64,000 nucleotides of DNA, from contig JAJPKO010000010.1 in assembly GCA_021323655.1 (NCBI GenBank), forward strand, positions 62,001 to 126,000. The letters run 5' to 3'. The first letter of the stretch is position 1, and every line of letters starts with the position of its first letter. This document shows, one piece after another, positions 1 through 64,000 of this stretch. The position numbers and the translations under genes were made by a program. Under the pieces are notes generated by a model. It was not told where the DNA came from. It searched no databases and saw nothing but the letters and a program-made list of their open reading frames with translations. This DNA is from Acidobacteriaceae bacterium (lineage in GTDB: Bacteria; Acidobacteriota; Terriglobia; Terriglobales; Acidobacteriaceae).

Positions 1-2
1 TC

Positions 3-2348
3 GCCACCGTCAAGGCCGACGTCAAGACCATTCCTCCGGCCTCCGTCCAGGTAAACTTCATTATTAAGGAAGGCCCCAAGGTCAAGGTTGGCAATATCAC
101 CTTTACCGGCAACCAGCACATCCCGGCACGTGATCTCCGCTGGGCCATGAAAAATCTGCGCCCTGTCGGAATCCCGCACTCCATCTTCTTTGAGAACCTC
201 TTCGCCAAGACCTACGACGCCAGCAAGCTTGAAGAAGATGCCGAACGCGTCCGTCAGGCCTATCGCGACAAGGGCTACTTCCGCGCCTCCACCGGAGACC
301 CGCAGACCCATCTGCGCAACGAGGGCGGCCTCTCCTTCTTCACCTTCCGTCCGCGCAAAGGCAAGCGTATTGACATTCGCATCCCTGTGGACGAGGGCGC
401 GCGTTACCGCCTCGGCTCGATTCACTTCACTGGCAGCAAGCTCCAGAACATGAACGTGAATGCTCTGCGCGCCCAGTTCCCGCTCAAAGACGGCGACTGG
501 TTCAACTTCACTGCCTTTGGCAAGGGCCTGCAAAATCTTCAGAAGGCCTACAGCACCCTCGGCTACATCAACTTCACGGCAAATCCGATCCCGAAGATTG
601 ACGACGACAAAAAAATTGTCTCCTTCGACGTCGAACTCGACGAAGGCAAGCAGTTCTATGTCTCGCGCATTGAATTCCAGGGCAACACCGTTACGCGCGA
701 CTTCGTCATCCGCCGCGAGCTCTACCTTGAAGAAGGCCAGGTTTACAACAGCCACCTCTGGGAGCTGAGCCTGCTGCGCCTCAACCAGCTCGACTACTTC
801 GATCCGCTCAAGGTGGACCAGGACACAGAAATCCACCAGAACCCCGAAACCGGCACCGTAGACCTGCTGCTCAAGGTGCATGAGAAGGGCAAGAACTCCA
901 TCGGCCTGAACGGCGGCGTCAGCGGCCTCTCCGGCACGTTCCTCGGCCTTAACTACCAGACCAACAACTTCCTTGGTCTGGGCGAAACGCTCAGCGTGCA
1001 GGCCAGCGCCGGAAACCTCTCGCGCAACCTGCTCTTCAGCTTCAACGAGCCGTACATTCGCAACAAGCCCATCAACGCCGGCTTCTCTATCTATTCGCAG
1101 AAGTACGACTACAACGCCTCCAAGGCCTATAACCTCTCCGGCGTGGACACCAACACCCAGCAGGCCGTCAACTCCCTGGTGCAGAACTACAACCAATCCA
1201 CCACCGGATTCACGGTCTCGGCCGCATACCCCATCCGCCACTCCTTTAAGCGCCTCGGCTTCACTTACGCGCTCAACCGTTCATCGGTCACCACCTTTAG
1301 CCAGGCCTCGCAGAACCTTTTCCAGACGCTGGCCTTCCGCAGCGGTATCCAGGGCCAGAACTCGCTCCAGGGCATTGTGAACAGCATGGCCTCGTTCAGC
1401 TTCTCCTGGAACAAGTTGGATTCGGTCTACATGCCGCGCTCCGGCTCCGAACTCAACGCCATCCTTCAGCTCGCTGGGATCTGGGGCAACGTCCGTTACT
1501 TCAGCCCCGTTGTCGAATACAAGCAATTCAAGCCGGTCAAATGGTTCCGCTTTAACAATGACGGGCGCAACATCTTCGGATACCGCATCCAGGCCAACTA
1601 CATTCGGGGCTTCAGCGGAGACGTAGCGCCTCCATTCAACCGCTTCTATGGCGGCGGCGAGGCCGACATCCGCGGCTTCGATATCCGCACTATCTCGCCC
1701 TATGGATTTGTTCCCACGCGGGTGCAGTACAACCTCACCAACCCGGACGGCAACTGCGTTCCGCAGGACCCGACCAATCCGCAGACCAACCAGTGCATCA
1801 AGGTGCCCATCCCGGTCTACGGCATCAGCTCCATCGGCGGCGACACGCAGATTGTCGGTAACATGGAATACCGTATTCCGCTCGTAGGCCGCACCGCGGC
1901 ACTCGAACTGTTCAACGACTTTGGAATGGTCATGGCCGTCAGCAGCAGCCAGCTCAAGCAAAGCCCGCAAGGCTATGACCAGCTGAATGCTCCACTCTAT
2001 GGCTGCCCGAATTACGTCAACGGCGCCTGCGTCGGGGGACAGCAGATCCAGTTCGACCGCTATATCCGTCCGATTCCTGGAACGAACTATGTTCCACGCG
2101 ACTCGATCGGCGCGCAGATTTCGGTCATGGTGCCCATCATCAACGCACCGTTCCGCATCTACTACGCCTACAATCCGCTGCGCCTGCACACGTATTTCAA
2201 CGGCAAAAACCTGATCACGCGCAGCATGTTCCCCGCTGGCGGAGCAGGCGATTACAGCTACGCACAGGCCCTGCAGCTCTACGGCTCAGTCTATCAGTTG
2301 CGCGAACCAACCAAGACCTTCCGCCTGACGGTGAGCACCACCTTCTAG
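3..2348 (+). CDS. bamA: BamA outer-membrane assembly factor (5' end outside window)
   Basis: The reading frame is open from the first bases of the window, so the N-terminus lies upstream. BamA is the Omp85-family core of the complex that folds beta-barrel proteins into the outer membrane. The N-terminal part holds several POTRA-type repeats (for example the stretches around GPKVKVGNITFTGN, GARYRLGSIHFTGSK and GKQFYVSRIEFQGNTVTR). The C-terminal half is a 16-strand-type barrel carrying the conserved RGF motif (GGGEADIRGFD) and ending in phenylalanine (LTVSTTF), as expected for an outer-membrane protein. Loops with extra cysteines occur late in the barrel. The frame is intact and is followed by a hairpin terminator. 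Identification is firm; the only uncertainty is the missing start. Confidence 0.95.
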   Translation, partial: ATVKADVKTIPPASVQVNFIIKEGPKVKVGNITFTGNQHIPARDLRWAMKNLRPVGIPHSIFFENLFAKTYDASKLEEDAERVRQAYRDKGYFRASTGDPQTHLRNEGGLSFFTFRPRKGKRIDIRIPVDEGARYRLGSIHFTGSKLQNMNVNALRAQFPLKDGDWFNFTAFGKGLQNLQKAYSTLGYINFTANPIPKIDDDKKIVSFDVELDEGKQFYVSRIEFQGNTVTRDFVIRRELYLEEGQVYNSHLWELSLLRLNQLDYFDPLKVDQDTEIHQNPETGTVDLLLKVHEKGKNSIGLNGGVSGLSGTFLGLNYQTNNFLGLGETLSVQASAGNLSRNLLFSFNEPYIRNKPINAGFSIYSQKYDYNASKAYNLSGVDTNTQQAVNSLVQNYNQSTTGFTVSAAYPIRHSFKRLGFTYALNRSSVTTFSQASQNLFQTLAFRSGIQGQNSLQGIVNSMASFSFSWNKLDSVYMPRSGSELNAILQLAGIWGNVRYFSPVVEYKQFKPVKWFRFNNDGRNIFGYRIQANYIRGFSGDVAPPFNRFYGGGEADIRGFDIRTISPYGFVPTRVQYNLTNPDGNCVPQDPTNPQTNQCIKVPIPVYGISSIGGDTQIVGNMEYRIPLVGRTAALELFNDFGMVMAVSSSQLKQSPQGYDQLNAPLYGCPNYVNGACVGGQQIQFDRYIRPIPGTNYVPRDSIGAQISVMVPIINAPFRIYYAYNPLRLHTYFNGKNLITRSMFPAGGAGDYSYAQALQLYGSVYQLREPTKTFRLTVSTTF

Positions 2349-2367
2349 CGCAAGTCCTACCCAGCAT

Positions 2368-2396
2368 AGAAGGCGCCTCTCGCAGGCGCCTTCTTT
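2368..2396 (+). terminator. Hairpin terminator after bamA
   Basis: A perfect 11-bp stem (AGAAGGCGCCT / AGGCGCCTTCT) with a 5-nt loop starts 19 nt after the bamA stop and runs into a short T-rich tail. Confidence 0.75.
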
Positions 2397-2481
2397 ATGC
2401 CAAAAGCCGATTTTTTAGCAGCACGAATCCGGGTGCGCAGTGTGTAAAACCAGGCAGGCACCGCATCCACTCCGGAAACCA

Positions 2482-2511
2482 TTGACATCCTTCCTTACTA
2501 TGCCCTACTCT
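2482..2511 (+). promoter_or_regulatory. Putative sigma-70 promoter for the GH76 gene
   Basis: A perfect TTGACA (2482-2487) is followed after 18 nt by TACTCT (2506-2511), a 4/6 match to the -10 consensus. The GH76 start codon lies 36 nt further on, behind AGGAG. The -10 element is weak, so this is a prediction only. Confidence 0.45.
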
Positions 2512-2547
2512 GTCTCCGCTGGTGGAAACGTTCCCACAGGAGAAATT

Positions 2548-3621
2548 ATGGCCATCCCCCGTCTGGCCTTCGCCTTCCTGCTCTCACTCCTTGCCGCTTC
2601 AGCCATGTCTGCGCAGTCGGACCATCCCGACTACCTCCAGCAGGCCAAAGATGGCGTCCAGACACTCCAGTCCTGGTACACGCAAAGTACCGGCCTCTAC
2701 CAGACCACTGGATGGTGGAACTCCGCCAACGCCATCACCGTGCTCGCCAACTACTCGCGCGCGGCGCACACCAAAGACTATCTGCCCGTCTTCTCCAACA
2801 CCTTCGCCCAGGCCCAGACCAGCCATGCAGGCTTCATCAACGACTATTACGATGATGAAGGCTGGTGGGCGCTCGCCTGGATTGACGCCTACGACCTCAC
2901 CCGCGACCCGCAGTATCTCTCCATGGCCGCTTCCATCTTTTCTGATATGGCCAACGGCTGGGATTCCACCTGCGGCGGAGGCATCTGGTGGAGCAAAGCA
3001 AAAAACTACAAGAATGCCATCGCCAACGAACTCTTCCTTTCTGTCGCCGCACATCTCGCGCGCCGCGCTACCTCGGACCAGCGCGCACAATATCTCACCT
3101 GGGCGCAGAAAGAGTGGTCATGGTTCAAAAACTCCGGCATGATCAACTCGCAGAACCTCATCAATGATGGCCTGAACCTCTCCACCTGCCAGAACAACCA
3201 GCAGAACACCTGGTCTTACAATCAGGGCGTCGTTCTCGGCGGCCTCACCGAACTCAACATGGTCGCGCCCGACCCATCGCTTCCCGCAACCGCACAGGCC
3301 ATTGCCAATGCCGCCCTCACGCATCTCACCGACGCCAACGGTGTCCTGCATGACACCTGCGAACCACACTGCGGCGCAGACGGAGTCCAGTTCAAGGGCA
3401 TCTTTGTGCGCAATCTCATGGCGCTCGACGAAGCATTCCCCGACTCGCACTACAAAAAGTTTGTAGACACCAACGCCGAGAGCATCTGGAACAACTCCCA
3501 AGGCGCAAATTATCAGTTTGGCCAAGTGTGGTCAGGGCCCTTCGATGCAGGCAACGCAGGCAGCCAGAGCTCCGCGCTCGACGCCTTTGTCGCCGCGGCA
3601 ACGCTCCAGCGGAGACATTGA
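2548..3621 (+). CDS. Secreted glycoside hydrolase family 76 protein
   Basis: The 357-residue product resembles GH76 enzymes, which are endo-acting alpha-1,6-mannanases attacking fungal or yeast mannan. A signal peptide (MAIPRLAFAFLLSLLAASAMSAQ) predicts export. The adjacent aspartates at residues 102-103 in DYYDDEGWWALAWIDAY match the DD catalytic motif of the family, and aromatic (alpha/alpha)6-barrel motifs such as TGWWNSANA and CGGGIWW follow. The start at 2548 is chosen because AGGAG lies 5 nt upstream and the signal peptide begins there; an in-frame ATG at 2440 would bury the signal sequence. The gene appears to be transcribed alone. Substrate is inferred from the family only. Confidence 0.85.
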   Translation: MAIPRLAFAFLLSLLAASAMSAQSDHPDYLQQAKDGVQTLQSWYTQSTGLYQTTGWWNSANAITVLANYSRAAHTKDYLPVFSNTFAQAQTSHAGFINDYYDDEGWWALAWIDAYDLTRDPQYLSMAASIFSDMANGWDSTCGGGIWWSKAKNYKNAIANELFLSVAAHLARRATSDQRAQYLTWAQKEWSWFKNSGMINSQNLINDGLNLSTCQNNQQNTWSYNQGVVLGGLTELNMVAPDPSLPATAQAIANAALTHLTDANGVLHDTCEPHCGADGVQFKGIFVRNLMALDEAFPDSHYKKFVDTNAESIWNNSQGANYQFGQVWSGPFDAGNAGSQSSALDAFVAAATLQRRH

Positions 3622-3628
3622 ACCCGCT

Positions 3629-5521
3629 TTAAAGCGCTACTGTTTGCGGGACCGCCTCCGCAGCTCTCTCGCATTGCGGCACCAGCCGGACAGCTTCCGA
3701 GAGCGTCCTGGCTACTGCATCGGGCCGCACTGCTCCAAAGCGCTCGCGCAGCGCCTCCGGATTTCCCTGTGCTCCCCACATTCCGATGATGATCCTGTTC
3801 CCGGGCAGAAACTGCCGTATGCGCTGGCACAGCGAACGCGCATGCACAAACGCAAACGGAGGCAGCGCCGAAATGCAGATAGTCGTACCTGGCCCTTCGC
3901 CCATACGGCCCAGAATCTCCTGTGAAAGCGCACTCGTCTGCAACAGAATGGTCTTGTGCCCTTTGCGCTCCAACAGCTGCGCCAGCATTACCGCCGCCAG
4001 CTCATCCGCCTGGTCATGCGCCGGAATGCAGACCACAGGACACTCCCGCGTTTGCGATCCTTCCTGCTCTTCCGTCTCTGCCGGCGCATGATAATCCGTC
4101 AGCTCTGCCACCAGCTCCGTTGCACTCTGGAAGAGAAATGTGCTCCGCGCATCATCCAGAAAGCCCTTGTGGCGGTCCTGCTCCGCCAGGCTGAGCGCAG
4201 GCAGGACTACGCTGTCATAAAGATGGACAAGATCATGTCCTTCCAGAAATTTGTCTGCGATGTGATGGGCCTCCGTCTGGTCCATCGCCAGCAGCCGTTC
4301 ATAAAACTTCGCCTCCGGAGCAAGCTGCGCCTCATCGCCCAGCAGAATATGCAGAAACGCCATCTGCGGAACATACCGCCCCATCACAATCAGGCACACC
4401 GTCAGGGGAGTGGAAAGAATCAGCCCGGGAATCCCCCACAGCAGAGTCCACACCATCGCCGTCGTCACCAGTGCCAGCGGAGAAATTCCGGTATGGCTGC
4501 CATACAGCCATGGCTCAATAAAATTGCTCACCGCCACTTCCAGCACGGCAAAAAACACCAGCACCGCCACGGGTGTCCACCATCCGGGAAAGACGGCAAA
4601 CGAAAATGCAATCGGGAGCCCGCCTCCCAGAATCATTCCCACATACGGAACCATACGCAGGATCGCCAGCAACACTCCCCAGAGCGTGGCATTCGGCACA
4701 TGCAGCAGAAACAGCCCCACGCCAAACACCGCGCCATAGCTGGCATTCACCAGCACGTTCATCAGCAGATAGCTGCTGATACGGTTCGCCGCATCGTTGA
4801 GCGCCTGCGTCATCACATTCAGGCGGCCCATTCCCGCCAGCAGCAGCACACGGTTGCGCAGGTCTTCGCGCTTCAGCAGCATGTAGATGGTAAAAATAAA
4901 GACCATCCCCATCATGCCCAACGGCTTGATCACCGGCTTCAGGAGCTGCTGCGCATAGGCCCAGTCGCTCAAAGGCGCGGGCACCACTGTTACAGGCTGC
5001 GGATTCGGGTTTGTTTCCTGCTTCTGCAGCTCTGCTTCGCGCGCGCGGCGGCTGCGGTGTGTCTTCTCGCTTTCCACGGGTGGAAGCGGCTTCGGCGCCG
5101 GAGTTCCGGAAATCTCCTGGCTCAGCGTCTTCAGCCCATTCATCGCATCGGCCACCGGGCCAGTCGTCGGCGCATGGATACTCGCCAGCTTGTCGTCAAT
5201 ATTGGTGCGGTAATTCGGCAGGTCGCTTGCCACCGCCAGCACCTGTCGCACCACCACCCAGCCCACGCTTCCAATCAGCGCAGACGCAGCAATCACCACC
5301 AGCACCACAGCCAGGGCACGCCGGATGCGCAACTTTTCCAGTTGAATGACCGCCGGCGCCAGCAGAAAATTCAGCGTCAGCGCCATGGCAAACGGAATCA
5401 GCAGGTCGCGCGCAAAATAGAGCGTCAGCAGTGCCAGTGCCAGCACAAGCAGGGGCTCGTAATTCAGCCATCCACGCTTGGTGCGGTGCGGCACGCCGGA
5501 AACGCGATCATGTCCGTTCAT
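3629..5521 (-). CDS. AI-2E family permease with C-terminal cobalamin-fold-like domain
   Basis: The first roughly 390 residues carry the multi-helix core of the AI-2E exporter/PerM family of inner-membrane proteins, whose substrates are mostly unknown (helices around LLVLALALLTLYFA and the conserved late segment GSHTGISPLALVTTAMVW). A charged linker rich in Glu, Lys and Pro lies at about 130-180, between the first helices and the core. The family is usually 340-400 residues, but this protein has 630. After a linker, residues about 492-615 form an alternating beta/alpha domain (CPVVCIPAHDQADELAAVML) resembling the B12-binding fold of MerR/CarH-type proteins, without the usual DxHxxG ligand motif. 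The ATG is embedded in a 19-nt tandem duplication. The 206 nt upstream hold no gene I can support. The permease call is firm; the second domain is inference. Confidence 0.85.
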   Translation of the reverse strand: MNGHDRVSGVPHRTKRGWLNYEPLLVLALALLTLYFARDLLIPFAMALTLNFLLAPAVIQLEKLRIRRALAVVLVVIAASALIGSVGWVVVRQVLAVASDLPNYRTNIDDKLASIHAPTTGPVADAMNGLKTLSQEISGTPAPKPLPPVESEKTHRSRRAREAELQKQETNPNPQPVTVVPAPLSDWAYAQQLLKPVIKPLGMMGMVFIFTIYMLLKREDLRNRVLLLAGMGRLNVMTQALNDAANRISSYLLMNVLVNASYGAVFGVGLFLLHVPNATLWGVLLAILRMVPYVGMILGGGLPIAFSFAVFPGWWTPVAVLVFFAVLEVAVSNFIEPWLYGSHTGISPLALVTTAMVWTLLWGIPGLILSTPLTVCLIVMGRYVPQMAFLHILLGDEAQLAPEAKFYERLLAMDQTEAHHIADKFLEGHDLVHLYDSVVLPALSLAEQDRHKGFLDDARSTFLFQSATELVAELTDYHAPAETEEQEGSQTRECPVVCIPAHDQADELAAVMLAQLLERKGHKTILLQTSALSQEILGRMGEGPGTTICISALPPFAFVHARSLCQRIRQFLPGNRIIIGMWGAQGNPEALRERFGAVRPDAVARTLSEAVRLVPQCERAAEAVPQTVAL

Positions 5522-5556
5522 AAATACGCAGAGCTATCATAAATACGCAGAGCTAT
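5519..5556. repeat. Two tandem 19-bp repeats over the permease start codon
   Basis: The unit CATAAATACGCAGAGCTAT occurs at 5519-5537 and again, identical and abutting, at 5538-5556. The first copy contains the start codon (minus strand) of the AI-2E-type permease; the second duplicates that ATG in another frame. Confidence 0.9.
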
Positions 5557-5727
5557 AGGATAAGCCCTTTGTCTCATCCACTTTTCCAAACACCTCTTTG
5601 GAAGCAATTCCTCTGTCCCAGGATCAGAGGGGCGGGAAATTTTTTGCCAGCCCTTTCACCACAATGGTGCAAAATTGCACGCAACTGCAAAAGCCCCGCG
5701 CCGGGCAACATGGACAAGTCGGCGGAA

Positions 5728-7296
5728 TCAAAAGCTGAACACTGGCCCAACCTGGACACCCCAATTTCCTCGATTCGTAAAGTCCTCTCGTGAAAGCCAC
5801 GATAGATATGGTGGCTTTCCAATTCCGGGGTGCTCGGAGCATTCCGTATCCTGCACCAGCCAGCGCAGCGGATATGGGGTGCCGATACCCGAAGCATCCA
5901 GACAGGACTGCCGGTAACGAACCAGTGTCTCTTGTACGCCAGCGCGAATGGCCAGATTACGAGTGAGCTTGTAATCGCCTGCCAGCATCAGGTTCCAGGC
6001 AAAGTGAGTAATGGTGCCGCGATCTGGTCCTGGCTTGCCCGGTCCAGGCGAAGTCAGATAGGCGTGATTGAATTGTTCAAATCCAGGCCGCAGCGAGAGA
6101 TTCAGCGCGTAGTTCGGCGTGTTGATTCCTCCGCGAAACCCGAAATATCCGGTGATGAGATCACCTCCGGCACGATCGGAGGAGCCAGGACTGGCACCCG
6201 GGTAGCGGGCCACCTCCGTATCAGCATAAAGCCAGCGCCATAGATGAAGGGAAACCTGCGCGCCTGCTCCTATGACCGTGCGGCGGCAGTATGTGCAGTC
6301 CGGGGTGCTTACGGTTGTTGAGTATCCGCGAACGAACGGCGCAATCTGGAGGCGGGGCCATGGACGTTCCAAACTGGAGTTGCCCGAAGCACTTTCGAGT
6401 TTTACAAAGTGGATGCCAGCTCCGAACTCCGTAATGGGATGATCGTAATCCCGGTACCAGGGCTTGTGCCCGCGCAGCAGATTGGCAAACGAGCGGGTTG
6501 GATTCAGCACCCCGCGAATGATTTTGGGATAAGCAGCATTCGGCGTTGCGTGATCGGCGATGCGATCGCTCACGTCTTTGTCGAGGAAGTCCTCGGCGAA
6601 GACCCAGAGCATGCCCACGGTGGGTGTCACAATAAAGTCCACCCATCCGGTGTTGTTGGTGTACTTGCCGCTGGGCGGATTCGCAGGACCACAGTGCAGG
6701 ATGCACTTCACATCGTAGGTGTATCCGCCTTCGCTGCCGAGCCCGGCCTCGCCCAGCGGCGAAATTTCAGAATGCGTGCTGTAGAGTGTTGTCCACCAGA
6801 AGGCCTTCCAGCGCGAGTTCCAGTATCCGGGCTGGTTCCAGCGAATGCGCGACTGGCCGGGTGAGTTCTGTATCTCGAGAAAAGCGCCGACTGCGCCCTG
6901 CATGGGATGGCCAACGTAATTCACCAGAAAGTCATCGCCATCACTCCAGCGGCGCATATTGAACTGCCTGATGGAAGCGACGTAATCGTGCCAGAAGGGC
7001 TTGTTCGCCGTGAGCGCGCGCAAGGTATCGTCGCTGAGAATGCGAAAGCTGTTCTCAATGGCATTAAATTCAAACGATTGAAGGAGTAGCCCCTTCCAGT
7101 GGTAGCCGGGTTCTTCTTCTTCTTCCGAAGAAGCTGCCTTGCGCAGTAATTTGGCCCCTTCGAGGTTCCAGGTATGGCTGAAGCCCGGGCTTGCAGGCAG
7201 AGCAGTTTGCGCCTGCGGACACGCAGGCATGGCTTGAACAAAGACAAAGAGCAGTAGAAACGGTCTGACGAAATATCTGCAAAAGAGAAAATTCAA
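5728..7296 (-). CDS. Predicted outer-membrane beta-barrel protein, function unknown
   Basis: The 522-residue protein starts with a signal-peptide-like segment (FLLLFVFVQAMPACPQAQ). It then shows a central region with FLVNYVGHPMQGAVGAFLEIQN and many amphipathic strands rich in aromatic residues, and ends in PVFSF, typical of an outer-membrane barrel. The HP-x-QG motif recalls DUF3943-type proteins, but that assignment is weak. Four cysteines occur in two CxxxC-like places (CILHC, CTYC). It lies alone between the permease and the UbiD gene on the same strand. A role in the outer envelope is likely; no specific function can be given. Confidence 0.7.
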   Translation of the reverse strand: MNFLFCRYFVRPFLLLFVFVQAMPACPQAQTALPASPGFSHTWNLEGAKLLRKAASSEEEEEPGYHWKGLLLQSFEFNAIENSFRILSDDTLRALTANKPFWHDYVASIRQFNMRRWSDGDDFLVNYVGHPMQGAVGAFLEIQNSPGQSRIRWNQPGYWNSRWKAFWWTTLYSTHSEISPLGEAGLGSEGGYTYDVKCILHCGPANPPSGKYTNNTGWVDFIVTPTVGMLWVFAEDFLDKDVSDRIADHATPNAAYPKIIRGVLNPTRSFANLLRGHKPWYRDYDHPITEFGAGIHFVKLESASGNSSLERPWPRLQIAPFVRGYSTTVSTPDCTYCRRTVIGAGAQVSLHLWRWLYADTEVARYPGASPGSSDRAGGDLITGYFGFRGGINTPNYALNLSLRPGFEQFNHAYLTSPGPGKPGPDRGTITHFAWNLMLAGDYKLTRNLAIRAGVQETLVRYRQSCLDASGIGTPYPLRWLVQDTECSEHPGIGKPPYLSWLSREDFTNRGNWGVQVGPVFSF

Positions 7297-7360
7297 TTTC
7301 GCTGCTCCGTATGGAGAGATGTTTATTTAAATAGGAAAGATGCAGTGGAAGACCTGAGAA

Positions 7361-7492
7361 TCAGGGCACAAAGATGCGGTCGTGCAGGTCTGGGGCGATG
7401 GGCCGGAAGTGCACCACGTTAAAGGTGTAAATCCGGCTGCATTGGGCCTTGCGCGCAGCTGCCACATGAAGTGTGCCATAGATAATTACGTG
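7361..7492 (-). pseudogene. C-terminal relic of a PIN-domain (VapC-type) toxin
   Basis: Directly behind the UbiD stop, on the same strand, a frame reads VIIYGTLHVAAARK, then RIYTFNVVHFRPIAPD and ends RIFVP-stop at 7361. This is the usual end of a VapC PIN domain (helix rich in Ala, then YTxNxxHF, then a proline terminus). The N-terminal two thirds, including the first catalytic aspartate, are absent because the UbiD gene occupies that position. It has no start codon or ribosome site of its own and cannot make a working toxin. Confidence 0.65.
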
Positions 7493-9033
7493 AGACGAAG
7501 CTTATTCCAGACTGCATCCACCCGTGCCTTTGTGGCTACGTCCATTTCGATCATCGGCGGCCATGGACGGGTAAATCCTTCTGCTGCCCACTTCCGCGTG
7601 GCATCTATCCCCATCTTGCTGCCATAGTTGGGCAAACGCGAGGCGTGGTCGAGCGAATCCACCGGGCCGAGCGTAAACTGGATGTCACGCTCCGGATCAA
7701 TATTGTTTGCGACCCTGAGAGTCACTTCGCGCAGGTCCTGGACATCGCAGTCCTCATCCACCACGATGATGCACTTGGTGAACATGGCCTGACCCATGGC
7801 CCAGATGCCGTTCATCACCTTGCGCGCCTGTCCTGCGTAGCTCTTGCGGATAGAGACAATCATCAGATTGTGGAAGACGGCCTCGACGGGAAGGTTCACG
7901 TCCACAATCTCAGGCAGCGTAAGCCGCATAAGCGGAAGAAAGATGCGCTCCACGGCCTTACCCATCCAGGCGTCTTCCATGGGGGGCTTGCCCACAATCG
8001 TGGAAGCGTAGATGGGATTCCTGCGGTGTGTGATGCAGGTGATGTGGAAGACCGGATACTCATCTTCCATCGTGTAAAAGCCAGTGTGGTCGCCGAACGG
8101 GCCTTCGGTACGCAGCTCGTCGAGTTTGACGTAGCCTTCGAGGACAATTTCTGCATGTGCAGGTACTTCGAGGTCTACCGTTTCACACCTCACCAACTCA
8201 ACCGGCTTCTGTCGCAGGAAACCCGCAATCATAAACTCCTCCACCTCGGGCGGAGCAGGAACGATGGCGGCAAACGTCGTTGCCGGGTCAGTCCCAATGG
8301 CGACCGCGACCTCGAGCCGGTCTTCTTTCTGGCTGGTCAGCGTGATATTGGTTGTGCCGCCCGCAGTCTCGGCCATGATGTGAACGTGGGCCGAGGCGGT
8401 TTTCCCGGCAGCCGCCCGCAGGCGCTCGCGTAGATGCTCGGCCGCATTCTTCTGCCTCTGCCAGTGCATTCCGGTGGTCTGCCCGTCATAGACCTGCATT
8501 CGGTACATGCCTACATTGCGCTTTCCGGTTTTCGGGTCACGCGTGACGACGCACGGCAGCGTGATAAAACGGCCTCCGTCGAGCGGCCAGCATTTCAGCA
8601 CAGGAAAGTCGAGCACATCAAAGTTTTCGCGCAGAATGGCTTCCTTGCATGGAGCATCTTTCGCAGAGACGGTCTTGGGGAAGAATTTGCCGATGTCGGC
8701 CAGCATGGGCAGCATTTTGAGCTTTTCGAGGAAGCCTTCCGGCGACTTCACATCGAGCAGGGCGCGGATGCGTCCGGCAACCTCTTCGAGGGAATCCACT
8801 TCAAGCGCCAGCTTCATGCGGCGTTCGCTGCCAAACTGGTTCATCAGCACGGGGATTCCGGGATACCCCTTCACGTTCTCAAAGAGCAGTGCCGGGCCGC
8901 CCTTCGGCGATTTTGAGGCGCGGTCGGTGATCTCGGTTATTTCGAGAATGGGATCCACTTCTTCGCGGACGCGCTTTAGCTCGCCTGATTTCTCGAGGGT
9001 CTTGATCCAGTCGCGGAGGTCGTTGTAGGCCAC
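7486..9033 (-). CDS. ubiD: UbiD-family prenylated-FMN decarboxylase
   Basis: The 515-residue protein matches UbiD (de)carboxylases over its whole length. It shows the N-terminal YNDLRDWIKTLEKSGELKRV, the GGPALLFENVKG motif, the prenyl-FMN/metal-binding middle part and the late EDAWMGKAVERIFLPLM segment. UbiD enzymes use prenylated FMN, made by UbiX, to remove aromatic or alpha,beta-unsaturated carboxyl groups, for example in ubiquinone or menaquinone synthesis; the substrate here cannot be told from sequence. Translation begins at GTG. No ubiX or quinone gene lies nearby, so context does not help. The stop codon is directly followed by a PIN-toxin relic, which marks a recombination point. Confidence 0.9.
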   Translation of the reverse strand: MAYNDLRDWIKTLEKSGELKRVREEVDPILEITEITDRASKSPKGGPALLFENVKGYPGIPVLMNQFGSERRMKLALEVDSLEEVAGRIRALLDVKSPEGFLEKLKMLPMLADIGKFFPKTVSAKDAPCKEAILRENFDVLDFPVLKCWPLDGGRFITLPCVVTRDPKTGKRNVGMYRMQVYDGQTTGMHWQRQKNAAEHLRERLRAAAGKTASAHVHIMAETAGGTTNITLTSQKEDRLEVAVAIGTDPATTFAAIVPAPPEVEEFMIAGFLRQKPVELVRCETVDLEVPAHAEIVLEGYVKLDELRTEGPFGDHTGFYTMEDEYPVFHITCITHRRNPIYASTIVGKPPMEDAWMGKAVERIFLPLMRLTLPEIVDVNLPVEAVFHNLMIVSIRKSYAGQARKVMNGIWAMGQAMFTKCIIVVDEDCDVQDLREVTLRVANNIDPERDIQFTLGPVDSLDHASRLPNYGSKMGIDATRKWAAEGFTRPWPPMIEMDVATKARVDAVWNKLRLT

Positions 9034-9167
9034 GTACTTATGTTAGCGGATTGCCGTGATGCTTCTGCGGAATCCTGCGGAGAGGCAGCGGCTGCAAAAA
9101 AGGTCGTTCCACCCCGACTGCTCTTCACTCCGCCCCCAAAAATATCTAAAAAAATGCTCTTCCCTTA

Positions 9168-9226
9168 AAGTCGGACTATTTCGGTCTGATATATTACGTA
9201 AAGTAAGACTAAATCAGTCTTACTTT
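9168..9226 (+). promoter_or_regulatory. Two tandem IscR/Rrf2-type operators
   Basis: Box 2 (9200-9226) is a perfect palindrome with 11-bp arms around the 5-nt spacer AAATC; its core GACTAAATCAGTC fits the IscR type-1 consensus GACT-RWWWY-AGTC. Box 1 (core 9173-9187, GGACT-ATTTC-GGTCT) matches with one arm change. The centres are 33 bp apart, about three helical turns. TATATT at 9190-9195 between them could be a -10 element, which would place the boxes where binding blocks RNA polymerase. Rrf2 proteins sense Fe-S status, iron or nitric oxide. No Rrf2 gene is in the window. Confidence 0.7.
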
Positions 9227-9243
9227 CTTGAGAGAGAACTGGA

Positions 9244-10170
9244 TTGAGCAGTCATTTTCTGAAAAATTGGGGCAAATTCTGCATTTTTTCGCTGTCTCTG
9301 GCCATTTTTTCTGGTCATGCGCACGCCGACGAGCCGCTCTTTGGCTTCACCTACACGACTGACTTGCTGCCAAAACACAAATTTGAGCTGACGCAGTGGG
9401 CCACGGTCCGTTTTGACAAGTATCCGGGCGGGAATTACTGGCAGGTGGAGAACCGGACCGAGGAAGAATACGGCTTCCGGGACAACTTGCAGTTGTCTTT
9501 TTACCAGCTTTACAACTCGACGGCAGCGTACCACAATGGCCCCTTCGGTCAGACGACCGCGCCGGAACAATTCTCTTACTACAACCCCGGTCCAAATGAT
9601 CACTTCAGCGCCAGCAAATTCGTAGGCGTGGCGGGCGAGGCCATTTACCGCATCTGGAGCCCATATGAGCGGCCTATCGGCATTGCCGTCTACGAAGAGC
9701 CGACCTTCGGGGCCGGATTCATCGAGTCGGAAAGCAAGCTGATTCTTCAGAAAGACTTCCGCGATGATCGCGTTGTGCTGTCGGCCAACTTTACCTATGC
9801 GCCGGAATGGCGCCGGCTGCGCGAGGACGACGATCCATCGAAGAAGAGCATTTCAGAGGAGCTGGATGCGAACATTGACCTCGGCGCTTCCTATCGCTTT
9901 ATGCATAACTGGTCAGCTGCGGTGGAGTACATCAACGAGCGCGAGTTCAACAGTTACAACTTCACGCATGAGTCAAACAGCGGTCATTACATTGGGCCCT
10001 CAGTCCATTATGCGGGGGAGCATTTCTTTGCGACCGGATCGTTTTATGAGCAGATGCCGTGGGCGGGCCATCACGTGGACACGGTATCCGGAGGAATCGT
10101 GGACGGGCGCATTGTGGACAACGATTTTGAGAAGTATCGTGTGCGCGTAAAGGTGGGTTGGTATTTTTAA
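9244..10170 (+). CDS. Predicted outer-membrane protein of a flavinylation cassette
   Basis: The 308-residue protein has a signal peptide (FCIFSLSLAIFSGHAHA), then strand-rich sequence (FGFTYTTDLLPKHKFELTQWAT) and a terminal KVGWYF typical of barrel proteins. It resembles DUF6662-type outer-membrane proteins; I cannot assign a transport substrate. The start is TTG at 9244, the only one that keeps the signal peptide. It sits just downstream of two IscR/Rrf2-like operators, and 185 bp upstream of the FMN-binding/ApbE/membrane gene set on the same strand, suggesting a part in iron- or redox-linked envelope function. A hairpin with a T-tail follows the stop, so the next genes may be only partly co-transcribed. 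Confidence 0.75.
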   Translation: MSSHFLKNWGKFCIFSLSLAIFSGHAHADEPLFGFTYTTDLLPKHKFELTQWATVRFDKYPGGNYWQVENRTEEEYGFRDNLQLSFYQLYNSTAAYHNGPFGQTTAPEQFSYYNPGPNDHFSASKFVGVAGEAIYRIWSPYERPIGIAVYEEPTFGAGFIESESKLILQKDFRDDRVVLSANFTYAPEWRRLREDDDPSKKSISEELDANIDLGASYRFMHNWSAAVEYINEREFNSYNFTHESNSGHYIGPSVHYAGEHFFATGSFYEQMPWAGHHVDTVSGGIVDGRIVDNDFEKYRVRVKVGWYF

Positions 10171-10193
10171 AAGGCCCTGCTTTTTACGGGTGC

Positions 10194-10220
10194 CCCACAT
10201 CCTGCAGAGATGTGGGTTTT
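10194..10220 (+). terminator. Palindromic repeat/terminator, copy 1
   Basis: CCCACATC (10194-10201) pairs with GATGTGGG (10209-10216) across a 7-nt loop and is followed by TTTT. A very similar hairpin occurs at 37783-37803, so this is probably a dispersed repeat serving as a terminator. Confidence 0.6.
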
Positions 10221-10355
10221 AGACTGCCGCGGCCGTATTGCCTCAGAGAAGCTTTGATTGGACCTGGTTTTGAAGGGCACGGCTTCAGCCGCTGAGACGT
10301 TGCCTTTCCTGAGTTAAATCAGGGCTCCACCTCAGGACGACATTGTGAGGAACCT

Positions 10356-10877
10356 ATGAAAGCAAGACTCATCTTCATTCCGTTGGCTGGCATCGCCATT
10401 GCTGGAGGCCCCGCCTACGCCACCGTCTACCTTTCAGTAGAGCAGGCGCAGCAGATCATGTTTCCCGGAGCGTCATTTACGCCTGACAACCGCACCCTGA
10501 CAGAAGACCAGGTGAAAGCGATTGAGAAGATGTCTGGCGTGCCGGTGCGCAACAAGCAATTGAAGGTCTGGCGTGTCTCCACAGGCGGATGGTTCATTGT
10601 GGATGAGGTCGTCGGCAAGCACGAGTACATTCCCTTTGCGCTCGGCATTGATGCGCAGGGGAAGGTGAAGGACGTGGAGATCCTCGAATATCGCGAGGCT
10701 TACGGCGACCAGATCCGCAACCCTGAATGGCGCAAGCAGTTTGTGGGACAGGGACCGGGGACGAAGCTGCAGCTGGGCAAGAACATTCGCAATATCTCCG
10801 GAGCAACGCTCTCTTCGCGGCACATTACTGATGGAGTAGAAAGGCTGCTGGCAACATATGCCGTTGTTCTCCACTGA
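10356..10877 (+). CDS. Exported FMN-binding domain protein
   Basis: The 173-residue product has an N-terminal hydrophobic export segment (LIFIPLAGIAIAGGPAYA) and a C-terminal FMN_bind domain. The sequence SGATLSS at residues 148-154 matches the motif in which ApbE attaches FMN to a threonine (Thr151 here). Such proteins carry covalent FMN outside the cytoplasm and pass electrons. The ATG follows GAGGAACCT at good spacing. The gene overlaps apbE by 20 bp, so substrate and modifying enzyme are translationally linked. The segment between the hairpin at 10194 and this start is not coding and may hold a second promoter. Domain and role are well supported; the electron donor and acceptor are unknown. 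Confidence 0.88.
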   Translation: MKARLIFIPLAGIAIAGGPAYATVYLSVEQAQQIMFPGASFTPDNRTLTEDQVKAIEKMSGVPVRNKQLKVWRVSTGGWFIVDEVVGKHEYIPFALGIDAQGKVKDVEILEYREAYGDQIRNPEWRKQFVGQGPGTKLQLGKNIRNISGATLSSRHITDGVERLLATYAVVLH

Positions 10878-11724
10878 GCGCGCGCAGCCGTGGCTGGGCA
10901 CGATTGTCAGCATTCGGTCCGATGGGCCACGGGATGCCACCAGCGCTGCGTTTGAAGAAATTGCTCTGGTTCATCGGCTGATGAGCTTTCACGATCCGGC
11001 AAGCGACGTATCGCGCCTGAATCGCGAGGGACATGTGCGCCCGGTGACGGTGCATCCTTATACGCGCGAAGTGCTGGATTGGGCGCTGCGCATTGCTGCC
11101 GCTTCAGGTGGATGCTTCGACATCTCTATTGGCCGGGAGCTGGTCGAGTGGGGACTGTTACCGCACCCTGAAGGCCCTGGGGCAGAACCAGATGGCACCT
11201 GGCGCGACATTGAACTGCAAGCAGATGGTTCCGTTTTCCTGCATTGCCCCTTGTGGATAGATCTGGGTGGCATTGCCAAAGGGTATGCAGTAGACCGCGC
11301 GATGGGGCGATTGCTCGCACAGGGAGCGGAACGAGCGGTGGTGAATGCGGGCGGAGACATTCGCGTGCATGGGTTGACTGAGCCTATTCGCCTGAGCGTG
11401 GAAACGGGTGCGGACACAATGCCCATGCTTGAACTCACGAACGGCAGTGTCGCCAGCAGCAGCGGACACTTGCAGCGGCGCGAAATTCAGGGCATGACCT
11501 GCGGTCCACATGTACACGGCATTCGTCGCAAACCCGCTCCGACAGACCGCTTTGTATGCGTGCTGGCCGGAAAGTGCATGGTTGCGGATGCTCTGACCAA
11601 GGTTGTGATGGCGGAAGGCAACAAAGCTGCGGGCATTCTGGACGAATTTGGCGCGTCGGCATATGTGCACGATCCAGCTGAGGGCTGGAACCACTTGAAC
11701 TGCATCAAGGTAGCAAACGCGTGA
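10858..11724 (+). CDS. apbE: FAD:protein FMN transferase ApbE
   Basis: The 288-residue protein matches ApbE, a Mg-dependent enzyme that moves FMN from FAD to a threonine of extracytoplasmic flavoproteins. Visible family motifs are the WxGTIVSI-like start, the SFHDPASDVSRLNR region, DLGGIAKGYAVDRAM, the AGGD element in VVNAGGDIRVHG, and the late segment VADALTKVVMA. No clear signal peptide or lipobox is visible, unlike many periplasmic ApbE proteins; the start may need checking. It overlaps the FMN-binding gene upstream by 20 bp and the membrane gene downstream at TGATG, a compact operon. The partner target is almost certainly the Thr in the SGAT motif of the preceding gene. Confidence 0.92.
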   Translation: MPLFSTERAQPWLGTIVSIRSDGPRDATSAAFEEIALVHRLMSFHDPASDVSRLNREGHVRPVTVHPYTREVLDWALRIAAASGGCFDISIGRELVEWGLLPHPEGPGAEPDGTWRDIELQADGSVFLHCPLWIDLGGIAKGYAVDRAMGRLLAQGAERAVVNAGGDIRVHGLTEPIRLSVETGADTMPMLELTNGSVASSSGHLQRREIQGMTCGPHVHGIRRKPAPTDRFVCVLAGKCMVADALTKVVMAEGNKAAGILDEFGASAYVHDPAEGWNHLNCIKVANA

Positions 11725-12200
11725 TGACCATCAGAAAATCGGGGAGCCTCGGGCCCATGCGCCGCATGATGATTTACGTTACCGGTATTGGCGTGTGGCT
11801 TACAGGCGGCCTCTGGCTGATTTACCACTACTTTATGGTGAAGCAGGGCGAGTTTGGGCCAGAGACCAATCCACTGGAGCCGTGGTGGCTGCGTCTGCAT
11901 GGCGCATTTGCGTTTGCTGCCATGTGGCTCTTTGGATTGCTGTGGGGCATCCATGTGACCAAGGCATGGCCGCACAAAAAACGTCGCTGGTCAGGCGGGG
12001 CGATGGTGGGCGTTCTGGCGTGGCTCACCATCAGCGGATATCTGTTGTACTACGTAGGAGATGACAGGGTGCGTCCGGTGATCTCTGCGATGCATTGGAT
12101 CGTGGGGCTCGTGTGTCCGGCGGTCTTTGTATGGCACCGCGTCAAATTTAAGAAACGCAAAAGGCTGGTGGATGCCCGGCCAGTTACGCTATCGCGCTAA
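11724..12200 (+). CDS. Four-helix membrane protein with haem-type histidines
   Basis: This 158-residue protein shows four hydrophobic segments (MIYVTGIGVWLTGGLWLIYH, FAFAAMWLFGLLWGIH, MVGVLAWLTISGYLLYYVG, WIVGLVCPAVFVWH). Histidines sit in or at the ends of the helices (IYHYF, LHGAF, GIHVTK, AMHWIVG, VWHR). The pattern suggests a b-type cytochrome like those of DUF4405/PepSY-related families, passing electrons across the inner membrane. The ATG at 11724 overlaps the apbE stop (TGATG); GTG at 11721 is an alternative start. It probably feeds the flavinylated protein of the same operon. The gene ends 4 bp inside the convergent VapC gene. The cytochrome function is inferred from histidine placement. 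Confidence 0.75.
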   Translation: MTIRKSGSLGPMRRMMIYVTGIGVWLTGGLWLIYHYFMVKQGEFGPETNPLEPWWLRLHGAFAFAAMWLFGLLWGIHVTKAWPHKKRRWSGGAMVGVLAWLTISGYLLYYVGDDRVRPVISAMHWIVGLVCPAVFVWHRVKFKKRKRLVDARPVTLSR

Positions 12201-12622
12201 GCCCCTATCCAGGGATTGAACAGCATCAGGTTGAGCTTTTTAAAATGCCTGGTATTTCGGGTCACCAAGGTCAATTGATATACCTGCGCGGTGGCAGCCA
12301 ATAATGCATCGGCCATATCATCTGACATTCCATGCCGGACTTTCTTTGCCAGAATTCTGCCCGCCGTGTCTGCTACGGCAAGATCAATCGGAATGATGCG
12401 GCCTTCAAAACGCTGGACCATGTCCATCTCCAGCCAATTGGAAAGGGCGGATTTTTTCCTGCTCGCAGGCAAGCGGTCTATGCCAAGCCGAATTTCAGTC
12501 ATGGTGATTGCGCTTAAGTAAACGCTGCCCTCATCCACAACCGAAAACCACTCCAGGACGCGCAAGTCTGGGCGTGGTTTTGCCCATTCTGAAATGACAT
12601 TCGTATCCAGGAGAAAATTCAC
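12197..12622 (-). CDS. vapC: VapC-family PIN-domain toxin
   Basis: The 141-residue protein is a FitB-like PIN-domain ribonuclease. It has the first catalytic aspartate in LLDTNV (Asp6), Glu43 in TMTEIRLG, Asp105 in MADALLAA and the late TRNTRHF motif. VapC toxins cleave RNA, often tRNA or rRNA, and are neutralised by a bound antitoxin. The start overlaps the stop of the upstream antitoxin gene by 4 nt (ATGA), the normal arrangement for such pairs. It is complete and its key acidic residues are present, so it is probably functional. It ends overlapping the convergent membrane protein gene by 4 bp. Confidence 0.92.
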   Translation of the reverse strand: MNFLLDTNVISEWAKPRPDLRVLEWFSVVDEGSVYLSAITMTEIRLGIDRLPASRKKSALSNWLEMDMVQRFEGRIIPIDLAVADTAGRILAKKVRHGMSDDMADALLAATAQVYQLTLVTRNTRHFKKLNLMLFNPWIGA

Positions 12623-12879
12623 AGGTCAACTTTGCGGAATGTGTACTTGCGGCGGGAAAGATTTAAGCCACTTCCCCGCAAAGGTGAGGAGGAAAAGAAA
12701 TCGGCAAGATTGCCCTTGCGCCGTGTCTTGCGGTCCCACTCGTCGGCGGCAACAACAACAACAGCCCGTTTTCCGCTGCGAGTAATGACTTGCGGGCCTG
12801 TTGCAATGGCCTGATCAATCAGCTCGCTCAGGTGGGCTTTGGCCTCTGCTACTCCCCATGTTGTGTTATTGGTTGCCAT
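12619..12879 (-). CDS. Phd/YefM-type antitoxin
   Basis: The 86-residue protein begins with a Phd/YefM fold (WGVAEAKAHLSELIDQAIATGPQVITRSGKRAVVVV) that binds operator DNA as a dimer. Its basic C-terminal tail (LNLSRRKYTFRKVDL) should wrap around the PIN toxin encoded just downstream. There is no Shine-Dalgarno sequence before the ATG, and the predicted promoter places the transcription start only about 3 nt upstream, so the mRNA appears leaderless. The promoter spacer is palindromic, fitting autoregulation by the antitoxin-toxin complex. A decayed second PIN gene at 7361 suggests such modules have moved through this genome before. Confidence 0.9.
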   Translation of the reverse strand: MATNNTTWGVAEAKAHLSELIDQAIATGPQVITRSGKRAVVVVAADEWDRKTRRKGNLADFFSSSPLRGSGLNLSRRKYTFRKVDL

Positions 12880-12888
12880 ATATAGAAA

Positions 12889-12917
12889 ATTATGGTCATT
12901 ATGACTATTCTAGTCAA
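12889..12917 (-). promoter_or_regulatory. Promoter/operator of the toxin-antitoxin operon
   Basis: On the minus strand TTGACT (12917-12912) is followed after exactly 17 nt by CATAAT (12894-12889), each 5/6 to consensus. The spacer holds two palindromes, GACTA-TTC-TAGTC (12903-12915) and the near-perfect GGTCAT-T-ATGACT (12894-12906), likely antitoxin sites. The antitoxin ATG starts at 12879, only about 10 nt past the -10 box. Confidence 0.7.
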
Positions 12918-13564
12918 TCCTGATTGATATTCACCTGCCCGATACCCACCGTGGCATGAATCTTGTACATTCCCTGAGCTGAAGTGCGATGCGTTTTAGG
13001 AAAGAAGCCATTTGAGTGCTGGCTGGAGGTGTTGTCATCGGCTTCGCCCAGCTTCGAACTGGTCTGGATTTCGTGGTATTTCGTTGCGTCGGCCACTCCG
13101 ACATTCATCTCACCAATTCCGACATGCAGATCCTTATTGCCTTCCACACCTTTTACCGTCAGCTCGCCCACTCCCAGGTCCAGCTTTACGTCTGTTTGTG
13201 CCGGAACAGACATGGTAATCTCAGGGCCGCCGTGGTGCTGGTTTCCATGGCCTGGCAGCCTCAGATCAATGGAAGCACGCGAGCCAGCCACGTCAAAACG
13301 GCGTACCCATGACTTGACTGTCGCGTCATCGTAGAAGATTTTTGAATCAATGCTCAGGCGGATCGTCTTGTCTACATCGCTGCGGACAACGCGCACCTCG
13401 CCCACATTGATATTCATCACCAGGGTCCCATTGTCTGCGAATGGTTTGGTCACGACCAGCGGGGCCGGCTGCGGGAGTTTCAGTTTCTGACGGGCGGCGG
13501 TGTCCTGCGCAAAGACAAACACGCTGCTCATCAAAAGCGCGCCGATAACGAAAGCTGCTTTCAT
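12914..13564 (-). CDS. Exported beta-repeat protein, DUF4097-like (paralogue A)
   Basis: The 216-residue protein has a signal peptide (FVIGALLMSSVFVFAQD). Short repeating strands with glycine turns follow (VNINVGEVRVVRSDV, LGVGELTVKGVEGNK, VGIGEMNVGVADATK, VGIGQVNINQD). This is the look of the DUF4097/LiaF-type putative adhesin fold, a right-handed beta-solenoid. Function is unknown; secretion to the periplasm or surface is likely. GGAGAG precedes the ATG. It lies 11 nt downstream of a paralogue on the same strand, so the two are probably co-transcribed. Its stop overlaps the promoter of the toxin-antitoxin operon. Confidence 0.75.
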   Translation of the reverse strand: MKAAFVIGALLMSSVFVFAQDTAARQKLKLPQPAPLVVTKPFADNGTLVMNINVGEVRVVRSDVDKTIRLSIDSKIFYDDATVKSWVRRFDVAGSRASIDLRLPGHGNQHHGGPEITMSVPAQTDVKLDLGVGELTVKGVEGNKDLHVGIGEMNVGVADATKYHEIQTSSKLGEADDNTSSQHSNGFFPKTHRTSAQGMYKIHATVGIGQVNINQD

Positions 13565-13575
13565 CTTCCGCTCTC

Positions 13576-14283
13576 CTATTCCTGGCTGATGTCCATGCTG
13601 CCCATTCCTACATTGATTTCCATATGGTCTTTGCCTGTTCCGCTATAGTCCCGGCTTACGACAAAGTGTCCGTTATGGCCGCCGGGCCGATGGTCATGCA
13701 GCGATCCCATTCCAATGTTCACTTCCATGCTGGAGTAGTCTTTATCTCCGTCCAGCAGTAGGTTTATATGTCCCATGCCGACGTTGATCTCGCGGTGACC
13801 AGCAGAGCCGACCGCATCAAAGTTCACCGGCCCCATGCCGAAGTTGAATTCATCGTGAGAGCCCTCGTGCATGGGAGCAATCAGAGTGACAACCGCATGG
13901 GTGTCTTTGGGAAACTTCAGATTAATCTCGCCGTGCTCCGGGTCTACGCGAAAAACATGGATGTAATCCGCCGCCGGATGTCCATTCGGCCCAGATCCTA
14001 TATCTACGGTGAGCTTTAGCTCCGTTGCACGCGGATTTGAGCGCACGTGCACCTCAGCATGGCAGACACTGAACGTCAGCTTCCCGTTTCCTGAGAAGGG
14101 GCGCACCAGTTCCAGATGACGCGGCCCGAGCACATCTCCACTTTGGGGGTGAAACTGCTGTTCTGCAGCGGGACGTCCGTTGCAATTAGCGTCATCCATT
14201 GGCTTCTGATCTGCGCGGGCGTGCAGCACTGTGGTCAGGGCAAGCGTGAGCATCGCAAGTCGAAGCAGAGTCTTCTTCATCAT
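13576..14283 (-). CDS. Exported beta-repeat protein, DUF4097-like (paralogue B)
   Basis: Starting at 14283 the product has 235 residues: a signal peptide (MMKKTLLRLAMLTLALTTVLHARA), then a histidine-rich region and a repeating solenoid. The motif [IV]N[VI]GMG recurs three times near the C-terminus (EINVGMGHINLL, EVNIGMGSLHDH, EINVGMGSMDIS), with a similar EFNFGMGPVNF before it. The start is set by AGGACAGAG just upstream; a longer frame to 14361 would place residues before the signal peptide. It shares the same overall design with the next gene, implying a duplication. No enzymatic motif is visible. A structural or adhesive role outside the cell membrane is the most I would infer. Confidence 0.75.
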   Translation of the reverse strand: MMKKTLLRLAMLTLALTTVLHARADQKPMDDANCNGRPAAEQQFHPQSGDVLGPRHLELVRPFSGNGKLTFSVCHAEVHVRSNPRATELKLTVDIGSGPNGHPAADYIHVFRVDPEHGEINLKFPKDTHAVVTLIAPMHEGSHDEFNFGMGPVNFDAVGSAGHREINVGMGHINLLLDGDKDYSSMEVNIGMGSLHDHRPGGHNGHFVVSRDYSGTGKDHMEINVGMGSMDISQE

Positions 14284-14361
14284 CTCTGTCCTGCCCAGAC
14301 AATACGAAAGAAACAGCATGGCAGTTCCAGCCAGGCTTCCGTTATTCGGACCAAGGCGCAT

Positions 14362-14390
14362 TTGCCCTGTATTCTCAATCTCTCTACAAT
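14362..14390 (+). promoter_or_regulatory. Putative sigma-70 promoter for guaB
   Basis: TTGCCC (14362-14367) and TACAAT (14385-14390, 5/6) are separated by 17 nt. They lie 81 nt before the guaB ATG and point away from the divergent beta-repeat genes. Confidence 0.5.
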
Positions 14391-14471
14391 CAAAAGAACC
14401 ACTTATAACTACAGTCGTATTGACAACGCCACTGCAACCCGCGAAGTACTCTTCGCACCCGACGAAACACC

Positions 14472-15995
14472 ATGATTGAGCATCCTGTCCCCGAAGCGCT
14501 TACATTCGACGACGTTTTACTTGTTCCTGCCTACAGTGAAGTAGTTCCTGCCCTGGTCAGCACGCAGACGCGGCTCACCCACCGCATCCGCCTGAATACG
14601 CCACTGGTGAGCGCTGCCATGGACACGGTGACCGAATCGCGCCTGGCCATCGCCATGGCGCAGCAAGGCGGCCTCGGCATTGTGCATCGCAACCTCACCA
14701 TTGAGCAGCAGGCTGCCGAGATTGACAAGGTAAAGCGCTCGGAAAGCGGCATGATCGTGGACCCGGTCACCATCAGCCCGGAGCAGCACATTTCTGACGC
14801 GCTCGAAGTGATGCGGAAGTACAAGATTTCCGGCGTTCCCGTCACCAAGGGCAAAAAGCTGGTCGGCATCCTCACCAATCGCGACCTGCGCTTTGAAACC
14901 CGGACCGACATTCCCATCGGCGACGTGATGACAAAGAACAACCTCATCACCGTGCCCGTTGGTACCACGCTGGAAGAGGCCGAGCGCATCCTGCACCAGC
15001 ACCGCGTGGAAAAGCTGCTTGTCGTAAACGACCAGTATGAACTCAAGGGCCTCATCACCGTCAAAGACATCCAGAAAAAGCTCAAATATCCTAACGCCGC
15101 AAAAGATGAGCAGGGCCGTCTGCGGGTGGGTGCGGCCATCGGTGCTACTGGCGATTTCCTCGAGCGCGCCGCTGAAATGGTCCGCTACCGGGTGGATGTT
15201 CTCGCGATTGATTCCGCCCACGGCCACTCGTCGCGCGTGCTTGAAGCAGTGCGCGAGGTAAAGAAGCGCTTTCCTGATGTTGACCTGCTCGCCGGAAACG
15301 TGGCCACGTATGATGGCGCAAAGGCACTCATGGAGGCAGGCGCGGATGCCGTAAAGGTCGGCATCGGTCCCGGCTCCATCTGCACCACGCGCATGGTCAC
15401 AGGCGCGGGAATGCCGCAGATCACCGCCATCAGTGAGGCCTTTCGCGCCGGGCGCGAATTCAACATCCCGGTGATCGCCGATGGCGGCATCAAGTACTCC
15501 GGAGACATCGCGAAGGCGATTGCCGCGGGTGCAAGCTGCGTCATGATCGGCTCGCTCTTTGCCGGCGTGGATGAAAGCCCGGGTGAGACCATCCTCTACC
15601 AGGGCCGTTCGTTTAAGGCCTATCGCGGAATGGGCTCCCTCTCTGCCATGGCGCAGGGCTCCGGCGAGCGCTACTTCCAGAGCAGCCGCGACATTGAACA
15701 GACCTCGGAGCGCTCGCAAGGCGTAGTCTCCCGCGAGGGCAATGGACAGAACCGGTTGGCCAAGTTTGTTCCAGAAGGCATTGAAGGACGCGTGCCGCAC
15801 CGCGGACCGCTGGAAGCCATGGTCTACCAGCTTGTCGGTGGCCTGCGCTCAGGCATGGGCTATCTGGGCTGCGCCACCATTGAGGAGTTGCAGACCAAAT
15901 CGCGTTTCGTCCGCATCACGAATGCGGGACTGCGTGAGAGCCACGTGCATGATGTGATCATCACGCGTGAGGCACCGAACTATCACGTGGAGTAG
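14472..15995 (+). CDS. guaB: Inosine-5'-monophosphate dehydrogenase
   Basis: The 507-residue enzyme oxidises IMP to XMP with NAD, the first committed step of GMP synthesis, in the cytoplasm. The barrel start [17 protein letters not shown], two CBS domains at about residues 95-210 ([20 protein letters not shown] and [19 protein letters not shown]), and the catalytic loop [15 protein letters not shown] with its cysteine near residue 303 are all present, as is the flap region with RGMGSLSAM. Length and domain order match the usual bacterial enzyme. It stands alone behind its own promoter, divergent from the beta-repeat genes. Nothing unusual was seen. Confidence 0.97.
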
Positions 15996-16028
15996 GCCAT
16001 ACACGACCTGAGAGCGGCAAGTTATATT

Positions 16029-16380
16029 GGCTGCACTTTCGGGTGCGCTCTTTTGTCTCCAAATGTGGGCCTGTCCGTCGCAGGCTTTGTGAAGAAGGAC
16101 GGCAAGCCATTGCTGAGGCCATGGTTGAGCTGGTTCCTGATGGCCCTGTAAGCGACCGCGACGACTTCCGGCGCGACCAGTCGAACCCCGATGGCAGCTT
16201 CGACCTCAACAACGTTGAGCCGGGAAAATATACCGTCTTGGCGATCCAGGGTGGATAGACGATCGACTGGGAGCCTGGGGTGATCCGGCATTATCCAGCA
16301 TAGGTGAACCGCTCAGCGTCACTGAGCGCAGTCCGCAAAAAACCGAGTTGCCGCAGCCTGTCGAAGTCCAACCCCGGTGA
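16029..16380 (+). pseudogene. Relic of a carboxypeptidase-regulatory-like domain protein
   Basis: Joined across frames, this stretch reads NVGLSVAGFVKKDGKP, AEAMVELVPDGPVSD, NPDGSFDLNNVEPGKYTVLA, IDWEPGVIRHYPA and GEPLSVTERSPQKTELPQPV ending VEVQPR-stop at 16380. That is the C-terminal end of a large acidobacterial protein with CarboxypepD_reg-like repeats. At least three lesions are visible: a frame change near 16110, a stop after AIQGG (about 16256) and another stop/frame change after HYPA (about 16300). The rest of the gene is missing upstream, where guaB ends. It fills the whole gap between guaB and the YciI gene and cannot be expressed as one protein. Confidence 0.75.
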
Positions 16381-16383
16381 GCA

Positions 16384-16722
16384 TCAATACTCCACCTTCA
16401 CCGCATCGAGCGAAGGCAGAAAGCACGGATGCAACTCTGCAATAAAGTGTCCTGATTCCACACCGGGGTTTGCTCTGGCAAACGCAGTTGCTTCCTCTGC
16501 ATTTTCCGCTTCCAGCACTGCGGTCCCGATGATCTCTCCATCATCCGTCACCGGACCGGCAAAGATATAGCGGCGGGCCTCCGTTTCACGCCGCAGAAAG
16601 GCGAGATACTTCGGCATCAGGTCTTCATTGCCTTCCGTCTGGTTCCAGCGCGGCCCCTTTTTCAGCAGGCAAAGAAAATATGGCTTCAGGTTGCGTGGAA
16701 CGTCGGGTCTTCGTGTGCTCAT
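16384..16722 (-). CDS. YciI-family protein
   Basis: The 112-residue product has the YCII fold: YFLCLLKKGPRW near the start, LAFLRRETEARRYIFAGPVTDDGEIIG, then LEAENAEEATAFARANPGVESGHFIAELHPC. These small ferredoxin-like alpha/beta proteins are found alone or fused to signalling and oxygenase domains; the active-site His/Asp pair proposed for the family would correspond to H-x-[FA] and D residues here, but a function cannot be assigned. It is a single gene facing the pseudogene at its 3' end, with a 3-nt gap. A short N-terminal extension precedes the core. Confidence 0.85.
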   Translation of the reverse strand: MSTRRPDVPRNLKPYFLCLLKKGPRWNQTEGNEDLMPKYLAFLRRETEARRYIFAGPVTDDGEIIGTAVLEAENAEEATAFARANPGVESGHFIAELHPCFLPSLDAVKVEY

Positions 16723-16820
16723 TCTTATTGATTATGATCGATCATAAAACCTCAGCTTGGGTCTGAGTAAAATGTCCCATCGCCTCTGGTTTCTTTGCTC
16801 AGTTACACTGAGTTTGGACA

Positions 16821-18101
16821 ATGGCAGAACGCCTGTACTACTCCGATCCGTTTCTGCGCAAGTTTTCTGCCCGTGTTGCGGAAATCCACGAGCTTTCACG
16901 CGCGGGGGGCCAGTCTGTCTGGCGGGTCGCACTCGACCGTACCGCCTTTTACCCCACCAGCGGAGGACAGCCGCACGACCTCGGCATACTCACAGCTACT
17001 TCGCGTAGTGGCGCCGTGTTGGAAGTCCCCATTCTTGCAGTTGAAGAAGACGAACACGGCGAAGTGTGGCACCACACGGACAAGCCTCTGCTTGCCGGAA
17101 CGGAAGTCAGCGGCGAAATTGACTGGACACGCCGCTTCGACCACATGCAACAGCACTCAGGGCAGCACCTGCTTTCAGCAGTCTTTGAGCGCGAGTTGCA
17201 CGCATCTACCGTCTCCTTCCATCTTGGAGAAACCTCTTCCACCATTGACCTCGATGTGGAGTCGCTCAGCTCGCACAACATCGAGCGTGTCGAACGCATC
17301 GCCAACGAGATCATTGCCGAAGACCGCGCAGTTACGATGCGGAACGTATCTCGCTCCGAAGCCGAGGCGTTGTTCTCTGCCGGCCATTTGCGAAAACTTC
17401 CTGACCGCGAAGGGACCATCCGGCTGATTGAAATTGCAGGTTGCGACCTGAATGCCTGCGGTGGCACGCATGTCCGCTCTACAGGCCAGATAGCGGGCCT
17501 GCTGCTCCGTGGCATTGAACGCTCACGCCATGGAGTGCGTGTTGAGTTTGTCTGCGGATTGCGCGCGGTCACCGCCGCCCGGCAGGATTTCGCCGCGCTC
17601 ACGCGCATTGCTGGTTTGATTTCCACCCACCGTGCGGATACGCCAGCAATGGTCGAGAAGCTTCTGCATGAAGCAAAAACATCTGCGAAAACAAAGCAGA
17701 AGCTCTACGAAGAACTTGCCAATTACCACACGGCCCGCCTCCTCGTGGAAGTATGGGCGAAGGATGGGCTGCGTGTCGTGCGCCGCACCTTTGCAGACCG
17801 CGACGCCGATTACATCAAACTGCTCGCCTCCCGCCTCACATCCGCTGCTCCGCACACTGTGGCCCTGCTCGCATCCACACAACAGGAACCGGCATGCGCC
17901 GTCCTGGCGCACAGTGGAGACCTGGACTTCAACGCCGGGCAGCTCTTCCGCGAATCGCTTGCGCAGTTCGGCCTCCGTGGTGGTGGCTCCGCGACCCTCG
18001 CTCAGGGAAATGTTCCGCAGCAATATCTGGCCCCCCTGTTCGATTCCATAGAAGCCACCATCCGCGACGTACGCGCTGTTGTTCCCAATGATCCTGCCTG
18101 A
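16821..18101 (+). CDS. Alanyl-tRNA editing protein (AlaX-like) with DHHA1 domain
   Basis: The 426-residue protein resembles the editing half of alanyl-tRNA synthetase without the catalytic part. It hydrolyses mischarged Ser- or Gly-tRNA(Ala). The start TAFYPTSGGQPHDLG is the AlaX/ThrRS editing fold. The zinc ligands are visible as HSGQH (about 112-116) and CGGTH (about 213-217). A helical linker (residues about 280-310) and a C-terminal DHHA1-type region (GDLDFNAGQLFRESLAQFGLRGGGSATLAQG) follow, the domain that holds the tRNA elbow. This matches the long type of AlaX. It is followed, after a promoter, by tRNA-Ala, an apt though perhaps chance neighbour. Confidence 0.9.
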   Translation: MAERLYYSDPFLRKFSARVAEIHELSRAGGQSVWRVALDRTAFYPTSGGQPHDLGILTATSRSGAVLEVPILAVEEDEHGEVWHHTDKPLLAGTEVSGEIDWTRRFDHMQQHSGQHLLSAVFERELHASTVSFHLGETSSTIDLDVESLSSHNIERVERIANEIIAEDRAVTMRNVSRSEAEALFSAGHLRKLPDREGTIRLIEIAGCDLNACGGTHVRSTGQIAGLLLRGIERSRHGVRVEFVCGLRAVTAARQDFAALTRIAGLISTHRADTPAMVEKLLHEAKTSAKTKQKLYEELANYHTARLLVEVWAKDGLRVVRRTFADRDADYIKLLASRLTSAAPHTVALLASTQQEPACAVLAHSGDLDFNAGQLFRESLAQFGLRGGGSATLAQGNVPQQYLAPLFDSIEATIRDVRAVVPNDPA

Positions 18102-18176
18102 CATCTTATGCTATGCTGCCTGCGAGGTAAGCGATGCGTCGCCAGTGCGGGGCGACACAATCGCGCAGAGGTGATT

Positions 18177-18204
18177 TTGTGAATCCCCCTCGCGCTGCTA
18201 CACT
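18177..18204 (+). promoter_or_regulatory. Putative promoter of tRNA-Ala
   Basis: TTGTGA (18177-18182) and TACACT (18199-18204) are 16 nt apart, and the tRNA begins 25 nt further on. Confidence 0.45.
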
Positions 18205-18229
18205 AGGAGAAGCCGTTCCCGCCTGATTC

Positions 18230-18305
18230 GGGGCCATAGCTCAGCTGGGAGAGCGCCTCGTTCGCAACGAGGAGGTCGGCGGTTCGATCCCGCCTGGCTC
18301 CACCA
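18230..18305 (+). tRNA. tRNA-Ala (anticodon CGC)
   Basis: A full cloverleaf folds: acceptor GGGGCCA/TGGCTCC, D-arm GCTC...GAGC, anticodon stem CCTCG/CGAGG with loop TTCGCAA (anticodon CGC, reading GCG), and T-arm GGCGG-TTCGATC-CCGCC. The discriminator is A and the 3' CCA is encoded. A G-T wobble pair sits at acceptor position 3:70, the identity element of alanine tRNAs. Confidence 0.97.
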
Positions 18306-18344
18306 ATCGCACAGTTCCGGAAGCAAGTTGTGTAGCATGGGGCT

Positions 18345-19649
18345 ATGTTTTCCCGCCGGAAGTTCTTCCATCTCTCCTCTGCTGCGGCCGTTCTCGGCCT
18401 GGACCGGCCTTTGCTGGCGCAATCTTCGCATCCCGTCCCGTCTGCGATTGCCGCTTTGCCTAATCTTTCTGCTGAAGCAAAGCCATTCACCAATCAGGAG
18501 CGTCTCGCCCGCATCGGTTGCGCACAGGAGCTGATGTCGTCCAGCAAAATAGACGCCGTCCTTCTCGCCAATCACTCCACATCGGCTGAGTATTTCGCCA
18601 ACATCCGGCTCGATGGAAGCGAGCGGCTCTGGGCGCTGGCGCTCCCGGCAAAGGGCAGGCCGTTTCTTGTCTGTCCGGCATTTGAAGAAGACCGCGCGCA
18701 TGAGCTTCTCGCTGCCGGGCCTTTTGGAAACGATGCCGACATCCTCACCTGGCAGGAAGATGAAGACCCCTTCGCCCTCACGATCAAAGGGTTGAAAGAT
18801 CGAGGCATCACCACTGGGACCATCGGCCTTGACGAAAACATGAAGTACATCTTTTCGAGCAGCCTGCAAAAGGCCGGTCCGCAGTTGCAATGGGCCAGCG
18901 CGGTTCCGGTCACCGCTGGCTGCCGCATGATCAAGAGCCAGCATGAGCTGGACTGCATGCGACTGGCCTGCCGCGCGACCCTGCTCGTTTACCGAGCTGT
19001 GTACCAGTCGCTCCAGCCCGGCATGACCACACACGATGTCGAAAGACTGATCGAAGCCGCATACCAAAAGATCGGCTTCGAGGGCGAAGCCAGCCTCAAC
19101 ATCGGCGAATACACGGCATTTCCCCATGGTTCCGACCAGATACAGACCATCCGCGAAGGCACCATTCTTATGCTCGATGACGGTTGCGCGGTCGAAGGCT
19201 ACTGGTCTGACATTACGCGCACCTTCGTCCTCGGCAAGGCGACTGACAAGATGAAGCGTGTCTTTGAGATCGTGCACAACGCGCAGTCCACCGCGCTGGC
19301 CACAGCCAAACCCGGCATCGCCGCGGCGGACGTGGACGCAGCTGCGCGCAAGGTCATCGTAGACGCAGGCTATGGCCCCGGCTTCAAGTACTTCACGCAC
19401 CGCCTCGGGCATGGCATCGGCATGGACATGCACGAGTGGCCCTACTTTGTGAAAAACAATATGTTTGGATGGACCCTGGAACCGAAGCTGCAACCGGGCA
19501 TGGTCTTATCAGACGAGCCAGGAATCTACATCCCCGGCGAGTTCGGCATTCGCCTTGAAGACGACCTGCACGTGACCGAAAACGGCGCAGAGCTGTTCAC
19601 CCCCCAAAGCCCGTCGCTTGAGGACCCCTTCGGCGGCTTCGCCGGATAG
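18345..19649 (+). CDS. Tat-exported M24 peptidase (Xaa-Pro aminopeptidase type)
   Basis: The 434-residue protein begins with a twin-arginine signal (SRRKFFHLSSAAAVLG, then an LLAQ cleavage region), predicting export in folded form. An N-terminal creatinase-like domain precedes a C-terminal pita-bread M24 domain. Its metal ligands are visible in LMLDDGCAVEGYWSDITRTF (two Asp), THRLGHGIGMDMHEWP (His) and SDEPGIYIPGEFGIRLEDD (two Glu). M24 enzymes of this group remove N-terminal residues before proline or cleave dipeptides. Tat export fits loading of metal in the cytoplasm. It follows tRNA-Ala closely and is convergent with the DUF4230 gene. Confidence 0.9.
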   Translation: MFSRRKFFHLSSAAAVLGLDRPLLAQSSHPVPSAIAALPNLSAEAKPFTNQERLARIGCAQELMSSSKIDAVLLANHSTSAEYFANIRLDGSERLWALALPAKGRPFLVCPAFEEDRAHELLAAGPFGNDADILTWQEDEDPFALTIKGLKDRGITTGTIGLDENMKYIFSSSLQKAGPQLQWASAVPVTAGCRMIKSQHELDCMRLACRATLLVYRAVYQSLQPGMTTHDVERLIEAAYQKIGFEGEASLNIGEYTAFPHGSDQIQTIREGTILMLDDGCAVEGYWSDITRTFVLGKATDKMKRVFEIVHNAQSTALATAKPGIAAADVDAAARKVIVDAGYGPGFKYFTHRLGHGIGMDMHEWPYFVKNNMFGWTLEPKLQPGMVLSDEPGIYIPGEFGIRLEDDLHVTENGAELFTPQSPSLEDPFGGFAG

Positions 19650-19656
19650 ACCACCC

Positions 19657-20289
19657 TCACTGGACTTGCACCTGCTCGAACCCCAGCCCCAGGAGCATAG
19701 TGGTGACTGTGGCCGCAGCATTCTTGCGCGCCGTTTCCAGAATGCCATCGTCCAGTGCTGCCTGCTGCAGGTCCTGCTGCGCCTTGGCCCGGACCTCACT
19801 TTCAAGATTCGGATCAGCCGCGACCAACAAGCCCGTCTCGCGCGAAAAGACCCGCGTGCGTGAGTTATCGAGCGTTGTGGTAAAGACCTCCGCCTGGGGC
19901 AGGTGCACCTGAATCCTGCGGCCCCGTATCTGCACGTCTGACGGCCTCAACTGGCTGAGATCAATGCCGGCAATCACTTGCCCATGCACGATGAGCAGCA
20001 GCTTGTCTCCGGCAAGAAAATCCGGCAGGTACGCATTTTCCCGCGAGCCGTCCACCACCTTGTCCATGGTGTAGGTCACCGTTTCCAGGCGCTGCAACTG
20101 CTGAATTTTGCTCACGACCGTTGGCAGCGACGAATCGAGCGTCAGGCTGCGCCCCGTAATCTTCGCCGCAACCTCGTTCCAAATTCCGGTCGTGGCGTGG
20201 CGCACAAAGATCACCAGCAGAACACCGCCGATCACGAGCCCCAGAACAAGCGCGAGCAAAACAGACGAAATGCGGGAACGACCAATCAT
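19657..20289 (-). CDS. DUF4230 membrane-anchored protein
   Basis: The 210-residue protein has one N-terminal membrane helix (ISSVLLALVLGLVIGGVLLVIFV) and an exported domain typical of DUF4230: VSKIQQLQRLETVTYTMDKVV, LLLIVHGQVIAGIDLSQL and IQVHLPQAEVF. The fold recalls a band-7-like region but its function is unknown. The C-terminus is helical, alanine-rich (NAAATVTTMLLGLGF). The gene is convergent with the M24 peptidase and only 7 bp away from it. No operon partner is apparent. Confidence 0.85.
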   Translation of the reverse strand: MIGRSRISSVLLALVLGLVIGGVLLVIFVRHATTGIWNEVAAKITGRSLTLDSSLPTVVSKIQQLQRLETVTYTMDKVVDGSRENAYLPDFLAGDKLLLIVHGQVIAGIDLSQLRPSDVQIRGRRIQVHLPQAEVFTTTLDNSRTRVFSRETGLLVAADPNLESEVRAKAQQDLQQAALDDGILETARKNAAATVTTMLLGLGFEQVQVQ

Positions 20290-20398
20290 AAGTGCCTGCC
20301 ATAAATATGCTAGCCTTCCTGTTCCAGCCAGACCAGCGGCAGGAGTGGCGAGTTGTAGATGATCGCGCTCCTGACTGCTGGTGGTAACATGCCCACAT

Positions 20399-20572
20399 AT
20401 GAACTGCTTACATTGCGGAGCAGAAGACCGGTTGTTTTGGCCCCATCACTCGAATCAGAGGCACGATCCCGGCATGGTACAGGATGACATGCTTCTATGG
20501 GGTATTCATGACAGGCGGTTCGTTCTTCTGCTTCAAACTCCAGAGTACAAATCAGAAGGCGCATGGGTGTAA
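20399..20572 (+). CDS. Possible small ORF with CxxC motif (uncertain)
   Basis: The gap between the DUF4230 gene and pyrG (20290-20747) holds one weakly supported frame of 57 residues, beginning MNCLHCGAEDRLFWPHHSNQ. The CxxC resembles a single zinc-ribbon knuckle. There is no good ribosome site and I do not recognise a family; it may be a remnant or chance. Nothing else in this 458-bp gap could be identified. Confidence 0.25.
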   Translation: MNCLHCGAEDRLFWPHHSNQRHDPGMVQDDMLLWGIHDRRFVLLLQTPEYKSEGAWV

Positions 20573-20747
20573 GCCAAACGGTCGAGCAGAAAAGCACGCT
20601 TCAGCCATTTCCCGATGGCACTATTGTTAGAAAATGGATGATAGAAATGGCTGGTTCGAGTTGAACGACGCCGCTGGCGTTGGGACAAAGCCGTGGAACA
20701 ATTCGCGGCCCCGGATTCGTGGACCACGGCTCGTTCGATCGCAGGAA

Positions 20748-23524
<2,777 letters not shown>

Positions 23525-23683
23525 CCAGCTTTCAACACTTAGCGGAGGCTAAAAATTGATCCTTCCGGAGAGCTGCCAGTCACGGTTCCCGCAAAGCGAA
23601 AGGGTGGGAAGGGAAGGACCTGGGAAGGCCTAAACCTGCTTTATCACCGTGGCGCCGTGAAAGCTCTCCCAGGAATGCACCAC

Positions 23684-24613
23684 CTATCGCCGTGTCTTCG
23701 CGATCTCCGGCCTCAGCGCCATCTCGTCCTCGGCCTCCGCTTCCTCGGGCAAAAGATGGTTCTTCGTCAGTCCATCTTTCAATATCTGGAAGGCAGCCTC
23801 CGGTGTGTCCACAAACTGGAACAGCTCCACATCGCGCGGAGAGATCGCGCCCTTGTCCACCAGAACATCAAAGTTCAGCACCTGCTTCCAGTATTGCGAG
23901 CCATACACCACAATCGTCATCTTCTTGGCCAGCTTCTGTGTCTGCGCCAAGGTCAGCAGCTCAAACATTTCATCGAGTGTCCCAAAGCCTCCAGGAAAAA
24001 CCACCAGCGCCTTCGCGAGATATGCGAACCAGTACTTGCGCATAAAAAAGTAGTGAAACTCAAAGTTCAGCGCCGGAGTAATATAGCGGTTTGGCTGCTG
24101 CTCAAATGGGAGCTTGATGTTCAGCCCAATCGTCTTGCCGCCGGCTTCATACGCTCCGCGGTTTGCGGCTTCCATAATGCCCGGCCCGCCGCCCGAAGTC
24201 ACCACAAAACGGTGACGCCGCGACTTCAATCCCTTGGCCCAGTCCGTCAGCAGATAGGCCAGCCGCCGCGCATCTTCATAGTAGCGGGCCATCTCCACTG
24301 CGGCCTCTGCGCGGCGTAGCTGCAACTCAGTCACGGCCCCATCCGTCGCCGGCTGTTCTTCCTGCGGAGCGGGCCTTTGCGAACCAGTATTTTCCAGCAG
24401 CTCCAGCTGATGGTTCGCCTCATCCAGCGCGCGAAAGCGTGCCGATCCGAAAAACACCACCGTATCCTGAATGCGTTCGCGCCGGAAGCGCGCCAGAGGC
24501 TCAGAATATTCTGAGAGGATGCGTACAATCCGGCCTTCCGGGCTATTCACAAAGGCCGGGTTTTCATAGGCCAATGGCGCGCTTGCAAGCTGTTCGGGAT
24601 CCAGTGGGGTCAT
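23684..24613 (-). CDS. LOG-family (TIGR00730-like) Rossmann-fold protein
   Basis: The 309-residue protein carries SGGGPGIMEAANRGAYEAGG and PGGFGTLDEMFELLTL, the two signature segments of the LOG/YgdH family of nucleotide-5'-monophosphate phosphoribohydrolases, which include cytokinin-activating enzymes. In bacteria these proteins hydrolyse the N-glycosidic bond of nucleotides. An N-terminal extension of roughly 120 residues rich in Glu and Gln precedes the core (VFFGSARFRAL). It is the second gene of a two-gene operon with the small membrane protein 2 nt upstream. Substrate is not predictable. Confidence 0.88.
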   Translation of the reverse strand: MTPLDPEQLASAPLAYENPAFVNSPEGRIVRILSEYSEPLARFRRERIQDTVVFFGSARFRALDEANHQLELLENTGSQRPAPQEEQPATDGAVTELQLRRAEAAVEMARYYEDARRLAYLLTDWAKGLKSRRHRFVVTSGGGPGIMEAANRGAYEAGGKTIGLNIKLPFEQQPNRYITPALNFEFHYFFMRKYWFAYLAKALVVFPGGFGTLDEMFELLTLAQTQKLAKKMTIVVYGSQYWKQVLNFDVLVDKGAISPRDVELFQFVDTPEAAFQILKDGLTKNHLLPEEAEAEDEMALRPEIAKTRR

Positions 24614-24615
24614 AG

Positions 24616-24945
24616 TCAGGGCTCACGGTAATGAATGGCATCGCTGATCGCGATCCAGATGTTCAGCAGCCCCAGTCCGGAGACAACGCCACGCACCGCT
24701 CCATTCGATGCCAGTGCTGCCACCTGGGGCACCAGATGAAAAAGATGGTTCTCTGTCCAGAGGTGCGTCCAGGGCAACGCCACAATCAGCAGCCCCAGAT
24801 ACAGGCGCACCACCACACGCAGAAACAGATCAATCCTGCGCAACCACGCAGGCGTGCGGTGCTCTTCAGACGCTACAGGTGGGGGAGCAGGACCAGCCGG
24901 GCCATGCGGAGTCTTCGACGAAAACAGGTTCGGCTGATACGACAT
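24616..24945 (-). CDS. Small membrane protein, function unknown
   Basis: This 109-residue protein has a proline-rich N-terminus and two likely membrane helices (VVVRLYLGLLIVALPWTHLW and VVSGLGLLNIWIAISDAI). It precedes the LOG-family gene by 2 nt on the same strand, so the two are almost certainly co-transcribed. No family was recognised. A histidine at the second helix and one after it (DAIHYREP) are the only notable polar residues. Its role may be linked to the LOG hydrolase, by position only. Confidence 0.7.
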   Translation of the reverse strand: MSYQPNLFSSKTPHGPAGPAPPPVASEEHRTPAWLRRIDLFLRVVVRLYLGLLIVALPWTHLWTENHLFHLVPQVAALASNGAVRGVVSGLGLLNIWIAISDAIHYREP

Positions 24946-25110
24946 GCGTCTTTTTTCAAGCTATCACAGCATCGCGGCACTGTTTTATGCGCAGTGCCCG
25001 ATCTTGCAGTCCTTCAGCAGCAGGAGGTGCAATCCAACCCGTCAGACGTGCTATATTATTCGTTTTCAGGGCAATTGTCCCTGCCATATTGCGTCAGTAA
25101 AGGAGCTCCC

Positions 25111-25836
25111 ATGCCCCCGGCCTTTGCTGGTAATGTTCGGGTCCCTACAGCCCCTGTGGACCACTCTTCCGACCATAAACTCCCTGACCTCCGCAGCCTC
25201 AATTCCTCGGCCATTCATACTCCTACCGCACTGGGCGGAACAGTTGGGCCACACGTAACACTCGTGCATGGCGACGAATGGACCATCATTACCGGTTCAG
25301 AAAAGCGGAGCATCCAGAACAATCAGACCGTTGAAATCAAAGGCGACGAGACCCACACCACAACCGGAAACCTGAAATACAAAATTGTCGGCCAGACTGT
25401 GGATAATCGAATTGGCGCGCATCACCAGACAAATGTCTCCCCCAGGTTCGAGACATATGCGCACACACTGACCCAGGACCACCACGAAAAAATGGTGATC
25501 CATCAGCCAACAACTGCCTGGGAAATCATACAAAAGTTTCTTGCACTCAAAGGTACTTCTCTGAGCGCGACCGGCCTGAGTCTCAGTGGAACTGCTACAT
25601 CTGTATCATTAACTACCTTAAGTGGTTCTGGCACTCTCATGAGCGGATCAAACACCGTATTTTCATCTTCAAAAGAATCTTTCTCGATCAAAGATCTGGA
25701 CATAGGTTTGCACATCCGGGGAATGATCACAGAATTGAAAGCCATCAAAATCAAAGCAGCTATTTCACATTTAAAAGCAATCGGAGCTAATCTCTGCGCT
25801 GGAATTGCTGCAAACTTAGATAGTCCGTTTGCATAG
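25111..25836 (+). CDS. Spike-like beta-repeat protein, possible VgrG-tail type
   Basis: The 241-residue protein begins with a Pro/His-rich stretch. A middle section then alternates short strands with charged turns (EWTIITGSEKRSIQNNQTVE, GDETHTTTGNLKYKIVGQ), very like the triple-stranded beta-helix at the end of T4 gp5 and VgrG spikes. Later a Ser/Thr/Gly-rich run (LSLSGTATSVSLTTLSGSG) leads to a helical C-terminus (LKAIKIKAAISHLKAIGANLC). AAAGGAG precedes the ATG. No VgrG gp27 domain, PAAR motif or secretion gene is present. It leads a four-gene same-strand cluster. The spike reading is an inference from repeat texture, not from a recognised family. Confidence 0.55.
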   Translation: MPPAFAGNVRVPTAPVDHSSDHKLPDLRSLNSSAIHTPTALGGTVGPHVTLVHGDEWTIITGSEKRSIQNNQTVEIKGDETHTTTGNLKYKIVGQTVDNRIGAHHQTNVSPRFETYAHTLTQDHHEKMVIHQPTTAWEIIQKFLALKGTSLSATGLSLSGTATSVSLTTLSGSGTLMSGSNTVFSSSKESFSIKDLDIGLHIRGMITELKAIKIKAAISHLKAIGANLCAGIAANLDSPFA

Positions 25837-25870
25837 GCACGCTGCTGCTCGTTTGCATCAAGGAAAATGT

Positions 25871-26344
25871 ATGCTCGGATTTTCCACTCACATTTTGCGT
25901 ACCGGAGATGTCCTTTCTGTAGGAGTCCCTGCAAATCTTTTTTTGTTCATCATTTTCTTAATACCCCTACCCGTGTGGATTGGCGCTTATCGGATGACCA
26001 AGACCCGAAGAGGCCGACGCACCGGGATCCTTCTGGTCCTTGCGAACATCTTGATTTTGGGGGCCATCTTTTCGCCTGCGAGAGTGACCCTCGATGGAAA
26101 GAGCGGGACGGCGAAAATCACAAATGTTTTATTTTTTATTCCAAGGCATCATATTGTCCCACTCAGCTCAGTGCAGGGAGCAATGATTAAAACGTCAGAT
26201 CTTACTGAAGCGCTTACCCTTGTCCTGAACGATGGACACTCCATTCAGCTCACTCCTTTTACGCAAATTAGCGGGACCGACGTCGCAGTAGCAGCCATCA
26301 ATGATTTTCTCCGTGAACATGGCGCCTCCGGCCAGCCCTACTGA
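25871..26344 (+). CDS. Membrane protein of the spike cluster, unknown
   Basis: The 157-residue product has two closely spaced membrane helices (LFLFIIFLIPLPVWIGAY and GILLVLANILILGAIF). An exported or cytoplasmic domain follows with PH-like strands (TLDGKSGTAKITNVLFF and ALTLVLNDGHSIQLTPFTQ). It resembles the PH-domain membrane proteins of unknown role. The start at 25871 follows AGGA; an upstream in-frame ATG at 25829 overlaps the end of the previous gene and lacks a ribosome site. Only about 35 bp separates it from the spike-like gene. Toxin, immunity or adaptor roles are all open. Confidence 0.6.
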   Translation: MLGFSTHILRTGDVLSVGVPANLFLFIIFLIPLPVWIGAYRMTKTRRGRRTGILLVLANILILGAIFSPARVTLDGKSGTAKITNVLFFIPRHHIVPLSSVQGAMIKTSDLTEALTLVLNDGHSIQLTPFTQISGTDVAVAAINDFLREHGASGQPY

Positions 26345-26354
26345 ATCTGTTGAC

Positions 26355-27254
26355 ATGAACGCTTCTCTCCGCACCAGACGCAGCCGCATTGAACCGCAGC
26401 AAGCCAAAGACCTGTCGCCATTTCTTCGCGCCTCGCAAGTCACTGACATTTCGCTCTACTGGGCACCTGTCACTGAGTTTCCTGTCCCACTAAACCAGCG
26501 CGAATGGATGCGCGAATTCTTAAATCGGCTTGCGGCCCATCTCAAGGAAAAAGATGACCTGCGCGAAGAGTGGTTCCTTCAGTTCAAGGCGCTCTATCCA
26601 AATTTGATTGACCGTTTTGTCGAGCACGCCAGCGAATATGTCCCGGTCACGGGGCTGGGATGTGTCCCCGGCGCCATGCCTGTTGCCCTACCCGATTTCG
26701 AGTCCGTGAAGAAAGAAGTAGAGAAGGCCAGCAAAAAGGGCAGCCCAGTCGAGGTCCAGCAATGGATGCCCGACCACGTGCACTGGTTTGCGGCAAAACA
26801 ATCGCAAAAACAGCGCCAGGACTTTTTCGGGTACGGAGGCATGTTCGCGCTCTATATGCAACCAAATACGAAGGCAGCGCGCACTTTACCTAAACTGCCA
26901 CGGTTCATGACGACGCATGAAGCCTATACTCCCGACCTGGAGCGGCAGTTTGCGATGCTGAATTCTCTGCAGGACAATTTTCTCCCAAAAAGCAAAGAAC
27001 TCTTCGGTCCGGCCTTTCGTCAGGATCCCAGCTATCGAGGACTCCCATTCATTGTGCCGCTACTTTCCAGCAGAAGTTTTCTTGACTCCACCCCTGAGCA
27101 GCGTGAAACATGGTTTTCCCTGTTCCATGCTTATTTCATCGAGAGCAAGCAGGACAACGGCGTTCTGTTTGCATCCAGTAATTCTGCATTTGACGAAGAT
27201 CTCATCTCCATTCTGGAAGGAATGCAGCGTGACGGATTCTCCTATCGTTCATAG
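26355..27254 (+). CDS. Unknown protein of the spike cluster (about 300 residues)
   Basis: This cytoplasmic-looking protein has no signal peptide or membrane helix. It is rich in aromatic and charged residues (WMREFLNRLAAHLKEKDDLR, DHVHWFAAKQSQKQRQDFFG). The C-terminal part has FIVPLLSSRSFLDSTPEQRE and FHAYFIESKQDNGVLFASSN. I recognise no domain. In-frame starts exist at 26301, 26319 and 26355; none has a convincing ribosome site, so the N-terminus is uncertain, and the first two overlap the preceding gene. Its 3' end overlaps the next gene by 26 bp, indicating translational coupling. Confidence 0.6.
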   Translation: MNASLRTRRSRIEPQQAKDLSPFLRASQVTDISLYWAPVTEFPVPLNQREWMREFLNRLAAHLKEKDDLREEWFLQFKALYPNLIDRFVEHASEYVPVTGLGCVPGAMPVALPDFESVKKEVEKASKKGSPVEVQQWMPDHVHWFAAKQSQKQRQDFFGYGGMFALYMQPNTKAARTLPKLPRFMTTHEAYTPDLERQFAMLNSLQDNFLPKSKELFGPAFRQDPSYRGLPFIVPLLSSRSFLDSTPEQRETWFSLFHAYFIESKQDNGVLFASSNSAFDEDLISILEGMQRDGFSYRS

Positions 27255-27966
27255 CACAGACCAGCACTGGAAGGTCCGCCTATTTCCGTCCGATGGCCAC
27301 TGGCATTGTGCCAGCATCAAGGTTTCGGGTTTTCCCCTCAGGCCCTCGCCCAAAGAAGACCTGCGTAATATGCTCTGGAGTACCGTGCAGGCCGTGCGGT
27401 CCCCGCAGACGCTGCAACTTTCCGTCTGCCTGCTAATGGATTCTTTACATAAGGACGGGGCTGTTCATGCTCTCAGCAGGCATGGGGCAAGATGGCTGCC
27501 TGATTTTGGTCTCGGACTCTGGCCAGACCGCGAACCGCCCCGCATGTACGAAGAGAACGATTTTCTTGACCTGGAGTTTGGAGCGGAGATGCGCAGACTG
27601 ATGCACTCAGTCGTCCATATCTCCTCAGAGGATGAAGAATCTGTCACACACGCCTGGAAGACCATGTTTGGTACAGGAAGCACGGTTCTCGCGCTTTCCA
27701 ACCAGACCACTGATGAAATCCTGAACCACATGAGAACAGCCGCACTTGGAAAAATTCAGGATGAGAACTTTCGCGGCTTTCCCTGGTACTTTTCTCTGAT
27801 TGGTTGTAACGCCATCGAAGCCGGGCCCGACCTGTTTGACACCTGGCTCGGCCCAGTCGAGTTCTATCTTCGCGAAAGCGAAGAAGACAGTTCCATCGTT
27901 TTGCTGGGCCGATCTGATTTCACTCCTGCACTGGAAGCTGCAGGGTTCCAGATCCCTAAGCCCTGA
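27229..27966 (+). CDS. Unknown protein of the spike cluster (245 residues)
   Basis: The start is set at GTG 27229, preceded by GGAAGGA at 7-nt spacing, inside the end of the previous gene; a longer frame from 27052 runs through that gene and is unlikely. The protein has an N-terminal strand-rich part (HWKVRLFPSDGHWHCASIKV) and later a mixed alpha/beta section with EVVH-like strands. No signal, helix or known motif is visible. It ends in GFQIPKP just one base before the stop of the convergent typA. Coupling to the previous gene suggests they form a pair, for example effector/immunity or two subunits; this is a guess. Confidence 0.6.
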   Translation: MTDSPIVHSTDQHWKVRLFPSDGHWHCASIKVSGFPLRPSPKEDLRNMLWSTVQAVRSPQTLQLSVCLLMDSLHKDGAVHALSRHGARWLPDFGLGLWPDREPPRMYEENDFLDLEFGAEMRRLMHSVVHISSEDEESVTHAWKTMFGTGSTVLALSNQTTDEILNHMRTAALGKIQDENFRGFPWYFSLIGCNAIEAGPDLFDTWLGPVEFYLRESEEDSSIVLLGRSDFTPALEAAGFQIPKP

Positions 27967-29784
27967 CTACGCCTGCGCATAGCGCTTCGGCCTGCGATTT
28001 GCCTGCAAAATCTTTTTGCGCAGACGCAGTGATTTCGGCGTCACCTCGACCAGCTCATCATCTGCAATAAACTCAATCGCCTGCTCCAGATTCAGCAAGC
28101 GCGGGGGAGCCAGACGAATCGCCTCATCGGCGCTCGAAGCACGCATGTTGGTCAGCTTCTTCTCGCGCACGGCGTTCACATCCAGATCATTGTCACGCGA
28201 GTGCTCGCCGATGATCATCCCCTCGTAAGCTTCCACTCCAGGCTGCACAAAGAGCACACCGCGGTCCTGCAATCCATCGAGGGCATAAGCAGTAATCGTG
28301 CCCGCTCGGTCTGAAATCAGCGCGCCCGTCATGCGCTGCGGAATCTCGCCCTGATAAGGCATATATCCGTCAAACAGCGAGTTCATCACAATGGTGCCGC
28401 GCGTTTCCGTCAGCAGTTCACTGCGGAGTCCAATCAGCCCGCGGCTGGGCACGCGGAACTCCAGGCGCACACGGCCCGATCCGTGATTGTGCATCTTCAC
28501 CATCTCGCCCTTGCGCGGCCCAAGCCGTTCAATCACCGTTCCGACAAAGCTCTCCGGGATATCAATCGTCAGGTGCTCGACCGGCTCCATCACTTTGCCG
28601 TCAATCGTCCGCGTCACAATCTCAGGACGGCCTACCATCAGCTCGTAGCCTTCGCGGCGCATCATTTCAATCAGAATCGCGAGCTGCAATTCGCCGCGTC
28701 CCAGCACCTTGAAGGCATCCGGGCTGTCCGTGTCTTCCACGCGAATCGAAACATTCGTCAGCAGCTCTTTTTCCAGGCGCTCGCGCAGATTACGCGAAGT
28801 CACATACTGGCCCTCTCGTCCCGCGAAAGGCGAATTGTTGACAGAAAACTGCATCGCAATCGTCGGCTCATCAATCACAATGGCTGGCAGCGGCGCGGGG
28901 TTCTCAATTCCAGTAATCGTCTCGCCAATCGTGATGCCTTCCACGCCGGCAATGGCAACAATGTCGCCGACTTCGGTCGTTTCAATGTCCACGCGCTTCA
29001 GTCCCGCGAAGCTGAAGAGCTTCGTAATGCGCGTCTTATGCAACGCTTCGTCTCGCTTCGAAATGTAGACTTCTTCGCCAGTCTTCAGCGTTCCGTTAAA
29101 CACGCGCGCAATGGCGATGCGTCCCAAATAGTCCGAGTAGTCAAGGTTGGTCACCAGAATCTGCAACGGCCCGCTGGCATCGCCCTTCGGCGGTGGAATC
29201 GTCTTCACGATGGCCTCAAAGAGCGGTTGCAGGTCCATGCCTGGCTGAGCAGCGTCCGTACTTGCCAGACCGAGCTTGCCGTTCGTATACAGTACCGGAA
29301 ACTCAAGCTGGTCTTCGGTCGCGTCCAGATCAATGAAGAGATCGTAGACCTCATTCAGCACTTCCTGCGGACGCGCATCCGGGCGATCAATCTTGTTGAT
29401 CACCAGAATCGGCGGCAGCTTCGCCTCCAGCGCCTTTGAGAGCACATATCGCGTCTGCGGCAGCGGGCCTTCCGATGCGTCCACCAGCAGGATCACGCCA
29501 TCCACCATCTTCAGCGCGCGCTCCACCTCGCCGCCAAAGTCCGCGTGGCCGGGCGTGTCCACAATGTTGATCTTCGTGTCGTGGTAATAAATGGCCGTAT
29601 TCTTGGCCAGAATCGTAATGCCGCGCTCGCGCTCCAGGTCGTTCGAATCCATGACGCGGTCGGCCACCGCCTCATTGGCGCGGAAGGTCCCGGACTGGCG
29701 CAGCATAGCGTCCACAAGCGTGGTCTTCCCATGGTCCACGTGGGCGATAATGGCGATATTGCGAATGTTCGTGCTCATGGACAC
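27967..29784 (-). CDS. typA: GTP-binding protein TypA/BipA
   Basis: The 605-residue translational GTPase binds ribosomes and supports assembly and stress growth. The G1 motif AHVDHGKTT, switch/G3 motif [16 protein letters not shown] and G4 motif NKIDRPDAR are clear. Elongation-factor-like domains II, III and V follow, then the BipA-specific C-terminal domain with the conserved [15 protein letters not shown] tail. A GTG at 29784 with GAGGAAA upstream is taken as the start; an ATG two codons on is the alternative. Its stop abuts that of the spike-cluster gene. No unusual feature was seen. Confidence 0.96.
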
Positions 29785-29927
29785 AGATTTCCTCTCTTCT
29801 CTTCAGACCCTCGTCAGAATTGTCTCGCGGATTGCCGTCAGGCGGGCAGGATCAGCCGAAAATGCTTCCTGTATCCAGTCTACGGCATTTGTCGAAAAGA
29901 AGGTTAGAATTGGTTTCTTTCAACCGG

Positions 29928-29961
29928 GTCCCCATGTCTCTAAAAAAAGAGACATGGGGAC
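29928..29961. repeat. Long perfect hairpin, 14-bp stem
   Basis: GTCCCCATGTCTCT (29928-29941) pairs perfectly with AGAGACATGGGGAC (29948-29961) across AAAAAA. It lies 5 nt after the stop of the barrel gene (minus strand) and before typA, so it may stop transcription; no T-run follows, although the loop on that strand is six T. It resembles, but is not identical to, the hairpins at 10194 and 37783. Confidence 0.7.
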
Positions 29962-29965
29962 GGGC

Positions 29966-30640
29966 TTACTTCAATCCTCGCTTCATCCGGTAAACCAGTC
30001 CCACAGAAATCGCGAACTGGTCCTGAATCCCACCCGACCCAAACTTCGTGATCGTCGCATCCGGCGATATCCGGAAAGCCAGCCGCGGCGACCGGTTCAG
30101 GTCTAGCGAGCCGCCAAAGGCCCCGCCAAAAGTCACCTGATTGCTGAAGAGACCCAGTTGCGCCGGAGGAACATTCCCAATGCCATGCTGGAAATTCCCA
30201 TACGCCCCGCCCACCAGCGCATGGAGCGTCAGCGAAGCATGCTCGTTGCTCGGGCCGCGCCATTCCGGGCCAGCCAGAAACATATGCTCGCTCACAAACG
30301 GCCCCTTGATGTTGTAGGTGTTCGGCACCACGCCGCTGGTGCCATAGTATCCGCGCACGTTCGCCGCCGCCGCCCATCTTGGCGTAAACCAGCGGGCCGC
30401 CTGCACGTCAAATCCGCCCAGGTTCGCACCCTGCAGCAGGTTCGGCCCAGCATTAAAGTGCGAATAGGCCAAACCGCCATAAATCTCCCACTTATAGTCG
30501 TAGTGCACTCCGGCCAGCGCGTAGTTCGGAGCAACCTGTGGCTGCTGGTTCGGAGACGAGACAGTGCCCTGTGTCTGGGCAGAAGCAACAGAAACCGTGG
30601 CGGCAAGGGCCAGAAAGGAAAAAAGCGTCCTCTTGAACAA
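29966..30640 (-). CDS. Outer-membrane beta-barrel protein
   Basis: The 224-residue protein has a signal peptide ([17 protein letters not shown]) and about eight amphipathic strands ([66 protein letters not shown]), the layout of an OmpA-like/OMP_b-brl small barrel. The C-terminus is MKRGLK rather than a terminal aromatic, after the last strand. Function is unknown, maybe adhesion or surface structure. It stands alone, followed by the perfect 14-bp hairpin. Confidence 0.8.
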
Positions 30641-30818
30641 AAAACTCCTCCAAACATCCGGCGAACGGAAATTGTGCCGTAAATTCTAAAGATACATGGC
30701 AGGGCGGCCTTCTGTCAGATAGACGGACGCCACCCTTTTCGGAAAGCCCCGCCCCCGCACCCCCGCATCTCACTTGCTATACTGAGTAGGAATGCGCTCT
30801 GCAGTGCATTCAAATTCT

Positions 30819-30832
30819 GGAGGAAACCCATC
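30819..30832 (+). promoter_or_regulatory. Shine-Dalgarno and AUC start of infC
   Basis: GGAGG (30819-30823) is followed after 6 nt by ATC (30830-30832), which opens the conserved IF-3 N-terminus. No ATG, GTG or TTG is in frame between the upstream frame and ATC; the next GTG, at 30905, would remove 25 conserved residues. Confidence 0.75.
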
Positions 30833-31438
30833 GCACAGTTAGATAAGCGTTCGGCCAAGCAGTTTATCCGCATCAACGAAAGAATCCGCGCCAGAGAAAT
30901 CCGCGTGATTGATGAAAACGGCGAACAGCTCGGCATCATGCAACCGTTTGAGGCCCTGAAGGTCGCCCGTGAGCGTGGGCTGGACCTCGTCGAAGTCTCA
31001 CCCAACGCCGTTCCGCCCGTCTGCCGCATTCAGGACTACGGCAAGTTCCTTTACGAGAAAGACAAGAGCGAGCGCGCAGCCCGCAAGAAGCAGAAGGTCA
31101 TCACCGTCAAAGAAGTGAAGTTCTCGGTCACCGTGGACGAGCACGACTACCAAACCAAGAAGAACCAGGCCATCCGCTTCCTCAACGAAGGCGACAAGGT
31201 CAAGGCATCGCTCCGCTTCAAGGGCCGCCAGATGGCCCATCGCGAGCTGGGCTACAACATCATGAACCGCCTCATTCAGGACATCGGCGACGCGGGCACG
31301 GTCGAGTTCATGCCGCGCATGGAAGGCACCACCCTGCACGCCATCCTCGCCCCCTCGAAGAAGGACGTGCCAAAGAAGCCTGCACCCGCCAAGCCTGCCG
31401 CACCGCAGGCGGCCCCTGCCGCGCAAACCCAGGCATAA
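30830..31438 (+). CDS. infC: Translation initiation factor IF-3
   Basis: IF-3 keeps the 30S subunit free and checks the start codon. The product has 202 residues: the N-domain (AQLDKRSAKQFIRINERIRA, then VIDENGEQLGIMQPFEAL and SPNAVPPVCRIQDYGKFLYE), a lysine-rich linker and the C-domain (KVKASLRFKGRQMAHRELG), then an alanine/proline-rich tail of about 25 residues. The start is ATC behind a perfect GGAGG. A non-ATG start lets IF-3 lower its own synthesis, as known for the AUU start in E. coli. The nearby genes rpmI, rplT and thrS are not adjacent. A hairpin terminator follows. Confidence 0.9.
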   Translation: MAQLDKRSAKQFIRINERIRAREIRVIDENGEQLGIMQPFEALKVARERGLDLVEVSPNAVPPVCRIQDYGKFLYEKDKSERAARKKQKVITVKEVKFSVTVDEHDYQTKKNQAIRFLNEGDKVKASLRFKGRQMAHRELGYNIMNRLIQDIGDAGTVEFMPRMEGTTLHAILAPSKKDVPKKPAPAKPAAPQAAPAAQTQA

Positions 31439-31453
31439 AATCATCTGACAAAC

Positions 31454-31492
31454 AGCCCATCCTCGCCCGCGGATGGGCTACTCTCATTTTTA
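31454..31492 (+). terminator. Terminator after infC
   Basis: AGCCCATCC (31454-31462) pairs with GGATGGGCT (31471-31479), loop TCGCCCGC, and a run of T ends at 31491. Confidence 0.8.
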
Positions 31493-31555
31493 CGGTCTGC
31501 GGAAATTAAAGATGAAACCAAAGCGGGCCATAAAGTTGTTCTGCCATTGCCTAAC
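31490..31555 (-). pseudogene. Possible end of a decayed outer-membrane barrel
   Basis: On the minus strand a frame reads QWQNNFMARFGFIFNF and RRP-stop, with alternating hydrophobic residues like the final strand of a barrel protein. Upstream it degenerates before thiL. This is tentative; it may be chance. Confidence 0.25.
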
Positions 31556-31622
31556 TGCGGGCCACATTTTCGCAGGAAATCCGCACCTCCAGGCATCAAC
31601 GGCCTGAAGCAAAAACCAGATT

Positions 31623-32699
31623 TTAAATTCTCCCCCGAGACGATCCCTTCCCCCGGAAATGCTCCCAACCACCTGCATGTAGAGGCATCCGCCTGCCATC
31701 CAGTCCTGATAGCTCCACTGCCAACCGCCCCTTCGCCCGCGGCTTCATGGTTCCAATCGGGCAGACCGGAACTCCGGCAATCTTCGGCGGGACTCTTTTC
31801 CCCGCTGGAGCAGTAAACAGCAACTCGTAATCTTCCCCGCCATGCAGCGCAAGATGCAGGGCCGAAGGGACCCACCCATCCGCTTCTGCCTTGCGCGCCA
31901 GCGAGTGTATCGGGACAGCAACCTCATAGATTTCGGCTGACAGGCCCGACTCCTGGCACAAATGAGCAAGATCCGTGGAAAGCCCGTCACTTACATCAAT
32001 CGCGGCGCTGGCGATTTTCCCCGCCTGCAATCGCGTACCCATCGCCACCCGTGGCATAGGATACAGATGCGGATGACCGGACGCGGCTTTTGTCAGCCTG
32101 CGAAATGCCTTCGGAGCGCGCCCCAGCGCGAGCAGCTCTGCTGCCGCCCCGCCCAGCGCCCCCGTCACATAGATTACGTCTCCAGCCCGTGCGCCCGATC
32201 GCAGCAGTGCCCTGCCTCTGGGCGCACTCCCCAGCAGAACAATGTCCGCCAGGACCATCGCCGTCTGCCGCTTCCCGCTCTCATCAAAAAACGGCGACTG
32301 GGCCGTATCGCCTCCCGCCAGCGGAACGCCATAATCCTGGGCCAGCGCCAGCAGCCCGTCTAAAAAGCGTTCTGCCCATCCATCCATGCACTCCGGCGGA
32401 AGCGCCAGCGAAAGAAATGCCGCCAACGGACGCGCCCCCATCGCCGCCAGATCGCTTAGGCCGCGCGCAAGGCACCGGTGCCCAGCCGACTCTGGCGGAT
32501 GCCAGTCCAGCCGGAAATGCACCTGCTCCAGCGAGAAATCGGTAGTAACCAGGACCTCGTGCCCACGAGGAGGCCGGACCACTGCACAATCGTCTCCAAT
32601 GCCGGTTCGCACTACGGGAGAACGGCCCGCCCGCCTGCGAATGGCAGAGATCCATGCCAGTTCTCCAGAGACTGCGGTTTTGCTCTTTTTCCCGGCCAC
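31623..32699 (-). CDS. thiL: Thiamine-monophosphate kinase
   Basis: ThiL phosphorylates thiamine monophosphate to thiamine diphosphate, the active cofactor. The 358-residue protein shows the ATP/Mg motif GIGDDCAVV, the VTTDFSLEQVHF loop, the phosphate loop DGLLALAQDYGVPLAGGDTAQS and DVSDGLSTDLAHL, all PurM/ThiL-superfamily features. Start is GTG at 32699. No other thiamine gene lies close. It is convergent with infC across the terminator. The residual 120 nt downstream hold no intact gene. Confidence 0.93.
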   Translation of the reverse strand: MAGKKSKTAVSGELAWISAIRRRAGRSPVVRTGIGDDCAVVRPPRGHEVLVTTDFSLEQVHFRLDWHPPESAGHRCLARGLSDLAAMGARPLAAFLSLALPPECMDGWAERFLDGLLALAQDYGVPLAGGDTAQSPFFDESGKRQTAMVLADIVLLGSAPRGRALLRSGARAGDVIYVTGALGGAAAELLALGRAPKAFRRLTKAASGHPHLYPMPRVAMGTRLQAGKIASAAIDVSDGLSTDLAHLCQESGLSAEIYEVAVPIHSLARKAEADGWVPSALHLALHGGEDYELLFTAPAGKRVPPKIAGVPVCPIGTMKPRAKGRLAVELSGLDGRRMPLHAGGWEHFRGKGSSRGRI

Positions 32700-32796
32700 A
32701 AAACAAGCATACTCACAACAACGCGCTGGCGGCTGTCCCCAGCGCCATAAATGCGCCCGGATTCAAAACTGAGATACTGCTCCAATCAACCCGTGA

Positions 32797-32825
32797 TTGA
32801 CCCCGGAGCCGATACCAGATAAACT
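32797..32825 (+). promoter_or_regulatory. Putative promoter of rplU-rpmA
   Basis: TTGACC (32797-32802) and TAAACT (32820-32825) are exactly 17 nt apart. A small hairpin (CAGAT/ATCTG, 32816-32831) overlaps the -10 element. The start codon of rplU lies about 135 nt on, leaving a long leader in which no known element was recognised. Confidence 0.55.
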
Positions 32826-32959
32826 AATCTGGTTTGGCAGTCCTGCCCGGTAGCCTCGTGTGTATTTCCAGATCAGGCATCTGATGTTTCCCGAGGCAAG
32901 CATGTATCTGCCCAATTTCAAATTGGTTTGCGCGCCTGTCAGCGGGCGCTGGAGGATTT

Positions 32960-33283
32960 ATGTACGCGGTCATCCGCACAGGTGGAAAGCAATACCGTGT
33001 CGCCCCCGGCGATGTGGTCAAGATTGAAAAGACGGCTGCCGACGACAACGGCTCCATCGAATTCAGCGATGTTCTGGTCGCCTCCGGCGAAACAGGCTCG
33101 GTGGCAAAGCCTTCGTCCGCCAAAGTTCTGGCGACCGTTGTAGGTGAAGGACGCGGCGACAAAGTGCTCGTCTTCCACTACAAGCGGAAGAAGCAGTACA
33201 AAAAGCTGCAGGGACATCGCCAGGCCTTCACACAGGTCCGCATTCATGAAATTCAGGTGGACGGCGCCACCTATCGCGCTTAA
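32960..33283 (+). CDS. rplU: Ribosomal protein L21
   Basis: The 107-residue protein matches L21: MYAVIRTGGKQYRVAPGDVV, the middle loop, and KRKKQYKKLQGHRQAFTQVR with the rRNA-binding lysines. TGGAGGATTT precedes the ATG. It leads the usual rplU-rpmA operon and sits 53 bp before rpmA. The obgE gene often next in this operon is absent here. Confidence 0.96.
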   Translation: MYAVIRTGGKQYRVAPGDVVKIEKTAADDNGSIEFSDVLVASGETGSVAKPSSAKVLATVVGEGRGDKVLVFHYKRKKQYKKLQGHRQAFTQVRIHEIQVDGATYRA

Positions 33284-33335
33284 CCAAAAGAACTGAGAAC
33301 ACGGGCCCCGGCCCGAGTGAACGAGGGATTAGCAA

Positions 33336-33596
33336 ATGGCACATAAAAAAGGCGGTGGAAGTTCCAGTAACGGCCGCGACTCTAACGCGCAGCGGCTCGG
33401 CGTAAAGGCCTTCGGTGGTCAGTTTGTCACCGGCGGCTCCATCATCGTGCGTCAGCGCGGCACACCACTCAAGCCGGGCCGCAACGTTGGCCGTGGCAGC
33501 GACGACACGCTCTTTGCCAAGATTGACGGAGTGGTCAGGTTCGTAAACCGCGGCAATCTCGGACGCTTTGTTGTGGTGGAAGCTGCAGCCGAGTAA
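33336..33596 (+). CDS. rpmA: Ribosomal protein L27
   Basis: The 86-residue protein begins [21 protein letters not shown], the mature L27 N-terminus that reaches the peptidyl-transferase centre, and has [24 protein letters not shown]. It follows rplU with a short gap and is ended by a 13-bp hairpin terminator shared with sdaA. Confidence 0.97.
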
Positions 33597-33610
33597 TTAA
33601 GTCTATTCGC

Positions 33611-33648
33611 GACAGAAAGGCCCTCGCCGCGGCGGGGGCCTTTCTGTC
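33611..33648. terminator. Bidirectional terminator between rpmA and sdaA
   Basis: GACAGAAAGGCCC (33611-33623) pairs perfectly with GGGCCTTTCTGTC (33636-33648), with a GC-rich loop that can pair further. It overlaps the sdaA stop codon and serves both convergent units. Confidence 0.75.
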
Positions 33649-35032
33649 AGCACTCAATCACATTCAGCGCCAGCCCCGCCAGTGACGTTTCTTTATAACG
33701 CGACTGCATGTCCAGTCCCGTCAGATACATCGTCCTGATCACCTGGTCCAGAGAAACCTTATGCTGTTCTGATTCGTTAAGCGCGATACGGCAGGCATGG
33801 ACCGCCTTGACCGACGCCATCGCATTGCGCTCAATGCAAGGAATCTGCACCAGACCTCCAATCGGGTCACAGGTCATTCCCAGATTGTGTTCCATCGCAA
33901 TCTCGGCCGCGTGCTCAATCTGGCCATTGGTCCCCTTCAGTGCCGCAACCAGGCCGCCTGCGGCCATCGAGCAGGCAACGCCCACCTCACCCTGGCAGCC
34001 CACCTCGGCGCCGCTGATCGAAGCATTCTCTTTGTAAAGAATTCCGATCGCCGCCGAAGCCAGAAAATAACGCAGAATGCCTTCCTCGTCCGCTCCAGGA
34101 ATGAAGTCGCAGTAATAGCGCGCAACTGCCGGGACCACGCCAGCCGCTCCATTCGTCGGCGCAGTCACCACGCGGCCGCCAGCTGCATTTTCTTCATTTA
34201 CCGCCATCGCATACACCGTTACCCAATCGAGCGGCGCCAGCGGGTCCACCGAGCCTTTCTCGCGCAACCGGGCAGCCAGGCGCGGAGCGCGGCGGCGCAC
34301 ATTGAGCCCACCCGGCAGAATGCCCTCTGTCTTCATGCCCCGCTCGATACAGCCCTGCATTACGCTCCAGATGTGCAAAATGCCCGCTCGGACCTGCTCT
34401 CGCGGACCGAGCGCAGCTTCGTTCTCCTCCATCAGCTCCCAGATCGTCAGGCCATATTTGCCCGCCATCTCCAAAAGCTCTGCTGCGCTCTTAAAAGGAT
34501 AAGGCAGCGGCACTGGCTCCATCACCGGAGCGTTCCCCGCACCTTCTGCGTCAGAGACGATAAAGCCTCCGCCAATCGAGAAGTAGACCTCCGCTGCCAG
34601 CAGGCTCCCATCTGCCGCATAGGCAGAAAACTTCATCCCATTCGGATGCTGCGTCTTCGCCTCCGGGGGATACATCTGATCACGATGAAAGAGCAGGTCA
34701 CTCTCTTCACGGAATGGGACCGTCTTCGTACCGGCAACAGAAATACACTGGCTGCTGCGAATCTGTTCCAGCTTCGACTCAATTGCGTCAGGGTTGACCG
34801 TGGAAGGCTCTTCACCAGAAAGACCCAGCAACACTGCGCGGTCTGTCCCGTGTCCATGCCCTGTCAGCGCAAGTGAGCCAAAGAGTTCAGCATGCACACG
34901 GGCGGTCCGCGCAAGCGTTCCAGATGCAGCAAGGCCAAAAGCAAAGCGCCGGGCGGCGCGCATCGGTCCCATCGTATGGGAACTGGAGGGACCAACGCCA
35001 ACCTTAAAAAGATCGAACAGACTGGTTTTCAC
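33647..35032 (-). CDS. sdaA: L-serine ammonia-lyase
   Basis: The 461-residue iron-sulfur enzyme converts L-serine to pyruvate and ammonia. The N-terminal domain has GVGPSSSHTMGPMRAARRF; the catalytic domain has GCQGEVGVACSMAAGG and CDPIGGLVQIPCIERN, whose cysteines hold the [4Fe-4S] cluster, and the substrate loop APTNGAAGVVPAV. It is the single-chain type. The gene stands between rpmA and the HEAT protein gene, whose start is 17 bp off; these two share a strand and may be co-transcribed. Nothing unusual was seen. Confidence 0.95.
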   Translation of the reverse strand: MKTSLFDLFKVGVGPSSSHTMGPMRAARRFAFGLAASGTLARTARVHAELFGSLALTGHGHGTDRAVLLGLSGEEPSTVNPDAIESKLEQIRSSQCISVAGTKTVPFREESDLLFHRDQMYPPEAKTQHPNGMKFSAYAADGSLLAAEVYFSIGGGFIVSDAEGAGNAPVMEPVPLPYPFKSAAELLEMAGKYGLTIWELMEENEAALGPREQVRAGILHIWSVMQGCIERGMKTEGILPGGLNVRRRAPRLAARLREKGSVDPLAPLDWVTVYAMAVNEENAAGGRVVTAPTNGAAGVVPAVARYYCDFIPGADEEGILRYFLASAAIGILYKENASISGAEVGCQGEVGVACSMAAGGLVAALKGTNGQIEHAAEIAMEHNLGMTCDPIGGLVQIPCIERNAMASVKAVHACRIALNESEQHKVSLDQVIRTMYLTGLDMQSRYKETSLAGLALNVIEC

Positions 35033-35048
35033 GTTCCAGTGTAGTCCA

Positions 35049-36011
35049 TCAGCCCTGTGTGCGGTGTCGCGGCGTGGTCCGCCTCACCGTCGCGCTGGCG
35101 CGCAGATAAGAGGCCGCTGCCATAAAGCGCACCGCCGTCTTGCTGTCGTTAAAGGCATTCAACAGCGCGTCGCTGACTTCTTTCCCATGAAAGTCCCCCA
35201 GCGCGCGGGTGGCTGCTGCCCTTACAAAGTAGTCCTTGTCGCCCAGGGCAGCAATCAGCGCCTGTCTGGTTTTTGCAGAATGGTCCTGGGAAAGCAGATT
35301 GACCGTGAGTACGCGTGCCGAGTTGGCATTGTTCGACTTCATCATCAGGCGTGCCGCATCCAGTCCAATGCCAAAGGGCCCGAGCAATGCATACGCTCCC
35401 TGCTTGGCCCCGATTCTGGCCAGGGTCGCAGGGTCATGAATGTCTTTGTTCACCTGACGCTCTCCGCTCTTCAGGAACGAGCTATGCGTCGGCTGCTCGC
35501 CCACAAGCACTCCATACAGAACGTTGATGCCCGCCTGGTCGTGTAGCTTCCACAGTGAGACGGCGGCCGCGAAGTCTACCTCTGGTGCCGGATCACCCAG
35601 CGCCTCACGCAAAGCGGGGACAAAGTCGCGGTCCTCCGTATTGCTGCACGCCGTCACCGCTGCCACCCGCACATCCACGTTGTTGTCCTTCAAAGCATCC
35701 AGCAGCAGCTTCTCTGTCTGTTTTTCTCCACGCAGTGTTCCCAGCGCATTCAGCGCGTCAATCCTCGTCTGCTCTTTCGCGTCCTTCAACCCGGCTTCAA
35801 TCATCTGCCATGCGATCGTATGGGCCGCCGCCACATCCACTTTCGCTGCGGGCGTGGTTACCGGCTGGTCAGGCTCTTCTCCGTTGTCGCCAACAATCCC
35901 GGCGTCAGCATCCTGTGGTTTTTGTTGTGGGTGGCTGGTCTGCGCAGGCGCTGAGAGAGTAAGGCAAAGACCAAGAAGACTTGCGAAAGCGCCGATTTTC
36001 TTAAGCGGCAT
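35049..36011 (-). CDS. Exported HEAT-repeat protein
   Basis: The 320-residue protein has a signal peptide (IGAFASLLGLCLTLSAPAQ). A series of helical HEAT-type repeats follows, for example GLKDAKEQTRIDALNALGTL, DNNVDVRVAAVTACSNTEDR, GDPAPEVDFAAAVSLWKL and KTRQALIAALGDKDYFVRAA. They would form a binding scaffold outside the cytoplasm; the partner is unknown. It lies upstream of sdaA with a 16-bp gap on the same strand and may share transcription. The C-terminus ends in a basic tail (TTPRHRTQG). Confidence 0.85.
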   Translation of the reverse strand: MPLKKIGAFASLLGLCLTLSAPAQTSHPQQKPQDADAGIVGDNGEEPDQPVTTPAAKVDVAAAHTIAWQMIEAGLKDAKEQTRIDALNALGTLRGEKQTEKLLLDALKDNNVDVRVAAVTACSNTEDRDFVPALREALGDPAPEVDFAAAVSLWKLHDQAGINVLYGVLVGEQPTHSSFLKSGERQVNKDIHDPATLARIGAKQGAYALLGPFGIGLDAARLMMKSNNANSARVLTVNLLSQDHSAKTRQALIAALGDKDYFVRAAATRALGDFHGKEVSDALLNAFNDSKTAVRFMAAASYLRASATVRRTTPRHRTQG

Positions 36012-36145
36012 GGAAGGCTCCTTACAGGATTGCTTTTCTTTGGCAATATGCCGAAAGTTTTACTGCGCTCTGTTACGATGCAGACTTTCCTGCCGGAATT
36101 GCCTGACGTGAATGCTATACTCCACCCGAAACCCTTGAAAATACT

Positions 36146-37705
36146 ATGCTTTTTAAGGCCCTGAGCGCCGCCGTTTACGGCATTGATGCCAACATTATTG
36201 ATGTGGAAGTGGACTACTCCGGCATCAAGACCAATGAAGACCACTTCCACACCGTCGGACTGCCCGATGCAGCCGTGCGCGAGAGCCGCGACCGTGTGCG
36301 CGCCGCCATCAAAAACTCCGGCTTTGACGTACCCTCCACTCACATCACCATTAATCTCGCCCCGGCAGACATCAAGAAGGAAGGCTCCGGCTTCGATCTG
36401 CCCATGGCCATCGGCATCCTCGGCGCCTATGGAGCCATCGAGCTACGCGATCTCAGCCAGTTCCTTCTTGTCGGCGAACTGGGTCTCGACGGCGCCCTCC
36501 GTGCCGTCTCCGGAATCCTCCCCATCGCCGTGGCTGCCCGCTCACGTAGCATTCCCAACCTTATTCTGCCCATGGCCAACGCGCGTGAAGCCGGCGTCGT
36601 CGAAGGCGTGAACGTCTATCCCGTCGAGTCCCTCAATCAGGTACGCGAACTGCTGAACGCCGCAGCCAATGGCGGCATTCATGCGCAGCCGTTCCGCATT
36701 CAGGCCGGAGAGATGCTCGACGAGGTGCAGCACTTTCATCTCGACTACGCCGATGTGCGCGGGCAGCAGACGGCCAAGCGCGCGCTCGAAGTGGCGGCCG
36801 CAGGCGGGCACAACATTCTGATGATCGGCCCTCCCGGCTCCGGCAAAACCATGCTGGCCAAGCGCCTGCCTTCCATCCTTGCCCCGCTCACCTTTGAAGA
36901 AGCCCTCGAAACCACAAAGATCCATTCCGTCGCCGGAGTGCTGGACGCCGAAGCTGGCCTTGTCACGCAGCGGCCGTTCCGCGCTCCCCATCACACCATC
37001 TCAGACGCCGGGCTGATTGGCGGCGGGGCCGTGCCGCGCCCGGGCGAAGTATCGCTTTCGCACAACGGGGTCCTGTTTCTCGACGAACTGCCGGAGTTTC
37101 CGCGAAACGTGCTCGAGGTCATGCGCCAGCCTCTCGAAGACCGCCAGGTCGTCATCGCCCGTGCTTCCATGTCGCTGACCTTCCCCTCCGCGTTTATGCT
37201 TGCGGCGGCCATGAACCCCTGCCCCTGCGGCTATTTCAATGACAAGTCGCGCGAGTGCTCCTGCACTCCACCCATGATTCAGCGCTATGTCTCCAAGGTG
37301 TCAGGCCCGCTGCTCGACCGCATTGATATTCACATTGAAGTGCCCGCCGTGCAGTATCGCGAACTGCGCGGCGGCGCGGCCAGCGAAAGCTCCGCCTCCA
37401 TCCGCTCCCGCGTCTTAAAGGCACGCCAGATACAGCAGGACCGCTTCGCAAAGGCAAAGGAGAAAATCTACTCCAACGCGCAGATGACCACACGCCAGAT
37501 CCGATCCTTCTGCGAGCTTGGCCCCGAGGCCGAACGCTTGTTGGAGCGCGCCATGCAGCAGCAGGGGCTCACTGCCCGCGCCCATGACCGTATTCTGAAA
37601 GTAGCGCGCACCATCGCCGACCTGGAAGGCTCGCCTTCGATCACTGTGCCGCACATCGCCGAAGCCATTCAGTACCGCACCCTCGACCGCAGCTACTGGA
37701 GTTAG
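36146..37705 (+). CDS. YifB/ComM-type Mg-chelatase-like AAA ATPase
   Basis: The 519-residue protein matches the YifB/ComM family, including ComM, a helicase that aids branch migration in natural transformation. The N-terminal Lon-protease-like region ([20 protein letters not shown]) is followed by the Walker A motif [38 protein letters not shown] and an [11 protein letters not shown] zinc-like cysteine element, then the C-terminal domain. All motifs look intact. It is a single gene preceding a dispersed palindrome at 37783. Role in transformation cannot be taken from sequence alone. Confidence 0.93.
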
Positions 37706-37782
37706 GCCCATCAGGTTTGCAGGGACTGTTCGCGATGAACGCGATCCAGTTCAGTAAAAGCGGGCAAGTAGAAAGCGGGTGA

Positions 37783-37807
37783 CCACATCTCGTAGAGATG
37801 TGGGTTT
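37783..37807 (+). repeat. Palindromic repeat, copy 2
   Basis: CCACATCT (37783-37790) pairs with AGATGTGG (37796-37803), loop CGTAG, followed by GTTT. It shares the CCACATC...GATGTGGG core and the T-rich tail with 10194-10220 and likewise follows a gene on the plus strand. Confidence 0.65.
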
Positions 37808-37831
37808 GTAGCATCAGCCCGCAACAGCCCG

Positions 37832-38611
37832 CTAATCGTAGCGCTCAAACACGATCTGCTTTTTCTCCCAGCCAAGTCCTATCAGCCGGTCACGATTGGC
37901 TGAAACCATGTCGTTCAGTCCGCAGATATAGGCATGAATATCAAAGCCCGCAGGCTCTGCCGCCGTCACCACCGGACCGGAATGGTTTGTGCGAGCGCGC
38001 TCTTCGACAATCTTCGCCACGTGTTCCTGAACATACCCGCGCAGTCCTTGCCAGTCCTCTTTCGGACGGCTGAGAGTAGAAAGGTAATGGAAGTTATGCC
38101 GTTCCGCGGCCACCTTGGCAAAATATTTCTCGTAGTACAGCTCCGTCGGATAGCGCGTTCCATAGACCAGCCACACAGGTTTGCCCTGGCTGCGGTCTTC
38201 CCCATTCTCCGGGAAAAGCCACTGCACAAAGCCGCGCATCGGCGCAATCCCTGTGCCTGTCGCAATAAAGATCGAGTCCGTCAGCGGCTGGCGCAGTGTA
38301 AATAGTCCATGCGGCCCATGAAACTGGACCGTCTGCCCTGGCTCCAGATCGCACAGCAGGTTGGAAAAGAACCCGCCCTCCACCCGATTCACACAAAGAT
38401 CAAACTCATTGGCGCGCGGAGCAGAAGCAATCGAATAGGCCCTCGTCTGCATCTTGCCATTCTTGTCTTCCGCTACACAGGAGACGAACTGCCCCGGAGT
38501 GAAGGCAAAATCCTCCAGCTGGTCAATTTTGAACTCAAGGTGATAGCACTGCGCGGGGTCAGAGAGCAGAAGTTTTTGCTGAAGGCGTGCGGTGTAAAGC
38601 TGTCTTGCCAA
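37832..38611 (-). CDS. fpr: Ferredoxin/flavodoxin-NADP reductase
   Basis: The 259-residue flavoenzyme transfers electrons between NADPH and ferredoxin. FAD-binding motif RAYSIASAP, the pyrophosphate segment, NADP motif GTGIAPMRGFVQWLF and PVWLVYGTRYPTELYY are all visible; the C-terminus is KKQIVFERYD. The start is TTG at 38611, giving MARQLYTARLQQKLLLS. It is divergent from the TonB receptor across 131 bp containing three 19-bp repeats. It probably serves Fe-S or iron reduction chemistry. Confidence 0.88.
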   Translation of the reverse strand: MARQLYTARLQQKLLLSDPAQCYHLEFKIDQLEDFAFTPGQFVSCVAEDKNGKMQTRAYSIASAPRANEFDLCVNRVEGGFFSNLLCDLEPGQTVQFHGPHGLFTLRQPLTDSIFIATGTGIAPMRGFVQWLFPENGEDRSQGKPVWLVYGTRYPTELYYEKYFAKVAAERHNFHYLSTLSRPKEDWQGLRGYVQEHVAKIVEERARTNHSGPVVTAAEPAGFDIHAYICGLNDMVSANRDRLIGLGWEKKQIVFERYD

Positions 38612-38630
38612 AGTCTGGTCTCGCTTCCTT

Positions 38631-38696
38631 AAAGATTGCGTGCATCAAAAAAGATTGCGTGCATTAAAATTCATGGAAAAGATTGCGTGCATCAAA
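38631..38696. repeat. Three 19-bp direct repeats in a divergent promoter region
   Basis: AAAGATTGCGTGCAT[CT]AAA occurs at 38631-38649, 38650-38668 (adjacent) and 38678-38696. Copies 1 and 3 are identical; copy 2 has one change. The short TCATGG lies after copies 2 and 3. They fill the gap between fpr and the TonB receptor gene. Confidence 0.9.
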
Positions 38697-38742
38697 GCTC
38701 ATGGGAACTTAAGTGTATTGTAGCTAGCTTTTACTTATTCTC

Positions 38743-41202
38743 ATGCCGCGTCCCCGTCTGGCAAGTGGATTGTACCTGGCGCTCCTTCTCGCTGGAATGG
38801 GCGCGCGTCCCATCTTCGCGCAGACGCATGTTCTTCTTACCGTGGTGGACGAAACCGGACTTCCTGTGCCCGGCGCTCAGGTCACTATTCGCGAGCCAGA
38901 CCGCCCCGCTCTCCAGTTGCAAAGCGATTACGCTGGACGATGCGCCTTCACTCTGCGGCAGGACCAACCTTATGACGCCATCGCTACCAAACCCGGGTTC
39001 TATCAGGTAACAAGTCCGGCCATTGATCCCAGTCTCACTGCCCTTCAGTTGGTCCTCGAGCATGAACAGATCATCCGCACTCAGGTGAATGTTACAGCTT
39101 CCCCTGTAGGCATTGACCCGGAACAGACCTCAGACAAAAGCACGATGAACACGCCGGAGATTGTGAATGTTCCCTATCCAACCTCCCGCGACATCCGCAA
39201 TCTTCTGCCCTTCAATCCAGGTGTGGTGCAGGATGCTTCCGGACAGGTGCATATCGCCGGCTCAGAAACCTACGCCACACTGGACATGCTCGACGGCTTC
39301 GACATCCGCTCGCCCGTAAGCGGAATGCTCGCAATGCGAGTCAGCGCCGACGCTGTGCGGTCCATTGATGTTGAGAGCACCCGCTATCCGGTGGAGTTCG
39401 GCCGCAGCACCGGCGGCGCTGTCGCCTTCTATACCGGAATGGGTGACAACCGGTTCCGGTTCAACGCGACCAACTTTATCCCCTCGTTTCATAATGTCAA
39501 CGGCATTCGCTTTGACAAATACGTGCCGCGCTTCACCTTTTCCGGCCCGATCAAGCCTGACCGCGCCTGGTTCTTCGACGGCCTGGAAACTGAGTACGAC
39601 AGCATCTACATCAAGGAGCTTCCATCCGGCGCAAACACAAACAACCTGATCCGCGGCAGCAACCTGATCAAAGCACAGGTCAACCTTACGACCGCCAATA
39701 TTCTTTCCGGCGGATTTTTGCTCAACGATTACCACTCGCCTTACGACGGCATCTCTGCGTTGACTCCGCAGCAGAGCACGACAAAGCGCGATACTGTGGC
39801 CTGGCTTCCCTACCTGCGCGAACAGCACAGCTTTCACAATGGCGCGCTGCTTGATACCGGATTCGCGCTGCTCCGCTTTCGCGACGGCTATGAGCCGCGC
39901 GGAACACTTCCCTATGCGCTCACTCCAGAGATTTCTCAGGGTAGTTATTTCGAAAGCGCCGTCTCTCACTCGCGCCGCGAAGAAGCAAATGCAGTCCTAT
40001 TTCTGCCTCCGCGCCACTGGCTCGGACGCCATGATCTCAAAGCAGGCATGGACCTGGACCACATCACCTTCAGCAATGACTTTACTCGCGCGCCCATCCG
40101 CTATCTGCGCGAAGACGGCACTCTTCTCCGCCAAAGCATCTTTCCTTCACTGCCTGCCTTTACTCGCCACAACCTGGAAACCGGAGCTTACGCAGAAGAC
40201 CGCTGGCTCATCCATAACCAGCTTCTGTTTGAGCCCGGCCTTCGCTTCGACTGGGACGAGGTCCTGCGCAGGCCGCTCTTTTCTCCGCGCTTCGCACTCG
40301 TCTATTCGCCTGTCGGCGCAGAAGCAAAGACGAAGATCTCCGCCGGAGCAGGCCTCTACTACGACCACACCCAACTCGAATTCCTTCAGCGCGCCCTCGC
40401 AGGAGTGCGGTATGACACTTACTATGCCGCAGACGGGATGACGCCTGTGACTGGTCCGCTTGAGACCACGTTTCAGGCCCGGCCCGCCACGCTGCATCCA
40501 ACGCGCGCCATCAACTGGAGTCTGGGCGTGGAACGGAAGCTCCCGTGGAATATTTACGGAGGCGTCGATTTCCTGCAGAAGCGCATGGCCAATGGCTGGG
40601 TCTATCAGAACGTGGACGCGCCGGGGGCCTTGTCGGGCACGTACCTGCTGAGCGACCGCAGGCATGACCGCTATACCGCCGTCGAAGTCAGCGCGCGAAG
40701 GACTTTCGCCAACGGCTACACGCTGTTCGGTTCCTATACGCGCTCTTCAGCGCGTACCAATGCTGCCATTGACTACATGCCTGCAATCTCGCTCCTCGGC
40801 CCGCAGCAAAAAGGCCCTCTGGCATGGGACACGCCGAACCGCGTCGTCTCCTGGGGGTGGCTCCCCTTTTTTGTGCCGTGGTTCAGGCATAACTGGGATT
40901 TCGTCTACACCCTTCAGTGGCAGTCCGGATTTCCCTACACCTCAATCAACGCAAACCGGCAGGTGGTGGGCCCTCCGGGATCAAAGCGCTTTCCTGACTT
41001 CGTCAACTTCAGCCCCGGTCTGGAATGGAGATTCCACATTCGCGGCGCTTACTTTGGGCTGCGTGGCGTGCTTGAGAACGCCACCGGTAGCCAGAACCCC
41101 GCCATCGTGAACAACGTAATAGATTCACCCGCTTACGGCACCTTCAGCCAGCCCATGGGCCGGGCACTCACGGCTCGCATCCGTCTCATCAGCCAGAAAT
41201 AA
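38743..41202 (+). CDS. Oar-type TonB-dependent receptor with carboxypeptidase-regulatory domain
   Basis: The 819-residue protein has a signal peptide (LYLALLLAGMGARPIFAQ). A CarboxypepD_reg-like beta-sandwich follows (LLTVVDETGLPVPGAQVTI at about 30-110), then a plug domain (TSRDIRNLLPFNPGVVQDAS, ETYATLDMLDGFD) and a long barrel. The last residues (RIRLISQK) lack the usual terminal aromatic. Such Oar-like receptors are abundant in Acidobacteria and take up large or unknown ligands with TonB energy. No clear ribosome site precedes the ATG. Three 19-bp repeats occupy the upstream region and may be regulatory. Ligand unknown. Confidence 0.88.
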   Translation: MPRPRLASGLYLALLLAGMGARPIFAQTHVLLTVVDETGLPVPGAQVTIREPDRPALQLQSDYAGRCAFTLRQDQPYDAIATKPGFYQVTSPAIDPSLTALQLVLEHEQIIRTQVNVTASPVGIDPEQTSDKSTMNTPEIVNVPYPTSRDIRNLLPFNPGVVQDASGQVHIAGSETYATLDMLDGFDIRSPVSGMLAMRVSADAVRSIDVESTRYPVEFGRSTGGAVAFYTGMGDNRFRFNATNFIPSFHNVNGIRFDKYVPRFTFSGPIKPDRAWFFDGLETEYDSIYIKELPSGANTNNLIRGSNLIKAQVNLTTANILSGGFLLNDYHSPYDGISALTPQQSTTKRDTVAWLPYLREQHSFHNGALLDTGFALLRFRDGYEPRGTLPYALTPEISQGSYFESAVSHSRREEANAVLFLPPRHWLGRHDLKAGMDLDHITFSNDFTRAPIRYLREDGTLLRQSIFPSLPAFTRHNLETGAYAEDRWLIHNQLLFEPGLRFDWDEVLRRPLFSPRFALVYSPVGAEAKTKISAGAGLYYDHTQLEFLQRALAGVRYDTYYAADGMTPVTGPLETTFQARPATLHPTRAINWSLGVERKLPWNIYGGVDFLQKRMANGWVYQNVDAPGALSGTYLLSDRRHDRYTAVEVSARRTFANGYTLFGSYTRSSARTNAAIDYMPAISLLGPQQKGPLAWDTPNRVVSWGWLPFFVPWFRHNWDFVYTLQWQSGFPYTSINANRQVVGPPGSKRFPDFVNFSPGLEWRFHIRGAYFGLRGVLENATGSQNPAIVNNVIDSPAYGTFSQPMGRALTARIRLISQK

Positions 41203-41400
41203 GGCGCTAAACCGTTATTCACGGGGCCAAGAGCTGGGTACTTCTACCCTGCCCGGGCTATCGGCAGATTCGACCATCCCGCCAAATTATTTATCTTCTT
41301 TCGCAACGCGGTCATGACCTCGCATGTCAGGAAAAAGGACAAGCGTATGGCGTGCTGAAGAGATTATCTTGAGAACACGTGTAGTTCTTTTCCACCTGGA

Positions 41401-41931
41401 CTACATCGCGTCTTGCAGGACCGGGAGCAGACCGGCGTGGCTGGTTTCGTAGAGGGCCAGCAGACGCCTGGTCATCAGGTAGTAGGCTGAGGCCGCCTGT
41501 TGGATGTAGAACGGAGTGCGAAGCTGGGTGCGGCGCAGGAGCATCTCTACCCGGATGCGGAATAAGGCGCGTTTGAGCTGGACTGCGTCCTGGCGCATAC
41601 GTTCGGTGACGATGACGCTTTCTTCAAAGTTCCAGCGTTGGACGTAGGCCGCCAGGGCGATCAGCAGATTGGCATTCCGGCGCATTCCGCGCAAACCTTC
41701 CATGCCGCCGATGAAGCCCCAGAGGTGTTCCGGTTCCAGCTTGAGCTGGTTGGGACGCGGCTCCATATAGTCGAGGGCCACGATTTCCAGTCCACGCGCA
41801 GGAACGTGCTGCAGTTGCGCGATAAGGTTTTCCCAGGAGACAGAATGCAGGCGGTGCGTTCTGACCTGCATCCAGACCAGTCCGGCAGCCAGTAGAACAA
41901 CGAAGGCGAGAAGCAGAAGAATCGGAATCAC
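41401..41931 (-). CDS. Membrane-anchored protein, unknown
   Basis: The 176-residue protein starts with one membrane helix (IPILLLLAFVVLLAAGLVWM). A soluble helical domain follows, with a conserved-looking LWGFIGGMEGLRGMRRNANLL stretch and many Arg/Leu helices (RMRQDAVQLKRALFRIRVEM). Start is GTG. It lies 9 nt downstream of the next membrane protein gene and is surely in one operon with it. No domain was recognised. The intergenic stretch between it and the TonB receptor (about 200 bp) shows no gene. Confidence 0.7.
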   Translation of the reverse strand: MIPILLLLAFVVLLAAGLVWMQVRTHRLHSVSWENLIAQLQHVPARGLEIVALDYMEPRPNQLKLEPEHLWGFIGGMEGLRGMRRNANLLIALAAYVQRWNFEESVIVTERMRQDAVQLKRALFRIRVEMLLRRTQLRTPFYIQQAASAYYLMTRRLLALYETSHAGLLPVLQDAM

Positions 41932-41940
41932 GACCAGCTC

Positions 41941-42723
41941 TCAACGGGGATTTTGGGCACCGCTAACCTGTGAAGCATCGTATTGCACTTTTTCGTGCAG
42001 TGCAACCAGGTATTTCTGCATTTCCGGGGAAAGGGGGCGCCGTTCCGGTTCCGGGAACCAGAAAGTGACGCTCCAATAAATGGTTGCGCCGATGTAGACG
42101 AAGATGCGGGCGTGCTCGAGGGTGTTGAAAACCTGTTTATTGACGGCGCCAAAGTATGTGTGGGCGGCATTGACGAGGGTAGAGGCCAGTGCCCAGGCGG
42201 TCAGGCCCTGTCCCAGACCCATTACATGGTTTCGCCATACCAGGCCGAGCCACTGGGCGGCAAACATCATGGCAAAAAAGAGCTCGCAGAAGAGAAGGCT
42301 GGTGAATAGATAGGCGCGTACTTCCCAGGCCACGAGAGAGGAGGGCGAAACGGGGTGCACCGCATAGGTCAGCAGAAATGCAATGGCACCGCCCGCTGCT
42401 CCGCACAGCAGGAAAGTAAAGCGCGCATCTCTCACCCAGGTCCCTGTAGGCCGCAGCACAATCCTGGCCATCTCAAATACGAGTGCCACCTGCAGGAGAA
42501 AATCCAGGGCGAAGGTCGTCCAGTAGATGACCGCATACCAGTGCAGCGAGCTGTACCGGTAGATGAGGAAGAGCGCCGGAGTTTCAAGGACGTAGTCACC
42601 AATGAGGATGGTGAAGACGGGAAACTCCTTCCAGCGTTTTTTGAAAAGCAGGACCAGCAGCAAAACGGCGTTCCCCAGGAAACTTGCAGCCCAGAGAACG
42701 TTGTCCAGCATGTCCAAATGCAT
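41941..42723 (-). CDS. Multi-helix membrane protein, unknown
   Basis: The 260-residue protein has about seven membrane segments (VLWAASFLGNAVLLLVLLF, VFTILIGDYVLETPALFLIYR, FLLCGAAGGAIAFLLTYAV, LFTSLLFCELFFAMMFAAQWLG). Aromatic residues and His/Tyr lie at the helix ends. It resembles families of unknown function seen in Acidobacteria. It heads an operon with the gene 9 nt downstream, and the repeat-peptide gene lies 69 nt upstream on the same strand. Function is not predictable. Confidence 0.7.
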   Translation of the reverse strand: MHLDMLDNVLWAASFLGNAVLLLVLLFKKRWKEFPVFTILIGDYVLETPALFLIYRYSSLHWYAVIYWTTFALDFLLQVALVFEMARIVLRPTGTWVRDARFTFLLCGAAGGAIAFLLTYAVHPVSPSSLVAWEVRAYLFTSLLFCELFFAMMFAAQWLGLVWRNHVMGLGQGLTAWALASTLVNAAHTYFGAVNKQVFNTLEHARIFVYIGATIYWSVTFWFPEPERRPLSPEMQKYLVALHEKVQYDASQVSGAQNPR

Positions 42724-42792
42724 AGCCGCATCTTACGCTGTTTCTGCGTGCGGCCATATCAGATTCTCAAAAATGTCAGCGCCCTCCCATCT

Positions 42793-43110
42793 CTAATGAG
42801 AAATTGGGCTGGGGTCGCCGGGACCGAATGCCAGTGCCGAGTCATGCCCGATGGGGCTTGGATCACCGGGCCCGAGAGCGAGGAATGGAGTGTGTCCGAT
42901 GGGGCTTGGATCACCGGGACCAAACGCGAACGATCCACTGCCCGGTGCAGGAGTGTGCCCGATGGGGCTTGGATCACCGGGACCAAACGCCGCAAAGTGA
43001 GAAATAGGACTGGGATCACCTGGTCCGGGCACAATGCTTGCAGCAAAGGCTGAGGGAGCAGAAAGGCACATGGCGACAGCAGGCAGTAGGAAGAGAGTCG
43101 CTTTTTTCAC
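42793..43110 (-). CDS. Secreted peptide of five GPGDPSPI[SG]H repeats
   Basis: The start is taken as GTG at 43110, giving MKKATLFLLPAVAMCLSA plus PSAFA, a textbook signal peptide, with GGAGA 6 nt upstream; a TTG at 43122 is the alternative. The mature part of about 80 residues consists almost entirely of GPGDPSPI[SG]H copies (five), separated by short Ala/Phe/Leu-rich linkers such as FAF and LAL, with a histidine at each unit end. Each copy repeats also at DNA level, so the array has grown by duplication. No known family matches. It may be a precursor peptide or a surface protein. Confidence 0.8.
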   Translation of the reverse strand: MKKATLFLLPAVAMCLSAPSAFAASIVPGPGDPSPISHFAAFGPGDPSPIGHTPAPGSGSFAFGPGDPSPIGHTPFLALGPGDPSPIGHDSALAFGPGDPSPISH

Positions 43111-43289
43111 AGTAGTCTCCAAATGCGCAAGAAATTGCGCTTGCGACTAGCGTATCTCCAGAAACTTTTCAAGTGAAGATATTTATTTTAAAAAACCTGC
43201 ACATTATTGCAAAATGCAATGTAAGGTGAATCCTGTCGCGCAGGTGCTAAACTGGCTTTTCCAACCTAATTTCTTTAGCGGAAAGACCA

Positions 43290-44333
43290 TTGCCTGAACA
43301 GATTTTCAGTGTGACCTATGCCGACGCCGGGGTGGATATTACCAGCGGCGACCGCGCCAAGCAGCGCATCAAGTATCTTGCCCAAAAAACATTCACACGC
43401 AATGTATTGAGTGAAATCGGCGGCTTCGGCGGCCTTTTCAGGTTGGATACGGCGAAATATCAGCAGCCCGTTCTGGTCTCAAGCGCAGATGGCGTAGGAA
43501 CGAAGCTGAAGGTGGCCTTCGAGCTGGGCATTCACCACACGGTCGGCGCTGATCTGGTGAACCACTGCGTGAATGACATTGCCGTGCAGGGCGCGACTCC
43601 TCTATTTTTCCTCGATTATCTGGCGACGGGGAAGCTGGATGGAGCTGTGGCGGAAAAGATCGTTAGCGGCCTGGCCGATGCGTGCCGCGCCAATGGATGC
43701 GCGCTTATTGGCGGGGAGACCGCGCAGATGCCCGGTTTCTATGCCGACGGCGAATATGATCTGGCTGGATTTATTGTTGGCGTGGTGGAAAAAGAAAGGA
43801 TCATCACCGGGGCCCATATTCAGGCAGGCGATGTACTGATCGGGTTGCCGTCTACCGGGCTGCACACGAACGGTTACTCGCTTGCCCGCAAGCTGCTCTT
43901 TGAAGTAGCGGGATACAAGGCTGAGCAATATGTGAATGCTCTCAAGGAAAAGGCCGGAACCGCTCTGATGAAGGTCCACCGCAGCTACCTGAGCGTGATC
44001 AAGAAGCTTACGGCCAGCGATTATGTGAAGGGCATGGCACACATTACCGGCGGCGGCTTTACGGAAAATATTCCGCGTATTCTGCCGAAGAACATTTCGG
44101 CGGTCATCGAGCTGGGTAGCTGGCCTGTTCTGCCTATTTTTGAGCACCTGCGCGAGCTGGGCAATGTTCCGCAGGACGAGATGCTGCGCACCTTCAACAT
44201 GGGCATTGGCATGGTCTGCGTGGTGTCGGCGGAGAAGTTCAAGCGGGTGAAGGCTGCACTGGAGCGCGCGAGTGAGAAGTTCTACGTGATTGGGCGCACG
44301 GTGAAGGGCGACCGCAAGGTGATCTATCAATGA
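43290..44333 (+). CDS. purM: Phosphoribosylformylglycinamidine cyclo-ligase
   Basis: PurM (AIR synthase) closes the ring of the purine imidazole with ATP. The 347-residue enzyme has the family start VTYADAGVDITSGDRAK, QQPVLVSSADGVGTKLKVA, VNDIAVQGATPLFFLDYLA and LIGGETAQMPGFY. The start is TTG at 43290 preceded by GGAAAG. It overlaps purN by 4 nt (ATGA), so translation is coupled. The neighbouring repeat-peptide gene is divergent. All key regions are intact. Confidence 0.96.
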   Translation: MPEQIFSVTYADAGVDITSGDRAKQRIKYLAQKTFTRNVLSEIGGFGGLFRLDTAKYQQPVLVSSADGVGTKLKVAFELGIHHTVGADLVNHCVNDIAVQGATPLFFLDYLATGKLDGAVAEKIVSGLADACRANGCALIGGETAQMPGFYADGEYDLAGFIVGVVEKERIITGAHIQAGDVLIGLPSTGLHTNGYSLARKLLFEVAGYKAEQYVNALKEKAGTALMKVHRSYLSVIKKLTASDYVKGMAHITGGGFTENIPRILPKNISAVIELGSWPVLPIFEHLRELGNVPQDEMLRTFNMGIGMVCVVSAEKFKRVKAALERASEKFYVIGRTVKGDRKVIYQ

Positions 44334-44941
44334 GTGCGCGCAAGCGCCTGGGGGTCCTGCTGTCCGGGCGCGGCTCTAATTTTGTTGCCATTGCTGAAGC
44401 CATCTCCAGCGGAACACTGCAAGGCGCAGAGATCGCTGTTGTGATTTCAAACAAGGCCGATGCCCTGGGCATTACAGCTGCAAGGGAGCGCCACCTGTCG
44501 GCGCAGGTGATTGAAGCGCGTGAGCGCAAGCGCTCAGAGCACGATAAGGAAATCATCGCGTGCCTGCGCGAGCACAGGGTGGACCTGGTTTGTCTGGCCG
44601 GATATATGCGGCTGCTCTCGCCTGAATTTGTGAGGGCCTTTCCGCAGCGCATTCTGAATATTCACCCTTCCCTGCTGCCGGCTTTTCCGGGGCTCGATGC
44701 GCAACAGCAGGCGCTTGAGTATGGGGTGAAGGTCTCAGGCTGCACGGTCCATTTTGTGGATGAGCAGCTAGATCACGGCGTGATTGTGCTGCAAAAAACT
44801 GTTCCGGTGCTTGAAGAGGACACGGTGGATACCCTGTCGGCGCGCATTCTGGAGCAGGAGCACATTGCTTATGCGGAGGCCATTGCCCGCGTTCTTTCCG
44901 GGAAATATGAGGTTGTTGGACGGCGGTATCTGCCGCGTTAA
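44330..44941 (+). CDS. purN: Phosphoribosylglycinamide formyltransferase
   Basis: PurN transfers formyl from formyl-tetrahydrofolate to GAR. The 203-residue product has LGVLLSGRGSNFVAIAEAI, the catalytic NIHPSLLPAFPGLDAQQQAL (with His and Asn) and GCTVHFVDEQLDHGVIVLQKT. It overlaps purM in the usual ATGA coupling. Downstream lies a 558-bp AT-rich stretch without a clear gene. Confidence 0.96.
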   Translation: MSARKRLGVLLSGRGSNFVAIAEAISSGTLQGAEIAVVISNKADALGITAARERHLSAQVIEARERKRSEHDKEIIACLREHRVDLVCLAGYMRLLSPEFVRAFPQRILNIHPSLLPAFPGLDAQQQALEYGVKVSGCTVHFVDEQLDHGVIVLQKTVPVLEEDTVDTLSARILEQEHIAYAEAIARVLSGKYEVVGRRYLPR

Positions 44942-44970
44942 GATCTCTACCCTCTTACTTTCTGATTCTC

Positions 44971-45211
44971 TAAAGTCTTGATATTTCTTGGTTTACCAAT
45001 TTTAAAACTGTAAAGTATTCTTATCAAAAGACTTATATGTATTTTTGAAATCGCGAGATTATTTGATGTTGCACCTCCGTCCCAAAAATCGAGACAGAAC
45101 CACACCCGCATTTCTGTTTTTTGATTTTATAAAGTATTGATAATAAATAAGTTACAGGTTTAAAGGCTGTAAAGTCCTCTTATTAAATGACTTACATATA
45201 AAGTATTGAAA
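44971..45211. repeat. AT-rich island with a duplicated 80-bp block
   Basis: The 558-bp gap between purN and mreD (44942-45499) is unusually AT-rich. Two diverged copies of an about 80-bp block lie at 44971-45050 and 45130-45211. Both start TAAAGT-TTGATA, repeat CTGTAAAGT exactly 40 bp on, continue CTTATNAAANGACTTA and end TTGAAA; a fifth TAAAGT lies at 45199. Nothing here codes for a recognised protein. Confidence 0.75.
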
Positions 45212-45230
45212 AAGCGATAGTTAACCTACG

Positions 45231-45362
45231 GTGATATTTTCCGATCTTAGAGAAGCGTGGCAGGCCGTGCTGCGATCCAAGGGGCTCAAAGCCGATGTGG
45301 GCCACCTGCTGGGGGTCCTTTTCTACTTCCAGAATGGGTCGAGGAAACTTATATTTTCTTAG
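45231..45362 (+). CDS. Possible 43-residue ORF or gene remnant in the AT-rich gap
   Basis: From GTG 45231 a frame of GC-rich codons runs to TAG at 45362 (begins VIFSDLREAWQAVLRSKG). It is much richer in GC than the flanks, so it may be the end of an older gene. No ribosome site and no recognised family; low support. Confidence 0.25.
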   Translation: MIFSDLREAWQAVLRSKGLKADVGHLLGVLFYFQNGSRKLIFS

Positions 45363-45499
45363 CTTTTTTATTTTAACATCTGGCTGGGGGATTTTCGGGC
45401 AATCGTCGTTATAACGAGTAATTGTGGTTGTCTTTGTAGCGGCGGCTATTCAGATAATTTCCAGGCGCGTTTCAGGCGCGCAGATTCACTGCGGCGGTC

Positions 45500-46021
45500 C
45501 TAGTATTCGCGGCGGGTCTTGTCCAGCAGAGCAAAGAGGACGATGGCGACCAAGGCGTTGATGGCGGCGCGCAGAAGCTCGTGCAGCCAGCTCCAGAGAA
45601 ACGGCTGCGCCAGAAGACGCCGTACCAGGAGCCAGTAGACTCCGCTGTGCAGGAAGACAAAGCAGAAGGTGAGGGCGGCGCGGGTGGCGGTGTTCTCGGT
45701 ATCAATGCGGACGCCGAGCGAGGCGGCCAGATATCCGATGAGGGACTTGCAGATGCCGAAGATGCCCAAGGGGTGGCGCGTCAGCGCATCCTGGGCGATG
45801 CCGATGATGGTCCCGGTGATGGTGCCCGCTACGGGATGACGGTGCGAGATGGCGAAATAAATCGTGATGAGCAGCGGCAGGTCAAGAATGGCGAAGCCGT
45901 GAAAATGGAGTGCCACAAACGACTGCACGCCCAAAGCGAGAAGCGGGGCGAGCACATATACCAGCAAGGGATGGGACTGGACCTCTAAATCGCGGCGGGC
46001 GGAGGCGGAGATCATGGTCAT
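45500..46021 (-). CDS. mreD: Rod-shape protein MreD
   Basis: The 173-residue inner-membrane protein has about five helices (PLLVYVLAPLLALGVQSFVALHFHGF, FAILDLPLLITIYFAI, GTITGTIIGIAQDAL) and the family's conserved GIAQDALTRHPLGIFGICKSLIGYLA. With MreB and MreC it directs cell-wall synthesis along the cylinder. It begins within the last bases of mreC (4-nt overlap) in the usual mreBCD order. A short C-terminus ends KTRREY. Promoter or further genes (mrdA, rodA) are not present downstream; an AT-rich gap follows. Confidence 0.9.
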   Translation of the reverse strand: MTMISASARRDLEVQSHPLLVYVLAPLLALGVQSFVALHFHGFAILDLPLLITIYFAISHRHPVAGTITGTIIGIAQDALTRHPLGIFGICKSLIGYLAASLGVRIDTENTATRAALTFCFVFLHSGVYWLLVRRLLAQPFLWSWLHELLRAAINALVAIVLFALLDKTRREY

Positions 46022-47682
46022 CGTTGCGGGGCTCCTGTGGGCTGCTGCGGAGTGGCCGCGGGTTTCGGTTTGCGGAGCATGGTCTGGGGCGGACGGCTGC
46101 CATCGTCGGGCACAAGCTCAGGCCCTTTGTGCGGCTGCGGTGCCGGTTTTTGCACCGTGGTGGCAGGCGGTTTCTGGGCAGAGGTGCCCGGCGCTCTCTG
46201 GATGGCCGGAGTGGTGGGCGTTACTTTTCTTGTGGGGGGCGCAGGGCCGTCCGTAACAATAATGGTTTTTGGCAGACCAGATGGTCTGGGCGTGGTGGGG
46301 GTGGGGGTCTGGGCTGGCCGAAGGGCCGGATTGCTGCGCGGCGAGGGTTGCTGGGCTGCCGTTTCCGCAGGGCGGACTGATGTGGCCGAGGGCGGCCTGC
46401 TGCCATCTTCAGGAACCAGCTCGGGTGGCTTTTTCTTTACCGGCGTTGCTCCATTTGCTGAGGCTGCGGACGTTGTGGCGGTTGTGGTCTGGGCCGGGGA
46501 TATTGGCCGCGGCTTGGAGGTGCTGGCGGTAGTCTTGTTTCCGGGGCCTTGCAAAACAGCGGCGATCCTGGCTCCGGGCACCAGATCGGCAGCAGGAGGA
46601 GCGGCGTTCGGGGAGAAGTGGTCAGGGTGCAGCGGCAAGGGCGGCTGGATGGGCCGGGCGATCTCGCCGCCAGCGCCGGTTGTCGTATCGGCGGCCTTTG
46701 CTGCGTCCGGATTGTCAGGATCAATGCGGCTGGGCAGGCGTTCGGCCAGTACTTCTGATGCCTTGAGCTGCTCGGTATCTGCGACGGCCTGGCTCTGGAT
46801 GAGGTCGAGCCTTTCCTTTGGGGTGATTTCAGGGCCGGTACTGGTGATGACCAGCACTTCTTCCAGGCGTGAGAGGTCGGCAGCCGGACGGATGACGACG
46901 TCTACCATGGGGTCGCGTTCGGGGTCGGGCACGACTTTGTCCACGATGCCGACGGGGAGCCCGCGGGGGAATATCTGATCGCCGCCGCTGGTGATGACCT
47001 TTTCGCCCGGTTTTATGCGCTCATCGGGCATGACGCCGACGATGACCGGCTGGCCCAGTGCGTTGCCACGCAGAATGCCGCGAAGGCGCGTGTCGGCGAG
47101 AATGACGCCTGCTCCGCTGGTGGGGTCGCTGATTTCAAGCACCTGCGCTTTATTTGGAAATACTTCGCGGATGCGGCCGACAATGCCGTCGGGCGTTATG
47201 ACGGGCATGTCTACTTCCACACCGTCTTTGCTGCCCTTATCAATCCAGAGAATGCGCGACTGGTCGAGGCCGGAGGTGCCGATGATCTGCGCGGGAACCG
47301 TTTTGTAGATGTACTTTTCCGTAAAGGCCAGCAACTGCTGAAGGCGCTGGCCCTGGCGGGCGTCTTCGGCTACCCCGCCCTGCTCAATGCGGAGACGGCG
47401 CAGCTCGGCCTGTAGGTCTTTGTTCTGCTGGCGGACGTGGATGAGGTCAACGTAGTTGAACCAGAGATTGCTGATGCTGCTGCCTATCCAGTGGACGAAG
47501 CGTTCGGGTGGGGAGACGAGGCTGATGGCCCAATAGCGGATGAGGCGCACACCTCCGGCGTCAGGCTGCGCGTGCTCTCCGGGTAGAGGACGGCGCACCT
47601 GGATGGCCACCCCGATGACCTGCACCAGAAGCACCAGGATCAGGACCAGGGCGTTCTTATAGCGGCTGAAGAAGGATTCCAC
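46018..47682 (-). CDS. mreC: Rod-shape protein MreC with long Pro-rich tail
   Basis: The 554-residue protein contains a normal MreC: an N-terminal membrane helix (ALVLILVLLVQVIGVAIQV), a coiled-coil helix (LIHVRQQNKDLQAELRRLRIEQ) and the two beta-barrel domains with DGIVGRIREVFPNKAQVLEISD. From about residue 290 on, however, a 260-residue tail rich in Pro, Thr, Ala and Gln has been added; it contains two copies of PELVP[ED]DGSRPP. Typical MreC is about 270-360 residues. Start is GTG. It overlaps mreD by 4 nt and follows mreB by 49 bp. The periplasmic tail could bind wall or partners; that is inference. Confidence 0.92.
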   Translation of the reverse strand: MESFFSRYKNALVLILVLLVQVIGVAIQVRRPLPGEHAQPDAGGVRLIRYWAISLVSPPERFVHWIGSSISNLWFNYVDLIHVRQQNKDLQAELRRLRIEQGGVAEDARQGQRLQQLLAFTEKYIYKTVPAQIIGTSGLDQSRILWIDKGSKDGVEVDMPVITPDGIVGRIREVFPNKAQVLEISDPTSGAGVILADTRLRGILRGNALGQPVIVGVMPDERIKPGEKVITSGGDQIFPRGLPVGIVDKVVPDPERDPMVDVVIRPAADLSRLEEVLVITSTGPEITPKERLDLIQSQAVADTEQLKASEVLAERLPSRIDPDNPDAAKAADTTTGAGGEIARPIQPPLPLHPDHFSPNAAPPAADLVPGARIAAVLQGPGNKTTASTSKPRPISPAQTTTATTSAASANGATPVKKKPPELVPEDGSRPPSATSVRPAETAAQQPSPRSNPALRPAQTPTPTTPRPSGLPKTIIVTDGPAPPTRKVTPTTPAIQRAPGTSAQKPPATTVQKPAPQPHKGPELVPDDGSRPPQTMLRKPKPAATPQQPTGAPQR

Positions 47683-47730
47683 GGTTCTGACGCCTGATTG
47701 ATTGTTGACCTGACAGCAACGTACTCACAA

Positions 47731-48795
47731 CTAGTCAATTTTGATCTTACGCAGCAAACGGAAGTCGCTGAGCATTTTTCCCGTACCCAGAACCACGCTG
47801 GCCAAGGGGTCATCGGCGATGGAAACGGGCAGGCCGGTCTCTTCACGGATGCGCTTGTCGAGGTTTTTGAGCAGCGCGCCGCCGCCGGTGAGCACAATGC
47901 CGCGGTCGCTGATGTCGGCGGAGAGCTCGGGGGGCGTGCGCTCGAGGGCGACCCGGATGGCATTCATGATGGTGGCGATGCACTCGCCCAGGGCCTCGCG
48001 GATTTCGCTGTCATCAATGGTAATGGTCTTGGGCACGCCTTCAATGAGGTTGCGGCCCTTGATCTCCATGGTCAGCGGCTTTTCCAGCGGATAGGCGGAG
48101 CCGATTTCGAGCTTGATCTGCTCGGCAGTGCGCTCGCCAATCAGCAGATTGTACTTGCGCTTGAGATAGTTCATCACGGCCTCATCCATCTGGTTGCCGG
48201 CCATGCGGACCGAGCGCGAGTAGACGATACCGGCGAGCGAGATGACGGCGATGTCAGTCGTGCCACCGCCGATGTCCACGACCATGTTGCCGGAAGGCTC
48301 GGTAATGGGCAGACCGGCGCCGATGGCGGCCACCATGGCCTGTTCGACGAGGAAGACTTCGGAGGCTTTGGCGCGGTAGGCTGAGTCTTCGACGGCGCGC
48401 TTTTCTACCTGGGTAATCTCAGAGGGGACGCCGATGACGATGCGCGGATGCACCAGCATCTTGCGGTTGTGCGCCTTCTGGATGAAGTAGTTCAGCATCT
48501 TCTCAGTGACTTTGAAGTCTGCGATGACGCCGTCCTTCATGGGCTTAATGGCCACGATGTTGCCGGGAGTGCGGCCGAGCATCTCCTTGGCCTCTTTGCC
48601 CACGGCCTCGACTTCACCCGTGTTTTTGTTGATGGCTACGATGGAAGGCTCGTTGACGACGATGCCTTTTCCACGAGCGTAGACGAGAGTATTGGCAGTA
48701 CCCAGATCAATGGCCAGGTCACTGGAAAACATGCTGAACAGCGAGCGCAGACCATGCGACCGCGAAGAGCGCGAAGAAAAACCGTTCGATGACAT
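47731..48795 (-). CDS. mreB: Rod-shape actin MreB
   Basis: MreB is the bacterial actin that forms membrane filaments guiding wall growth. The actin-family nucleotide motifs are present: [14 protein letters not shown] (phosphate 1), [16 protein letters not shown] (phosphate 2) and [15 protein letters not shown] (adenosine). A serine-rich N-terminus ([15 protein letters not shown]) precedes the core; the family normally begins near [11 protein letters not shown]. The true start is uncertain among ATG 48795, TTG 48840 and ATG 48732, since none has a good ribosome site. It heads the mreBCD operon. Confidence 0.94.
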
Positions 48796-49039
48796 GGAAA
48801 GAAGAGCTTTTTTAAGGGACTCAAGCTTATTGTAAGCCAACCGGCACGCGACGCACCGCGACGGGTTGGGAATCCTGTGGTTTTTCTAAGGGGGAGGCGG
48901 AAAGGACTGTTCTTTTATTTTTGGTGAGACGAGCTTAATTCCGGCTTAAGAGATTTGCAGACGATCCCTTTTCTGCAATTCATCGGGATGCGGTATCCTT
49001 TTTGGTTTGGCTTATTTTGGTGTTCCTCAAGGCGAATTT

Positions 49040-50524
49040 ATGTCACACAAGCTTTATAAGAACCTGATTGGCGGCGAATGGGTCGCGGCAAAGACGGGAA
49101 AGACTTTCCTGAACAGCAGTCCGGCGAACAAGAACGATGTGGTTGGCGAGTTCCAGTCTTCGGGCGCGGACGATGTGGATGCGGCGGTGAAAGCGGCGGC
49201 GGAGGCCTTCAAGACCTGGCGGCTGGTTCCTGCGCCCAAGCGGGCCGAGATTCTTTACCGCGCCGGGCACCTGCTGGAGCAGCGCAAGGAGCAGTATGCC
49301 AAGGACATGACCCGCGAAATGGGCAAAGTCCTGGCAGAGACGCGCGGCGATGTGCAGGAGGCGATTGACACGGCCTACTACATGGCCGGAGAAGGCCGCC
49401 GTCTGTTTGGGCAAACCACTCCGTCTGAGCTGCCGAACAAGTTTGCCATGTCCGTGCGGATGCCGGTGGGTGTCTGCGGCATGATTGCGCCGTGGAACTT
49501 TCCGATGGCGATTCCTTCCTGGAAGCTGTTTCCTGCGCTGGTTTGCGGAAACACCTGCGTCATTAAGCCAGCGGAAGACACGCCGCTTTCGACCTTCAAC
49601 CTGGTGCAGACATTGATAGACGCCGGGCTGCCCAAAGGCGTGGTCAATATCGTCACTGGCTTTGGTCCGGAGGCGGGCGCGCCGCTGGTGGAGCATCCCG
49701 GGGTGCATGCCGTGTCCTTTACCGGATCATCGGAAGTGGGACGCCTGGTGGGGCAGGTAGCTGCGGCCAATTTCAAGCCGTGCTCGCTGGAAATGGGCGG
49801 CAAGAACGCGATGATTGTGCTGGACGATGCGAACCTTGATCTGGCGCTGGATGGGGCCGTCTGGGGGGCGTTTGGCACGACGGGGCAACGCTGCACGGCG
49901 ACGAGCCGCATTATCCTGCACAAGAGCATTGCGGCTGAATTTACTGAGAAGCTGGTGGCACGGGCGAAGGCGCTCAAGGTTGGTGATGGTCTGGATGAGT
50001 CAGTTGAGATGGGCCCGCAGGTGAATGAGCAGCAGATTGAGACCTCGACGAAATACTGCGAGGTTGCGCAGCAGGAAGGCGCAAAGCTGCTTTGCGGCGG
50101 AAAACGCCTGACGGAAGGCGCGTATGCCAATGGGACATTTTTTGCGCCGACGGTCTTTTCCGAGGTGAAGCCGGAGATGCGGATTGCGCAGGAGGAGGTC
50201 TTTGGCCCGGTTGTGTCGTTGATTGAGTGCAGCAGCTTTGACGAAGCGCTGGAAATTGCCAACAGCATCAAATACGGGCTTTCAACGGCGCTGTATTCGC
50301 GCAATGTCAACAATGCTTACCGCGCGATACGCGACCTCGAAGCGGGCATTACGTACATCAACGCGCCGACGATTGGGGCGGAAGTACATTTGCCTTTTGG
50401 CGGCGTAAAGCAGACGGGCAACGGACACCGCGAAGGCGGCACGGGCGCGCTTGATTTTTATACGACGTGGAAGTCCGTGTACGTGGATTATTCAGACAAA
50501 CTGCAACGGGCGCAGATTGATTGA
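49040..50524 (+). CDS. NAD(P)-dependent aldehyde dehydrogenase
   Basis: The 494-residue enzyme belongs to the ALDH superfamily and looks most like the 2-oxoglutarate-semialdehyde or related semialdehyde dehydrogenases, to judge from [18 protein letters not shown] and the end ([12 protein letters not shown]). The cofactor loop [20 protein letters not shown], catalytic glutamate in [11 protein letters not shown] and catalytic cysteine in [11 protein letters not shown] are visible. The ATG at 49040 is preferred over one at 49007; both are in frame. Downstream are a small unknown gene and alanine dehydrogenase on the same strand. Confidence 0.92.
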
Positions 50525-50560
50525 ATCCATGATGGGCACATTAAGCGCCTCTGTAGGCAT

Positions 50561-50911
50561 ATGAGCTATCCGAATGAGGCAAGCCGATCAGTTCCTATGC
50601 CGGTGCCGGGAGCATTCCTTACGCCGCCACAAAAAGTTGTGCCCTGGCTCCCAAGCACATGGCCAGATGCTCTCCAAAATCCGGAAGAGTTTGCCGCATG
50701 GCTCAAAGGGATATGTACATCTGCGATGCTCGATGAAATTGACAATGTGATTTACGCCCAATTTCGAGGACGGTTGGCACATCAATGTTTTTTGTTTCGC
50801 GCCGTCATTACTTCAGGCCAGAACCCCATCGAAATTTACGAAAACAGACAACTATCAGTTGGGCCGCCAGCTTTCGAGACGACCTGCACAAAGCAGTGGC
50901 CACTTCCTTGA
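50561..50911 (+). CDS. Small protein of unknown function
   Basis: The 116-residue product begins MSYPNEASRSVPMPVPGA and holds WLPSTWPDALQNPEEFAAWL and then a helix (LDEIDNVIYAQFRGRLAHQ). No signal or known domain. It follows the aldehyde dehydrogenase by 36 bp and precedes ald by 145 bp on the same strand. Codon usage is ordinary. It may be real but is unsupported by any recognised family. Confidence 0.5.
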   Translation: MSYPNEASRSVPMPVPGAFLTPPQKVVPWLPSTWPDALQNPEEFAAWLKGICTSAMLDEIDNVIYAQFRGRLAHQCFLFRAVITSGQNPIEIYENRQLSVGPPAFETTCTKQWPLP

Positions 50912-51056
50912 AAGGATAAAAACAGATTCCGCAACATTCAAACAGACAAAGAAGCTCTACACGTCGCTACACGTACTGGAAGAAGTTGTGCAAGCAATAC
51001 CTGAACAGGCCAGCAATACGCTGGTTTTAACAAGCTGGCTAAGCGAGAGGAAAGCA

Positions 51057-52172
51057 ATGATCATCGGAGTACCGAAGGAAGTTAAAGACCACGAGAGCCG
51101 CGTTGGCATTACGCCTGCCGGTGTGAAGGCATTGACTGAAGCTGGACATAAGGTCCTGGTTGAGACGCATGCGGGCGAGCTTTCTGCCTTTACTGACGAC
51201 GAATACCAGTCCGCAGGCGCGGAGATTGCCAGCTCGGCCCACAATGTCTGGGGCAATGCTGACATGGTGGTCAAGGTAAAAGAGCCCATCGAAAAGGAAT
51301 ACGGGTTTTTCCGTGAAGGGCTCGTGCTCTTTACCTATCTGCATCTGGCGCCTATTCCAGTGCTGACGGAAAAGCTGCTCGAAAAGAAGGTCATCGCCAT
51401 TGCTTATGAGACGATCCGCGACAAGGCGGACACACTGCCGCTGCTTACGCCCATGTCCGAGGTTGCAGGACGTATGTCTGTGCAGGTGGGCGCTTCTTAT
51501 CTTGAGAAAGAGAAGGGCGGACGCGGACTGCTGCTGGGCGGCGTTCCCGGAGTTCCTCCGGCGAATGTGTGCATTATTGGCGGCGGCATTGTGGGCACGA
51601 ATGCTGCAAAGATTGCCATTGGGATGGGGGCGAAGGTGACGATTGTGGACCTGAACCTGAACCGTTTGCGCGAGCTCGACGATATTTTTAACGGAAAGGT
51701 CTTTACTCTTGCGTCGAATTCCTACAATATTTCGCGTGCTGTGCAGGAGGCAGATCTGGTGATCGGTGGCGTGCTGATTCCAGGGGCGGCCGCGCCCAAA
51801 ATCGTGACCAAAGAGATGGTGGCGAAGATGAAGAAGGGCGCAGTGATTGTAGACGTGGCCATTGACCAGGGCGGCTGCATTGAAACCGCGAAGCCGACGA
51901 CGCACAGCAATCCTGCGTATGAGGTCAACGGGGTGGTGCACTACTGCGTGACCAACATGCCTGCGGCTGTGCCAAACACTTCTACGCTGGCGCTGACGAA
52001 TGCGACCTTTCCTTACGTGATGCGGCTGACGCAGATGGGCGCGAAGAAGGCGATTCTTTCTGACGATGGGATTCGGGATGGTGTGAATACGTATGAAGGC
52101 ACGCTTACCTGCGAGCCTGTGGCTGTGTCGCAGAAGAAGAGCTGGAAGGCTGTGCGGGAACTGCTGGCGTAG
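51057..52172 (+). CDS. ald: Alanine dehydrogenase
   Basis: Ald interconverts L-alanine and pyruvate plus ammonia with NAD. The 371-residue enzyme begins MIIGVPKEVKDHESRVGITP; the substrate region AYETIRDKADTLPLLTPMSE and the NAD motif CIIGGGIVGTNAAKIAIGMG are plain. Start 51057 follows GAGAGGAAAG; an earlier in-frame start at 50859 would add 66 unrelated residues. It is followed by a cluster of hairpins. Perhaps it works with the aldehyde dehydrogenase in nitrogen or amino-acid metabolism. Confidence 0.95.
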   Translation: MIIGVPKEVKDHESRVGITPAGVKALTEAGHKVLVETHAGELSAFTDDEYQSAGAEIASSAHNVWGNADMVVKVKEPIEKEYGFFREGLVLFTYLHLAPIPVLTEKLLEKKVIAIAYETIRDKADTLPLLTPMSEVAGRMSVQVGASYLEKEKGGRGLLLGGVPGVPPANVCIIGGGIVGTNAAKIAIGMGAKVTIVDLNLNRLRELDDIFNGKVFTLASNSYNISRAVQEADLVIGGVLIPGAAAPKIVTKEMVAKMKKGAVIVDVAIDQGGCIETAKPTTHSNPAYEVNGVVHYCVTNMPAAVPNTSTLALTNATFPYVMRLTQMGAKKAILSDDGIRDGVNTYEGTLTCEPVAVSQKKSWKAVRELLA

Positions 52173-52176
52173 GCGT

Positions 52177-52383
52177 GGTATTCCATCCTTTCTCTTCTTT
52201 GCGAAAGGATGGAATACCCGAGCTGCTGGGGATTTGACCTTTCCCACCCTTTCCTTCGGGAAGGATGGGGGATGTGTGACCGTTCTGTTTTTTGCATCCT
52301 GCGAAGGGTTGTTGCGCAACAAATCGCACCTTCGGTGCGGGTCCTTCGACTGCGCCCCCTTCGATCGCTTTGCTCAGGATGAC
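52177..52383. repeat. Cluster of hairpins downstream of ald
   Basis: A perfect 16-bp stem (52177-52192 with 52203-52218) starts 5 nt after the ald stop. Next come an imperfect hairpin with a UUCG-type loop (52243-52269), CGCACC-TTC-GGTGCG, and CCTTCGACTGCGCCCCTTCG leading to GCTCAGGATGAC, a common acidobacterial intergenic repeat type. No gene was found in 52173-52461. Confidence 0.6.
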
Positions 52384-52461
52384 CCCTCAAAAGCGCATAC
52401 CAGCGCAGATTCAAGGATGACATCACGCAAACACGAACCAGTCGTGCGCGTTCAAACAGTA

Positions 52462-53217
52462 TCACCGCCGCAAGGTCACGGGCTGTTCGAGGCGGAATGT
52501 CAGGAGTGTCTCTGCGGGAATTACGATCTGCCGGTTGCCTGTGAAGGCAGTCCCGGCCGTGCCTGCGCCGGCCCCGGCCAGGCCGCCGATCAACGCACCT
52601 TTGCCACCGCCTGCGAGTCCACCTATCAGGGCGCCGAGACCAGCGCCGCCCCCGATAAATCCAGCGGTGCGCTTGCCTTTGCCTTTCTCGGAGCGTTCGA
52701 CCGTGCTGGTTGCGATAGAGTAGGTATTGCCGTTGGCGCGCACGGTATCCAGACGAATCGCGAGTTCGGCGGCGCCCTTAAAGCGGCCGAGCGCGTGTGC
52801 CGCAACAACGGTCCCGCTGGCGGGCGCTCCCGCGGGAATCACAGTGACTCCGTTCACCACCACCGGATCCACAACGGTCGCGCTGAAGCTCTGACCCGGC
52901 TGGCTGATTTTTGATCCGAGGGTCTGCCTCAACGACACGCGAATGCGCGTTCCTGCCGGGATGACCAGCGGCTGGACGGCCGGAGAGGGAGCAGCTACTG
53001 CGGCGCGTTGAGGAGCAGTAGCAACGCTCGGAGCTGCGGCAGGTGATTGTGATGACGCGGACGCATCCGGGGGCGCCGGAGGCACCGATTCGGCGGCCGG
53101 CTGATTTTGCGCCGGAGGTTGTTCCTGTGCTGGCTGGTCTGATTTCTTGTTGCATCCGCCTGCCACGAGCAACAGGGCGAGCGTGAGGAGGGGGAGGGAC
53201 TTTCTGTGAACTTGCAT
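52462..53217 (-). CDS. Glycine-zipper lipoprotein
   Basis: The 251-residue protein has a lipoprotein signal (LLTLALLLVAGGC) with the cysteine after AGG, so it is anchored in a membrane. A proline/alanine/glutamine-rich linker is followed by a beta-rich domain (GTRIRVSLRQTLGSKISQPGQ) and a Gly-rich glycine-zipper (GFIGGGAGLGALIGGLAGGGKG), which would insert in or pack at a membrane. It ends in FRLEQPVTLRR. Function unknown. It is divergent from the NtrY-like kinase. Confidence 0.85.
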   Translation of the reverse strand: MQVHRKSLPLLTLALLLVAGGCNKKSDQPAQEQPPAQNQPAAESVPPAPPDASASSQSPAAAPSVATAPQRAAVAAPSPAVQPLVIPAGTRIRVSLRQTLGSKISQPGQSFSATVVDPVVVNGVTVIPAGAPASGTVVAAHALGRFKGAAELAIRLDTVRANGNTYSIATSTVERSEKGKGKRTAGFIGGGAGLGALIGGLAGGGKGALIGGLAGAGAGTAGTAFTGNRQIVIPAETLLTFRLEQPVTLRR

Positions 53218-53302
53218 AGCAAGTTTTACGATGCGCGAAGCGCTTTGCCGGGTTGCGCGTGGCTTCTACCGCCGCGCGGGCGGCCTATAATCTGGAAATC
53301 AG

Positions 53303-55558
53303 ATGCCGACCAAGCACAAGCGCGTAGTCATTGCTGTTCTGGGGGCATTGGTGCTCCTGCTCCTGCTATTGCTTGCTGCGCTCAATGCCTTCAACCTGAA
53401 TGCATTCCTGTATCCGCACAGTGTGGGGGCGATCTTTCTGTTTACGTCGCTCTCGGTCATTGTCTTTCTGCTGTTCCTCACGCTGCTGGTGCTGTTTTCG
53501 CGCAATGTGCTGAAGGTGTATGCCGACCGGCGCAGCCGGGTGCTTGGCTCGCGATTGCGCTCGCGAATGCTGGTGGGTGCGTTGTTATTGTCGTTTGCCC
53601 CGGCGTCGTTTATGTTTTTCTTCAGCTTTGGGCTGATGAACCGCTCAATTGACCGGTGGTTCTCGCAGCCGGTCTCGCAGTTGCGTGAGGACTCGACGCG
53701 GATTGCGCTGGAGCTATCGCATTACGCGACGCAGAACGCGCGGGCAGAGGCGGAATCGCTGGCGCGCTCGGAATCGGTCGCGCTGAATTTTCAGGCAGGA
53801 AACACGAGTGCCCTGCTTGATGAGATTCGCACGCATCGTATTACGCTGCAGGGCGGCTTCACTGTTATCTATCGTGATGATGCGACAGTAGCGCAATATC
53901 AACTGCCACAGACGGTACAGCCGGTAAAGGTGCAAACATGGCTCGACGCATCTTCCACAGAAACGAAATCCACGCAGCAACTCGCCGATGTGATTCGCAA
54001 GGCGGCGCAGCGCACCGATGAGCCGGTGCTCACGATTGGTGATACGGAATATGCGCTGGGTATGGCGACGATGTCTGGCGGCGGAGTGATTATTGTGGGG
54101 CTGCCAATGCCTTCCGGCCTTAGCAGCACGGTCGCTGATATTCGCAAGGGTACGGCGCAGTACTGGGCTGTCTACCGCGAGAGGCGCAGTATTCGGAGTA
54201 CATATCTTCTGTTGCTTCTTTTGCTGACTGCGCTTACGTTTTTCGCGAGCAGTTGGCTGGCATGGTTCTTCTCAAAGCAGATTACGCGTCCGCTGGAGAA
54301 CCTGGCAGAGGCGATGGATGAGATTGCTGAGGGGCACTATCATCAGCGCGTGACGATTTCTGCCACGGAGGAGCTGGGAGAACTGCTGCAATCGTTCAAT
54401 CGCATGGCCGCTGATCTGGAGCAGAGCCGCCTGGTCGCAGAGCAGTCTACGAAACAACTGTTTGAAGCGAATGCAACGCTGGAAGAGCGCCACCGCGAGC
54501 TGGAAACGATCCTTGAGACGATTCCGGGCGGAGTGGTCACACTTGATCCTGAACTGCGCATCACGCAGGCGAACCAGGCATTTGCTGATTTGCTGCCCCA
54601 GGGTGTGCCACCCTTGCTGAAGGGCCTGGTGCTTTCTGAAATTTTTCCAGAGGAGATTGTCAGCGAGCTGACACTGCTGTCGCGCCGCGCACAACGCATG
54701 GGCGTGGCTTCCACCGAGTTTGAGATGCGCAGCGCGAAGGGGAAGCTTGATTTGTCGGCAACGATGGCGATGCTGCACCTGGGGCATGACAAGCGCGGGT
54801 CTGTGCTGGTGCTTGAGAACATTACGGAGTTTTTGCAGGCGCAGCGCCAGATGGCATGGAAGGAAGTGGCCCAGCGGGTTGCGCATGAGATCAAGAACCC
54901 GTTGACGCCCATATCGCTTTCCGCGGAGCGCATTCAACGGCATGTGGAGCGGAACACGCCTGAGTCACACAGCGTCATTCGTTCATGCAGCGACATTATT
55001 TTGAGTTCAGTGGAAACGCTGCGCAGGCTGGTTGACCAGTTCGCGGCGCTAGCGCAGTTTCCCACGGCACAGCCAAAGCCGGCCGACCTTAACAACATTG
55101 TTGAAAGCGCCCTGCGACTGTTTGAGGGCCGACTCCACTCGATCCACATTGACACGCATTTTACTTCCGGGTTACCGCAGGTGATGGCCGATGCGGAAGC
55201 GCTGAAGCGTGCGCTGGCCAATCTGATTGATAATGCCGCCGAGGCGATGCAGGACTGCCGTCTGCGTATTCTGACCATTACCACTGGTTATGCGGACCAC
55301 CGCGAGATGGCGGAGATTGTTGTTTCCGATACAGGTCACGGCCTGACGGATGAAACGCGCGAGCGGCTCTTTCTACCTTATTTTTCGACCAAGCAGCGCG
55401 GCACGGGGCTGGGTCTCGCCATTGCGGCGAAGATCATTCAGGACCATCAGGGCTCCGTTCGCGCGGAGCAGAATTATCCGACGGGCGCGCGGTTTATTAT
55501 CGAATTGCCGCTTAGCCCGGATCCAATTCAAACAGCGGCAGGCATGACGGCTTCATGA
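53303..55558 (+). CDS. NtrY-like sensor histidine kinase
   Basis: The 751-residue protein has membrane helices at its start ([20 protein letters not shown] and LFTSLSVIVFLLFLTLLVLF), an exported sensor segment, two later helices near 300 (STYLLLLLLLTALTFFASSW), a HAMP domain (ITRPLENLAEAMDEIAEGHY), a PAS domain and the kinase core. The H-box is RVAHEIKNPLTPISLSAERIQ with His near 528, and ATPase boxes are NLIDNAAEAM, VSDTGHGLTDE and FSTKQRGTGLGLAIAAK. It overlaps the regulator gene by 4 nt (ATGA). The architecture matches NtrY, which with NtrX senses nitrogen or redox state. Confidence 0.93.
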   Translation: MPTKHKRVVIAVLGALVLLLLLLLAALNAFNLNAFLYPHSVGAIFLFTSLSVIVFLLFLTLLVLFSRNVLKVYADRRSRVLGSRLRSRMLVGALLLSFAPASFMFFFSFGLMNRSIDRWFSQPVSQLREDSTRIALELSHYATQNARAEAESLARSESVALNFQAGNTSALLDEIRTHRITLQGGFTVIYRDDATVAQYQLPQTVQPVKVQTWLDASSTETKSTQQLADVIRKAAQRTDEPVLTIGDTEYALGMATMSGGGVIIVGLPMPSGLSSTVADIRKGTAQYWAVYRERRSIRSTYLLLLLLLTALTFFASSWLAWFFSKQITRPLENLAEAMDEIAEGHYHQRVTISATEELGELLQSFNRMAADLEQSRLVAEQSTKQLFEANATLEERHRELETILETIPGGVVTLDPELRITQANQAFADLLPQGVPPLLKGLVLSEIFPEEIVSELTLLSRRAQRMGVASTEFEMRSAKGKLDLSATMAMLHLGHDKRGSVLVLENITEFLQAQRQMAWKEVAQRVAHEIKNPLTPISLSAERIQRHVERNTPESHSVIRSCSDIILSSVETLRRLVDQFAALAQFPTAQPKPADLNNIVESALRLFEGRLHSIHIDTHFTSGLPQVMADAEALKRALANLIDNAAEAMQDCRLRILTITTGYADHREMAEIVVSDTGHGLTDETRERLFLPYFSTKQRGTGLGLAIAAKIIQDHQGSVRAEQNYPTGARFIIELPLSPDPIQTAAGMTAS

Positions 55559-56913
55559 AACATATTCTGATTGTGGATGATGAAGCGGACATCCGCAGGC
55601 TCCTTGAGGAGATCCTGCAGGAAGATGGCTACGCTGTAGCCAGCACCGGATCTGCAACGGAAGCGCTGGTGCTGCTGCGCGACGTGACCTATGACGTGAT
55701 GCTGCTGGACATCTGGCTGCCGGACCGCGACGGGCTAGAGGTTCTGAACGAGATTCGCTCGCTTGATTCTGACAATAAGCCGGAGGTCATCATCATCTCT
55801 GGTCACGGCACCATTGAGTCCGCGGTGCGGGCAACAAAACTAGGCGCGTTTGATTTTCTCGAGAAGCCGCTCTCGCTTGAACGCACGCTGATCGTGGTAA
55901 AAAACGCGATTGAAGCCAGGAGGCTGCGCAGTGAGAACGAAGAGTTCAAGCGACAGCTCTCACTGCATGCTGCGATTACAGGGGAAAGCGTCGCTGCGAA
56001 GGCCCTGCGCCAGCAGATCAAGCTGATGGCGCCGACCAATGGGCGCGTGCTCATTTATGGCGAATCCGGCAGCGGAAAAGAGCTGATTGCCCGCGCGATC
56101 CATGCGGAGAGCCTGCGCCGAGACCGCGTTTTTGTGGAGCTGAACTGCGCTGCTATCCCCGAGGACTTTATTGAAAGCGAGCTGTTCGGATATCGGAACC
56201 ATGCGGTGCCGGGGGGAGCTCCAGAAAAGCGAGGCACGTTTGAACGCGCTGACGGCGGCACGCTCTTTCTGGATGAAGTGGGCGATATGAGCCTGAAGAC
56301 GCAGGCCAAAGTGCTGCGCGCGCTCGATGAGCAGCGCTTTACACCGGTTGGCGCGGCGCACGCCATGAACGTAGATGTCCGGGTGATTGCAGCAACAAAC
56401 AAGAACCTTGAAGAGGAAATTGCAAAGGGAAACTTCCGGGAGGACCTCTTCTACCGCCTTAACGTGATTCCGTTTTACGTGCCGCCGCTGCGCGACCGCA
56501 AGGAAGACATTCCGCTGCTGACGCGTGAATTCCTGCGCGAATTTGGGCGGCAGTATGGGCGTCCGCGTATGGAAATTGCCGATGACGCAATGGACGCGCT
56601 CAAGCAATACCATTGGCCAGGAAATGTGCGCGAGCTGAAAAACCTGATGGAACGTATCCTGATCCTGAATCCGCATGCCTTGCGGATCGAGCGGAAGCAC
56701 CTGCCCATGCTGGCACATCGCGGGACAGGCAGACGTAATGAAGATTTCACGTCACTGCAGCAGGCGCGCGAAGCCTACGAGCGCGATTATATTCTCAAGA
56801 AAGTGGACGAGTGCCACGGAAATATCAGCCGCGCTGCTGAAGCACTGGGCCTGGAGCGCAGTCATCTGTACCGCAAAATGCGCGCGCTGGGCATCAGCGT
56901 GCGTGAATCGTAA
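55555..56913 (+). CDS. NtrX-like response regulator with altered GAFTGA loop
   Basis: The 452-residue regulator has a receiver domain with the phosphorylated Asp in VMLLDIWLPDRDGLEV (about 52), an AAA+ domain with Walker A GESGSGKELIARA (about 169) and Walker B LFLDEVGDM, and a Fis-type helix-turn-helix (NISRAAEALGLERSHLYRKM). The loop that touches sigma-54, normally GAFTGA after the FGY motif, reads FGYRNHAVPGGAPEKRG here, so the contact sequence is lost. That suggests it does not activate sigma-54 promoters in the standard way. It overlaps the kinase gene, and hemL follows 30 bp on. Confidence 0.93.
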   Translation: MKHILIVDDEADIRRLLEEILQEDGYAVASTGSATEALVLLRDVTYDVMLLDIWLPDRDGLEVLNEIRSLDSDNKPEVIIISGHGTIESAVRATKLGAFDFLEKPLSLERTLIVVKNAIEARRLRSENEEFKRQLSLHAAITGESVAAKALRQQIKLMAPTNGRVLIYGESGSGKELIARAIHAESLRRDRVFVELNCAAIPEDFIESELFGYRNHAVPGGAPEKRGTFERADGGTLFLDEVGDMSLKTQAKVLRALDEQRFTPVGAAHAMNVDVRVIAATNKNLEEEIAKGNFREDLFYRLNVIPFYVPPLRDRKEDIPLLTREFLREFGRQYGRPRMEIADDAMDALKQYHWPGNVRELKNLMERILILNPHALRIERKHLPMLAHRGTGRRNEDFTSLQQAREAYERDYILKKVDECHGNISRAAEALGLERSHLYRKMRALGISVRES

Positions 56914-56945
56914 TGAGAGGATGCGCACCCGTATACTGAAGGGTG

Positions 56946-58232
56946 ATGCAACTCGACCGCTCCCTTGCTTTGCAGTCGCGCGCAGAAAAACTTTTTCCCG
57001 GCGGAGTAGATTCGCCGGTGCGCGCCTTTCGTGCCGTAGGCAGCAATCCTCCGTTTGTTGTGAAAGCAGCAGGCGCATCTCTTTGGGATGCCGATGGGAA
57101 CCAGTATCTCGATTATTTCGGCTCGTGGGGGCCGATGATTCTGGGCCATGCCTTTTCTCCGGCGGTGGAGGCCATCCAGAAAGCGGCGGCGGCCAGTGCG
57201 AGCTTTGGAGCGTCTACTCCGGCGGAGGCGGACCTGGCGGAGATCGTTGCCCAGGCTTTTCCTTCGATTGAAAAGATGCGCTTTGTCAGCTCCGGAACAG
57301 AGGCCACGATGACGGCCCTTCGTCTGGCGCGGGCGTTTACCGGGCGAAAATATGTCGTCAAGTTTGAAGGATGCTACCACGGGCATGCCGACGGGCTTCT
57401 GGTGAAGGCGGGGTCAGGCGTAGCGACGTTTGGTATTCCCGGGTCCGCTGGTGTGCCGGAGGAAGTCGCGCATTTCACGCTGGCGCTTCCTTACAACAAT
57501 GTTTCCGCAGTGGAAGCAGCTTTTGCGGCGCATCCAAACCAGATTGCCTGTGTAATTGTTGAGCCGGTCGTAGGCAACATGGGCTGCGTGCCCCCAGCGG
57601 AGGGCTACCTGAAGGCGCTCCGCAAAATTACGCAGCAGCAAGGCGCACTGCTCATCTTCGATGAGGTAATCACAGGGTTTCGTCTTTCATTGGGCGGCGC
57701 GCAGGAACTGTATGGTATTCGGCCAGACCTGACGACTCTGGGAAAGATTCTGGGAGGCGGCCTGCCTTGCGGCGCATTCGGCGGACGCGCTGAAATTATG
57801 GATATACTGGCTCCGCTTGGGCCGGTCTATCAGGCTGGAACGCTCAGCGGAAATCCGCTGGCCATGGCGGCAGGCATAGCCACGCTAAGTTACCTGAAGG
57901 AGCATCGGGGCGAGGTTTATCCGCTGCTGGAACGACTGGCGTCCAGCGTTGCAGATGGCGTGGCCGCTGAAGCAAAAAAAGCCGGTGTTCCGGTTACGAC
58001 GAACCGTGCAGGCTCCATGTTTACGTGGTTCTTCACCCGCGAGCGGGTCACGGACTTTGCCTCTGCCGCTACTTCTGACACGGCGGCCTTCGCGCGGTTT
58101 CATCGCACCATGCTGGAACAGGGTGTGTGGCTGCCTCCATCGCAGTTTGAAGCCGCATTTGTGAGCACGGCGCACAGCATGGCCGATGTAGAGATGACCA
58201 TTGCTGCCGCGCGCCGTGCATTCGCTCAGTAG
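56946..58232 (+). CDS. hemL: Glutamate-1-semialdehyde 2,1-aminomutase
   Basis: HemL makes 5-aminolevulinate for haem and other tetrapyrroles from glutamate-1-semialdehyde. The 428-residue PLP enzyme shows [16 protein letters not shown], the [17 protein letters not shown] and [19 protein letters not shown] segments, [11 protein letters not shown] and the PLP lysine in [17 protein letters not shown] near residue 266. ATG 56946 is preferred over GTG 56943, with GAAGGG upstream. It follows the NtrX-like gene by 32 bp and overlaps the convergent TonB receptor by 7 bp. Confidence 0.96.
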
Positions 58233-61200
58233 ATCAGCCGCAATGACATCTGTATCTGCCTTGGGCTGCCGATGGTCTGCTGTACTACACCGAGGCCCAG
58301 GCCGGGGCTGACCTGTCCGTTGCTCAGAATGCTGTAAACACCCTGCTGATTGGCGATGGTGGATTGGGTAGAGTCGTACATGACCTGCGCGTAGCTAAAT
58401 CCATTGCCTCCGTTACCGGTGCCTATGGAGTTGTTGGGAATGTCGAAGCTTGACGTGTTTGTCACATTGTAAGCGTCGAAGGTGTACTTGAGCAAAAAGC
58501 GCTCGGTAATTGGGAAGGTCTTGACGAGGGAGATGTCCGCTCGTTTCTGGAAGGACTGGCGAAAAACGTTGCGCTGTCCATCTCCGGCAAAGTCCGTCTC
58601 AAAGACGTCGCATACGGGCGCGCCTGCTGTACTCACGCCACAAGGTGGCACTCCTTTTTGCCCCGGCTGCACGAAAGGAACGTAGAAGGCGGAGTCGTTC
58701 AACGCGGGAATAGGTGTGCCGGAAGAATCCTGAAATGCGCCGCTGTGTCTCGTGAGTGCGCGATGCGGCGAATACCCGGGAGCAAGCGGAATGATAGGGT
58801 TGGTGATGCCATCGCTCGGGCCGTAGTAGAGACTGGCCACCGCGCCGGAGTAATCCTCAATGCTATACGGCTGACCGCTTTGCAGGACAGTGATGCCCTG
58901 AATGCCCCAGCCATTTGTGAGTTTGCTGATCCAGTTTCTGCCGCGGACGAGGTTAGGAAGCTGATAGACGTAGTTGAAGTTGATGATGTGCGTGCGGTCG
59001 AAGTCTGATGAAGCGTAGCCGCTGCGCAGGTTGAGCGGATTGCTGCCGTTATAGAACAGGCCCAGCCCGCTTTGCTCATCGAGCGAATGCGAGAAAGTGT
59101 AAGAGACGCCGAATTGCAGGCCGTGGCCCATCTGCTTCTGCACATGCGCCTGGAGCGCGTCATAGGCGGAATTGCCTGCTGCCTTATAAGTCACGGAATT
59201 GATGCTGTACCCGATGTAAGGAACACGCAAATCAGAGTTGCCGCCATCGTAGGTGTTGTATGGCTCGGTGGTCAGATTGTTTCCGTTCGTGTCCGTTGTC
59301 TGGTAGCCGTAGTTGTAGATTTCGCCGTTTACTGGCTTTGCCGCACTGGCGAGAAGCGGTTGATTGAAAGGGACGGGAATGACGCCATGCCGTCCGCGAT
59401 TGCCAACGTAACCGATGTCCAAGGCGATGTCGCGGCGCAACTGCCATTGCATGTCGAGGGTCCAGTTCTCTGTGTAGGGCAGCTTATTGTGAATGTCATA
59501 CGCGCCGAAGGGATATGTCTGCGCGCCGTTCTGGATGGCCGTGCGGTTCGGCAGGTAATTGGAGAAGTCCTGAGGGTTTCCTGTCGGCGGATTGGGTTCC
59601 ACTGTTCCGAAGGGGTTGGACAGGGTTGCCCCTTTAGGCGCGTTTACCGGCACTACAAAGGGCGGCTCCTGCGTAACGCCAAATGGGCCGCTGGTCCCGC
59701 TGCCCGCGCCGGGTGAAAAGTAGGTGAAGTATTCGCCGCGGTTGTAGTAGAGCCCGACGCCGCCGCGAAAGACCACCTTGCCATGGTTCCAGCCTGGGCC
59801 CCAGGCAAAGCCAATGCGCGGAGCAATGCCATATTGCAGGTTCTTCAGAGTGGAATCGCTGACACCGGGAGTGTGATATTGCTTGTTATTTCCGGCAATG
59901 ATGAAGCCGTTATTGGTGATGATGTCTGTCGCGAAGTCATACGAATAACGCGTAGGGTCAAAGCTGAAGAGGTTGCCATATTTCTCTACGAGCGGGCCAT
60001 CGTAATCAAAGCGGACGCCGCCGGTGACGCTCAGGTTGGGGTGCAGCTGCCACTTGTCCTGCACGAATACGCCGATGGTGTTAGCGCGGTAGTAGCGGTT
60101 GGAAGCGCCCTGGAGAAAGGTCGAATTGTTGCTTACGAGCGGCGTCCCTGCTGCAAACGTTTCAAATGTGTTGACGGTGACGATGCCCGTGTTCTGGCGG
60201 CGGTTGCGGATGTTCAGCTGGGTGAAGGAATAATTACCGCCAAAGGTGAGTGTGTGGCGTCCGAGTGTGGCAATAGCATTGGCTGAAGGCTCGATTCGGT
60301 TCTGGAAGACGCCATTTTTGTAGAACTCACTTGTGGGACCCAGTTTAAGTCCGTTGCTGGTAATTCCGTTGACGTGGTTCAGGCGGATTCCGGGAAACGT
60401 AGAGTAGCCAAAGAGGTTGATTCCGGCCTGTTGCGCCGTCAGGGGCTGGTCATTGGTGGAATAGACCTTCAACCGCGAATAGCCGATGGTTTGCTGCGTG
60501 CTGAAGTGCGAAGACGGAGTATATGAGTTGGTCAGAGCGCCCACCTGTCCGCCAGCATCCAGCCGCTGCGTGAAACCATCCACATTGCTGCTGGTAAAAG
60601 GATTCGTGGTGGGATCGTGCTGCCAGTAGTAACGGGCAGAGAGTGTATCGGCTTTGCTTAGGTTGTAATCGAAGTTGCCATTGACCATATCCGCGCTGAA
60701 GGTGGAATGTCCAAAGAGGATCGCGTCCGGATGGTTGGCCTCAAGCTCAGCTTGAGCGTTCGGTCCTACAGAAGGTACGAGGTACTTGCCATTCGGCAGC
60801 TTGAATTGCAGTAATTTGACTGCGGCTGGATTGAGCGTGCCGGTAAAGGTGCCTCCATTCAGAGTAGAGTTCACGGCATTGATGATGCCCGTTTCGCTGC
60901 GATCGTCTGTAAGGCCGTAGGGGAGAAACAGCTCCTGCGTGCCGTTCAATTGGTCACTCACGCGCACGGCATTGTAGGAAAGAAAGCCGAAGAGCTTGTT
61001 TTTTACGATCGGGCCGCCCAGCGTGGCCCCGGATGTGAAGCGATGAAGCTGTGGCACAACCTGGTTGTCCGGAATGATGCCGCCATAGTGCACGCTGTTC
61101 TGCTTGTAGAAGAAGGGCGCGGCGTTCAACCAATCGGTCTGGCGGTAAAGATACGCCTGGCCGTGGTAATCGTTGGTACCTGAAAGCGTGGTGACATCAA

Positions 61201-62029
61201 TGTGTGCGCCGCTGGTTGCGCCCTGCGAAGCGTCGTACATGGAGGTGTTTACCTGTATCTCCTGTACGGTTTCCGGACTAGGTGTGGGCAAGGCGTTGCC
61301 GATCGCGTCATACACGGAAGTGCTGGTCTGCACGCCGCCCGGATTGTTCGCAGTGAAGTTCTCTCCCGTATTAGGAACAACGCGGCCAGAGGCCACCTGG
61401 CTGGTGCTCTTGCCGTTGAACAGATTTCCTGTATCAATGCCATTCAACTGGAAGGTATTGTCTGTATCGCGCTGTCCATTGGCCCAGATAGGCTGATTAC
61501 CCATGCCTTCGTTGGTACCTGTTCCATTAATAAATTCCGCACTTACTCCGGGCGAAAGCACGGCGAGCTGAGTGAAGCTGCCCGTGGCCAGCGGTGTCTG
61601 CTGCACTTCTGTGTGGTCCAGAACATAGCCGTTGGTCGTGTCGGTCATGTTCAGCATGGGGTTCGCCGTTACTTCCACTGAGGTACTGACGGAACCCGGC
61701 TTGAGTTGGACGTTGACCGTGGCTGTACGTCCGGCCTGTACCTGGATTGCAGGATATGTCTGTGTCTCAAAGCCGCTATGAGTGAAAACGAGCGAGTAGG
61801 AACCGATTGGCAGATCCTGAACCGCGTATGCGCCGTTATTCTGGGTCGAAAGCTGACGGGTGGCCCCGGTCTGTAGATTAGTGACTGTTACCGATGTCTG
61901 GCCCAGAACTGCACCCGAAGTGTCTGCCACGGTTCCACTGATTGTTCCCAGCACCTGTTGGGCGAAGGCAGGGTAATAGATCAAGGTACAGGCAATTACA
62001 AAAAGAAAGGCGAGCTTATAAGATCGCAT
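58226..62029 (-). CDS. Large Oar-type TonB-dependent receptor
   Basis: The 1267-residue protein has a signal peptide ([19 protein letters not shown]), a CarboxypepD_reg domain ([22 protein letters not shown] and [22 protein letters not shown]), a plug domain (about 115-270, with the [20 protein letters not shown] region) and a long barrel with Tyr/Asn-rich strands, ending in SLRLIY with a terminal aromatic. AAAGGACA precedes the ATG. It is the full-length Oar form found in many copies in Acidobacteria, for example for polysaccharide-derived ligands; ligand unknown. Its last 7 bp overlap hemL in convergent fashion. Confidence 0.92.
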
Positions 62030-62179
62030 GCAGATGTCCTTTGAGCACGAATGTGATGAAGAATTGCTCTGCTGTTGAGGTACATGAGAATGATCAGGTG
62101 AAAAGGGCCGAGGAGGGTATGAAAAAAATGTAAATGCGTGGAATGGGAGTCCTACGAGATTAGAAACCTTAAGAAAACC

Positions 62180-63097
62180 TTAATTCAGAACAGTGACGCC
62201 AGAGGCATTCGCCTGCTCGTGTGCGTGATAAGACGAGCGCACCAGCGGGCCTGACTCGACGTGGCGGAAGCCCATCTTCAGCGCTTCCTGCTTCATGGAG
62301 GCGAACTCATCGGGCGTGTAGTAACGGGCCATCGGGAGGTGGTCTTTTGAGGGCCGCAGGTATTGACCAATCGTGAGGACGTCTGTACCTACTGCGGCCA
62401 GGTCGCGATAGACCTGAAGCAACTCGTCCATCTCTTCACCGAGGCCAACCATTACGCCGGACTTGGTGGTGACGGTTGGGTCCAGCTCCTTTGCGTATTC
62501 CAACAGGCGCAAAGTGCGCTCGTAGCGTGCTCCAGAACGAACGGCGCGGTAAAGGCGCGGAACTGTTTCCGTATTGTGGTTCAGGATTTCCGGGCGCGCT
62601 TCGATGACGGTGCGGATGGCTTCTTCATTGCCCTGAAAGTCGGGAACAAGGACTTCTATCTGGCAGCCAGGCGCCTGCTTGCGGATTTCGTCAATGACGA
62701 GTGCGAAGGCGCGGGCGCCGCCTAGAATATCATCATCACGATTGACGCTGGTGATGACAGCAAACTTCAGCCCGAGTGTAGCGACGGCTTCGGCCACACG
62801 CCGGGGCTCGTCGAAATCAATTGCGTCTGGGCGGCCTTTTGGGACCGCGCAGAACCCGCAGCGGCGCGTGCATGTATTGCCCAGCATCATGAAGGTGGCG
62901 GTGCGGTGGTTCCAGCACTCGCCAATGTTGGGGCAGTGCGCCGATTCGCAGACGGTATGCAGATTCAGGCTGCGCGCGAGTTTCTTCAGATTGTGGTAAT
63001 TGTCGCCCATAGGCGCGCGCGCCTTCAGCCATTCCGGCTTGGGAGCAGGTTTGCGTGGAGCGAGATCAATCTGTACTAAATCGGCTGCGGTGGCCAT
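62180..63097 (-). CDS. lipA: Lipoyl synthase
   Basis: LipA is a radical-SAM enzyme that inserts two sulfurs into octanoyl groups on lipoyl proteins. The 305-residue product has the auxiliary-cluster cysteines at 50, 55 and 61 ([12 protein letters not shown]) and the SAM-cluster cysteines at 76, 80 and 83 (CTRRCGFC), and RSSYHA near the C-terminus, the serine ligand of the auxiliary cluster. Everything is in the expected place. lipB does not lie beside it. Confidence 0.97.
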
Positions 63098-63164
63098 GGC
63101 AATCTTCTATTGTACAGGGTCATGGCCCGCCGGGCCCATGGCCATCATGGTTTCAGGCGGCGCT

Positions 63165-64000
63165 TCACTTCGGCAGGACATCAAATGCAAACCGCTTGTA
63201 ATCCGCTTGAGCGAGCTTTGCTGCACCTTCTTTTACATGAAATGCTCGGTCTGCCGGAACATTCGTGAAGCTTTGTGTGGTTCCTGAAACTGGCCAGAAT
63301 ATCTCTATCTTTTCGACGGATGTCGCTTTGCCGAGACCGATGTGCTGACGCAGAGGATTGCCTCCAAAGCTGGAGCCGTATCCAATGGTGCGATACACGT
63401 GGCGCACTGTACCCTGGTCGCGAAAGGTGAGCGAAATGCGGGCGCCGAAGGCCGCGCGGTTGGTCTGTACGCCTTCGAGCGTAAGCGTGATCCAGTGATT
63501 GCCGTGGCCGGGGTTGCGGTAGAGCACGGGTTGATAGGTATCACCGGGAAAAGCGCCGCCCATTTCTTCAATCACATCTTCATTGCCATTGTTTTCAAGG
63601 TCGGCAAAGGCAATGCCGTGGCCCTTTTGAAGATGGCCGAAGCCGCCGGAAGTGGTCACATCCTGAAAGTCTTTGCCGTTGTGGTTGCGGAACATGCGAT
63701 TGGGCAGCAGCGCTTCGTATTCCGGCTCTCCGGTGCCCAGATAAACATCGAGCCATCCATCGTTATCGAGATCGCCGAAGTTTGCGCCCATGGGAAGGAT
63801 GGCGCGGTCCAGATGCACCTCTTTCGCTATCTCCGTGAATGTTCCGTCGTGGTTATTGAGATAGAGACGCGGAGTGCCTGCATGAAAAGGATGGCCTACT
63901 TGAAAGCCCCCTACATCGTTCAGCGTCAGAGTGTAGTAGCCCAGGTCGAGAATGTCAGGCCAGCCGTCGTTGTTATAGTCAAAAAACCACGCAGCAAAGT
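63165..64000 (-). CDS. FG-GAP/ASPIC-UnbV repeat protein (5' end outside window)
   Basis: The frame is open from the stop at 63165 up to the window edge, so its N-terminus lies beyond it. It shows calcium-binding FG-GAP/VCBS motifs (FDYNNDGWPDILDLGYY, FGDLDNDGWLDVYLGTG and FADLENNGNEDVIEEMGG). The ASPIC/UnbV module follows at the end (NHWITLTLEGVQTNRAAFGARI, RQHIGLGKATSVEKIEIFWP). These secreted propeller proteins are very common in Acidobacteria; function is not known in detail. The end of the gene is complete. Confidence 0.88.
   Translation of the reverse strand, partial: FAAWFFDYNNDGWPDILDLGYYTLTLNDVGGFQVGHPFHAGTPRLYLNNHDGTFTEIAKEVHLDRAILPMGANFGDLDNDGWLDVYLGTGEPEYEALLPNRMFRNHNGKDFQDVTTSGGFGHLQKGHGIAFADLENNGNEDVIEEMGGAFPGDTYQPVLYRNPGHGNHWITLTLEGVQTNRAAFGARISLTFRDQGTVRHVYRTIGYGSSFGGNPLRQHIGLGKATSVEKIEIFWPVSGTTQSFTNVPADRAFHVKEGAAKLAQADYKRFAFDVLPK

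Follow-up and report, generated by a model that had tools for sequence, protein, structure and literature searches.

The use of stand-alone seven-transmembrane (7TM) receptors for peptide signals is generally taken to be characteristic of eukaryotes, and the signals of Gram-negative bacteria are considered to be mostly small molecules; to our knowledge, little is known about cell-cell signalling in Acidobacteria. Among the described systems, the yeast alpha-factor precursor (MFalpha1) with its receptor Ste2 resembles the locus analyzed here in that a precursor with a Sec-type signal peptide contains several copies of a short peptide in tandem, with spacers in between, and is paired with a cognate 7TM receptor, putative in the present case; the central turn is P-G-Q-P in alpha-factor and P-G-D-P in the units of the window (the whole stretch of 64,000 nucleotides under analysis). 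The differences are that this locus is bacterial, its spacers end in Ala instead of KR/EA, the putative receptor gene lies right beside the precursor gene, and there is no G protein (we know of no reason to expect heterotrimeric G proteins in bacteria). No sequence homology with the alpha-factor/Ste2 pair was detected, so that the likeness is one of analogy, with a processing of the bacterial precursor that is putative.

The peptide quorum sensing systems of Gram-positive bacteria (AgrC, ComD, VirS) likewise include a secreted peptide and an adjoining multi-TM receptor in strain-specific pairs, whereas the present locus belongs to a Gram-negative family, encodes Sec precursors with repeated units, and carries a single-TM helical partner in place of a histidine kinase domain, which is found neither on the 7TM protein nor beside it. 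The 7TMR-DISM and 7TMR-HD proteins are similar in that they, too, are proposed bacterial 7TM receptors; the 7TM protein of the window contains neither the extracellular DISM domain nor an intracellular HD, kinase or cyclase domain and has no Pfam match. With the GPCR superfamily, it shares a predicted N-out 7TM bundle, a likeness of structure only, with no sequence match. A full-text literature search, with preprints and many subscription papers beyond its reach, retrieved no description of such a peptide/7TM system, and the cassette of a peptide, a 7TM protein and a 176-aa protein appears to be a bacterial equivalent of a hormone-receptor pair that has not been described before. In the window, it consists of the following elements (a slash marks the putative junction between linker and unit):

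42793..43110, minus strand: peptide-precursor gene, 105 aa, signal peptide and five units of the FGPGDPSPI[SG]H type
43039..43110, minus strand: predicted Sec signal peptide of the array protein, VKKATLFLLPAVAMCLSAPSAFA(A), cleavage site approximate
42997..43026, minus strand: unit 1, GPGDPSPISH
42955..42984, minus strand: unit 2, GPGDPSPIGH, preceded by HFAA/F
42892..42921, minus strand: unit 3, GPGDPSPIGH, preceded by GSFA/F
42844..42873, minus strand: unit 4, GPGDPSPIGH, preceded by PFLA/L
42796..42825, minus strand: unit 5, GPGDPSPISH, preceded by SALA/F
41941..42723, minus strand: 260-aa 7TM protein with a C-terminal helix, proposed peptide receptor (from the AF2 model, conservation, charge and co-evolution)
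41401..41931, minus strand: 176-aa protein with an N-terminal TM helix and a helical, presumably cytosolic domain, proposed transducer (AF2 pLDDT 87.8)

The five GPGDPSPI[SG]H units reported in an earlier note on this DNA are indeed present on the minus strand (starting at 43026, 42984, 42921, 42873 and 42825), as are the predicted signal peptide, which is evident in the sequence, and the two membrane proteins encoded downstream on the same strand (42723-41941 and 41931-41401). The earlier note listed these two proteins and drew no link from them to the peptide; they provide the key to the system. The open reading frame of the array starts with GTG at 43110 or, alternatively, with TTG at 43122, and its stop codon occupies 42793-42795; signal peptides were called throughout with a sequence heuristic of our own, in place of SignalP. 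The view that the protein belongs to no known family is borne out by Pfam, NCBIfam and PADLOC, with the peptide itself compared with Pfam and PADLOC.

As judged from sequence comparison, the array gene is real and conserved rather than a chance occurrence, because a syntenic orthologue with three units exists and the arrays are confined to two genomes of 299. The orthologue (L003:1492-1692), from the only other sampled species of the genus, encodes three GPGDP[CN]PLGH units, compared with five in the window, within the identical order of peptide, 7TM and 176-aa genes. In Acidobacterium sp. S8 (L093), the relative that comes next, the equivalent place is occupied by three FGPGGGIPxPIG[QH] units. 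A scan of 299 genomes of the class for GPGDPSP repeats, the check proposed in the earlier note, detects arrays in the window genome and its sister species only; elsewhere in the class, the DNA pattern is matched singly (GPGDPEPL and similar), at isolated places that do not form arrays. With the peptide as the query, a close-relative scan of all GTDB contigs yields no match, because the peptide diverges too fast, and it is the adjoining 7TM and 176-aa proteins that serve as usable handles. Weak peptide matches elsewhere seem to be due to chance or low complexity in those inspected, except for L003 and L005.

The DNA of the units had been described as nearly identical and the array, accordingly, as recently expanded. 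The former applies to units 2 and 3, which are one base apart, and not to units 1 and 5, which carry many silent differences from units 2 and 3; the latter is wrong for this array, where comparison of all pairs of units gives 62 differences at codon position 3 and 22 at positions 1 and 2, mainly at silent sites. By this pattern, purifying selection acts on the window peptide, and the copying of its units is not recent. Within the arrays of other loci, nucleotide differences are nearly all silent, with ratios of position 3 to the other positions of 229:0 (L094), 107:5 (L060), 32:0 (L078) and 29:0 (L097); this shows that the units are translated and constrained in sequence, and it contradicts a fresh expansion. 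Among homologous cores, the G-x-P-x-P core persists. In most arrays, an Ala precedes each repeated unit and mirrors the signal-peptidase junction before the first one, e.g., MFA/FPMGTNPLPRV..EAA/FPMG in L097 and AFA/DQPGPWPT..AVA/DQPGPWPT in L078, which suggests that the units would be cut out by a protease cleaving after Ala.

A family-wide search with the 7TM protein and a search with the 176-aa protein retrieve the same cassette. In two phylum-wide samples of 297 genomes, the 7TM superfamily is confined to Acidobacteriaceae (26 genomes, or 30 with a wider profile) and is near-universal among the Acidobacteriaceae genomes of the phylum sample. A short open reading frame that encodes a signal peptide and ends 15-220 nt upstream is found for 76 of the 84 distinct 7TM genes with enough upstream sequence, compared with 49 of 177 other genes of the same loci. 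This loose signal-peptide heuristic is crude and permissive, given that 28% of the control genes pass; hence a stricter version in which a P-x-P core is also required, with which the counts become 66/84 and 14/177, respectively (Fisher p 5e-31). Several of the failing loci are explained by tandem 7TM genes (L107, L116, L159), by a peptide located farther away (L119) or by a very long array (L128).

The upstream peptides are rich in Gly and Pro and differ in sequence at each 7TM locus. Genome G050 encodes eight 7TM paralogues, seven of which have their own distinct peptide (e.g., ADGPVPLCVPGKPCANR, GGPVPVPIPPASSSK and GGPGPVPPPTEPPSAVR). The core is amplified by independent routes, as in-gene arrays of 3-24 units with unrelated sequences or as tandem gene copies, in addition to loci with a single copy; single-copy cores, such as GGNDPPPP or GGTNPPPKG, occur at many loci. 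Examples of amplified cores are:

L097, Acidipila rosea DSM 103428: mature core FPMGTNPLPRVNEAA, 7 units
L094: mature core AVTGSDPMPKSKGGLTTI, 10 or more units
L082: mature core KGIIGSLPRPAGTLQA, 8-9 units
L128: mature core EGPAGTVRNPWGSVA, 24 units
L078: mature core DQPGPWPT, 6 units
L216: mature core LAMSPASPHPVPPPA, 6-7 units
L096, Silvibacterium bohemicum S15: five tandem gene copies of SLMTAPEPLPPGVSRG
L103: five tandem gene copies of TLSGSDPRPN..

A conserved hydrophobic tail (..SVLSxLGL, MAVLGY, LTALGA) forms the end of the single-copy precursors and is absent from multi-unit arrays; precursors with such tails are encoded in L099-L106, L118 and L080, the last being a paralogue from the window's own genome (G000:C51).

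For the 260-aa protein, AlphaFold2 with 40 homologues predicts seven TM helices and a C-terminal helix (pLDDT 91.8). Its predicted topology is N-out/C-in by the positive-inside rule because Lys and Arg are enriched in the loops assigned to the cytoplasm (19% of positions, compared with 7% of periplasmic ones). Conservation is concentrated on the cytoplasmic side, with 2.71 bits in the cytoplasmic TM halves versus 2.20 bits in the periplasmic ones and 3.09 bits in the cytoplasmic loops (p 9e-8). Neither this protein nor the 176-aa protein matches any Pfam or NCBIfam family, scans of 16 and 25 members of the 7TM family give no match to the GPCR families of Pfam, and a PDB sequence search with the 7TM protein finds no match. 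In a structural alignment (VIA), the top 50 re-aligned rows are all GPCRs (Z 10.9-13.4 over ~190-200 residues at ~4 A), a range of Z that helical bundles can reach through arrangement alone; a Foldseek search with the model gives weak hits, the best one (E 0.03) to microbial rhodopsins. The GPCR resemblance of the model is thus a lead and not a case of membership, because the Foldseek E-values are weak and no sequence relation was found, and we claim no GPCR homology.

Several candidate assignments were rejected. The alignments show no conserved retinal-binding Lys in helix 7, as would be expected of a microbial rhodopsin; a histidine kinase of the AgrC/ComD type does not fit a protein of 260 aa in which Pfam detects no kinase domain; profile comparison shows no relation to HisKA_7TM (hhalign probability 0.2% against the 7TM family); and the 7TMR-DISM profile PF07695 matches no member and is near-absent from the relatives, with no hit above the cut-off. 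In the window protein (42723-41941), helix 3 has an almost invariant Glu at its inner end, with a Pro 8 residues further on (E..V..P, residues 84-92). Class A GPCRs have an E/DRY...P spacing; the similarity is probably a coincidence, with the Arg at +1 absent.

The gene for the 176-aa protein begins 10 bases after the 7TM gene. A search with this protein, using one genome per GTDB species, retrieves 38 loci, which all come from acidobacteria and, with few exceptions, carry the label Acidobacteriaceae or that of one of its genera, and a 7TM gene adjoins the 176-aa homologue at 38/38. Fold searches with the model of this protein detect generic helical bundles only, and an output domain is recognisable in neither it nor the 7TM protein. 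The 176-aa protein is proposed as the transducer since it is consistently encoded next to a 7TM protein whose cytoplasmic face is conserved. Remote homologues of this partner also follow distant 7TM proteins (hhalign 98%): at L071, L078, L142, L147, L203-L205 and L208, distant 7TM homologues are followed by a different single-TM helical protein of 177-217 aa, which, as far as profile comparison indicates, looks remotely related to the 176-aa partner. A 7TM subgroup of about 300 aa (Edaphobacter/Granulicella type) is seemingly without a partner.

Across 29 loci, with hand-picked peptide cores and a topology taken from the model, similarity among the peptide cores correlates most strongly with that of the periplasmic half of the 7TM protein (rho 0.50); the values for the cytoplasmic half and the 176-aa protein are lower (0.27 and 0.26, respectively). 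When the cytoplasmic half is controlled for, the periplasmic half retains a partial correlation of 0.43 (0 of 2000 permutations as high), compared with 0.03 in the reverse case, and with rate-matched subsets of positions the periplasmic half is favoured in 200/200 draws. The 7TM protein appears, from these comparisons, to have co-evolved with its peptide. Periplasmic co-variation together with a conserved cytoplasmic side, as observed here, is what would be expected of a ligand and a receptor whose intracellular coupling face is conserved.

The original suggestion that the gene encodes a precursor of short bioactive peptides is strongly supported by the signal peptide, the unit structure, the silent-site divergence, the Ala junctions, the conserved place upstream of the 7TM gene, and the similarity that tracks the periplasmic half. 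We consider it probable (at about 0.62) that the gene product is a multi-copy precursor of a peptide pheromone, and that this signal is detected by a cognate 7TM receptor acting together with the 176-aa protein. Under this scenario, the Sec pathway would export the precursor, cleavage at the Ala-ended linkers would release FGPGDPSPIGH peptides of ~11 residues, the free peptides would be sensed at the periplasmic face of the adjoining receptor, as the co-evolution suggests, and the conserved cytoplasmic face of the receptor would relay the signal to the helical single-TM protein. Several points count against this reading: the conserved ..SVLSxLGL tail of the single-copy precursors, missing from the arrays, is unexplained by a pheromone model, the Ala junction fails in some arrays (L060, L066, L093), and neither membrane protein shows a recognisable output domain.

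The main rival to the peptide-signal reading is an antagonistic, bacteriocin-like secreted peptide, with the 7TM and 176-aa proteins providing self-immunity or representing a conserved target. Small secreted peptides with species-specific sequences, a linked membrane protein and co-evolution are all predicted by this model, and a toxin/immunity pair would co-evolve as well. We nevertheless regard it as unlikely: the cores are short and rich in Gly and Pro, and most are neutral or acidic, which sets them apart from antimicrobial peptides of the membrane-active or cationic proline-rich kinds; the strongest conservation of the 7TM protein is cytoplasmic, as expected if it couples to an inner partner and not if it confers immunity; and the 7TM superfamily is near-universal in the genomes of the family instead of patchy. 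Slightly less likely still is a short protein that is not cut into free peptides and serves as a periplasmic or structural accessory of a membrane complex of the 7TM and 176-aa proteins. The constant gene order and the hydrophobic tail of the single-copy members, which could sit in the membrane, are compatible with such a role, whereas a range from 1 to 24 units along with tandem gene duplication is ill-suited to a stoichiometric subunit, and it is the units that are conserved, not the linkers or the total length.

The linkage of the genes and their co-variation could also be accounted for if the 7TM protein were an enzyme or exporter acting on the peptide. This appears improbable given that no catalytic or transporter family is recognisable, no obvious enzyme motif stands out among the conserved columns, the co-variation is periplasmic, and the peptides already carry Sec signal peptides. 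The metal-binding surface protein envisaged in the earlier note would find its ligand in the single His of each unit in the window species and its sister; with this His replaced by Gln in 2/3 units of the S8 orthologue and missing from most homologous cores, the idea is unsupported and highly implausible.

Beyond the putative peptide-pheromone precursor of the window, we propose tentatively, at somewhat under even odds, a family-wide peptide-hormone system of the Acidobacteriaceae in which tandem-unit, Sec-secreted peptides would act on dedicated 7TM receptors of GPCR-like fold and topology, with one ligand per receptor, up to eight receptors per genome, and a membrane-anchored helical partner, i.e., a system built like yeast pheromone or neuropeptide signalling. 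If so, this would be a new class of bacterial communication, limited to one abundant soil family, nearly universal there, and diversified into ligand-receptor pairs; it would also offer a way into cell-cell signalling in Acidobacteria, along with a peptide/7TM pair that is simple in genetic terms and open to testing.

A phage search was negative. The cassette and its surroundings contain further elements:

42724..42792, minus strand: 69-base spacer between the peptide and 7TM genes, with an RNA hairpin predicted to extend to the start codon of the 7TM gene (z -2.85)
43185..43230, minus strand: hexamers that resemble a promoter with no more than a weak consensus, upstream of the peptide gene
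43290-44333: purM (AIRS domains), divergent, on the other side of the cassette
38743-41202, plus strand: gene for an outer-membrane beta-barrel protein that contains a carboxypeptidase-regulatory-like domain (PF25183, PF13620); it converges with the cassette
38631-38704: short tandem repeat, imperfect, with periods of 19 and 28 bases, AAAGATTGCGTGCATCAAA, immediately upstream of the gene for the beta-barrel protein

A strong hairpin (z < -2) between the peptide and 7TM genes is predicted at 11 of 40 homologous loci (equivalents of the spacer hairpin are located at L108, L111, L115, L120, L123 and L125-L127) and may act as a terminator, an attenuator or a start-codon block that sets the peptide/receptor ratio. 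A conserved GTAAGAT element precedes the 7TM start at only 7 of the 40 loci.
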